Below are positions 1 to 42,184 of a DNA stretch of 42,184 nt, in pieces. Every line of letters starts with the position of its first letter. The stretch's first letter is position 1. The stretch covers positions 1-42,184 of the forward strand of contig CAIQKQ010000302.1 in the NCBI GenBank assembly GCA_903872425.1, read 5' to 3'. The notes under the pieces were generated by a model. That model was given only the letters and a program-made list of their open reading frames with translations, was not told the origin of the DNA and searched no databases. Origin of the DNA: an uncultured Opitutia bacterium (GTDB lineage Bacteria; Verrucomicrobiota; Verrucomicrobiia; Opitutales; Opitutaceae). Position numbers and translations under genes: made by a program.

Positions 1-84
1 CTCGTCAAACGCGGCTACCTCACCGGCTTGCACGCGCGCAACCACTGCCTGGTCCGCGTCGGCCTCCAACCGGCGCTCAGGTGA
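1..84 (+). CDS. C-terminal fragment of an unidentified protein
   Basis: The window opens inside a frame that reads 27 codons and stops with TGA. The visible peptide is basic, contains GYLTGLHARNHC, and ends QPALR. It matches no family I can name from so little sequence. The stop lies about 110 bases before the convergent polyprenyl synthase gene, as expected for a true gene end. The call rests only on the open frame and position. Confidence 0.4.
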   Translation, partial: LVKRGYLTGLHARNHCLVRVGLQPALR

Positions 85-192
85 GGCCACGAGCGGCTTG
101 GCAAAAATTCTGGCGACGGCGTTCATGACGGCAGGTCAGTGTTCACCTTATGGCTCCCTAGCCCAGAGGCAAATCAAAACAATCCGACACGT

Positions 193-1215
193 TCAACGCA
201 GTGCGTCTACTTGCGCGCGCAGCACGGCGGCCACCTCTCGCAACCGCGGCACTGGGGGGAGCGCGGCATGGGGCTCAAGTGCGGCTTCGGCGGCCGCCAG
301 CGTCATGTCTAAGTCGGTGACGACGGCGGTGAACACGTCTAGTTCGCGCATCTGGCGCAGCCGCAGAGCAAGGTCAGGCGTTCGGTGGCCAGCTATCTCG
401 GCGAGCAGCGCGGCGCCCTCAGCGGCCGGGAGCCGCTCCCGTAGCACGAGCAAAGGCAGGGTGAGCTTACCGCTGCGTAGGTCGGTTCCGAGAGTTTTGC
501 CGATACGAGTCTCGTCACCAAAGAAGTCAGCGAGGTCGTCGTAAATTTGGTAGGCGTTACCCAATTGACGGCCGAACTCGGTGGCCGCCGTCGCAAACGC
601 CGGCGAAAATCCCCCTAGTCGAGCGCCAAGTTGGCACGACACGCGAAACAGTTCGGCTGTTTTCAGCTCAATCACACGATCGTAATCGGCGCGCGTCACA
701 TCGGTGGCGCGGCGGCGGAGTGTCTGCATGATCTCGCCGGTACAGACTTTGCGCGTGGAGTCCGATACGGCGAGACAGACCTCGGTCGTGGGAAACTCAG
801 CGGCAAGGTTCAGCGCTTGGGCGAAGAGCGCGTCGCCGAGCAATACGGCGACCTCGGGGCCATAGTGGCGTGTCGCGGTGTCGCGGCCGCGCCGCAAGTC
901 TGCACCGTCCATGATGTCATCGTGGACGAGTGTGGCGAGGTGAATGAGCTCGACAATCGCTGCCGCACGCACGAGCGCAAGCGAGGGTAGGCCGCCACTC
1001 CAGCCACTCAGAAACACGAGCGCGGGTCGGATACGTTTGCCCGATGCGTCGAGACAGTAGTCAGCGAGACCACGGACTTCAGGCTCAAACGAAGAGAGCT
1101 GAGCGCGCAGGAATATGTCTAACTCCGCCATGTGCGGCCGCAGCCGATCAAACACTGGCCCGAGGCCAGGCGCGGCGGGCGCGTGAAGCGGTGACGAGGA
1201 AGCGGCGGCAGACAT
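193..1215 (-). CDS. ispB: Polyprenyl diphosphate synthase (octaprenyl/heptaprenyl type)
   Basis: Trans-isoprenyl diphosphate synthase of 340 residues that extends allylic diphosphates with isopentenyl diphosphate, probably making the side chain of a respiratory quinone. Both aspartate-rich motifs are visible: the first as LVHDDIMDGADLRRG and the second as YQIYDDLADFFGDE, which bind the Mg-diphosphate. The GKRIRP substrate motif lies upstream of the first. The length suits long-chain synthases of the IspB/HepT group, but chain length cannot be read from the sequence. The ATG at 1215 gives a short Ala/Ser-rich N-terminus. The gene is monocistronic here, convergent with the fragment at 1-84. The redox cluster beyond the 269-base gap also needs quinone, but no operon links them. 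Confidence 0.9.
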   Translation of the reverse strand: MSAAASSSPLHAPAAPGLGPVFDRLRPHMAELDIFLRAQLSSFEPEVRGLADYCLDASGKRIRPALVFLSGWSGGLPSLALVRAAAIVELIHLATLVHDDIMDGADLRRGRDTATRHYGPEVAVLLGDALFAQALNLAAEFPTTEVCLAVSDSTRKVCTGEIMQTLRRRATDVTRADYDRVIELKTAELFRVSCQLGARLGGFSPAFATAATEFGRQLGNAYQIYDDLADFFGDETRIGKTLGTDLRSGKLTLPLLVLRERLPAAEGAALLAEIAGHRTPDLALRLRQMRELDVFTAVVTDLDMTLAAAEAALEPHAALPPVPRLREVAAVLRAQVDALR

Positions 1216-1329
1216 AGCCGTATTAAGTCAGGACCGTTGGTGCGAAGCAAACGGGATTTCTTCGGCCAGACCTCTGCCGATGACAGATTTATTGCCTACA
1301 AGCTGACTGCTAGGGGCTTATTTCTTCCT

Positions 1330-1353
1330 GAGGACAAGCAGGTTCTTGTCCTC
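1330..1353. repeat. Perfect 9-bp inverted repeat (hairpin) in the gap upstream of the polyprenyl synthase
   Basis: GAGGACAAG and CTTGTCCTC flank a six-base loop. It lies between the polyprenyl synthase start and the reductase stop, both on the minus strand. No T-tract follows on either strand, so it is not a standard intrinsic terminator. It could be a factor-binding site or part of the 5' leader of the synthase mRNA. Confidence 0.5.
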
Positions 1354-1460
1354 ACAGCTTGATAGAAAATATCCAACCTACCATTGTTCGTTTAATTCGC
1401 CCCCCTGCGCCTGCAAAATTAGTGAACGACACCATTGGCCGGTGTAGTGAATATTAACCG

Positions 1461-1477
1461 ACGATCCTAAGGATCGT
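1461..1477. repeat. 17-base near-perfect palindrome just past the reductase stop
   Basis: ACGATCCT and AGGATCGT are separated by one base. The palindrome starts eight bases past the stop codon of the minus-strand reductase gene. The one-base centre and lack of a U-tract argue against a good terminator. It may be a dimeric protein-binding site or a weak 3'-end structure. Confidence 0.4.
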
Positions 1478-1484
1478 GGCGCAC

Positions 1485-2753
1485 TTATGCGTCAAGCACG
1501 AGGTCGCCCGCCGGGAGGGCAACACAGGCGAGGCAAGTGCCGGGCTCGGGCTTGCTGCCCGGTTCCTGTGCGTAAGTGACGTTGCCGCTACGGATGGCTG
1601 TGACGCAGGTACCACATTGTCCGGCGCAGCAACCGGAGGGAAGGGCGACACCCTGCGACGTGGCGAACTCAAGAATATTGGCGGCGGCGCGATCCCAAGC
1701 GACGACTTTGTTGGACTTGCCAAAGGTGATCTTGAACGCGGGCGCAGCGGCGGCGTCGGCCGTGGTGGCGGCGGGTGCGGCGGCCTTTTTCTTGACACTG
1801 GCGGGGCCAAACGCCTCGAAGTGAACTCGGTCGTCGGGCACGCCCCAAGCCGTGAGCGCAGTGGTGATTGACTCCATAAACGGGCCAGGGCCACACATGA
1901 AGTAGTCGTAGTTGTTGGACGGGAGCAGTTCCTTGAAAAGGTCCACCGTCACGCGGCCCTTGTGCTGGTAGTCCACGCCCTCCTTGTCATCAGGTCCAGG
2001 GGCGGAGTAGCAGACGTGCACGCGGATATTTTCATTCTTAGCGGCCAACTCGACAACATGATCCTTCATGATGTGGTCGGCACTGTTGCGGCAGCCAAAG
2101 AACCACCATATCTCCCGCTTGCTGCCGAGTGCGATAAGCTCGTTCATCATGCTCAAACAAGGCGTAATACCAACGCCGGCCGAGATCAGCACCACCGGAC
2201 CCTCTTTGCTGGTGTCGAGAAAGAAGTGACCGCCAGGAGCCTTCACATCAAGGATCGTCCCTTCCTGGATGTGGTCATGGAAAAAATTAGACGAAAGTCC
2301 GGCGGGGTGTTCGGGCTTAGAGGGCGGGCAACGTTTGATGGTGACGCGATAGTAATCCGGATTAAGGCGGTCACTGAGGCTGTAGCAGCGAATAACCTTT
2401 TTTTTCTGTCCGGGAATCTCAAGCTCGAACGTGAGATATTGGCCGGGCTTGAAAGGCGGAAGGGGCTTCTTGTCGTGCGGGGTGAGATAAAATGAGCAGG
2501 CGTCGCCCCGATCTGGGACTTTCTTGGCGACGGAAAACTTGCGAATACCGCTCCATGGCGCGCCAGCCTCATCGGCCTTGCGTTGGGCACGGCGGGCTGA
2601 GGCGAGACTGGTGAGGAGCAAATCGCGGCCAACCTGCGCCGAAAAAGCCTGCGCGCGAAGTGCGCGCGTCTGGCCGACAACGAGGGCGACGAGCTGGCCG
2701 GCAACCAAGGCGATAAGGAGGGCGCCCCCGAGGAGCAGAAGAAAATTGAGCAT
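1485..2753 (-). CDS. Membrane-anchored FAD/NAD(P)-binding oxidoreductase with C-terminal plant-type 2Fe-2S domain
   Basis: Electron-transfer flavoprotein of 422 residues. An N-terminal hydrophobic helix (about residues 1-27) anchors it in the membrane. Next come a ferredoxin-reductase-type FAD domain with RCYSLSD, an NAD(P) domain with GVGITPCLSMM and MCGPGPFM, an Ala-rich linker, and a C-terminal 2Fe-2S domain with GCCAGQCGTC plus a distal Cys. The order FAD-NAD-2Fe-2S resembles phthalate dioxygenase reductase; NqrF, also membrane-anchored, has the 2Fe-2S domain first. I chose the ATG at 2753 because it starts the anchor helix and lies 13 bases after the porin stop; an upstream in-frame start would run into the porin gene. 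It is the last gene of the porin/pentaheme operon, so it probably exchanges electrons between NAD(P)H and the local cytochromes or quinone. The physiological partner is unknown. Confidence 0.85.
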   Translation of the reverse strand: MLNFLLLLGGALLIALVAGQLVALVVGQTRALRAQAFSAQVGRDLLLTSLASARRAQRKADEAGAPWSGIRKFSVAKKVPDRGDACSFYLTPHDKKPLPPFKPGQYLTFELEIPGQKKKVIRCYSLSDRLNPDYYRVTIKRCPPSKPEHPAGLSSNFFHDHIQEGTILDVKAPGGHFFLDTSKEGPVVLISAGVGITPCLSMMNELIALGSKREIWWFFGCRNSADHIMKDHVVELAAKNENIRVHVCYSAPGPDDKEGVDYQHKGRVTVDLFKELLPSNNYDYFMCGPGPFMESITTALTAWGVPDDRVHFEAFGPASVKKKAAAPAATTADAAAAPAFKITFGKSNKVVAWDRAAANILEFATSQGVALPSGCCAGQCGTCVTAIRSGNVTYAQEPGSKPEPGTCLACVALPAGDLVLDA

Positions 2754-2766
2754 GGACAGGTGGAAG

Positions 2767-4233
2767 TTAGAATTTACGCCGCAGCTCAACGCGAACACCG
2801 GCGATGTCGGGCAGGAGATCGCGGCGAGCGGCAATAGCATCAGCGCGTAGAATCCATGCGTTGTTCAACGGGAGCTGCCAGCGGACACCGACACCGTATT
2901 GCGCGCCGGGCGCGGTACGCTGGGCGGGGTTGCCGAAGGTGTTAAGCCCGGCGAGCTCGAAAACGAGCTGCTGATGGAGATCGAAGAGGTATTCGATACC
3001 GAGCGCCGCGCCGTAAGTGTTGTGGGCAGTATCATCAAGTTTCGGGAAACCGGTGATACCGTCCGTCTCGAACGTAATACCCGTGTTCAGCAACACGCCA
3101 CCTGCGCCAGCAGCACGAGCAAGCGACTGGGGCCGGTGAAATCCGACCCACCCGTTGAGGTAGGGCACAAGCGTCGAGGGCAACGACGACACGAGGCTAT
3201 TTTCGACGAGAAGAAGCACCCCATCAGCGGTGCGCGCCTTGCCGGGCGCAGGATTCTGACCGACATTGGCAATAATGCGCACACTGTTCGACAAGCGGTC
3301 GAAGTAGCGCTTGGTGAACGCGGCGGAGATATTGTGGTAGCTCAGGTCGCTCGACGCACCGGTGCCTTCAACATAGCCATAACCGAGTTCCCAGTAGCCG
3401 TGGTTGGCCTCAATGAAGGTCGTCACGCCAAACACATTGCCATCGTGGTCGCCACGCAGAGCAGGCGTCGTCACCTGGTCAAAGCCGGCGAAAAAGGTCA
3501 CGTCCATGTTGGTGATCTGGAGTGAGGGGCTGTTGCGCGCCGGGATAGTGAACGCGAAACCGTCAAAGGCGTCCTGCAGCCAGACGCCGTTTTGGAAGAG
3601 CAGCGGAATGAGGCCGACGGTGAACGGCAGGTCGTGGCTGTTGTCGCGCCCGGTGAAGCCGGCAAAGAGGCGTGCGAGGTCGCCCTCGAAGAACAGTGCG
3701 TCGGGCGTGAGGTCAAACTCGTTGTTGCTAACACGCGGCCGTGTGCCGCCAAACTCAGCGAAGGTCCCCTTGCCGTTCTGGTCGAGCGGCGTGAAAAAAT
3801 AATGAATGCGCTCGGTAGCGGTGAGCTTCAGATCGAGGTCAAGGTTAAGTTTGGCGGCGGCGAGGCCCTTATCGGTGGCGCCGTTGTCGTTCCAAGCGAC
3901 CACATTGCGGATATCGCCGTAAAACAGGAGTTGAGGGAACAGCAGATTTTTTTCGCCGAACAGATTTACGCCGGGCTGGAACTGGCCAGGACCGTAAAGC
4001 TCGCGGCCCAGCTCGAGCAGCGGGCGTGCGGTTGGGTTGGGATGCTTCGCGCCGTAGATGTCGAGCTGACGCTGGTAGTCATAAGGAAGCGCGTTAACCG
4101 GGTCGGGCGCAAAAGCGGGCTTGACCCCGTTATTTGGCACGGGCGTGGCGCGCGAATCCATCGCGGGCGGCGTCTCGGCGGCAATGGCGCACGTGACAAT
4201 AGCGAACGTGGTGAGGAGGAAGCGCGGGCTCAT
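2767..4233 (-). CDS. Outer-membrane porin-like beta-barrel protein
   Basis: A 488-residue exported protein starting at the ATG whose first residues, MSPRFLLTTFAIVTCAIAA, form a typical Sec signal peptide. The body is rich in alternating aromatic/hydrophobic stretches with Asn/Asp/Gly turns, and it ends in Lys-Phe, the terminal aromatic expected for BAM-dependent outer-membrane proteins. I see no named porin signature. Its start overlaps the stop of the pentaheme cytochrome gene as ATGA, so the two are probably translationally coupled. That coupling suggests a joint function, for example a barrel that houses or contacts a periplasmic cytochrome, or that admits its substrate. Barrel and export are well supported; electron-conduit function is inference. 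Confidence 0.75.
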   Translation of the reverse strand: MSPRFLLTTFAIVTCAIAAETPPAMDSRATPVPNNGVKPAFAPDPVNALPYDYQRQLDIYGAKHPNPTARPLLELGRELYGPGQFQPGVNLFGEKNLLFPQLLFYGDIRNVVAWNDNGATDKGLAAAKLNLDLDLKLTATERIHYFFTPLDQNGKGTFAEFGGTRPRVSNNEFDLTPDALFFEGDLARLFAGFTGRDNSHDLPFTVGLIPLLFQNGVWLQDAFDGFAFTIPARNSPSLQITNMDVTFFAGFDQVTTPALRGDHDGNVFGVTTFIEANHGYWELGYGYVEGTGASSDLSYHNISAAFTKRYFDRLSNSVRIIANVGQNPAPGKARTADGVLLLVENSLVSSLPSTLVPYLNGWVGFHRPQSLARAAGAGGVLLNTGITFETDGITGFPKLDDTAHNTYGAALGIEYLFDLHQQLVFELAGLNTFGNPAQRTAPGAQYGVGVRWQLPLNNAWILRADAIAARRDLLPDIAGVRVELRRKF

Positions 4234-6089
4234 GGCTTTTGGGCAGAAGTGACAGTGAACTCGACCGTGGACTCGTGTAGGTTGATCATCCATTCGTTCA
4301 TCGCTTGGTTCATCTCGGGCGTGGCACCGATGAAATTCATAAAATACATCGGCTCAGCACGGCTGCGGAGACGGACCGAAAGGCGGTAGCGGCCTGGAAC
4401 CTTGAGCGCGCTGGCGGGAATGGTGTAGGCGGCCTCGCGCTGCGAGAGCGGCGGCAAGCTTCGGCCCTCCATGCGAACGAACGGCGGGTGATTGAGCACG
4501 CTGGTCGGCACGCCGGCAGGGCGGATGAAGGGAAGTTGGTCGCCGTCGAGGTTGATCGGAAGATACATCTCACGATCAGTGCCTTTGACATTGGTCGTGA
4601 GAAACTTTGTCTGCAGGTTGAAGAGTTGCGTGTCGGCCGGTAGCTTGCCGGAGCGCACATCACTCGAATGGAGGTCGGCCATGTCACCTTGGCTATCCAC
4701 ATAGCCGGATTCCCAGACGTTGCGACCAGTGGCGTCGAAGAGAGCGACGTTGAGCCACAGCTCGGGCTGTGCGCCCAAGGAACCGGAGGGGAAGTTATGG
4801 CCGGCGTTGGTGTTGCGGAGCGTGTAGGAGACTTTGAGTGGCTGATCGGTGACAAGATCGCTCTTGAAGAACGGACCGTCGAGATGCGAACCATTGGCCA
4901 TAACGGCCTCTCGGAGTGTCCGCTTCTGTTCAAGCATTTTTAGATTCTCGTCGACGATGTCACGGGCATCTGCGCGATCCTCGGGGCTGTCCCATTCTTC
5001 AGGGAACTTGTAAGCGGAAGGATTGGCGGCCACGGTCTTCTCGAACGCGGGCGTGCCCCAGCCGGCGCGGTAGTCAAACTTGAGCCATGTCTGCATCGAG
5101 AATTTTTTCGCCTGCGGGTTGTGCGGGAAAATGCCAGGGTGGACGATCGGATAACCGGGGCCATAAAACGCGTGGTTGGAGTGCTGACGGCCGGGATTGA
5201 TCGGTACGCCGCCGACAACTGCAGCGGGTGCGGTGGTGTAGCCCTCGGCGAGGCCAGGGTTTTTTCCCATGTGACACTCTTGGCAGGTCGTGCCGTTTGC
5301 GGCAGCAGGCGAGGCGCGATACTGGTCCCACACGACCTCAAGTTTAATGCCGGGATGCACGGCGACCTGATGGCACGAGACGCAGAACTCGGAGGTCTTG
5401 ATGGTCGTGAACTGGATGGCGGTGTTGTGAATCACCTGGCCGGGGCCGGTCTCTGACTCAGTAAGCTTAACATGAAAATTATCCTTCTGCCCCGTGACCA
5501 TCGCCACGCCGTCGCCATTGAATGGGCCGAGCATCGGCTTGGTGAGATCACCCTGCTCGATACGGCGCTCGCCATTGACCTTGGTGTATTGCTCCTGCAC
5601 GCGGTGGCACGTCACGCAGGTGATACCTTCGCGCGAAACATCGGCGCGCTGCCAGAGCGGCAAGTCGCGCTTCTCCCCCATCGTCGTACTGACGGCGGCG
5701 TGGCAACGCATGCAAAAATAGCCGATGGTTCCCTGCGCGAGGTCGTTGATCTTCTGTTCAAATTTGTGGAACACCGGCGAAATCGAGGCGTAAGCGTGGT
5801 TGGATGAACGCCACTCGTCGTAAATCTGTTTATGGCACACTGCACATTCTGAGGCGCTGGGAAAATTGCTTTTGGCAAACGCCGCGATGTGCGGGTCAAC
5901 CGGGTTAACGGGTTGTTTCTTCGGCGGAGGAAGGGGTTTGGCGGTCGACCTGGCTGGCGCAGGCGCTGGGCCACCGCCGAGCAGATCATCACCACCGAGC
6001 AGATCGTCGCTGGCGGCGGCTGCCACAACTGACATGTGCAGGGCGAGGCTGAACGTGGCAAAAAAGGTAAGAAGTGGATTTATCTTCAT
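4230..6089 (-). CDS. Periplasmic pentaheme cytochrome c (c554-like) with DDLLG repeat
   Basis: A 619-residue protein with a signal peptide (MKINPLLTFFATFSLALHMS, cleavage near residue 26). Five CxxCH heme motifs lie at about residues 82, 126, 158, 236 and 269. The mature N-terminus begins with DDLLGGDDLLGG and then a Pro/Ala/Lys linker to residue 65. After the heme domain, about 350 residues without heme motifs include a beta-rich domain with AGHNFPSG. Spacing and layout resemble multiheme proteins of the cytochrome c554 superfamily, but it is longer than c554. The start at 6089 is chosen for the signal peptide; upstream in-frame codons would give no export signal. It is the first gene of the minus-strand operon, overlapping the porin by four bases and divergent from the tetraheme gene. 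It is probably a periplasmic electron carrier or multiheme reductase; the substrate is unknown. Confidence 0.85.
   Translation of the reverse strand: MKINPLLTFFATFSLALHMSVVAAAASDDLLGGDDLLGGGPAPAPARSTAKPLPPPKKQPVNPVDPHIAAFAKSNFPSASECAVCHKQIYDEWRSSNHAYASISPVFHKFEQKINDLAQGTIGYFCMRCHAAVSTTMGEKRDLPLWQRADVSREGITCVTCHRVQEQYTKVNGERRIEQGDLTKPMLGPFNGDGVAMVTGQKDNFHVKLTESETGPGQVIHNTAIQFTTIKTSEFCVSCHQVAVHPGIKLEVVWDQYRASPAAANGTTCQECHMGKNPGLAEGYTTAPAAVVGGVPINPGRQHSNHAFYGPGYPIVHPGIFPHNPQAKKFSMQTWLKFDYRAGWGTPAFEKTVAANPSAYKFPEEWDSPEDRADARDIVDENLKMLEQKRTLREAVMANGSHLDGPFFKSDLVTDQPLKVSYTLRNTNAGHNFPSGSLGAQPELWLNVALFDATGRNVWESGYVDSQGDMADLHSSDVRSGKLPADTQLFNLQTKFLTTNVKGTDREMYLPINLDGDQLPFIRPAGVPTSVLNHPPFVRMEGRSLPPLSQREAAYTIPASALKVPGRYRLSVRLRSRAEPMYFMNFIGATPEMNQAMNEWMINLHESTVEFTVTSAQKP
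5973..6008 (-). repeat. Tandem DDLLGG peptide repeat at the mature N-terminus of the pentaheme cytochrome
   Basis: Residues 28-39 read DDLLGG twice in tandem, just after the predicted signal cleavage site and before a Pro/Ala linker. The same motif occurs in two further pairs in the decaheme cytochrome about 5.4 kb away. It looks like a short binding motif on a flexible tether. Confidence 0.8.
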
Positions 6090-6234
6090 GCGCGAGTGAG
6101 CAACTTCGTTGAGGGAAGATGCGACACCGGCAAGCCCTTTTGTGAAAAAATTGCGGTCCACAAAAAAAATTAACAAAACCGATTGCCTTGCGCGCGGAAG
6201 TTCCGCCATTGATTTCTTGCACACCCAAAAAACC
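6090..6234. promoter_or_regulatory. Divergent promoter region between the two cytochrome operons
   Basis: A 145-base gap separates the divergent starts of the pentaheme and tetraheme cytochrome genes, so it must hold both promoters. It includes an A-rich run (about 6158-6178). I could not identify a confident -35/-10 pair or a symmetrical FNR/CRP-type site by eye. Confidence 0.4.
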
Positions 6235-7227
6235 ATGTCACGCCGTCTCCTTTTCACCGTCGTCACCTCCATCCTTTTGTTTACGGCCGCGCGTCCCGCG
6301 CTCGCCCAATCCGACCCGTCCAAGATCACTGGCCCCGAGGCCTGCGTCGCCTGCCACAAGCTAGAGGGTGCCGCATGGCAGGAGATGAAGCATTTCAAAA
6401 CCTTCGACGAGCTGCACCGTCGCCCGGAGGCGAAGGAGATTGCTGGCAAGCTCGGTATTGCCAACATCAAGACTGAGAGTACCTGCGTCCAATGCCACTA
6501 TACGTCAATGGGCGCAGCCGGCGCGGCCAAGGTCATTGCTGGCGTCTCCTGCGAGCTCTGCCACGGCGCAGGCGCAGACTGGACGAAGGTGCACAACGAC
6601 AAGACTAAGCCCACACATATCGCAGATGCTGAGAAACTCGGCTTCATCTCTCCTAACAATATCTACAAACTCGCGTCAAACTGCTTTCAGTGCCATACGG
6701 TACCCAACGAAAAGCTCGTCAACACCGGCGGCCATCAGGTCGGCAGCGCATTGGAGCTCGTTGCGTGGACGCAGGGCGAAGTTCGCCATCATTTTCTGAA
6801 CGGCAAAACCAACGCCGATGACACCCCCGACCGCAAGCGGATGCTCTACCTCGTCGGCCGCGTCGTTGATCTCGAGTTCAGCCTGCGTGGTTTCGCCGGT
6901 GCCGTAGAAAAAGGCAATTTTGTCAAAGGCATGAACGCGCGTATCACCGCCGCCAAGGCCGAACTGCAAAAAATCGCCGACAAGCTCCCCGATGGCGTAG
7001 CCAAAACCGACGTACTTGCCATCATCGCCGCAGCGCCCAAGCCCGCTGTCGCTGCCGATGGCGACACCGGTCTCAAGGTTACAAACAAAGACGATATCCT
7101 CGCCGGTGCGAAGACCATCTCTGGCCTCGGGCAGAAAATCAGCGACACCTACAAGGGTTCCGACCTCGCTGCCCTCGACTCGTTACTTCCGACGGCCAAC
7201 CAAGGCACACCCTTTACTGCGCCTTGA
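6235..7227 (+). CDS. Periplasmic tetraheme cytochrome c554-like protein
   Basis: A 330-residue protein with a signal peptide ending ARPALA/QSD. Four CxxCH motifs sit at about residues 37, 84, 106 and 150, as CVACH, CVQCH, CELCH and CFQCH. Four hemes in the N-terminal half, with HGAGADWTKVH after the third, fit the cytochrome c554 (Cytochrome_C554) family. In nitrifiers that family accepts electrons from hydroxylamine oxidoreductase; no such enzyme is seen here. The C-terminal half lacks heme motifs and is Ala/Lys-rich. The ATG at 6235 is chosen for the signal peptide. The gene is divergent from the pentaheme operon and lies 71 bases before the cNMP/Fe-S gene, with which it may be co-transcribed. 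Likely role: periplasmic electron shuttle for the cluster. Confidence 0.85.
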   Translation: MSRRLLFTVVTSILLFTAARPALAQSDPSKITGPEACVACHKLEGAAWQEMKHFKTFDELHRRPEAKEIAGKLGIANIKTESTCVQCHYTSMGAAGAAKVIAGVSCELCHGAGADWTKVHNDKTKPTHIADAEKLGFISPNNIYKLASNCFQCHTVPNEKLVNTGGHQVGSALELVAWTQGEVRHHFLNGKTNADDTPDRKRMLYLVGRVVDLEFSLRGFAGAVEKGNFVKGMNARITAAKAELQKIADKLPDGVAKTDVLAIIAAAPKPAVAADGDTGLKVTNKDDILAGAKTISGLGQKISDTYKGSDLAALDSLLPTANQGTPFTAP

Positions 7228-7298
7228 ACCGCTGCGCTCGCTTCCGTTGGTCGGGCGCGCCCAGCCTAATTCCCGAAGCTTTATTTTTTTAAACACAC

Positions 7299-9083
7299 AT
7301 GGCTGAACCCACCGCGACCATCTCGCGTCCGCAACGCTGGGACGTCCCCTTCGACTCCAAGATGGACGCGGCGGCGGTGGACAGCGTGCTCGCCATCGCG
7401 CCGTTCAGTCGTATTGATCCGACCAACTTCCCCAAGAGCACGCCGCTACGCGACATCCTGCTCAACGACACCAGTCTGCGCTCATTTCGCAAAGGCGAGG
7501 TGATCGTCCGCGAGGGTGACTATGGTAACTCGGCTTTCTTCATCATCCGCGGCTCCGTTAAGGTCGCGCTTGGTAAAGACGCCATCCCCGCCACCCTCCT
7601 CGGCCGCCGGGAAACGCATAAGAAAAATTTCCTCGAAACGCTCGGCCAGCTTTGGCGCAACCCGCTCCATCCGGAAGTGCGCGACACCGCGCGCTACTCG
7701 GCTGCCCGCGCCGCCTCGGCCGCCGCCCGCAGTGGCGACGCGCGCTCGCCGCTGCCTGGTGGCAGTCGCCCCCCACTTGCCCGTAAAGACGAGGTCAAGG
7801 CTGGGGCCGTGTTTCTTTCCGATATCCCCGCAGTGCTCAAAGGCGGCACGGTTTCCCTCGGCGCCGGACTATTTTTCGGTGAGATTGCCGCGCTCGGCCG
7901 TACACCGCGCACCGCGAGCATCTTCGCCGACGAGCCCAGCGAGTTGCTGGAAATCCGCTGGCAGGGCTTGCGCGAATTGCGCCTGCGCGCTCCAGAAATC
8001 AAGCAATTCGTTGACACCAACTATCGAAAATACTCCCTCGAAAACCACCTCCGCGAGACGGAATATTTCAAGGATCTCACGCCTGAGGAGCTGAAATTGG
8101 TCGCCGATCAGACGCGGTTTGAGACCTACGGCGGATTCGACTGGCATACCGACTACAAAAAAAATCGCGATACCAGCCCTGTCGAGCGCATGCGCGGCGA
8201 ACCCGTCATCGCCGAGCAAGGCCAATACGCCAATGGCCTAATCCTCATCCGCGCCGGCTTCGCACGCCTCAGCCAAAAATACAACCATGGCGAGCGCACA
8301 GCCAGCTACCTCGCACGCGGCCAGATGTTCGGTTTTAAGGAAATCGCCCATAACTGGCGGTCTAAGGACACGGTCTCCCTTCGCTATACTTTGCGCGCAC
8401 TCGGCTATGTGGACGTGCTCGTCGTCCCCACGCATGTCGTCGAAAAATACGTCCTTCCCAAGATTGCCGCTGCCGATCTGCCCCCGCTCATCGAGGCGAA
8501 ACACGAGGCCGAGAATCTCATCTCCCCGCTGGAGCAGCTGAGCGGCAAACTGCCGACTGATTTCGTCGAGTTTCTCGTGGATCACCGTTTCATTAACGGC
8601 CGAGCGACGATGCTCATCGACCTCGAGCGTTGCACGCGTTGCGACGACTGCGTCCGCGCCTGCGCCGCCGGCCACGATAACAACCCGCGCTTCGTCCGCC
8701 ACGGCCAGCAACTTGGCTCGTATATGGTTGCCACCGCCTGCATGCACTGCCTCGACCCGGTGTGCATGATCGGCTGCCCAACCGGTGCTATCTCGCGCGA
8801 CTCCGCCGGTGGCCAGGTTGTCATCAACGATGTCACCTGCATCGGCTGCTCCACCTGCGCCAACAGTTGCCCGTACAATAACATTCAAATGGTGGAAATC
8901 CGCGATGCCCGCGGCGAGCCTCTCCTTGATCAGGAAAAAAAGCCCGTAACCAAGGCTGCCAAGTGCGACCTCTGCCTTGAACAGCCCGCCGGCCCCGCCT
9001 GCGTCCGCGCTTGCCCGCACGACGCCCTGACTCGCCTCAACATCCGCGATACCGACACCCTTGCCGCATGGCTGCAACGCTGA
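7299..9083 (+). CDS. Fusion of two cNMP-binding domains with a four-cluster [4Fe-4S] ferredoxin domain
   Basis: A cytoplasmic-looking 594-residue protein. Domain 1 (about 45-235) is a cyclic-nucleotide-binding fold with a canonical phosphate-binding cassette FGEIAALGRTPRTAS at about 193-207. An Arg/Ala-rich insertion of roughly 70 residues interrupts it. Domain 2 (about 250-410) is a second, degenerate copy. The C-terminal domain (about 445-575) has 16 cysteines in four sets: CTRCDDCVRAC, CMHCLDPVCMIGC, CIGCSTCANSC and CDLC-x8-CVRAC. This matches DmsB/NrfC-like proteins that wire electrons to membrane cytochromes. There is no DNA-binding helix-turn-helix. The next gene, a di-heme cytochrome b, overlaps its 3' end by 16 bases, so the Fe-S domain probably docks to that subunit. 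Ligand-gated electron transfer is an attractive inference, not shown. Confidence 0.85.
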   Translation: MAEPTATISRPQRWDVPFDSKMDAAAVDSVLAIAPFSRIDPTNFPKSTPLRDILLNDTSLRSFRKGEVIVREGDYGNSAFFIIRGSVKVALGKDAIPATLLGRRETHKKNFLETLGQLWRNPLHPEVRDTARYSAARAASAAARSGDARSPLPGGSRPPLARKDEVKAGAVFLSDIPAVLKGGTVSLGAGLFFGEIAALGRTPRTASIFADEPSELLEIRWQGLRELRLRAPEIKQFVDTNYRKYSLENHLRETEYFKDLTPEELKLVADQTRFETYGGFDWHTDYKKNRDTSPVERMRGEPVIAEQGQYANGLILIRAGFARLSQKYNHGERTASYLARGQMFGFKEIAHNWRSKDTVSLRYTLRALGYVDVLVVPTHVVEKYVLPKIAAADLPPLIEAKHEAENLISPLEQLSGKLPTDFVEFLVDHRFINGRATMLIDLERCTRCDDCVRACAAGHDNNPRFVRHGQQLGSYMVATACMHCLDPVCMIGCPTGAISRDSAGGQVVINDVTCIGCSTCANSCPYNNIQMVEIRDARGEPLLDQEKKPVTKAAKCDLCLEQPAGPACVRACPHDALTRLNIRDTDTLAAWLQR

Positions 9084-9904
9084 CACCTTCCTTCCGCCGT
9101 ATCCTCCTCCGCGCCGGCTTACTCGCCGTCGCCGTCGGCGGCGTCTGGTCCTGGCAGCATGGTCTAGCGATCTCGCTACACCACACCGCCATTTTCACTG
9201 GGCTCGCTCTTCTCGGCACGTGTCTCGGGCTGGCCCTGTTCAACTCGCGCAAAAAGCTCCCCTTTCTCCCGCTACTGCGCGCCGCGACGTGGACCCAGTT
9301 TCATATCTACGCCGGCTGGTTCTCAATTTTCCTTTTCCTGCTACACACCGGCCTGCGTTGGCCCGACGGGTTGTTTGAGAGCTTGCTCGCGAGCGTTTTT
9401 ACCCTCGTCGCGCTGAGCGGTGTGTTTGGACTCTATTTGTCGCGGACGTTGCCTGCACGTCTCACCCACCATGGCGAAAACGTCATATATGAGCGTATCC
9501 CGGCCCTGCGCTCCAAACTCCAGCGCGACGTCGAGGCGCTCGTCCTCAAAAGCGTCGAAGATACGAAATCGTGCACTATCGCCGATTTTTACGCCACCCG
9601 GCTCAAGAGCTACTTCGATCGGCCCCGGAATTTTTTTTACTACCTCACCCGTGGCCAGGCTCCATTGAAAAATATCCTCAGCGAAATCCGCCTCTTGGAG
9701 CGCTACACCAACGAACGCGAGCACGCCATCCTCGCTGAGCTCACCGAGTGCCTGCAGGCGAAGGAAAACCTCGACTTCCAGCTCGCTGGCCAGGGCCTGC
9801 TCAAATACTGGCTCTTCGTCCACATCCCGCTTACGGCGAGCCTGCTCCTTCTCGGTGCGTTCCACGGTTTGCTCGTATTTTACTTTGCCGGTGGACTCCG
9901 CTGA
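9068..9904 (+). CDS. Membrane di-heme cytochrome b subunit
   Basis: A 278-residue integral membrane protein with about five transmembrane helices. Two helices each carry a His pair 14 residues apart: H79/H93 (FHIYAGW and LLHTG) and H252/H266 (FVHIPL and AFHGL). This is the classic arrangement for two b hemes stacked across the membrane. A soluble loop of about 110 residues (130-240) lies between them. I chose the ATG at 9068, which overlaps the preceding gene by 16 bases; an in-frame ATG at 9011 would add 19 polar residues deep inside that gene. Placed between a four-cluster Fe-S protein and a membrane-anchored decaheme cytochrome, it most likely passes electrons between the cytoplasmic side or quinone pool and the periplasm. 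The exact family is not recognised. Confidence 0.8.
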   Translation: MAATLTPSFRRILLRAGLLAVAVGGVWSWQHGLAISLHHTAIFTGLALLGTCLGLALFNSRKKLPFLPLLRAATWTQFHIYAGWFSIFLFLLHTGLRWPDGLFESLLASVFTLVALSGVFGLYLSRTLPARLTHHGENVIYERIPALRSKLQRDVEALVLKSVEDTKSCTIADFYATRLKSYFDRPRNFFYYLTRGQAPLKNILSEIRLLERYTNEREHAILAELTECLQAKENLDFQLAGQGLLKYWLFVHIPLTASLLLLGAFHGLLVFYFAGGLR

Positions 9905-9910
9905 CCCGCC

Positions 9911-12238
9911 ATGAAACGCCTCCAGCCCTTCGACTTCAAGTCCAGCAACTACGAGCGTCCCAACCAAACTTGGGTCTGCGGACGTAAGGACTGTGGCGAC
10001 GCCTGTCAGCTCGGCCCCGACCTCAAGGGTAACTGCCGTGCCACCTCAGAGTGCCGCCCGCGCAAGGATGGCGACCGCTGGTTTTGCACCCGCGCCGACG
10101 CTCGCGGCGGCAAATGCCCGGACGGTCCGCGCCCTGACGGCACCTGCTGCCGCCCTATCCCGCCTTGCGTCCCCCGCCGCAGCGTCCGCTCCCGGCGTGG
10201 CATCGCGGTGCTGCTCGTCTCCGCGCTCACGCTTGGTTGTATTTTCATCGCGCTCGGCCACTCGGACCGCGATGACTTTTTTAATCCCGGCCCGCTGACC
10301 GCACCGCACGCCTCGGGTGCGGCCAACTGCGCGCTTTGCCACACTGCGGCGCAAATATCCTCCGGCGAGCTTTTCAAGGGCGGGTTGGCCAAAAGCAGCG
10401 CTCATTCCGACAGCCAGCTCTGCCTCAACTGCCATAATTTTGGCCCCCGCGCCGGCGAGCCCCACAATCTTGCGCCGGCCATCCGGGTTGCTCTGACCAA
10501 AAAAATCGCCGGCCCGGCCGCCAGCTCACGCCTCGCCGTCAGCGTCGCGGCCGAAATTGTTCCGACCGATGCCAGCAACCAACTCGCCTGCGCGACCTGC
10601 CACCAAGAACACCACGGCCGCGACGCCGACTTGAAAAAGATCGCCGATGCCAGCTGCCAGGTCTGCCATACAAAGCAATTTGAAAGCTTCGCATCCGGCC
10701 ACCCTGGCTTCGACAAATACCCCTACACTCGCCGCACGCGCATCGAGTTTGACCACGCCGCGCATATTGGGACCTATTTCGAAACCGCCAAGAAGTCAGG
10801 ACAGACTCCCCCCACGCAGTGCAATGATTGCCATACTCCTGCGTCCGACAACCGCTTGATGGTCACCAAAGGCTTCGCCGCGAACTGCGCTGCCTGCCAT
10901 CTCGACAGCATTATCAAGCCCGGTTCGAAGGGCCTTGCCGTTCTCAGCATCCCTGGCCTCGACAAAAAATCCCTCGACGCCAAGACCCCCGGTATTGGCC
11001 AGTGGCCGGCCGACGCCGACGGCGAACTCACGCCCTTTATGCGACAGCTGCTTGCGTCGGATGAGAAAACCGCCGCCGCCCTCGCAACCCTCAAGGACGC
11101 TGACCTTACTAATCTTGCCAGTGCCAACCCAGCCACAGTCGCCGCCGCCGAGCAGCTCGCTTGGGCTCTGAAAGATTTCTTCGCCGACCTTATCACCACT
11201 GGCCACGCTGCGCTGCAAAAACGCCTCGGCCCCAGCGCTCCGGCCGCCCTGCTAGGCCAGCTTCCAGCCGACAGTCTGAAAGCCTTCACCCAAACTGGCT
11301 GGTGGCCCGACCTTCTTGCCGAAGTCGCCGCCCATCGTGCCGGTCAGCCACCGACAAAACCCGCTCCGCCTGTTGCGCCGCCGGCTCCGGCTGCCACCTC
11401 AAAACCCGCCGTCACCAATAACAACGACCTCCTCGGCGACGATCTCCTCGGCGAGACTCCAAAACCCGCCCCCGCCTCACGCCCAACGGCTCCCACTCCG
11501 ACCGCACCCAAACCGGCTGCAACCGACGATTTGCTCGGCGACGACCTTCTCGCTGGCCCGGCCCCCACCAAACCCGCTGCTCCATCTACCCCCAAGGTCC
11601 CGACACCCGTTGCCCCTGAGAAATGGGCCGCCACCGGTGGCTGGAGCGTCTCACAGACTGACTTCACACTGCGATATAAGCCCTCCGGTCATGCCGACGC
11701 GTTTCTCCAAGCTTGGCTCGATCTCACCGCTCAGGCCGTCACCACACCTGCCAAGGACGCTCCACCAGCTGCCGTACCGGTTTCTGCGGCCGCTCGTGCA
11801 ATTTTCACCCAGATCTCTGCCGCCAGCTCCTGCGTGAAATGTCACAGCGTAGACGACACCCCAACTGCCACCGGCCACGCCACCGCCCTGCTCGTCAACT
11901 GGCACGCTGCCGCGCCGATGCCCCAGTTGCACACGTTTGTTAAATATTCCCATGGCACGCACTTCAGCCTGCTTGACGAGCACGGCTGCCAGATGTGTCA
12001 CCAACTCGCGCCAAATGCCGCCGCTAGCGGGTCCAGCTACACCGCCGCTTTCAAGGACAACCACGACCCGCTGAAATTTAAGAGCAGCTTCGAACCGCTC
12101 AACCAAGCCACCTGCGCCCAGTGCCACGTTGAGCGCGGTGCCGGTACAAGCTGTCTGCTCTGCCACAATTACCATGTCGGCGACATAGCCCCAGCGAAGG
12201 TTAAGGCCTCATTTAGCGCCCCAACCGCCCGTAAATAA
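9911..12238 (+). CDS. Membrane-anchored decaheme cytochrome c with Cys-rich N-terminus and DDLLG repeats
   Basis: A 775-residue protein. Residues 1-90 are hydrophilic with ten non-heme cysteines, including two similar units CQLGPDLKGNC and CPDGPRPDGTC. One transmembrane helix follows at about 97-116. Six CxxCH motifs lie at about 140, 171, 227, 249, 304 and 326. Then come an Ala-rich helical stretch (about 340-455) and a Pro/Ala linker with two DDLLG pairs (506-514 and 539-549). Four more CxxCH motifs are at 641, 693, 735 and 748. The anchor puts the hemes in the periplasm and the Cys-rich segment in the cytoplasm. It starts six bases after the cytochrome b stop, so the pair is probably one complex. 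I infer that it takes electrons from cytochrome b and hands them to the soluble cytochromes. No single known family covers its full length. Confidence 0.85.
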   Translation: MKRLQPFDFKSSNYERPNQTWVCGRKDCGDACQLGPDLKGNCRATSECRPRKDGDRWFCTRADARGGKCPDGPRPDGTCCRPIPPCVPRRSVRSRRGIAVLLVSALTLGCIFIALGHSDRDDFFNPGPLTAPHASGAANCALCHTAAQISSGELFKGGLAKSSAHSDSQLCLNCHNFGPRAGEPHNLAPAIRVALTKKIAGPAASSRLAVSVAAEIVPTDASNQLACATCHQEHHGRDADLKKIADASCQVCHTKQFESFASGHPGFDKYPYTRRTRIEFDHAAHIGTYFETAKKSGQTPPTQCNDCHTPASDNRLMVTKGFAANCAACHLDSIIKPGSKGLAVLSIPGLDKKSLDAKTPGIGQWPADADGELTPFMRQLLASDEKTAAALATLKDADLTNLASANPATVAAAEQLAWALKDFFADLITTGHAALQKRLGPSAPAALLGQLPADSLKAFTQTGWWPDLLAEVAAHRAGQPPTKPAPPVAPPAPAATSKPAVTNNNDLLGDDLLGETPKPAPASRPTAPTPTAPKPAATDDLLGDDLLAGPAPTKPAAPSTPKVPTPVAPEKWAATGGWSVSQTDFTLRYKPSGHADAFLQAWLDLTAQAVTTPAKDAPPAAVPVSAAARAIFTQISAASSCVKCHSVDDTPTATGHATALLVNWHAAAPMPQLHTFVKYSHGTHFSLLDEHGCQMCHQLAPNAAASGSSYTAAFKDNHDPLKFKSSFEPLNQATCAQCHVERGAGTSCLLCHNYHVGDIAPAKVKASFSAPTARK
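11426..11452 (+). repeat. DLLGDDLLG peptide repeat, first pair in the decaheme cytochrome
   Basis: Residues 506-514 read DLLGDDLLG after an Asn run (NNN) in a Pro/Ala-rich linker between the two heme-binding regions. Similar to the pair at 11525-11557 and to the pair at the start of the mature pentaheme cytochrome. Confidence 0.8.
11525..11557 (+). repeat. DDLLGDDLLAG peptide repeat, second pair in the decaheme cytochrome
   Basis: Residues 539-549 read DDLLGDDLLAG in the same Pro/Ala/Thr-rich linker. The codons differ from those of the first pair (ttg, ctt and gac replace ctc and gat), so the peptide is conserved beyond its DNA. Confidence 0.8.
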
Positions 12239-12269
12239 GCACCGCGGCCCCTAGGCGGTTTTTTGGGGC
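12218..12269 (+). terminator. Probable intrinsic terminator after the decaheme cytochrome
   Basis: A local hairpin, ACCGC at 12241 with GCGGT at 12255, is followed by a run of six T. A longer pairing is also possible: GCCCCAACCGCC at 12218-12229 matches GGCGG...GGGGC at 12254-12269 with the T-run partly bulged, which would include the last codons. It marks the end of the redox gene series. Confidence 0.5.
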
Positions 12270-12466
12270 GACTCGCTAAATTGCTGCTAATGGTTTTCGG
12301 CCCGCGGCTAGTCCTGTGCATATCCTAACTGGTTTTCCACCACCCAGGACAAACAGACGTGGACCTCAGACAACCGCGCTTTGGCGTTAAGCATCATCCG
12401 CCCGAAATTTTGAGTTGCGCCCACCGTTGCGGGCGGGTGTCCTGACCCCTCAACCCATTTTATACC

Positions 12467-12631
12467 ATGCAAGAACTCGTCACCCTGGAATGCACCGAAG
12501 CCAAGAAGGAGGGGAAACCCACCTCCCGCTACCTGACCACGCGCAACAAAAAAACTGTCACCGAGCGTATTGAGAAGAAGAAATACAACCCCTTCCTCAA
12601 ACGCCACACGCTCCATAAAGAGATCAAGTAA
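12467..12631 (+). CDS. rpmG: 50S ribosomal protein L33
   Basis: A 54-residue basic protein beginning [20 protein letters not shown] and containing RYLTTRNKK and the characteristic [17 protein letters not shown] end of L33. Length matches the family. Only one Cys is present, so this is the zinc-free form rather than the CxxC/CxxC form. It stands alone between the redox cluster and pyrD, with 228 bases upstream that must hold its promoter. No clear Shine-Dalgarno precedes the ATG. The L33 identity is secure. Confidence 0.93.
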
Positions 12632-12713
12632 GCGTCTTGAGTGCGGCCGCCATCGGTGGCCGCAATTGCAAACTTTAGTGGCGGGGTGCTCCAACCTGGT
12701 TTTGGTTGTATCT

Positions 12714-13778
12714 TCACCGTCGCTGCTGGTCAGCCAGTGCCCGGGCTACGTTGCGCGCGAAGAACGGCCCTCGGAAAATCATCCCAGTGTAGATCTGCAC
12801 CAGCGTCGCGCCGGCATCGATCTTTTCGGCTGCGCTCGTGACGTCCGTGATACCGCCAACGCCGATGATCGGCAGCCGCCCGCCCGTCGTGTGTGCGATG
12901 TAGCTGATGATCTCCGTTGAGCGATGGCGCAACGGTGCACCACTGAGTCCGCCAGCTTGATTTATTGTGCCAAAAAACCCCGGTCGCGCGAGGGTAGTGT
13001 TTGTCGCGATGATACCATCAAGCGCGTACTCAGCAATCACGCCGAGCACCGCGTCAATCTGTGACCATGTCAGGTCGGGTGCAATTTTCAGCAGCACAGG
13101 CACGCGGCGGCCACCGGGCGCAATGGAACGGCTGCGGTTCGCCGTCGTTACTGCACCAAGCAATTCGCGCAATGGCTTTTCGTCCTGGAGCGCGCGCAGG
13201 CCTGGTGTGTTGGGGCTGGAGACATTGAGTACGACGTAATCGGCGAGGTCGGCGAGTTGCGCGAAGCTGTCGAGGTAGTCTGCCACTGCCTCTTCTGGCG
13301 CAGCGGACTTGGACTTGCCCAAATTTATACCGAGCGGAATGCGCCGCTGGCCCGGCCCCGGCAGACGCGCAAGCCGTAGCGCCACGACCGCCGCGCCGTC
13401 GTTGTTGAACCCCATACGGTTGATGACCGCCTCTTGGTCCGGGTATCGAAACATCCGTGGCCGTTCATTGCCTGGCTGCGCGCGCGCCGTTACCGTGCCG
13501 GCCTCGACATGGCCGAAGCCGAGTGCTGCCGCCGCCGGCCAGGCGATTGCGTTCTTGTCAAAACCGGCTGCGAGGCCGACAGCGTTGGGAAATTTCAACC
13601 CAAAACATTCGACTGGCCGAAATTGGCCCGGCGGGAGCTGCGCCCATTGCTCAAGCGCGCGACATACCGGTCTGAGCCGGCCAAGCCGGGCCATTGCGCG
13701 CACCGCCGACTCGTGCGCGTGCTCCGCGTCCTGCCGGAACAACTGCGGTCGTACCACCCTTTCATAAAAATGACCCAT
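12714..13778 (-). CDS. pyrD: Dihydroorotate dehydrogenase (quinone), class 2
   Basis: Fourth enzyme of pyrimidine synthesis, oxidising dihydroorotate to orotate with FMN and passing electrons to quinone at the inner membrane. The 354-residue sequence starts MGHFYERVVRPQLF, the amphipathic N-terminal extension typical of class 2 enzymes. It shows GLAAGFDKNA for FMN, NVSSPNTPGLR carrying the catalytic Ser of class 2, KIAPD, ATNTT and GVGGI near the C-terminus. Length and motif order match the family. The gene is convergent with rpmG and appears monocistronic. Confidence 0.95.
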   Translation of the reverse strand: MGHFYERVVRPQLFRQDAEHAHESAVRAMARLGRLRPVCRALEQWAQLPPGQFRPVECFGLKFPNAVGLAAGFDKNAIAWPAAAALGFGHVEAGTVTARAQPGNERPRMFRYPDQEAVINRMGFNNDGAAVVALRLARLPGPGQRRIPLGINLGKSKSAAPEEAVADYLDSFAQLADLADYVVLNVSSPNTPGLRALQDEKPLRELLGAVTTANRSRSIAPGGRRVPVLLKIAPDLTWSQIDAVLGVIAEYALDGIIATNTTLARPGFFGTINQAGGLSGAPLRHRSTEIISYIAHTTGGRLPIIGVGGITDVTSAAEKIDAGATLVQIYTGMIFRGPFFARNVARALADQQRR

Positions 13779-14093
13779 TGCTGGAGCATTCCGGATGGAT
13801 TGGGAAAATCAATAGCCGGTCCGCCGATCGATGCGTGCGCTCACGCGACGGGCGCGAAGGAGGCTAAGCCGCTCGCTCGCAGCCCACTTTCCCGAGCTTG
13901 CGTCCTAGGCGAGCTCGGAGTGAGGCCAATTCCTTTCCATTTCTGAATTTTATCAGCATATTTCCCGCGCTTTTCTGCTTGTTTTCGCCTCGCTCCCTCG
14001 CACGCTGCGCGCAAATTCGCCGCCCAACTTCGCGGCTTGACCCGGCCCGCGCCCGGCTTTTCTCCTCCGCCTAACCTTTCCTTCTTTTTCCAC
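13779..14093. other. Intergenic region between pyrD and the acidic-tailed protein gene
   Basis: A 315-base divergent gap without a convincing gene. A hairpin at 13892-13918 pairs CCGAGCT with AGCTCGG across a 13-base loop, with no T-tract. The half next to the plus-strand gene is pyrimidine-rich. Promoters for both flanking genes must lie here but none is clear by eye. Confidence 0.4.
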
Positions 14094-14984
14094 ATGGCCA
14101 AATCCTCCGTCCTCCTCGACTGGTGCAACGTCCGCCTCGGCTCCGACCACAACTGGTGGGTGGACGAGGTCAGTGACCCCGTACGTTGGGACGTGGACGG
14201 CCTCAGCATCGTCGACCCGCGTCAGATGGCCCACCTCATCGAACACGTTGAGCCGCTTCGGGATTACGGTTTCGACCAAGAAATCATGGAGGCCGCCTTT
14301 ATCCCTTTCCGCATCGAGCGGGAAGTGCCGAAAAAGCTTCTTCGCCTCAAACGCGTGAAAGACTCCTTTTTCGAGTCAGAAGAAAAACTTTTCGCCCTAC
14401 CTGACATCCTTGACGAGGAAAACGGCCCCTATGCCGACCTCCTCGACCATCTCACCCGTTGCCGCGTAAAAATGCTCAACGATCTCTTCGCCTTCGAGTC
14501 CAAGCTCACCGTGGACGAATTAGAAGACGAACTCCGTGAGGGCCAAAACGCCGACTATGCCGAGGGCAAGGCTCTCCACGCCCATAACGAACTCATTGCC
14601 ATCCTCGATTTCATCCCCGCCGGCTACGAGCTCGAGGATGGCGAGGAAACACCCCGCAAAGGCAAGGCCAAGGCTGAGGATGACATTGACGACGCCGACC
14701 TACCCCAACTCGACGAGGCCGAAGAAGAACAGCTCAAGGGCGACCAGTCGCTCGCGTGGGACGAGGACAAAGAAAAGGACAAAGAGGAAGACTCCCCTGC
14801 CGTTAAACTCCCCATCGGCAAAGACTCCGAGGTCGAGGAAGACTGGAGCGAGGACGAAGAGGAGGAAGCTGACGACGAGGATGACGAGGATGAAGCAGAT
14901 GAGGACGACGATGGGGACAAAGACAGTGGCAGCAAAAAGCCCACGAAAAAATCCCCTCCGCGCCGCCCGCGTGGGAAGCGCTGA
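14094..14984 (+). CDS. Conserved-looking hypothetical protein with long acidic tail
   Basis: A 296-residue protein I cannot assign to a named family. Residues 1-185 look like a folded, Trp/Asp-rich, mostly helical domain beginning MAKSSVLLDWCNVRLGSD, with no signal peptide or membrane segment. Residues about 190-275 are dominated by Asp and Glu, including several runs of D/E. The last 20 residues switch to a basic Lys/Arg/Pro end (KKSPPRRPRGKR). The ATG at 14094 is chosen over upstream in-frame codons because the sequence before it is Pro-rich and gene-like features start at the Met. Such charge-split tails occur in nucleic-acid or ribosome-associated proteins and chaperones, but no role is claimed. 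Both neighbours are unrelated. Confidence 0.75.
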   Translation: MAKSSVLLDWCNVRLGSDHNWWVDEVSDPVRWDVDGLSIVDPRQMAHLIEHVEPLRDYGFDQEIMEAAFIPFRIEREVPKKLLRLKRVKDSFFESEEKLFALPDILDEENGPYADLLDHLTRCRVKMLNDLFAFESKLTVDELEDELREGQNADYAEGKALHAHNELIAILDFIPAGYELEDGEETPRKGKAKAEDDIDDADLPQLDEAEEEQLKGDQSLAWDEDKEKDKEEDSPAVKLPIGKDSEVEEDWSEDEEEEADDEDDEDEADEDDDGDKDSGSKKPTKKSPPRRPRGKR

Positions 14985-15134
14985 CGGCTGTCGCCAGAAA
15001 GCAGATCCATTCTCCCCCGCTCTACTTGCCAACTCATTTTTGGTTGCCCTCATCGCCTAAGGTTCAGCACGAATAGTCCGTTCAGAAACGGCATCAAGGG
15101 GCTGCTGAAAACTTCGGCGCACCCGCCGCGACTC

Positions 15135-16403
15135 CTACTTGGACCGCAAATGTTTCTCCAATGCGTCGCATGCCGCCGTCACGCCACGCTCGGCGCGGAC
15201 CTGCACCCCGATCTCAGCCGAATTTTTTGCGAAGCTGGGCTGGTTAAGTAATGCCGCCAACTCGCGCGCGACTCGTTTTGCCCGGTAGCGCCCGCGCGAC
15301 AGCGTGCGCGCCACGCCAAGCCGCATAAGACGCGCGGCATTGTCCGGCTGGTCGTGCGCGAACGGCACCACCATCATCGGCCGACCTGCGCGCAACGCCT
15401 GTGCCGTCGTGCCGACGCCGCCTTGGTGGATGATAGCGGCAGCGCGTGGAAACACCTGTGCGTAGGGCAGGTAGTCCCACGTGAGTATCGTCGGCGGCAG
15501 GTCGGGCGGTGGCGGGTTCTGGCCGAGCAACAGCAGCGCGCGACGGCCCAGTAGTTGTGCGGCACTGGCGCTCTCTACAAAAAAATTGTCTGCTAGGAAG
15601 ACTGCCGCCGAGCCGAGCGTGAATACGAGGGGCGCGTCGCCCGATACGAAAAATTTTTCGACCGCCGCGGGCAGCGCCGAGGTCACGCCGCCGGCCGCCT
15701 CCTCTTCATAAAACGGAAACCCGCACTGTACCGTTTGTGCTGGCCAGTCGGGTTGCGGCGGCTGAAGCCAGGAAGAAAAGAGCGCAAGGTCGAGGTGCGG
15801 CGAAAATTTTCCACTAAAAAGTGGGCTATCACCTGGCGGCAGGCCAAGCTCACGACGCAATGCGCGCACCGGAGACCACCAGCGATTCGTGACGACGCGC
15901 GCCGCCAACCGCAGCAGCCGATTGCCCACGGGCCCAAGCAATTGGAGTAATCGTGTGCCCGGTGGGCCGGGCAGCAGTGACGGATCGTACACCGAGAACA
16001 GCGACACCGGCGCGAGCGAATAAGACACCCAGCGCAGACCAGTTTTCTCTGCAAGGATCGGAGCGGCATAGACGATCTCGCTGCTCACCAGCAAGTCGGA
16101 CCCGGCGGCGGCGATCTCGAGTGCAGCATACATCGCCCGCACAGCGGGAAACATTAAGTCACGCAGCAAGAAGGCCGAGGCCCGACGGCCGTCCATGATC
16201 TGGCGGACGGTCTCGCCATCGCCCACCGCCACCTCCGGCGGTAGCGGGTGAAACGGTAGCCCAAGTGTGACAATTTTTTCCCGGTAAATTTCTGTCGTGG
16301 CGACCTCGGCCCGATGCCCGCGTCGCTTGAGCTCCAGTGCCAACGCGAGTGCGGGATGTAAGTCGCCGAGGGAGCCAATAGTAGCAATGAGGATGCGGGC
16401 CAT
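15135..16403 (-). CDS. GT1-family glycosyltransferase (UDP-glucuronosyl/macrolide-transferase-like)
   Basis: A 422-residue two-domain GT-B enzyme, probably glycosylating a small lipophilic acceptor or sterol-like/carotenoid-like molecule. The N-terminus MARILIATIGSLGDLHPALA has the GSxGDxxP acceptor-domain start of the family. The C-terminal donor-binding motif is visible as HQGGVGTTAQALRAGRP, followed by PFAHDQPDNAARL, where the conserved Asp-Gln contacts the sugar nucleotide. There is no signal peptide. The gene stands alone, so the acceptor cannot be inferred. The nearest functional link, the isoprenoid synthase at 193-1215, is distant. Confidence 0.88.
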   Translation of the reverse strand: MARILIATIGSLGDLHPALALALELKRRGHRAEVATTEIYREKIVTLGLPFHPLPPEVAVGDGETVRQIMDGRRASAFLLRDLMFPAVRAMYAALEIAAAGSDLLVSSEIVYAAPILAEKTGLRWVSYSLAPVSLFSVYDPSLLPGPPGTRLLQLLGPVGNRLLRLAARVVTNRWWSPVRALRRELGLPPGDSPLFSGKFSPHLDLALFSSWLQPPQPDWPAQTVQCGFPFYEEEAAGGVTSALPAAVEKFFVSGDAPLVFTLGSAAVFLADNFFVESASAAQLLGRRALLLLGQNPPPPDLPPTILTWDYLPYAQVFPRAAAIIHQGGVGTTAQALRAGRPMMVVPFAHDQPDNAARLMRLGVARTLSRGRYRAKRVARELAALLNQPSFAKNSAEIGVQVRAERGVTAACDALEKHLRSK

Positions 16404-17002
16404 GTGAAGCGCGGTGGACTAAGAGAGCGTGATCATTGTGGTCATTTTCCAATCACGACATTGTCGAGATGTTACCTAGCGGCGAGCTGATCCGCGCTAT
16501 GTCGCGACAGTTGAGGGGAGCCGGTCCAGTTCGCAAGGCCCATGAAGGTCCGCATTGTCCCTCCGTCCACAAGCACGGGCACATCCCTGCGCAGCTTGAA
16601 AACAGTATCATCGCTTCATTGGCTCTTAATGCGCCCTTAAGTCCAGTGAGAGGATCTATTTTCGCGACATCGGGCGCGGCAAAAGCATAAACCTAAACGA
16701 CGGACGAGCGTGACAGAGAAGTGGGCGAACGGCGGCAGCAGCTGATAACACCGGTATCAAGGGTTCCCACGTAGGGACAGACTAAGCAGGTGGGCGGTCA
16801 CGCAGCACACCCCTACCCGCTTGCCGGGCTGGGTCTTTCCGCTGGCCCCTTGATGGGTGGCGTGATACCGCCAGCAGCCTGAGCGAGGAGGGCATTTCTG
16901 AAATGGGAGGGGGAGCCCAGCCAACGATCCAAAGACGCAACAACATGCCGAGGAAGTCATGCCGCATTTGAAATTTTCTTTGCGCGTGCGCAGTAGCGGA
17001 CG
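16404..17002. other. 600-base region without a convincing gene
   Basis: Short open frames occur on both strands, but their composition (Pro/Ser/Cys/Arg-rich, no start signals) does not look coding. The notable content is the extended imperfect hairpin at 16793-16872. The region must also hold promoters for the divergent glycosyltransferase and chromate transporter genes. Confidence 0.5.
16793..16872. ncRNA. Candidate structured RNA or large hairpin upstream of chrA
   Basis: GGCGGTCACGC (16793-16803) pairs with GCGTG-AT-ACCGCC (16860-16872) through 11 base pairs and a two-base bulge. The stem continues inward as CACCC (16808-16812) with GGGTG (16855-16859) after a four-base bulge. Inside, CCCG/CGGG closes a smaller hairpin at 16816-16828. 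The branched layout resembles a cis-regulatory RNA, but it matches no riboswitch consensus I can recall. Orientation is uncertain; it lies 130 bases before chrA. Confidence 0.35.
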
Positions 17003-18316
17003 ATGCTGCGTACGATGGCCGCCCAACCCACCTTCCGCGAGGCGCTGTTTTTCTGGCTGAAACTCGGTTTTATCAGCTTCGGCGGGCCAGCAGGGCAGAT
17101 TGCCATCATGCAACACGAGTTAGTCGAGAAGAAACAATGGATCACGCAGGAGCGATTACTCTACGCGCTCAACTTCTGCATGCTACTGCCTGGCCCAGAG
17201 GCACAACAGCTCGCAATTTATTGCGGCTGGCTGCTACACGGGACGCGCGGTGGCATCGTAGCAGGCGTGCTGTTTGTGCTGCCATCGGCGGTGATGCTGT
17301 GGGGGCTGAGCATCGTCTATGTGATATGGGGCGCGGTGCCGGCCATCGCGGGAATTTTCTACGGTCTGAAACCGGCCGTGATAGCGGTCGTCGCGGCGGC
17401 GGTATTGCGGCTGGGCAAGAAGGCACTGAAAAACGGTGTGGGTTGGGGAATTGCAGCGGCGGCGTTTGCGCTGATCTGTATTTGGCACACGCCGTTTCCG
17501 GCAATTGTAGCAGGCGCGGCGGCGGTGGGGATAATCGGTGGCAAACTTTGGCCGGAGCTATTCGGCGTGGGGTGGAACACGTTGCCCCCAACGCGTTTGG
17601 GCGACACGAATATCTCAGCGAGGTCGAAGGAGCCAATATGTTTTACCTGGGTCAGCTCGGTTAAAGTAATCGGCGTCTGTGGCGTGCTCTGGGGCGCGCC
17701 GATTTTGGTCGCAGGTTGCTGGCAAGGTTGGGATGGCGTGTTGATCCACGAAGGTATGTTTTTCAGCAAGGCCGCAATGGTAACTTTTGGTGGCGCTTAT
17801 GCGGTACTGCCCTACGTCGGCCAGCAGGCGGTTGAGCATTTTCACTGGCTCACGTCTACGCAGATGCTCGACGGTCTGGCGTTCGCCGAGACAACACCGG
17901 GGCCGCTCATTATCGTGCTACAATTTGTAGGCTTTCTCGGCGGCTGGAACCAGCCCGGCACGCTGTCGCCACTGCTCGCGGCGACGCTTGGCGCAGCGAT
18001 GACGACGTGGACCACCTTCGTGCCATGTTTCCTGTGGATTTTCCTCGGCGCGCCCCATCTTGAACGACTGCGCGGGGTGCGCCTGCTCAACGCCGCGCTT
18101 GGCGCGGTAACGACCGCAGTGGTCGGGGGGGTGCTAAACCTCGCCGGGTGGTTTGGCCTGCACACGCTGCGGCCCGACGCGGCGACCGGTGCGGTGGATT
18201 GGTTCGCGACAGCGTTGGCCGTAGCGGCCTTCGTGGCGCTACACCGCTTCAAGTTTAATCTCATCGCTGTGATCGCCGCCTGCGGCGTGCTGGGGTTGGC
18301 GGGGCGCTTGTGGTAA
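17003..18316 (+). CDS. chrA: Chromate transporter, two-domain CHR family
   Basis: A 437-residue integral membrane protein of the chromate ion transporter family, which exports chromate (a sulfate analogue) driven by the proton gradient. Two homologous halves are visible. The first has LGFISFGGPAGQIAIM and LNFCMLLPGPEAQQLA; the second has AAMVTFGGAYAVLPYV and GLAFAETTPGPLIIVLQFVG. These are the FGG and PGP motifs of each CHR domain. An ATG at 17003 and another at 17015 are both possible; the second would remove four residues only. The 130 bases upstream contain a large hairpin. No chrB-like regulator lies next to it. Confidence 0.92.
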   Translation: MLRTMAAQPTFREALFFWLKLGFISFGGPAGQIAIMQHELVEKKQWITQERLLYALNFCMLLPGPEAQQLAIYCGWLLHGTRGGIVAGVLFVLPSAVMLWGLSIVYVIWGAVPAIAGIFYGLKPAVIAVVAAAVLRLGKKALKNGVGWGIAAAAFALICIWHTPFPAIVAGAAAVGIIGGKLWPELFGVGWNTLPPTRLGDTNISARSKEPICFTWVSSVKVIGVCGVLWGAPILVAGCWQGWDGVLIHEGMFFSKAAMVTFGGAYAVLPYVGQQAVEHFHWLTSTQMLDGLAFAETTPGPLIIVLQFVGFLGGWNQPGTLSPLLAATLGAAMTTWTTFVPCFLWIFLGAPHLERLRGVRLLNAALGAVTTAVVGGVLNLAGWFGLHTLRPDAATGAVDWFATALAVAAFVALHRFKFNLIAVIAACGVLGLAGRLW

Positions 18317-18467
18317 GTGCGTGCGGCCCTACCGACACAACCAGTCCCCTCCCTCCCAAAAGGAAATCGCCTCACACCTCTGTTTGTGATGATGCTCATC
18401 GGGCGACCGGCTTAGCTGGCACTTCCCTATCCCAGAACTTGTGAAGGCTTTGCCTAGACGATTCGCC

Positions 18468-18683
18468 CTAGCCGTGGATGGACTGGCCAATGTTGCAATG
18501 ATTCTTGTGTTGCAGTGCCAGCAACTCGTTTTCGGACTTGAACCAGATAGCGGTATCTTGGTTGGAGGGACGGCCCTTGGCGACCCAGAGCTCTTTCGCA
18601 TGGGCGGTGACAGCCTCGGCAGGTGGCGCGCCCGACTCATTGGGCTCGAGGAGGAAGGGAGGATCAAGCTGGAGTGGTTTCAT
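18468..18683 (-). CDS. Small DUF2934-domain protein
   Basis: A 71-residue soluble protein. Residues about 21-53 fit the DUF2934 pattern: a helix with AxAKELWxAKGRP followed by a segment with AIWFKSENEL, where the conserved W, GRP and W-x-E stand out. The family is common in Acidobacteria, Planctomycetes and Verrucomicrobia, often as short proteins of unknown function. I chose the ATG at 18683; a GTG two codons upstream is possible. It is convergent with chrA and not clearly in an operon. Confidence 0.65.
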   Translation of the reverse strand: MKPLQLDPPFLLEPNESGAPPAEAVTAHAKELWVAKGRPSNQDTAIWFKSENELLALQHKNHCNIGQSIHG

Positions 18684-18883
18684 GCCCACAAGATATCACC
18701 CAGCCGCCTTGGCTGCCATGGGGTGTTACCCGCTGCTGCCCGCCAACTCGTTTGGCGAGCTCGTGCTTGGCGATCATTCGTTCCGGGGCTTGACGGACAG
18801 AATCTCACCGCCATCCGCAACTGATACGCACGTCGGCCTCAAGGCACCGGTAAATAGCGAATGTTTTGACGTGAGTGATGGTT

Positions 18884-18908
18884 AGGTTGCCACGTCGACT
18901 GGCAACCT
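18884..18908. repeat. Perfect 9-bp inverted repeat downstream of tRNA-His
   Basis: AGGTTGCCA and TGGCAACCT flank the seven bases CGTCGAC, which hold a SalI-like GTCGAC core. No T-tract follows. It is the second of two hairpins past the tRNA 3' end. Confidence 0.5.
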
Positions 18909-18926
18909 CCCTTCCGCGAGTACAGA

Positions 18927-18946
18927 ACTCGTTGCTACCAACGAGT
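18927..18946 (-). terminator. 8-bp hairpin directly after tRNA-His, possible 3' processing or termination signal
   Basis: ACTCGTTG and CAACGAGT enclose a four-base loop. The hairpin starts six bases past the encoded CCA of the minus-strand tRNA. TTTT lies between the CCA and the stem rather than after it, so this is not a textbook terminator; it may act in 3' trimming or termination together with the next hairpin. Confidence 0.4.
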
Positions 18947-18951
18947 CAAAA

Positions 18952-19029
18952 TGGGGCGGCCAACGGGACTCGAACCCGCGACCCCAAGATTCACAATCTT
19001 GTGCTCTAACCAACTGAGCTATGACCGCC
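18952..19029 (-). tRNA. tRNA-His (anticodon GTG)
   Basis: The 78-base cloverleaf has a GTG anticodon in the loop TTGTGAA, a T-loop GGTTCGAGTCC, and a genomically encoded CCA. The 5' end carries the extra G(-1) that pairs with C73, the identity element of histidine tRNAs, as in E. coli tRNA-His. The D-loop has GTTGGTTAG. Confidence 0.96.
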
Positions 19030-19118
19030 GCAAATTGAAGAGTGGTGACGCTCGCCGCGCCGCCGTTCACTGTCAACCTCAGTTCTTAGGCGGCGAGCGA
19101 CGTATGCCGACCGCATGC

Positions 19119-20144
19119 TCACGGCTTGAAATAATCGGCGGACAGCAGCGCACCGAGCAGCACGGCAAAGGCGAGACGATACCAGACAAAAAGCATCAGG
19201 CCGTGGCGGGTGAGCCAATTAATAAGAAACCGCACACTGAGCGCGGCGGTAACGGCGGCGACGATACAGCCCAGCAGGACGTGCGGCCAGCCAAAGACCG
19301 CGATCATCGCCGCGCCGCTCGAAAAGCTTTTGTAGGCCGTTGCGGCGGTGAGCGTCACGAGGCCGAGGAGAAAGCTGAACTCGGCCGAGCGGCGCGGGTC
19401 GAGACCCGCGAAATAGCCGCCCACGATGGTCATCATCGAGCGGCTGGTGCCGGGCCAGAGCGCAACACATTGCAGCAAGCCGATACCCGCGGCCTGCCGA
19501 AGGGAAAGCGAAACAGGTTCAGTCACCCCGTCCGGTTTTTTCAGCGGGCTTTGCTGTATCCGCCAACGCTCAGCCCACCACATAAAAAGTGCGCCGGCGA
19601 CTTGCGCGGCGATCACGGCAGAAATGGAGAAAAGATTTGTTTCAATCCAATCGTGGGCGAGTAGGCCGATACCCGCAGCGGGGAGGAAGGCGACGACTAG
19701 GTTGATGAGCAGACGGCGGCCCACCGCGTCGCGGCCGAGGAGTCCGTTGAACATTGAAATAAGGTGCGACCAATAAAGCAGAGCGACGGCCGCAATGGCA
19801 CCGAACTGGATGACAATGGTGAATGTGTCCGCCGCAAGCTTGGGCGTGAGCGGGACGCCACCGGGATGCTTGGCCGAGGGGCGCTTGTGCCAGAGTGGCT
19901 GGCCGGCGGCGTCAGTAAGCCGTTGCTCAGACTCAAGCTTAAGCGCTGAGGTAGCAACGATGAGATGACCGGTCGAGGAGACGGGAAGAAATTCAGTCAC
20001 GCCCTCAACCAGACCAAGAGTGATGGCGTCACCAGCAGTCAGCCCGATGGCTGGGGCGGGCGGCGTAAGTACCGGCGGCATAGCAGCGGATGCAGTGAGG
20101 GCCAGCAGCAAGCTGAGCATGAACAACGCAGGGAGTTTTTGCAT
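19119..20144 (-). CDS. uppP: Undecaprenyl-diphosphatase (BacA/UppP)
   Basis: Integral membrane phosphatase that recycles undecaprenyl diphosphate to the monophosphate lipid carrier for peptidoglycan; extra activity gives bacitracin resistance. The sequence shows the family motif EGVTEFLPVSSTGH with its two catalytic Glu, and LWPGTSRSM with the conserved Ser-Arg. At 341 residues it is longer than the usual 265-290. The surplus is an N-terminal hydrophobic segment resembling a signal peptide (MQKLPALFMLSLLLALTASA) and an insertion of about 35 residues before DTFTIVIQFGAI. The ATG at 20144 is used; an upstream TTG is in frame. It stands alone near tRNA-His. Confidence 0.93.
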   Translation of the reverse strand: MQKLPALFMLSLLLALTASAAMPPVLTPPAPAIGLTAGDAITLGLVEGVTEFLPVSSTGHLIVATSALKLESEQRLTDAAGQPLWHKRPSAKHPGGVPLTPKLAADTFTIVIQFGAIAAVALLYWSHLISMFNGLLGRDAVGRRLLINLVVAFLPAAGIGLLAHDWIETNLFSISAVIAAQVAGALFMWWAERWRIQQSPLKKPDGVTEPVSLSLRQAAGIGLLQCVALWPGTSRSMMTIVGGYFAGLDPRRSAEFSFLLGLVTLTAATAYKSFSSGAAMIAVFGWPHVLLGCIVAAVTAALSVRFLINWLTRHGLMLFVWYRLAFAVLLGALLSADYFKP

Positions 20145-20610
20145 GCGCCTTGGTTTCAACTTCGCGGGCGTGGGGCAAATTTATTTACAGGGATGCAGCC
20201 AGCCACGCGCCCGTCATCCCCCAGAGGGTCTTGTAGTGGAAATAAATTCTATGCCCCTCCTCTAGCGCAGATGATGAAAATTAACCAAACTCAATCGGAC
20301 GCATGCTCGCGCTCGGAAAAATGCGACGGCAAGGAGGTGACCTGCGCCCAACGGCCCCGGTGCCGCCAACAAGCAGCTTTATCATACCCACACCGAGCCA
20401 AAAAGCGAACGGAGTGGCCGACCGAAACCGTAGAATACGACGGCGGGATTTATGACTGGTCGAAAATTCCTACCGGTCAGACTTTGTTAGGCGATCAGAC
20501 ACGACAACGACCTAGACGTGACATACTCGCCAAGCTACAAGGCAAGACTTGGGCGAACGCCGGAGGTTTCCCGTTGACCCTTCCGCCTGCTCCGCGTGTT
20601 CATAGGGGGC
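20145..20610. other. 466-base divergent gap with no convincing gene
   Basis: The gap separates uppP and the NtrC-type regulator. A plus-strand open frame with MMKINQTQSDACSRSEKCDG at about 20271 runs through it and overlaps the regulator start; its composition is only partly protein-like and I do not call it. A perfect ribosome-binding sequence at 20331 has no good start codon. Confidence 0.4.
20331..20340 (+). promoter_or_regulatory. Perfect Shine-Dalgarno sequence without an evident gene
   Basis: AAGGAGGTGA is fully complementary to the 16S rRNA 3' end. The next codons in reach are CTG at about 20342 and GTG at about 20360, neither opening a recognisable protein. Most genes in this window have weak ribosome sites, so this one stands out. 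Confidence 0.35.
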
Positions 20611-22053
20611 ATGGTTCCCAGCGTCCTGATCGTTGACGACGAAAAGCACACTCGCGACGGCCTGCGGCAGGCGCTCGAGGAGAACTATGACGTGTCCGTC
20701 GCCGCCAACGCAGACGAGGCGTTTAACCTCATGGCAGCGCAAGACTATGAAGTAATCCTCACCGACCTGCGAATGCCCGGCAAATCCGGCCTAAAAGTCA
20801 TAGATAAGGCGCTCGCGCTGCCGACCAAACCCGCGGTCATTATGATGACCGCCTATGGCAGCATTGATTCCGCTGTCGAAGCGATGAAGCGCGGCGCGGT
20901 GGATTTTCTCACCAAGCCCGTCAATCTCGAGCGGCTGGAGGTGCTCATCCAGCGCGCGCTCAAGACGCGCACGCTCGAGGTCGAAGTAAAGCAACTCCAC
21001 GAGCGGCTTGATGAGAAATTTTCGTTTGAAGGTATCGTGGGCCACTCGCCCAAGCTCAAGGAGGTGATTGACCGCGTAAAACTTGTGGCGCAGTCGAAGG
21101 CGACGGTGCTCATCGAGGGCGAGTCGGGCACAGGCAAGGAGTTGGTCGCACAAGCCGTCCACCAGAGCAGCCCGCGCGCACGCGCGCCGTTCATCGCCGT
21201 GCACTGCGCGGCGCTGTCGGAAAACCTGCTAGAGAGCGAGATCTTCGGGCATGAGCGCGGCGCGTTCACGGGCGCGATTGAGCGGCGCGTGGGGCGGTTC
21301 GAGTCGGCCGACGGCGGCACGCTCTTCCTCGACGAGATCGGCGAAATCTCTGCCTCGACCCAGGTAAAACTACTGCGGTTTCTCGAAACAAAGGCAATTG
21401 AGCGCGTCGGCGGCAACAAGCCGCTGGAGCTCGATGTGCGGCTGGTGGCCGCAACTAACCGGACCCTCGATCGACTCGTGCGCGAGGGAAAATTCCGCGA
21501 GGATTTGTTTTTCAGGCTCAACGTCGTTCGCATCACGATGCCACCGCTGCGCGAACGCACAGAGGACGTGCCGCTGCTGCTCGCGCACTACCTGAAATAT
21601 TTCGCGAAGGAAAACGGCGTCGAGCCACCATCGGTCGAACCGGGGGCACTGCGGTATTTATCGTCGTACGCGTGGCCCGGCAATATCCGCGAACTGCGAA
21701 ATTTCTGCGAAAACGCCGTCGTACTGCGGCGCGGAGACAAGCTGACGGAATACGACCTAGAGCCGAAATTTCGCGGCGAGACACCGGCGACACCGGATTC
21801 CGTCGGGGGCCACGATGGCGACGTCACTTCGCGTTTCACCGCGACGACAGACCAGAGCAACGCGCTAGCCCACCGCCCATCCAGCCAGACCGGCTCGCTT
21901 TCCGTCGCTGACAACGAGAAACGCCTGCTGCGCGAAGCCCTCATCAAGGCGCGCGGCAATCGGACCGACGCCGCGAAGCTCATGGGCGTGAGCCGCCGCA
22001 CCCTGCACCGCAAGCTTGCCCAGTGGCCGGAGCTTGACGTGGTTGACAAATGA
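20611..22053 (+). CDS. NtrC-family sigma-54-dependent response regulator
   Basis: A 480-residue transcription activator. Residues 1-120 are a receiver domain with the acidic pair DD at 9-10, phosphoacceptor D52 in LTDLRMPG, and TKP near 102. The central AAA+ domain has Walker A GESGTGKE, the sigma-54 contact loop GAFTGA and Walker [12 protein letters not shown]. The C-terminal Fis-type helix-turn-helix reads [20 protein letters not shown]. All hallmarks for phosphorylation-controlled sigma-54 activation are intact. The ATG at 20611 follows a purine-rich GGGGG element. No histidine kinase is adjacent, so it is an orphan here. Target genes are unknown; the ammonium module at 27689-30114 is a reasonable candidate but only by analogy. 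Confidence 0.93.
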
Positions 22054-22121
22054 AAACGCGCCGTGCCCCTGCACGAATCAACTTTCCTTTGCGCGTCCGC
22101 TGGCCAGCCTGAAATCTTGCC

Positions 22122-23012
22122 ATGCGCCTGACCGTTTTTCTTTCCGCTCTCCTGCTTGCCACTGCGCCGCTGCGCGCCGCCGAAGCCGACGGCCTCACCG
22201 TAGTCGGCTCAGATTTGTTGGGTAAAAAATTTTCCGCCGGGCTGACCGCCTTCGCGCAACGCGCCGGGCTGGCCCTCAAGCTCAACCTTACTGGCAGTCA
22301 TGCCGGGCTAGACGCATTGCAGGACAACAAAGCCGACCTTGCTCTGCTGGTTTTTTCGAAGCGGGAAAAGCCGCCCGGCGCGCCGTTCGTCGCGCAGCCG
22401 GTGGCCTACCATACCGTGGTCGCCGTCGTGCCGGCAGATTTGCCCCTTGAACAACTTTCATTCGCCCAGTTACGCGCCATATATTGCGCGAGCGAAGGGG
22501 ACCAGCCGCCGAAAAGCTGGGACGCGCTCGGCGTTCCCGCCACCAGCACTTGGGGCCGCGCCAGCATCAGTCCGGTGATCAGCGGCCCTGGCGGCGGCCT
22601 CGCCTACGATCTGTTTCGCAACAACGTGCTGCCCTCGCCCGGCCTTCGCGTGGTCGTAACCGTGGAAGCGGACGCGTCGGCCGCCCTGAAACGCGTGGCC
22701 TCCGGATCAAGTGGCCTCGCTATCGTGCCAGTGCTTCCTCCCGGAAGAAAAGACCTCAGGGCCCTGTCTCTATCACGTGGCACCCGCGATGTGGCCTTCG
22801 GCCCCACCCCTGAAAATATTCATAGTGGCGACTACCCTGTCCCAAGCCTTCCGCTCCACGTCGTGTTCCGAGCTGACGCCGCGAAACGCCTCCTGCCGCT
22901 GCTGCGTTTCCTCCATAGCACCGACGCTGTAACACTCTGGCAGGACGCCCAACTCGTGCCGCTACCGGCCTCTGCCCGCGAAGGCCAAATTGCCGAGTTT
23001 GAGACCATGTAA
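22122..23012 (+). CDS. PstS-like periplasmic substrate-binding protein
   Basis: A 296-residue exported protein with a signal peptide ending ATAPLRA/AEADG. It has the PBP-like (phosphate-binding) fold features: LTVVGSDLLG at the start of the mature chain, KADLALLVFSKR, LSFAQLRAIYC (as in PstS proteins before the glycine loop), and SGPGGGLAYDLF. The anion-binding residues cannot be confirmed by eye. No permease or ATPase genes follow, so it may act as a lone binding or sensor protein rather than in an ABC uptake system. It starts 68 bases after the response regulator stop on the same strand and may share its transcript, which hints at phosphate or anion sensing. That link is inference. Confidence 0.75.
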   Translation: MRLTVFLSALLLATAPLRAAEADGLTVVGSDLLGKKFSAGLTAFAQRAGLALKLNLTGSHAGLDALQDNKADLALLVFSKREKPPGAPFVAQPVAYHTVVAVVPADLPLEQLSFAQLRAIYCASEGDQPPKSWDALGVPATSTWGRASISPVISGPGGGLAYDLFRNNVLPSPGLRVVVTVEADASAALKRVASGSSGLAIVPVLPPGRKDLRALSLSRGTRDVAFGPTPENIHSGDYPVPSLPLHVVFRADAAKRLLPLLRFLHSTDAVTLWQDAQLVPLPASAREGQIAEFETM

Positions 23013-23064
23013 AAAAAGCGATTGACGCGCCCGCCCTGCACCCGTTTTCTGCCACTTCAGTTTC

Positions 23065-23140
<76 letters not shown>

Positions 23141-23149
23141 TTTCAATAC

Positions 23150-23190
23150 AAAGCCCCGTAACCTAGCAGATTACGGGGCTTTTTGTTTTT
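23150..23190 (+). terminator. Strong intrinsic terminator after tRNA-Gly
   Basis: AAAGCCCCGTAA pairs perfectly with TTACGGGGCTTT across a nine-base loop, followed by TTGTTTTT. The T-rich end on the plus strand and position just past the tRNA make the call secure. Confidence 0.93.
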
Positions 23191-23373
23191 CGTGATTCGG
23201 CGAGCGTAGAATTTTTTATTGGCAAAGAGAGAATAATAACGGCGAGAAACGTAGAGGACGCGGAAGGTCAAAAATCCGCCTAAGTCGGGACGTTTAACGG
23301 CTGAGCCGATTTCATCTTCGCTGAGGTTGTCGCAGCGAAGGGGGCGATCGATGAGGCATGTAGGCAGGTAACG

Positions 23374-23877
23374 TCAAGGTTGCGCTACGCCGTTGGTGGG
23401 TATGGCCGATGCATTGGCCGTGGCAGAGGGTGGAGTAGTTTGAGCCGGGGAAACCTCCGTGAGAATCGCATAGATGCCAGTCCAAGCCAGCGCAAACACC
23501 ACGGGGAGCAGGATCGACGGAGAGACAAAGGTCAGCCAAGGTGCTCGCTCGGGAAAATTGCTGAACACCTCAACCGTCCCATGATTTCTACTCGGCCTCG
23601 TTTTGCGCCACAGCTTGTGCAATTTCCAAATCCCAATCGCGCTAGTGATCAGTCCGACAAAAATCAGCAAGGCGCTGGCAAAGCCCAAAGCCGCGATGAG
23701 CTTTGAAAGTTTAATGTTCTTGTCCCATCCGAAGGCCAAAGCGGTGAACAACAGCCCTTGGAGGGTACCATGCCAGTTTAGGCGGCGGTCGACCTGCTCC
23801 GCTTCGAACTGGTTTAGGGATCGGATAGTCGCGGTGATGCTTTCATTTTGTTTGTCGTCAGCCACCTGCGGCGACAT
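23374..23877 (-). CDS. Small membrane protein of unknown function
   Basis: A 167-residue protein with two clear hydrophobic segments, about residues 52-75 with a charged break and 115-140, plus polar ends; the C-terminus is Pro/Thr/Ala-rich. Residues 1-40 (SITATIRSLNQFEAEQVDRR) look amphipathic and helical. The start at 23877 is preferred because the frame upstream of it is not protein-like and lies opposite another possible short frame. I recognise no family. The layout resembles small two-helix membrane proteins of the RipA/Pycsar-like kind only superficially, so no function is given. It is divergent from the antiporter gene. Confidence 0.65.
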   Translation of the reverse strand: MSPQVADDKQNESITATIRSLNQFEAEQVDRRLNWHGTLQGLLFTALAFGWDKNIKLSKLIAALGFASALLIFVGLITSAIGIWKLHKLWRKTRPSRNHGTVEVFSNFPERAPWLTFVSPSILLPVVFALAWTGIYAILTEVSPAQTTPPSATANASAIPTNGVAQP

Positions 23878-24095
23878 CCGCGATGATTGACTCACAACCT
23901 GCCGAGAACACACATGGCGGCGGTCAACGCGCAGGTAGGCTTCGACGATAAGAAGCCCGCCGAGGATCGGGTGCGACGGGCGCGAGTGTGGTTTGACAAC
24001 CAGGAGATCGTGACCCGAGCGGAAGTGTATGCGCCGTGACTGCACGCCAGGCGATGGCGCGGCATCGGCTTTGTGAAAATTGTGCAGCAACTGGA

Positions 24096-24122
24096 TTGGG
24101 CGTTAGGGCGAATCTTTATAAT
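24096..24122 (+). promoter_or_regulatory. Candidate sigma-70-type promoter for the antiporter gene
   Basis: A perfect TATAAT lies at 24117-24122 in an AT-rich patch. TTGGGC at 24096 is a -35 candidate with a short 15-base spacer. Transcription from here would give a leader of about 120 bases before the ATG at 24249. Confidence 0.35.
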
Positions 24123-24130
24123 TAATGTCC

Positions 24131-24192
24131 TGAGGTAGTGACCGTCCAGCGCCCTGGACGTTGTGAGTATTGACCGAATTACCGTCCTCACA
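24131..24192 (+). ncRNA. Candidate structured 5' leader of the sodium/proton antiporter gene
   Basis: CGTCCAG and CTGGACG form a perfect 7-bp stem with a four-base loop (24143-24160). TGTGAG (24162) pairs with CTCACA (24187). Alternatively TGAGG (24131) pairs with CCTCA (24186) around the whole element. The competing pairings are what one would expect of a regulatory leader. Ion-responsive RNAs (nhaA-I, DUF1646) precede antiporter genes in related bacteria, but I cannot match their consensus by eye. Confidence 0.35.
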
Positions 24193-24248
24193 CGCAAAAA
24201 TTCCTTGAGATAAGGTCGGACTTGTGGGTTGAGAGGCAAAGTTTTTGC

Positions 24249-25559
24249 ATGGTGACCACCATGCCCGCGTTCGCTAATATCGCCAGTGTCGGTTCCGCCA
24301 GCGCCGAAGTCTCGTTGTGGCTAAGTCTGCCCTTCGGCCTGCTGTTGCTGCTCATCGCCACGATGCCACTCTCGCCGCCGCGAGTGAAACACTTTTGGGA
24401 CAAGTATTACAGTCTGGTCGCGGTCGGCCTGGGCGCGCTCGTGGCGGTGGTTTATTTGACAAAAATCTCCGGCGGAGGTGACGCCGTCGTGGCCACCATC
24501 AAGGACTATTTCTCTTTTATCGCGCTCATCGGCTCGCTGTTTGTCGTGGCGGGCGGCATCCACCTCAAGGTGAAAGGCGAGGCGACGCCACAAGAGAACA
24601 TTGTTTTTCTGATCCTCGGCGCGGTCGTCGCCAATGTCATCGGCACAACGGGCGCGTCCATGGTCCTCATCCGGCCGTGGATAAGGATGAACAAGATCCG
24701 CGCCAGCCCGTATCACGTCGTGTTTTTTATTTTCATCGTGTCGAACGTCGGCGGCGCACTCACACCCATTGGCGATCCGCCGCTGTTTCTCGGCTATCTG
24801 CGGGGCGTGCCGTTTTTTTGGCTGGTGGATCATATCATCTGGCAATGGCTGGTGACGCTCGCGGCCATCCTCGGGGTCTTCTGGGCGTTTGACGCACGCA
24901 GCTTTGCGCGGATGCCACGCCAACTCCAACACGAAGCAGGGCTGACCGACATGTGGCGGTTCGACGGCCTCATCAACGTACCGCTCTTGCTCGTGATCAT
25001 CGGCGCGGTATTTTTGCCGGAGAAATTTTTCTTGCGCGAGGCTATGATGCTCGGCGCGGCGGGAGCGAGCTATTGGCTCACGCCGAAGGCCGTGCACGCG
25101 GAGAACCATTTTTCGTTCGAGCCAATCAAGGAGGTCGCGTGGCTCTTTGCGGGCATTTTTCCCACGATGTTGCCCGCGCTCGGCTATCTCGCGGCACACG
25201 GGCACGAGTTCGACATTAATGGACCGCTAAACTACTACTTCGCGAGTGGTGCGCTCTCGGCAGTGCTCGACAACGCCCCGGCTTACGCGAGTTTCTTCCA
25301 GTTGGCGAAGACAACTGCCGGTGCCGCCGACACAGGCGCGCTGCTCAAGTCCCACCCCCTCTATGTCATCGGCGTGAGCCTCGGCACAGTATTTTTCGGA
25401 GCGATGACCTACATCGGCAACGGACCAAACTTCATCGTCAAATCCATCGCACACGATGCCGGCGTGCACGGCCCGACGTTCTTCGGCTACATTTTCAAGT
25501 ACAGCCTGCCAATCCTGCTGCCCATTCTCGCACTGACGGGTTGGCTATTGTTGCGGTGA
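24249..25559 (+). CDS. Sodium/proton antiporter, NhaD/CitMHS-like
   Basis: A 436-residue membrane protein of the ion transporter superfamily with about 11-12 helices. Motifs include VVANVIGTTGASMVLIRP, IVSNVGGALTPIGDPPLFLG and, near the C-terminus, SAVLDNAPAYASFF and GAMTYIGNGPNFIVKS. The repeated discontinuous-helix signatures NxGGxxTPIGDP and GNGPN are those of NhaD-type antiporters, which exchange cytoplasmic sodium for protons. The ATG at 24249 has GAGAGG upstream at a slightly long distance; an ATG four codons later is possible. The leader shows potential RNA structure. The potassium transporter Kup is convergent downstream, so monovalent cation transport genes are grouped here. Confidence 0.88.
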   Translation: MVTTMPAFANIASVGSASAEVSLWLSLPFGLLLLLIATMPLSPPRVKHFWDKYYSLVAVGLGALVAVVYLTKISGGGDAVVATIKDYFSFIALIGSLFVVAGGIHLKVKGEATPQENIVFLILGAVVANVIGTTGASMVLIRPWIRMNKIRASPYHVVFFIFIVSNVGGALTPIGDPPLFLGYLRGVPFFWLVDHIIWQWLVTLAAILGVFWAFDARSFARMPRQLQHEAGLTDMWRFDGLINVPLLLVIIGAVFLPEKFFLREAMMLGAAGASYWLTPKAVHAENHFSFEPIKEVAWLFAGIFPTMLPALGYLAAHGHEFDINGPLNYYFASGALSAVLDNAPAYASFFQLAKTTAGAADTGALLKSHPLYVIGVSLGTVFFGAMTYIGNGPNFIVKSIAHDAGVHGPTFFGYIFKYSLPILLPILALTGWLLLR

Positions 25560-25594
25560 GCGGTCAAGTCTGGCTACCGCGCTAGGAGTGAATC

Positions 25595-28027
<2,433 letters not shown>

Positions 28028-28158
28028 GCGCCCCCCGCCGGACCGCACTTACCCGGCTAGTTCCGCCGGCGGCCCTCGCGAAGGCCGTCGCCTGCTCGTG
28101 TTGCGCCCCAACGATGAGCCTACTTTTTTTAAGTAATGAATGAAATTGATACCAGCCG

Positions 28159-28174
28159 TGGCATGGGGGCTGCT
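28159..28174 (+). promoter_or_regulatory. Sigma-54-like -24/-12 element at the amtB start
   Basis: TGGCATGGGGGCTGCT matches the sigma-54 consensus TGGCACGN4TTGCA with the GG and GC exactly 12 bases apart and three mismatches elsewhere. Transcription would begin near 28185, only about five bases before the chosen ATG. Either amtB is nearly leaderless from it, or the match is fortuitous. Confidence 0.3.
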
Positions 28175-28189
28175 CATTCTGCGGTCGCC

Positions 28190-29749
28190 ATGAAATCATC
28201 CCTCCTAAAACTCGGCCGCCTCCTTGGCTGCCTTTTCGCCCTCGGTCTTGCCAGCACGCTGGTGAGAGCCGCTGATGCCGCCCCGGCGGCCGCAGCCACA
28301 CCCGCCGCCCCAGCGGCGACCCCGCCCACCCCCAAAGACTCGGAAATCATCCAGTCCGTTGGTGCTTATTTTCAGAACACCGACCCGGCGGCGCCATTTG
28401 CTAGTTACAAAGACAAGGACGGCAACTTCCCCAAGGGCTTCTCGGCTCCGACGCTTGGGGTCGCCGGCCCCGGCCATAACGCGTGGATGATGACGAGCGC
28501 CGCGCTCGTACTCTTCATGACGTTGCCCGGCCTCGCCCTTTTCTACGGCGGTCTTGTCCGCAAGAAAAACGTCCTCTCCGTCCTCGCGCAATGTCTCGGG
28601 TGCGCGGGCCTCGTGACCATCCTCTGGTGGGCCTTCGGCTACAGCTTCGTCTTTGCCGGCGGCGATGGCGCGGGAAAAGTCATCGGCGATTTCGGCAAAT
28701 ATGCTTTCCTCAACGGCGTGGATTCCGCGCCCAATGGTGATTATGGCTACTGGGTCTCCCAGAACGTCTTTTCGATGTATCAGATGATGTTCGCCATCAT
28801 CACCCCCGCGCTGATCATCGGTGCCATTGCCGAGCGCATGAAGTTCTCCGCTATCATGCTCTTCATCGCCCTCTGGATGGTCGTCGTCTATTTCCCGCTC
28901 GCCCACATGGTCTGGGGCATCAATGGGCTTATGAACGGCGTCTGGAACAAGGACGCGGTGATCAAGGCCATCGACTTCGCGGGCGGCACCGTCGTGCACA
29001 TGAGCTCCGGCTGGTCCGCGCTCATCCTCTGTATCATCCTCGGTCCCCGGCTCGGCTTCGGCAAGGAGAAGATGGCTCCGCATAGCATGGTACTCTGTAT
29101 GGTCGGCACCGGCATGCTTTGGGTCGGCTGGTATGGCTTCAACGCCGGCTCAGCCATCGCGGCTGATGGCATCGCGGCCAACGCCTTTATGACCACCACG
29201 CTCGCCACCGCCGTCGCCTGCTTCGCGTGGGGCCTCATCGAGAAGCTCCACCGCGGCCACGCCTCCATCCTTGGCTTCTGCTCGGGTGCTGTCGCCGGCC
29301 TCGTGGTGATCACCCCGGCGTGCGGTTTCGTCAATGCCACCGGAGCCGTCATCATCGGCCTGCTCGCAGCTGTGGTGCCCTACATCTTCGTAACCTTCGT
29401 GAAGGCGAAGTTCGGCTACGACGACGCACTTGACACCTTCGGCGTCCACGCCGTCGGCGGCACCATGGGCGCGCTTGCGACCGGCTTCCTTGCCACCAGC
29501 ACCGTCAACAGCAACCTCACCGACGGCAATGCTGCCGCAAAGGCCAACGGCCTCGCCAAGCTCGTGGCCGACGGCGGCCTCTGGATGGAGCAGGTCAAGG
29601 CCATCGGCGTCACCTTGGTGCTGGCCGTAGTCGGCACCATTGTCATCGCCTTCATCGTCAAGGCCACCATCGGCCTCCGGCCCACTGAGGAAGTCGAGCG
29701 TCAAGGCCTCGACATCAACGAACACGGCGAAGAGGGTTATGTCCTCTGA
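28190..29749 (+). CDS. amtB: Ammonium transporter AmtB
   Basis: Trimeric inner-membrane ammonium channel, 519 residues. A signal peptide (MKSSLLKLGRLLGCLFALGL, cleavage near ADAAP) is followed by an Ala/Pro linker and a polar periplasmic extension to about residue 95, longer than in E. coli AmtB. Eleven helices follow from AWMMTSAALVLFM. Pore residues are visible: the first pore His in FAGGTVVHMSSGW and the second in DTFGVHAVGGTMGAL. The signal-peptide ATG at 28190 is preferred over ATG codons at 28136 and 28163. The gene is flanked by two P-II genes, the second 26 bases after its stop. Confidence 0.95.
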   Translation: MKSSLLKLGRLLGCLFALGLASTLVRAADAAPAAAATPAAPAATPPTPKDSEIIQSVGAYFQNTDPAAPFASYKDKDGNFPKGFSAPTLGVAGPGHNAWMMTSAALVLFMTLPGLALFYGGLVRKKNVLSVLAQCLGCAGLVTILWWAFGYSFVFAGGDGAGKVIGDFGKYAFLNGVDSAPNGDYGYWVSQNVFSMYQMMFAIITPALIIGAIAERMKFSAIMLFIALWMVVVYFPLAHMVWGINGLMNGVWNKDAVIKAIDFAGGTVVHMSSGWSALILCIILGPRLGFGKEKMAPHSMVLCMVGTGMLWVGWYGFNAGSAIAADGIAANAFMTTTLATAVACFAWGLIEKLHRGHASILGFCSGAVAGLVVITPACGFVNATGAVIIGLLAAVVPYIFVTFVKAKFGYDDALDTFGVHAVGGTMGALATGFLATSTVNSNLTDGNAAAKANGLAKLVADGGLWMEQVKAIGVTLVLAVVGTIVIAFIVKATIGLRPTEEVERQGLDINEHGEEGYVL

Positions 29750-29763
29750 GTCTCAACCCTTAA

Positions 29764-30114
<351 letters not shown>

Positions 30115-30157
30115 TTCGCAGACCTCGACTACCTCGCATTAAGGCGAGAAAAAACTC

Positions 30158-30190
30158 AGGCCGGCCCCCGCAACGGGGCCGGCCTTTCTC
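30158..30190 (+). terminator. Intrinsic terminator of the amtB-glnK module
   Basis: AGGCCGGCCCC pairs perfectly with GGGGCCGGCCT around a six-base loop (CGCAAC), followed by TTCTCTT. It begins 43 bases after the second P-II stop. Confidence 0.9.
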
Positions 30191-30375
30191 TTGGCTAAAT
30201 TCGACAGAAAACCATGAATATCTGAATTCATTCCGGATTGCTTGGTTACCCCATTTACCCGTCTTTAAATGAGCTGTAACGTCGCGTTTTTCCCTTAGAA
30301 CGCGACCAAGGTTTCCGTTCAAAAAAGCCGCTGTCCCTCCACCGTTTTTTTTGCTTGGCTGCCGATTGCCGCTCC

Positions 30376-31056
30376 ATGCTCGCCTCCGATTTCTTTACCC
30401 TGCCGCCCTCCCTCGCCGTATTCGCGCCGCATTTCCGCGCCAATGTCGCGCCGTGGGAATGGCTGCGCGAAATCGCCCCTGCCCTCGCCGCACAATCCTT
30501 CGCTGAACCACTGCCGTCGCGCCCGTCAGGAGTGCATATCACCGGACCCGTTTTTCTTCACCCCAGTGTCCGCTTACCGCATACCGCGACCATCATCGGC
30601 CCCGCGTGGATCGGCGAGGGCACGGAAATCCGGCCCGGCGCGTTCATCCGCGGCCACACCATCACCGGCGCGCGCTGCGTGCTGGGCAACTCCTGCGAGT
30701 TCAAAAACTGCCTGCTCCTCGACGGCGCGCAGGTGCCACACTTCAGTTATGTCGGCGACTCAATTCTCGGCAATGGCGCGCATCTCGGTGCCGGCGCAAT
30801 TCTCTCCAACCTCCGCCTCGATCGACAGATCGTCACGGTTCGCATACCTGAGGGTACCGTGGACACCGGCCTGAAAAAGTTCGGGGCCATCCTCGGCGAC
30901 CATGCCGAAGTCGGCTGTAATGCTGTCCTCAACCCCGGCACGCTACTCGGCCAACGTGCGCTGGTCATGCCCACGATCTCCTTCAGCGGCTACCTCCCGC
31001 CCAATACCATCGCCAAAACCCGCCAGACTGTGACGTTCCTCCCCCGCCGCGACTGA
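30376..31056 (+). CDS. Left-handed beta-helix protein, GlmU C-terminal-like
   Basis: A 226-residue protein. An N-terminal helical segment (about 1-50, FTLPPSLAVF to FAEP) precedes hexapeptide repeats that build a left-handed parallel beta-helix: HPSVRLPHTATIIGPAWIG, GTEIRPGAFIRG and GARCVLGNSCEFKNC are successive turns. Later parts read GAHLGAGAILSN and GDHAEVGCNAVLNPGT, as in the acetyltransferase half of GlmU and sugar-nucleotide pyrophosphorylase relatives. No N-terminal nucleotidyltransferase domain is present, so it is a stand-alone beta-helix. The substrate is unknown; a sugar-nucleotide or acyl-transfer role is plausible. The ATG at 30376 lies 20 bases after an in-frame TTG. It may share a transcript with trpS, 131 bases downstream. 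Confidence 0.8.
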   Translation: MLASDFFTLPPSLAVFAPHFRANVAPWEWLREIAPALAAQSFAEPLPSRPSGVHITGPVFLHPSVRLPHTATIIGPAWIGEGTEIRPGAFIRGHTITGARCVLGNSCEFKNCLLLDGAQVPHFSYVGDSILGNGAHLGAGAILSNLRLDRQIVTVRIPEGTVDTGLKKFGAILGDHAEVGCNAVLNPGTLLGQRALVMPTISFSGYLPPNTIAKTRQTVTFLPRRD

Positions 31057-31187
31057 ACACGTTTTCCTGCTCTTAATCATTCTCGATCCGTTAAAGAGGT
31101 GAGAATAGAACAAGTAAGTGAACGAGAACGATTCCGCATCTGCGGGCAGCAATCCAAAATCAAGCATCCAAAATCGACCTTCCACTC

Positions 31188-32153
31188 ATGCGCCTCCTCA
31201 CTGGCATCAAGCCCACCGGCATCCCGCATCTCGGCAATTATTTCGGCGCAATCCGCCCCGCCCTTGACCTCCAACACCAGGGCGACGCGTTTTACTTTAT
31301 TGCCGACTATCACTCGATGACCTCGCTGTTCGACGCGGCCCAGCGGCGCGAGTTCACGCGCGGCGTCGCCCTCGACTGGCTCGCCTGCGGGCTCGACCCC
31401 GTGCGCACCGTACTCTTCCGACAATCCGACGTGCCAGAGGTAGCCGAGCTGATGTGGATCCTTGGGACGATGGCCCCGATGGGCCTGCTCGAGCGGGCCC
31501 ACGCGTATAAGGATTCCCTCGCCAAAGGCCGCGCACCCAGCTTCGGCCTCTTTTCCTACCCCGTGCTCATGGCCGCCGACATCCTGCTCTACGACTCCAA
31601 CGTCGTCCCTGTTGGTCGCGACCAGAAACAGCACGTCGAGATCACCCGCGACCTCGCGATCAAGTTTAACCTCACCTATGGCGAGACCTTCGTCGTGCCC
31701 GAGCCGAAAATCCGCGACGAAAGCGCTGTCGTCCCCGGACTCGACGGCCAGAAAATGAGCAAGAGCCATGGCAATACCATCGAGCTCTTCGGCGACGAAA
31801 AAGCCCTCCGCAAAAAAATAATGGGGCTCGTGATGGACAGCCGCACCCCCGCCGAGCCCAAGCCTGACGCGGAGCAAAACCTCGCCATCCAACTCCTGAA
31901 ACTCGTCGCCCCCGCCGCCGTCGCGCTCGATTTTGAAAATCGCCTCCGCGCCGGCGGCCTCGGTTACGGCGACCTTAAGAAGGCGTTATTTGAGCACTAT
32001 TGGAACTGCTTCGCCGCCGCCCGTGCCCGTCGCGCCGAGCTGGTGACCAACCGCGATTACGTCGAGCAAGTCTTGCGCGACGGCGCACAGCGCGCCCGCG
32101 CCACTGCGAGTCAAGTTCTCGCCCGCGCCCGCAAAGCTTGTGGGCTGGCGTAA
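31188..32153 (+). CDS. trpS: Tryptophan--tRNA ligase
   Basis: Class I aminoacyl-tRNA synthetase charging tRNA-Trp, 321 residues, the normal bacterial size. The HIGH-equivalent reads PTGIPHLGNYFGAI and the KMSKS loop GQKMSKSHGNT. GRDQKQHVEITRDLA, a hallmark of TrpS for binding Trp and ATP, is intact. The ATG at 31188 yields the standard MRLLTGIKPTG start. Downstream, the minus-strand genes at 32199-33071 converge on it. Confidence 0.97.
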   Translation: MRLLTGIKPTGIPHLGNYFGAIRPALDLQHQGDAFYFIADYHSMTSLFDAAQRREFTRGVALDWLACGLDPVRTVLFRQSDVPEVAELMWILGTMAPMGLLERAHAYKDSLAKGRAPSFGLFSYPVLMAADILLYDSNVVPVGRDQKQHVEITRDLAIKFNLTYGETFVVPEPKIRDESAVVPGLDGQKMSKSHGNTIELFGDEKALRKKIMGLVMDSRTPAEPKPDAEQNLAIQLLKLVAPAAVALDFENRLRAGGLGYGDLKKALFEHYWNCFAAARARRAELVTNRDYVEQVLRDGAQRARATASQVLARARKACGLA

Positions 32154-32198
32154 CAAGTAAAGTCTTCGCCGTCTCAGCCGTCTTAGCCGTGGCGGATT

Positions 32199-32714
32199 TT
32201 AGCCACGCGCACACGGAAGCGATGAGATTAAATCTACGAAATCACCCAGTGTGCCGGACGGCGCAATCCGCTCCAAATCGGCATCTGAAACGGTGACGCC
32301 AAATGTTTTTTCGATCTGCTCGATCGCGGACTCGGCATCAAGGGCGTCCTGATGCGCCCAGAAAACAAAACGAAAAAGATCGTCCGGAAGAAAGTGATCA
32401 TTCGGCCAACCAAAATGCTCGGCGAGCAAGGGCCGGAGAAGCTGGCCTAGTTTCTGTTTCTGGCCGCCCAAGCCCCACCATGCTGCCGTGTCCGGGCGTG
32501 CGCGCAACTGGCGCTCAATGTCATTAACCATCGGCCGGATCCTATCCTCATACAGCGCATGACCAAACGCCCACCCCAGAACGGGAATCCACACACAAAT
32601 GCGCTCTGCCCTCGATGGCTTGGTCACGAGGAGCGCATCACATACCAATGGCGTCGGAGTCACGCAGCCAGATAACCGGCCCCGAACTGATGCGACAAGT
32701 GGATTTCCCCTCAA
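32199..32714 (-). CDS. Hypothetical protein, basic N-terminus and helical C-terminus
   Basis: A protein of up to 171 residues that matches no family I know. It includes a hydrophobic stretch ICVWIPVLGWAFGHAL that may be a membrane or core segment, then WWGLGGQKQKLGQLLRPLLAEHFG, and a C-terminal helical part with DAESAIEQIEKTFGVTVSDADLERI that loosely recalls acyl-carrier-like helices. The only start for the full frame is TTG at 32714, six bases after the DUF1801 stop and with GGTGAGG just upstream; a GTG at about residue 31 is an alternative. The tight spacing implies an operon with the DUF1801 gene. Confidence 0.6.
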   Translation of the reverse strand: MRGNPLVASVRGRLSGCVTPTPLVCDALLVTKPSRAERICVWIPVLGWAFGHALYEDRIRPMVNDIERQLRARPDTAAWWGLGGQKQKLGQLLRPLLAEHFGWPNDHFLPDDLFRFVFWAHQDALDAESAIEQIEKTFGVTVSDADLERIAPSGTLGDFVDLISSLPCARG

Positions 32715-32720
32715 TCAGCC

Positions 32721-33071
32721 TCACCCCACCCGTGCCAGCCTCACGGCGGCGCGAATGATTTTCACCGCCACGGGGAGTGGCAGGTCAGCCGGACGCCGGA
32801 AGCGGATACAACCCTTACCGCAGTCGATGCGGCCGAGTGCCGCGCGGTGCGGCGAGAGAGCTTCAGGGTTTGTGTATAGGCAGAGATAATGCTTCTGCCG
32901 ATTAAACCCTCCCACCAACTCCGTGCCGATGTGGTAGCAGGGCATCCCATAACGCATGGTCTCCGAGACGCCCGCCTTCCGAAACTCGGCCCGCAGCCGG
33001 GAAAAAACCGCGCGCTCCTCCGCTGGCTGCCCAACGAGAAAAGCGTCCACGTCAGGGGCCTTCGAGACCAT
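32721..33071 (-). CDS. DUF1801-domain protein
   Basis: A 116-residue protein of the DUF1801 / YdhG-like family, small alpha-beta proteins related to the frataxin-like iron chaperone Fra and of mostly unknown role. Visible features are the start VDAFLVGQPAEERAVFSRLR, then ETMRYGMPCYHIG and YLCLYTNPEAL, followed by GKGCIRFRRPADLP; the MxxGMPxY and GKGCIRF patterns are typical. The ATG at 33071 sits 28 bases after the TypA stop region on the same strand, so it may be read through from typA, and the next gene begins six bases after its stop. Confidence 0.85.
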   Translation of the reverse strand: MVSKAPDVDAFLVGQPAEERAVFSRLRAEFRKAGVSETMRYGMPCYHIGTELVGGFNRQKHYLCLYTNPEALSPHRAALGRIDCGKGCIRFRRPADLPLPVAVKIIRAAVRLARVG

Positions 33072-33099
33072 GGAAAATCCCTACCATCTCACCGAACGC

Positions 33100-34917
<1,818 letters not shown>

Positions 34918-35069
34918 GGCGATAGGCGTGTCTAGCGGTTGGAAAAAGGTTCAACGTGCCGACCGCGCGCGACGAAGGCAAGGCGGAAGACGCATCGAAC
35001 CAGGGGTAACTGCGGAGGGGCTTTCCCGCGCGAGGGGTGCACCCCACATCCACGTCATATGGGCAGAGT

Positions 35070-36350
35070 TTACTCAAACACCTTGTCGCGTGGGTCTACA
35101 AAGAGCCAGCAAGCCGCGCCGAGTGCGAAGAGAACGCCCAAGCCGAAGATGGGGGTATTCCATTCACCCGTTCGGGCCAGAAGCCAGGTCGCCAGTGGGG
35201 GACCTCCGATAGCGCCGATTTGGCTAACGGTATTCATCGCGGCACTCACGACACCGACATGCGCCCCGCCGATGTCTTGGCAGGTGGACCAAGTCGCCCC
35301 GAGTGTGAACATCGTTGCGGTTGTGCCGAGCGCGATGAGCCAGATCGCGGCCTCGCGCTGCGGTACCAACGTGGCGGCCAGCATCGCCAGCGAGGCGACT
35401 AAGTTGCCCAACCCGGCGACCCCGGCGCGGCCCCAGCGCAGCCCGAAACGCCGCGTGGCCCAGTCGGTGACGGCACCCCCGCTGAGGTCGCCAGCGATGG
35501 CCATCAACAAGGGCAAGCCGGCGTAAAAGCCGAGTTCGGCCTTTTTGAAGCCGTGCTTTTCCTCCAGGTAGGTTGGCAGCCACGTGATGCAGAAATAGAA
35601 CGCCGTGCTGTTGGGGATGTAGCTGAGGCAGAGCGGGAGTGTGTTGCGATGCGCGAGAAGCCTCCGCCAATAGGACCAGCCCTCGTGCGACGAGGGGGAA
35701 GTTATCCGGCCGTAAGCGATGAGCTCGCGCTCAGCGGCGTTGATCGCCGGGTGCCCGGCGGGCGTGTCATAAAACCAGCGACGCCATGCTAACACCCAAA
35801 CGAGACCAACCGCACCAAAAACGAGAAACACCCCACGCCAACCCACGTGTAAACTTAGTTCATACGCAATCAGCGGCGCAAAACCGCCCGCCAGATGCGC
35901 CCCCGCGAAAGCGATGCTCTGCACCCTCCCACGCTGTCGCAGTGGGATCCAAATGGAGAACGTCCGCGCCACACATGGCCATGCGCCAGCCTCGCCCACC
36001 CCGAACAGGAACCGCACCGTGAGCATGGTGACGTAGTTGACCGCGCCGGCCGTCAGCGCTGTGAGCGCGGACCACCACAGCACAATGCGCGTGAGCACGC
36101 TACGGGTACCGACCCGGTCGGCCCACCAGGCCGTCGGCACCTCGAAGAAAGCATAGGCCAGCGAGAACGAGCTGAATACCCAGCTCATCTGTTCCTTGCT
36201 CAGCGACAAGTCGCGCTGGATATCGGGCGCGAGCTTGGAAATACATGCGCGGTCGAGATACGTCACCATCGCGAGCGCAATCGCCAGCCCAACTACGCCA
36301 TAACGGACGCGCGTAGGTCTGCCGATGGCTGGACGGGGTGAGTCAGGCAT
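35070..36350 (-). CDS. MFS transporter, anion:cation symporter-like
   Basis: A 426-residue major facilitator with twelve predicted helices. It starts with a polar tail and then YGVVGLAIALAMVTYLDRACIS, the YLDR motif of the ACS group (glucarate, galactonate and hexuronate transporters). WVFSSFSLAYAFFEVPTAWWADRVGTR covers the loop 2-3 signature, and VRFLFGVGEAGAWPCVARTFSIWIP is the strong ACS helix-4/5 signature. The substrate is probably a sugar acid or organic anion, but the neighbours give no pathway. It stands alone between typA and the spermidine-synthase-like genes. Confidence 0.85.
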   Translation of the reverse strand: MPDSPRPAIGRPTRVRYGVVGLAIALAMVTYLDRACISKLAPDIQRDLSLSKEQMSWVFSSFSLAYAFFEVPTAWWADRVGTRSVLTRIVLWWSALTALTAGAVNYVTMLTVRFLFGVGEAGAWPCVARTFSIWIPLRQRGRVQSIAFAGAHLAGGFAPLIAYELSLHVGWRGVFLVFGAVGLVWVLAWRRWFYDTPAGHPAINAAERELIAYGRITSPSSHEGWSYWRRLLAHRNTLPLCLSYIPNSTAFYFCITWLPTYLEEKHGFKKAELGFYAGLPLLMAIAGDLSGGAVTDWATRRFGLRWGRAGVAGLGNLVASLAMLAATLVPQREAAIWLIALGTTATMFTLGATWSTCQDIGGAHVGVVSAAMNTVSQIGAIGGPPLATWLLARTGEWNTPIFGLGVLFALGAACWLFVDPRDKVFE

Positions 36351-36521
36351 ACGGCAGAGGGATGTCAGTCAGATTTTGGCGGAGCGTAAAACAGGAAACC
36401 AAGGAGGCATAAATCAAACGTAAGGTTTCCCTAGGGATGGGCCGCATGTCTGATCATGCACAGTGGGGGCAGCGATTCCTTGCTACCAGATTTCCTGCTC
36501 CTTATCCCTGAGTCACAAGCC

Positions 36522-37559
36522 TCAGCGACCCTTGGCCTCGTTGTTCGTCTTGATGATGTTGAGCAACTCGGCAGGGTTAAAGTCATCGGTGATAACTTGG
36601 GCCGCAGCGGCTTCCTTCGGTATGGGGATATGCTCCGTTTTGATCGCAGCAAGGTCCACACTGGCAAAGAGGCGCTTGCCGACGACTTCGGGGTCGGGCC
36701 ATTTGGCGGGGTCGGTGATAGCGGGAGTCTGGTAGGTGACCCCAAAGGCCATCACGTTACCCGAGTCAGGCGGATTAAATAGCACGACCTGTGCAAAAAC
36801 TTTCTGCATCGTCTTAATGTCGGCGTAAAACAGCTCCGTGCCTTCGTGAAGGTTGTTGATGAACACACCATGGTCATTCAGGCGCGCGGCGCACTCGCGC
36901 AGAAACTCCTCCGTCTTGAGGTGCGCGGGCACATAGCCGCCACGGAAGGCGTCAAGGAGGATCCAGTCATATTTGTTTGTGTCACGTTTCACGAACATCC
37001 GGCCGTCCATAATGGCGACGGGCGTCTTGGCTGTTGGCTTGAACTCGAGCCGCGATTGGCAGAGTGCCAAAACCATCGGATCAAGCTCGACGGTTTGCAG
37101 GAGTGCGTCGGGATAGGCTTGGGCGAAGAGACGGTGAATGCCCGCACCGCCCAGACCAATGATCAGCGCGCGCTTCGGCTCGGGCTGGAAAAACGCCGCC
37201 GCATAGACGGTGCGCGAGTATTGGAGAATGAGCTTGGTCGGGTCGGCCACGTCCACAACCGATTCGTAAAACTCGCCACGCCGCGAACGGGCGCGTAGCT
37301 CGACGCGCGTGCCATCGCGCTGGACGGTGATGTTATTGTAGGTCGTGTCGAAGTTCTCGACGTAGTCGCCTTTTGGTGGCGGCGGAAGCGTGGGCACCGC
37401 CGGTGTCGCCGGAGCGGCGGCCGGAGCCGGCGGCACCGCCACACGGGTGGGCTGGGCCTGGATTTCTTGTTTGCCGCAACCGGTGAGGGCAAGAACGGCG
37501 GCGAGCACGCCGGTCCTGGCCGGCAAGAATGTGAAACGGATGCTGGGGAGTTTTTTCAT
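36522..37559 (-). CDS. Lipoprotein with spermidine-synthase-like methyltransferase fold
   Basis: A 345-residue protein. The N-terminal MKKLPSIRFTFLPARTGVL with LALTGC is a lipoprotein signal, with the lipidated Cys at about 27, so the protein is probably periplasmic or outer-membrane-bound. A Pro/Ala linker is followed by a Rossmann-like domain with ALIIGLGGAGIHRLFAQA and LLQTVELDPMVLALCQ, the glycine loop and acidic residue of spermidine synthases, and VAIMDGRMF. Whether decarboxylated AdoMet is used is doubtful given the export signal; polyamine-synthase activity is not claimed. Its start overlaps the stop of the upstream membrane gene as ATGA. Together they correspond to the fused MFS/spermidine-synthase proteins. 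Confidence 0.75.
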   Translation of the reverse strand: MKKLPSIRFTFLPARTGVLAAVLALTGCGKQEIQAQPTRVAVPPAPAAAPATPAVPTLPPPPKGDYVENFDTTYNNITVQRDGTRVELRARSRRGEFYESVVDVADPTKLILQYSRTVYAAAFFQPEPKRALIIGLGGAGIHRLFAQAYPDALLQTVELDPMVLALCQSRLEFKPTAKTPVAIMDGRMFVKRDTNKYDWILLDAFRGGYVPAHLKTEEFLRECAARLNDHGVFINNLHEGTELFYADIKTMQKVFAQVVLFNPPDSGNVMAFGVTYQTPAITDPAKWPDPEVVGKRLFASVDLAAIKTEHIPIPKEAAAAQVITDDFNPAELLNIIKTNNEAKGR

Positions 37560-38209
37560 GACGGGGAAATTTTTCCAGCGGCGGGCCGCAACAGAACGAT
37601 CAACGCCGCAAGGCTGACGGTCGCGACGGCGAGCCAGCCCCGCATGAGCTGCGAAAGCGGGAAATGCGGGATGAGTACGAACGTAGTGAGCATGACGCCG
37701 GCGATGTTGCCCAGAGTACTCACACCGTAGACCACGCCAGAGGCCTTGCCCGGCGCCGTACCGCGTGCCGCAAGCCAGCCTACGCATTGCGGACCAAACG
37801 ACGACAGTGCCGTGACCGGCACAAAAAACAGCGCCAGACACGAGAGCAACACGGCGGCATTCATGCCCGCGCCGCCCTGGTCGTTCATTTGCGCCACATC
37901 CGGGATGAAGTGCAGTTCAATAGCATCGAGCATACGTTTGCTGAAAAACGCTGTCACCGCCAGCGAAACCACCCCGGTCACCGCTATCGCCACCTGCCAC
38001 CCGCCGCGTCGGGTCGCCGGCTGGCTGCTGACCCAGCCGCCGAGTACTGAGCCAACACTAAACGCCGTCAGAAAGGTCGTGATGAGCCAGCTCCATTCCA
38101 CGATGGTCGAGCCAAAGTGCGGATTAATGAGCCGCGAGGCGAGCATCTGGAAGCCCATGCTGAGAATGCCGAGCACGATGACGAGTGGGTAAAAAAGGAG
38201 GAGCGCCAC
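37556..38209 (-). CDS. Membrane half of a split spermidine-synthase-like protein
   Basis: A 217-residue integral membrane protein with about six helices, beginning FYPLVIVLGILSMGFQMLASRLI. It resembles the N-terminal transmembrane part of fused MFS/spermidine-synthase-like proteins (helices with LFFVPVTALSSFGPQCVGW and GVSTLGNIAGVM). The start is a GTG at 38209 without a clear ribosome site; no ATG is available upstream. Its stop overlaps the lipoprotein catalytic half by four bases. The substrate is unknown. Confidence 0.75.
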   Translation of the reverse strand: MALLLFYPLVIVLGILSMGFQMLASRLINPHFGSTIVEWSWLITTFLTAFSVGSVLGGWVSSQPATRRGGWQVAIAVTGVVSLAVTAFFSKRMLDAIELHFIPDVAQMNDQGGAGMNAAVLLSCLALFFVPVTALSSFGPQCVGWLAARGTAPGKASGVVYGVSTLGNIAGVMLTTFVLIPHFPLSQLMRGWLAVATVSLAALIVLLRPAAGKISPS

Positions 38210-38288
38210 AGGAGAGCGAGGGAGGGGGGGCGTTAAAAAGACGGGAATGAGCGCTGACAGTTACACACCACACCGCCTGCGACAAGCT

Positions 38289-38651
38289 TTAGACGAGCGG
38301 CTGTTCTACCGCCACCCACTCCGCTACCGGTCGGCCACCGATGAGATGTTCACGTACGATACGGTCGCAACGTTCCGGCGTCACGCCACCATACCACACA
38401 CCGTCAGGGTAAACAACCATCCACGGCCCACCCGAGCACACTCGCAAACACGCGGCTTTCGACCGCAGCGTCGGCACGCCGAGCGCCGCGAGTCGCCCCT
38501 TAAGCGCCTCCCACGTCGCCAACCCGTCCGCCGCCATACAGCAGTCCGGTCCGACGCACAGAAAAACGTGTCTCGTCGCGCCGGCCAGTTTCATCTTGGC
38601 AAACGCAGCAGCAACCGCGGGATTGGGTGGTAGAGTCACCCGGCTAATCAT
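38289..38651 (-). CDS. Thioredoxin-like 2Fe-2S ferredoxin
   Basis: A 120-residue ferredoxin of the thioredoxin-like [2Fe-2S] family, like clostridial and Azotobacter FdI-type proteins or the ferredoxin domain attached to some dehydrogenases. Cys pairs are visible in [16 protein letters not shown] and [18 protein letters not shown], where CxxxC and C...C ligands sit around the strand. It has no signal peptide and acts in the cytoplasm. It is 79 bases upstream of the split spermidine-synthase-like pair, on the same strand. Partner unknown. Confidence 0.85.
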
Positions 38652-38886
38652 GCGGAATATCGCTGCCCGTTCACGCTTTTCTTTCCCAACGAAATTTCCG
38701 CTCGGCCATACTAATTTTTAGATCGTTAATGCTGGCGTAACGACGCTGGTAAAATAAAAGACGATCCGCTTTCCGCCGGACGGGGCAATCGTATCGCCCC
38801 AGCTGAGCTGACGGGCGGGCCGGATTTATGCTTCCCCCGTGCAATCCGCGTTGTTTAGCTCGAGCTCTTCCAGCCAAAATTTCCTG

Positions 38887-40878
38887 ATGAAACCCAATAC
38901 CGCCCTCCTCGCCCAAGCCGCCAATCAAGCCCGTGGCCTCGCCATTGATGCCGTCCATAAATGCAACTCCGGCCACCTCGGTCTCCCGCTCGGCTGTGCT
39001 GAGATCGGCGCCGTGCTTTACGGCCACGCGCTCTCGCACAACCCCGACGCCCCCCGCTGGGCCAACCGCGACCGCTTTGTCCTCTCGGCCGGCCATGGCT
39101 CAATGTTTCTCTATTCGTGGCTCCACCTCAGCGGCTACGACCTCTCGCTCGACGAAGTAAAAAACTTCCGCGCACTCCACAGTAAGACCCCCGGCCACCC
39201 CGAGTTTCACGAGACGCCCGGTGTCGAGTGCACCACTGGCCCGCTCGGCCAAGGCATCGCTAACGCCGTCGGCCTCGCGCTGTCTGGTCAGATGACCGCC
39301 GCGCGTTTTAACACGCCGGAGCACACCCTCTTCGACTACCATGTCATCGCGCTCGCGGGCGACGGCTGCATGCAGGAAGGCGTGGCGATGGAGGCCGTCG
39401 CGTTTGCCGGCCACCAGAAACTGGACAACCTCATTCTTATTTATGACTCCAACGCGGTCACGCTGGACGCGATGGCTGACCGCTCGCAGAGCGAAAACGC
39501 CGCTGCCCGTTTCAAGGCCATCGGCTGGGATGTGCAAACGCTCGCCGACGGCCATGACCTCGCTGCGATCTTGAAGGCACTTAACAAGGCCAAAAAATCC
39601 AAGACCGGCCGCCCGCAGCTCATCATCGCCAAGACCACTATCGCGAAGGGCATTCCCGAGGTTGCTGGGACCGCCAAAGGCCACGGCGAAGGCGGCGCGA
39701 AATTCGCCGATGCCGCCCGCGCCGGACTCGGTCTGCCTGCTGACCAGCACTTTTTCGTCAGCGACGATGTGCGCGCCTACTTCGCCGCGCACAAAGCCCG
39801 CCTCGTCCGCGCCTACAAAAAATGGCTCAAACTCCGCGACGACTGGCGGACCGCCAACCCCGAAAAGGCTTTGCTGCTCGCCTCCGCCGCGACCGCGCCC
39901 GAGTTCGCTGCGCTATCCGCGAAAATCCCTGCTTTCCCTGCCGACGCCAAGCTCGCCACCCGTGCCGCCGGCCAGTCTGTGCTCCAGCCGCTCGCGGCCG
40001 CGCTCCCCTTGCTCATCGGTGGCAGCGCCGACCTTTACGGCTCGACGCTCAACTATATCAGCGCCGACAAAGATTTCGATCCGACCAACCGCGCCGGACG
40101 CAATCTCCGCTACGGTATCCGCGAGCACGGCATGGCCGCCATCGCCAATGGCGTTGCCTATGACGGGGTGTTCCGCCCTAGCGTGGCGACGTTTCTGGTG
40201 TTTGCCGACTACTCGCGCCCCTCGATGCGGATCGCCGCGCTTTCCAAGCTCCCCGTCATCTATATCTATACGCATGACTCCGTCGGCGTCGGCGAAGACG
40301 GCCCCACGCACCAGCCCGTGGAAACGGTTTCCGGCCTCCGCGTGATTCCGAATCTCGATGTCATCCGCCCAGCCGACCCTGAGGAGACCGCTGGTGCATT
40401 TGCCGCCGCGCTCGCCCGCAAAGACGGCCCCACGCTGCTTGCACTCACTCGCCAGGCCGTGCCGCTGCTCAATGACATCCCGGTACAAACGCGTCGCGAT
40501 GGCGTGCTTAAGGGTGCCTATATTGCCGTCAAGGAAACCGGGCCGCTCACGCACATCCTCCTCGCCGCTGGCAGTGAAGTGCAGCATGCCATCGCCGCCG
40601 CAAAGATTCTCGGCTACGGCGTGCGCGTCGTGTCGGTCCCATGCTTCGAGCGCTTTAACCGCCAGCCAGCCGCCTACCGCGAGGAAGTCTTACCGAAGGC
40701 GTGCCGCAAACGCGTTGCCATCGAAGCTGGCGTGACCGGCCTCTGGCACCAGTACACTGGCCTCGACGGCAAAGTGGTCGGCATTGACCGCTTCGGCATC
40801 AGTGCCCCCGGAGCCACCGTCTTCAAGGAGCTCGGCATCACCGCCGAAAACGTGGTGTCGGCAGCTCGGGCGTTGTAA
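38887..40878 (+). CDS. tkt: Transketolase
   Basis: Thiamine-diphosphate enzyme of the pentose phosphate pathway transferring two-carbon units between sugar phosphates; 663 residues, the normal length. [14 protein letters not shown] holds the catalytic His, [19 protein letters not shown] the TPP-binding GDG...N motif with YDSNAVTLD, and [11 protein letters not shown] the catalytic Glu of the pyrimidine domain. [16 protein letters not shown] and the final AFG-like end of the C-terminal domain are also present. The ATG at 38887 gives [14 protein letters not shown], with upstream in-frame codons not supported. The gene stands alone. Confidence 0.96.
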
Positions 40879-40880
40879 TC

Positions 40881-41327
40881 TCAACCGTTTTTGGCCGAAT
40901 GCGCCCTCCACCTATGCTTGCAGGCATCGCATTCAAGCTTCGACCCTGCCCGCCGTGTATAAATGATCCAAATCACCGCCGCGAATCCGAGCGTGAATAC
41001 CGACAGCAAGATGATCCGAAAAATCGGCTCCTCCACGAAGACATATTTTTCGGAACTGCACCATGGACAGGTGAAGATGCCTTTGTTTGGCTCTGACAGT
41101 AGTGACGCGCTGTCATCGTTCTCGCCTTCGACTTCAGCATTGAGGGACAAATCGGAGCGAAGAATATCCGCCGCCTTGGTAAAATTGCTCTCAGTTACAT
41201 CAATGGCGTAATTGTCGATACGTTCACCCGGCTCATAGCGCAATTTCGCAGCGATGTCGGCGGCAACGAGACGATCCATGATTTGGAGAGCCTGCGCCTT
41301 TGAGAGTAGACGGCTGAGACATCTCAT
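40881..41327 (-). CDS. Zinc-ribbon membrane protein of unknown function
   Basis: A 148-residue protein. The N-terminal 70 residues (LSRLLSKAQALQIMDRLVAAD) look like a small alpha-beta domain similar to the DUF2007 signal-transducer type. A zinc-ribbon pair follows, CPWCSSEKY and CDACKHRW, split by one transmembrane helix (FRIILLSVFTLGFAAVIWIIY). The two CxxC pairs on both sides of the helix are odd, as a single ribbon would then have its halves across the membrane unless the helix is a hairpin. Its stop lies just two bases past the transketolase stop, in convergent orientation. The upstream gene ends 13 bases before its start. Confidence 0.7.
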   Translation of the reverse strand: MRCLSRLLSKAQALQIMDRLVAADIAAKLRYEPGERIDNYAIDVTESNFTKAADILRSDLSLNAEVEGENDDSASLLSEPNKGIFTCPWCSSEKYVFVEEPIFRIILLSVFTLGFAAVIWIIYTRRAGSKLECDACKHRWRAHSAKNG

Positions 41328-41340
41328 AGTTTACGCCTGC

Positions 41341-41658
41341 TCAGGGCATCGGATTGCTGCGGTGCTCGATACGCAGCCTGAGAATCTTGATCAGAGTGGT
41401 AAGCAAACACGCGAAGCCGGAGACCGCCGCGCCGATGAATAAACCCCAGATCATCCCGACAGAAAACGCATAACGTGCCACCGAGCCGTCCTCCGGTTTG
41501 AGAGAAAACAACCCCTTCACCATCTCTGGTGATACCTTGGCGACGAGCACGCCGAACCCGCCTCCGAGCGCGGCCGCGAGCAACGAGCCGAGCAAGATGA
41601 GCGCGAAATAGCCGGCGGCGGTTCTAAGCAGGTCATTCTTTGGCGCAACGTCGGACAT
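41341..41658 (-). CDS. Small two-helix membrane protein
   Basis: A 105-residue protein with two clear transmembrane helices, AGYFALILLGSLLAAALGGGFGVLV and AFSVGMIWGLFIGAAVSGFACLLTTLI, joined by a 25-residue polar loop. The C-terminus is basic. No family is recognised. It begins at the ATG 41658 and is followed after 13 bases by the zinc-ribbon gene on the same strand, so the two are probably co-transcribed and may be functionally linked. Confidence 0.7.
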   Translation of the reverse strand: MSDVAPKNDLLRTAAGYFALILLGSLLAAALGGGFGVLVAKVSPEMVKGLFSLKPEDGSVARYAFSVGMIWGLFIGAAVSGFACLLTTLIKILRLRIEHRSNPMP

Positions 41659-41796
41659 ATGAATTGGCGGGGTGAGCTAGTGGACGGAACAATGGCGTGC
41701 TCGGGTTGGCAAACTCTATTGCATTGTTGCACAAGCGGCGAGAAATGCCCTTGCACTTTTCCGCGCCCGCGCTTGCCTCGTTTTCCCGCTGCACCC

Positions 41797-41887
41797 GGAG
41801 GGGTGGCTGAGTGGTCGAAAGCAGCGCTTTGCTAAAGCGCCGTAGGAGTAAAATCCTACCGGGGGTTCGAATCCCCCCCCTCCGCCA
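41797..41887 (+). tRNA. tRNA-Ser (anticodon GCT)
   Basis: The 91-base class II tRNA starts GGAGGGG and ends CCCCTCC-GCCA, with anticodon loop TTTGCTAAA, a long variable arm CCGTAGGAGTAAAATCCTACC and T-loop GGTTCGAATCC. CCA is encoded and the discriminator is G. Confidence 0.97.
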
Positions 41888-42138
41888 GTTGGGGTTTTCC
41901 CAAGCTGGTGTAAATTCCCGTCAGGTTTTGGAAGAATTCGCAGACGTTTAAGAATGCAGGGGGTGGCGGCGGGTGGAAAGCAGGGGGTGTGCATGGGTCT
42001 TGCAGGGGCCATGCAGAGCTAGAACACGACGCTCTCGGCGGTCAGGGCGTCGGCCGAGGCTGCATCACGGTTTCAGCTGACCCTGCTGGGCTGACCTCCT
42101 GGCTTGACTAGCCCGTCCGACCCGCCCACCTTCCCGCC

Positions 42139-42184
42139 ATGCTCCGCCGCCCCGCGCTGCTTCTGGCCGTCGTCTTGGCCGCCC
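42139..42184 (+). CDS. Start of an exported protein (truncated by the window end)
   Basis: An ATG at 42139 opens MLRRPALLLAVVLAA, the start of a typical signal peptide with basic residues and a Leu/Val/Ala core. Only 15 residues are visible, so no function can be given. TTGACT at 42102 could belong to its promoter. Confidence 0.5.
   Translation, partial: MLRRPALLLAVVLAA

Follow-up and report, generated by a model that had tools for sequence, protein, structure and literature searches.

Organisation of the locus

Seven adjacent genes of an uncultured Opitutia bacterium, which encode a reductase, an outer-membrane barrel, an Fe-S protein, a cytochrome b and three multiheme cytochromes, raise the question of whether they form one electron route across the Gram-negative envelope and whether such a route has been described before. 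In the window (the whole stretch of DNA that was analysed, 42,184 nucleotides) these genes are seven intact open reading frames in two divergent arms, spanning positions 1485-12238, with the following features:

1485-2753, minus strand: red, a reductase with an N-terminal TM anchor and FAD_binding_6, NAD_binding_1 and 2Fe-2S (Fer2) domains (Pfam)
2767-4233, minus strand: por, an outer-membrane beta-barrel with ~18 modelled strands and a C-terminal Phe (AlphaFold2, Foldseek, VIA)
4230-6089, minus strand: penta, a secreted pentaheme cytochrome of 619 aa with 5 CxxCH and a C-terminal Ig-like domain
6090-6234: a 145-bp divergent intergenic region between the arms, a promoter region by position only
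6235-7227, plus strand: c554, a c554-type secreted tetraheme cytochrome of 330 aa with 4 CxxCH (PF13435, 9.5e-15)
7299-9083, plus strand: fes, two cNMP-binding folds and a four-cluster ferredoxin domain including PF13247 (Pfam)
9068-9904, plus strand: cytb, an inner-membrane diheme cytochrome b (IMP) with two WX3HX13H motifs and SGVFG (motif alignment)
9911-12238, plus strand: deca, an inner-membrane-anchored periplasmic decaheme cytochrome with 10 CxxCH (Pfam, alignment)
9911-10204, plus strand: the Cys-rich N-terminal domain of deca, before the TM helix (Cys alignment)

The minus arm runs in the order penta, por, red and the plus arm in the order c554, fes, cytb, deca. The start of por overlaps the stop of penta through ATGA, fes and cytb overlap by 16 bases and a gap of 6 bases separates cytb from deca; these junctions, the two divergent arms and the counts of 10, 5 and 4 CxxCH motifs bear out what a sequence-only reading of this DNA had reported. 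Both penta and c554 have a Pfam match to Cytochrome_C554, and fes has Pfam matches to cNMP-binding and dicluster ferredoxin domains. The genes that flank the module, for a polyprenyl synthase (193-1215) and a dihydroorotate dehydrogenase-like protein (12714-13778), are not recurrent neighbours in relatives and are taken as lying outside it. Over the whole genome, the count of the CxxCH pattern is near its control value.

Relationship to described electron-transfer systems

The sequence-only reading proposed an undescribed trans-envelope redox system. This is rejected, as the same gene set has already been published as the porin-cytochrome cluster PCC4, predicted in iron-oxidising bacteria and termed putative by its own authors (He et al. 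2017, Front Microbiol 8:1584, PMC5566968). That paper characterises PCC4 by a porin and by multiheme cytochromes (MHCs) that carry 4, 5 and 10 hemes. Its inner-membrane protein (IMP) has 5 TM helices and bears SGXXG as well as two WX3HX13H motifs, and a further redox gene is found close to that of the tetraheme; in subgroup II, a PF13247 Fe-S gene lies immediately upstream of the IMP gene. The CxxCH counts of the window and its homologues give the same 4, 5 and 10 hemes, por is modelled as a beta-barrel matching outer-membrane porins, and cytb carries WTQFH(13)H, WLFVH(13)H and SGVFG. PF13247 is found in fes (E 1.7e-10), with cytb starting 16 bases inside its end, a redox gene again accompanies the tetraheme gene, and subgroup II and the window cluster alike have no extracellular MHC. 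Homologous clusters are present in a Mariprofundus MAG (L070) and in Planctomycetota loci, lineages that PMC5566968 names for subgroup II. Given these shared features and homologous clusters, the locus is very probably a PCC4 cluster of subgroup II, although it differs in being found in Verrucomicrobiota and in being split into two divergent arms. The main text of PMC5566968 does not name Verrucomicrobia, and a literature search found no experimental work on PCC4. What was already known is the gene set; what is added here is its presence in Verrucomicrobiota and further phyla, the pairing of penta with por, the fit of the inner and outer halves and the hints of a cyclic-nucleotide link.

The cluster resembles the MtrAB, MtoAB and PioAB conduits, for which extracellular electron transfer has been proposed or shown, in combining a barrel with periplasmic multiheme cytochromes. 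However, por has ~18 modelled strands whereas MtrB comes close in size to LptD with its 26 strands, and por is obligately paired with a pentaheme instead of a decaheme like MtrA. An Mtr-type conduit was rejected by sequence, as por has no MtrB/PioB-family match and deca no DmsE/MtrA-family match; MtrB was also absent among the matches listed in the VIA comparison of the por model, an absence that does not exclude an MtrB-like fold. Models of NrfB, NrfH and NapC all scored far below their cut-offs in the cluster proteins, and the claim that the locus corresponds to none of the Mtr, Nrf, Nap or HAO modules holds at the level of sequence family models. The cluster genes include no outer-surface cytochrome, in agreement with the earlier remark that an OmcA-like protein is missing. 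Within the same phylum, verrucomicrobial MAGs from Trout Bog carry porin-MHC clusters (He et al. 2017, mSphere, PMC5615132) that likewise pair a barrel with a periplasmic MHC, sometimes together with an extracellular MHC; they differ from the window in their 8-heme periplasmic cytochrome and in their porins, which have 20 or more TM strands.

Conservation across genomes and phyla

A relative of fes was found in 28 of 188 genomes of the class, 20 of these being close, and the neighbourhoods around these relatives share fes-cytb-deca-red as their core; all seven genes stand together at two class loci (L031 and L032). When bacterial genomes were scanned, related clusters turned up at 80 loci, from Verrucomicrobiota, Planctomycetota, Alphaproteobacteria (Pseudomonadota), SAR324, Nitrospinota, Poribacteria and a Mariprofundus MAG, among which some MAG titles are probably wrong, such as those of 'Klebsiella' and 'Akkermansia' loci that fall inside Verrucomicrobiota clades. 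The usual gene order is penta-por-red-c554-fes-cytb-deca, and many loci have the full set, which occurs in this order in the first six of these groups; red is linked to fes, cytb and deca in most loci. The heme counts of 5, 4 and 10 are almost invariant in homologues across phyla, with 10 in essentially all complete homologues of deca, and are therefore not a product of chance. The same set had been expected in several Verrucomicrobiota and was found there as well as in other phyla. The reading of the locus as one conserved trans-envelope redox module is upheld by this recurrence of set and order, while its parts concerning novelty and a pentaheme terminal enzyme are not. In this way the range of a neglected candidate electron-exchange system widens to Verrucomicrobiota, a common group of soils, lakes and sediments, as well as to several further phyla. 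The flanks of the alphaproteobacterial loci are genes of ordinary metabolism and give no clue to a substrate.

The inner half and its possible cyclic-nucleotide link

The fes protein has no signal peptide, and the Cys residues of its predicted ferredoxin clusters are invariant in homologues. In cytb, the homologue alignment identifies W75/H79/H93, G118/G121 and W248/H252/H266 as invariant, and the two WX3HX13H motifs holding the b-heme ligands are present in 96 of 101 homologues. Also in this half, deca crosses the inner membrane once and carries at its N terminus a Cys-rich domain of 95 residues that was missed in the earlier reading. The deca protein matches no NCBIfam model and has only generic Pfam multiheme matches, and a Cytochrom_c3_2 profile search of its own genome missed even deca at the threshold used. 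A Cys-rich region before the single TM helix is found in 92 of 101 decahemes, with a mode of 10 Cys, and ten aligned members share eight invariant Cys in two tandem repeats of four (C23, 32, 42, 48 and C59, 69, 79, 86). This Cys4x2 domain matches no Pfam family, was not found described before and within the class occurs only in the deca gene, in the same 20 genomes as the close fes relatives. Arg-rich sequence just before the TM helix suggests that it lies on the probable cytoplasmic side; that it binds Fe-S or Zn is a guess.

The first cNMP fold of fes retains an intact phosphate cassette in which G194, E195 and R204 are invariant, and a simple cNMP cassette is recognised in 86 of 104 fes homologues. 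This pocket was not found described for PCC4, cyclic-nucleotide domains being unmentioned in the main text of PMC5566968. Class III cyclase genes lie 0-3 genes from the module in 14 of 103 loci (15 genes, where ~0.8 would be expected from genome density). The cyclase-bearing loci come from at least 4 lineages, but ~9 of the 14 belong to one clade, so the number of independent placements is small. The window itself contains no class III cyclase gene; two are present elsewhere in the genome. As judged from sequence, binding of a cyclic nucleotide to fes probably acts as an on-off switch for the inner half.

The outer half and its possible replacement

Within the class, penta and por occur in an identical 5 of 188 genomes and are adjacent every time; they are an obligate pair, able to exist without the inner-membrane half. 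In one genome (G101) penta-por-red is on a different contig from c554-fes-cytb-deca, and in another (G127) penta-por-red is present although no relative of fes passed the search threshold. In the latter genome red forms a fusion with a Ferric_reduct (diheme b) domain, which suggests that a diheme-b membrane domain beside red can feed penta directly and supports a candidate route from red through b hemes to penta. Conversely, three complete or near-complete Opitutaceae-like genomes (G117, G064 and G155) have fes-cytb-deca-red and neither penta nor por, indicating that this pair is not the only thing which the inner half can serve.

The nearest solved relative of penta is the pentaheme cytochrome c552 of Thermochromatium tepidum (5ZE8), found by profile (E 6e-15) and by comparison with the penta model (mean pLDDT 70), which gave a VIA Z of 16.3 over 331 residues. 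A relationship of the T. tepidum c552 family to Geobacter ExtKL and to the pentahemes of cable bacteria (PHC family) has been reported; these proteins share with penta a pentaheme domain and a C-terminal Ig-like domain and differ from it in low identity (about 15-21%) and in gene context. The suggestion that the pentaheme is the terminal enzyme is not borne out, as neither sequence nor structure shows a sign of an active site, though penta may still be catalytic, and a nitrite- or hydroxylamine-type reductase was rejected on account of this nearest relative and of the lack of any CxxCK motif in penta.

For por, which has no match among the families of Pfam or NCBIfam at E <= 0.1, the AlphaFold2 model (mean pLDDT 76) has ~18 barrel strands and matches the OprD/Occ, MOMP and AlgE pores with VIA Z of 24-27 over ~320 residues, matches also obtained with Foldseek. 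On this model the barrel may be too narrow for an MtrA-like wire and resembles small-solute porins, which calls into question whether all porin-cytochrome pairs function in the manner of MtrAB.

A further arrangement is seen in loci with a 3-heme c554-like protein, where penta or por is found in 0 of 39 loci; among loci with the 4-heme protein the figure is 26 of 47. Locus labels depend on the contig content shown, and losses may be overcounted. In 10 of the 39 a large multiheme protein stands beside the module, usually adjoining an ~800-aa barrel-like protein with a weak Alginate_exp match (one case scanned), and both of the large multiheme proteins that were scanned contain LVIVD repeats. 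A tree of fes, built by a quick search, places nearly all type B loci in a single Verrucomicrobiota clade (SH-aLRT 100) that is nested among loci bearing penta and por. This clade, as read from its sequences, appears to keep the inner half without penta and por, sometimes with a larger barrel-like protein and an LVIVD-repeat decaheme. It is possible, if somewhat short of probable, that PCC4 is an ancestral cNMP-switched inner-membrane gate (fes-cytb-deca-red, with Cys4x2 as a new cytoplasmic cofactor domain) to which interchangeable outer-membrane halves are fitted: penta with a narrow 18-strand barrel here and, in the derived clade, a large barrel together with a surface decaheme bearing LVIVD repeats.

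A proposed electron route and its direction

The best explanation of the locus, held with moderate confidence, is a two-part PCC4 electron route across the Gram-negative envelope. In the inner half, electrons would pass between an NAD(P)H-linked red and a cytoplasmic, cNMP-gated fes on the one hand and the diheme b protein cytb on the other, and in turn between cytb and the membrane-anchored deca on the periplasmic side. In the outer half, soluble c554 would shuttle electrons to penta, which would work with por as a unit at the outer membrane and there meet a redox partner that is either external or admitted to the periplasm. It is rather likely that electrons move between the outer membrane and either the cytoplasm or the inner membrane; that they actually leave the cell is an even question.

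Given that por models as an 18-strand substrate porin of the OprD/Occ/MOMP/AlgE kind (Z 24-27), that the cluster has no surface cytochrome and that several genomes have the inner half without penta or por, it could be argued that por simply admits a small soluble acceptor or donor, with which penta or c554 reacts, and that no electrons cross the outer membrane. However, this is rather unlikely for two reasons: first, penta and por are inseparable even where the inner half is missing, as would be expected of a physical complex more than of a general diffusion pore; second, the inner half of the sister clade is linked to the larger barrel-like protein and the LVIVD decaheme. It is improbable that fes, cytb and red mainly balance NAD(P)H- or ferredoxin-level electrons with the quinone pool, the cytochromes being a side branch: the reductase and four-cluster Fe-S protein do lie on the cytoplasmic side and the IMP of PCC4 was modelled as quinone-active by He et al. 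(PMC5566968), but no other protein accompanies cytb and fes as constantly as deca, even in divergent loci without red, and no evidence of a quinone site was obtained.

The cluster offers three testable handles, namely penta and por as a unit, a putative second-messenger switch acting on electron flow, and the narrow modelled barrel. As to its direction, RuBisCO was not found in the 85%-complete assembly, which makes CO2-fixing Fe(II) oxidation less likely here. Outward flow, with disposal of electrons to humics, Fe(III) or another acceptor, is favoured over Fe(II) oxidation in this heterotroph-like genome, in which a COX1 oxidase is also present.

Variation in the decaheme and in the gene complement

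The membrane-anchored decaheme (deca) carries a Cys-rich domain, placed probably on the cytoplasmic side of the decaheme:

9911-10204 of the window, Cys-rich domain of deca, also in homologues (alignment A6)

In deca of the window and in its homologues the domain consists of two repeats with four invariant Cys each, and no Pfam family matches it. The domain is absent from L051-L057, divergent loci that hold the cNMP/Fe-S protein (fes), the diheme cytochrome b (cytb) and deca without the FAD/2Fe-2S reductase (red), and in which the second cNMP pocket appears to be intact too.

In type B loci (L037, L038, L040, L046, L049, L050, L112, L113, L120 and L129) the inner half, fes-cytb-deca-red, is as in the window and is followed by or found together with two large proteins, one without heme (about 700-970 aa) and one with 10 hemes (about 960-1340 aa). 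LVIVD repeats were present in both large multiheme proteins scanned (L050 and L045; n=2).

Genome G127 holds a group in which red carries a fused Ferric_reduct transmembrane domain, resembling the alternative domain organisation of PCC4 subgroup I; no fes relative was found in this genome at the threshold used:

L140:5558-10925, pentaheme (penta), outer-membrane barrel (por) and red

Cyclase genes, contig labels and duplication

Class III adenylate/guanylate cyclase genes lie near the module in L066, L081, L091, L095, L097, L100, L102, L104, L111, L115, L121, L128, L134 and L136, and both class III cyclases examined (n=2) have CHASE2 or 7TMR-DISM sensor domains. The contigs of L131, L118, L126 and L135 are titled Klebsiella pneumoniae or Akkermansia muciniphila; in the fes tree they fall within environmental Verrucomicrobiota, and these are probably mislabelled MAGs. 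The tetraheme gene is duplicated in tandem in one Kiloniellaceae MAG:

L130:5619-7823, tandem c554 tetraheme genes
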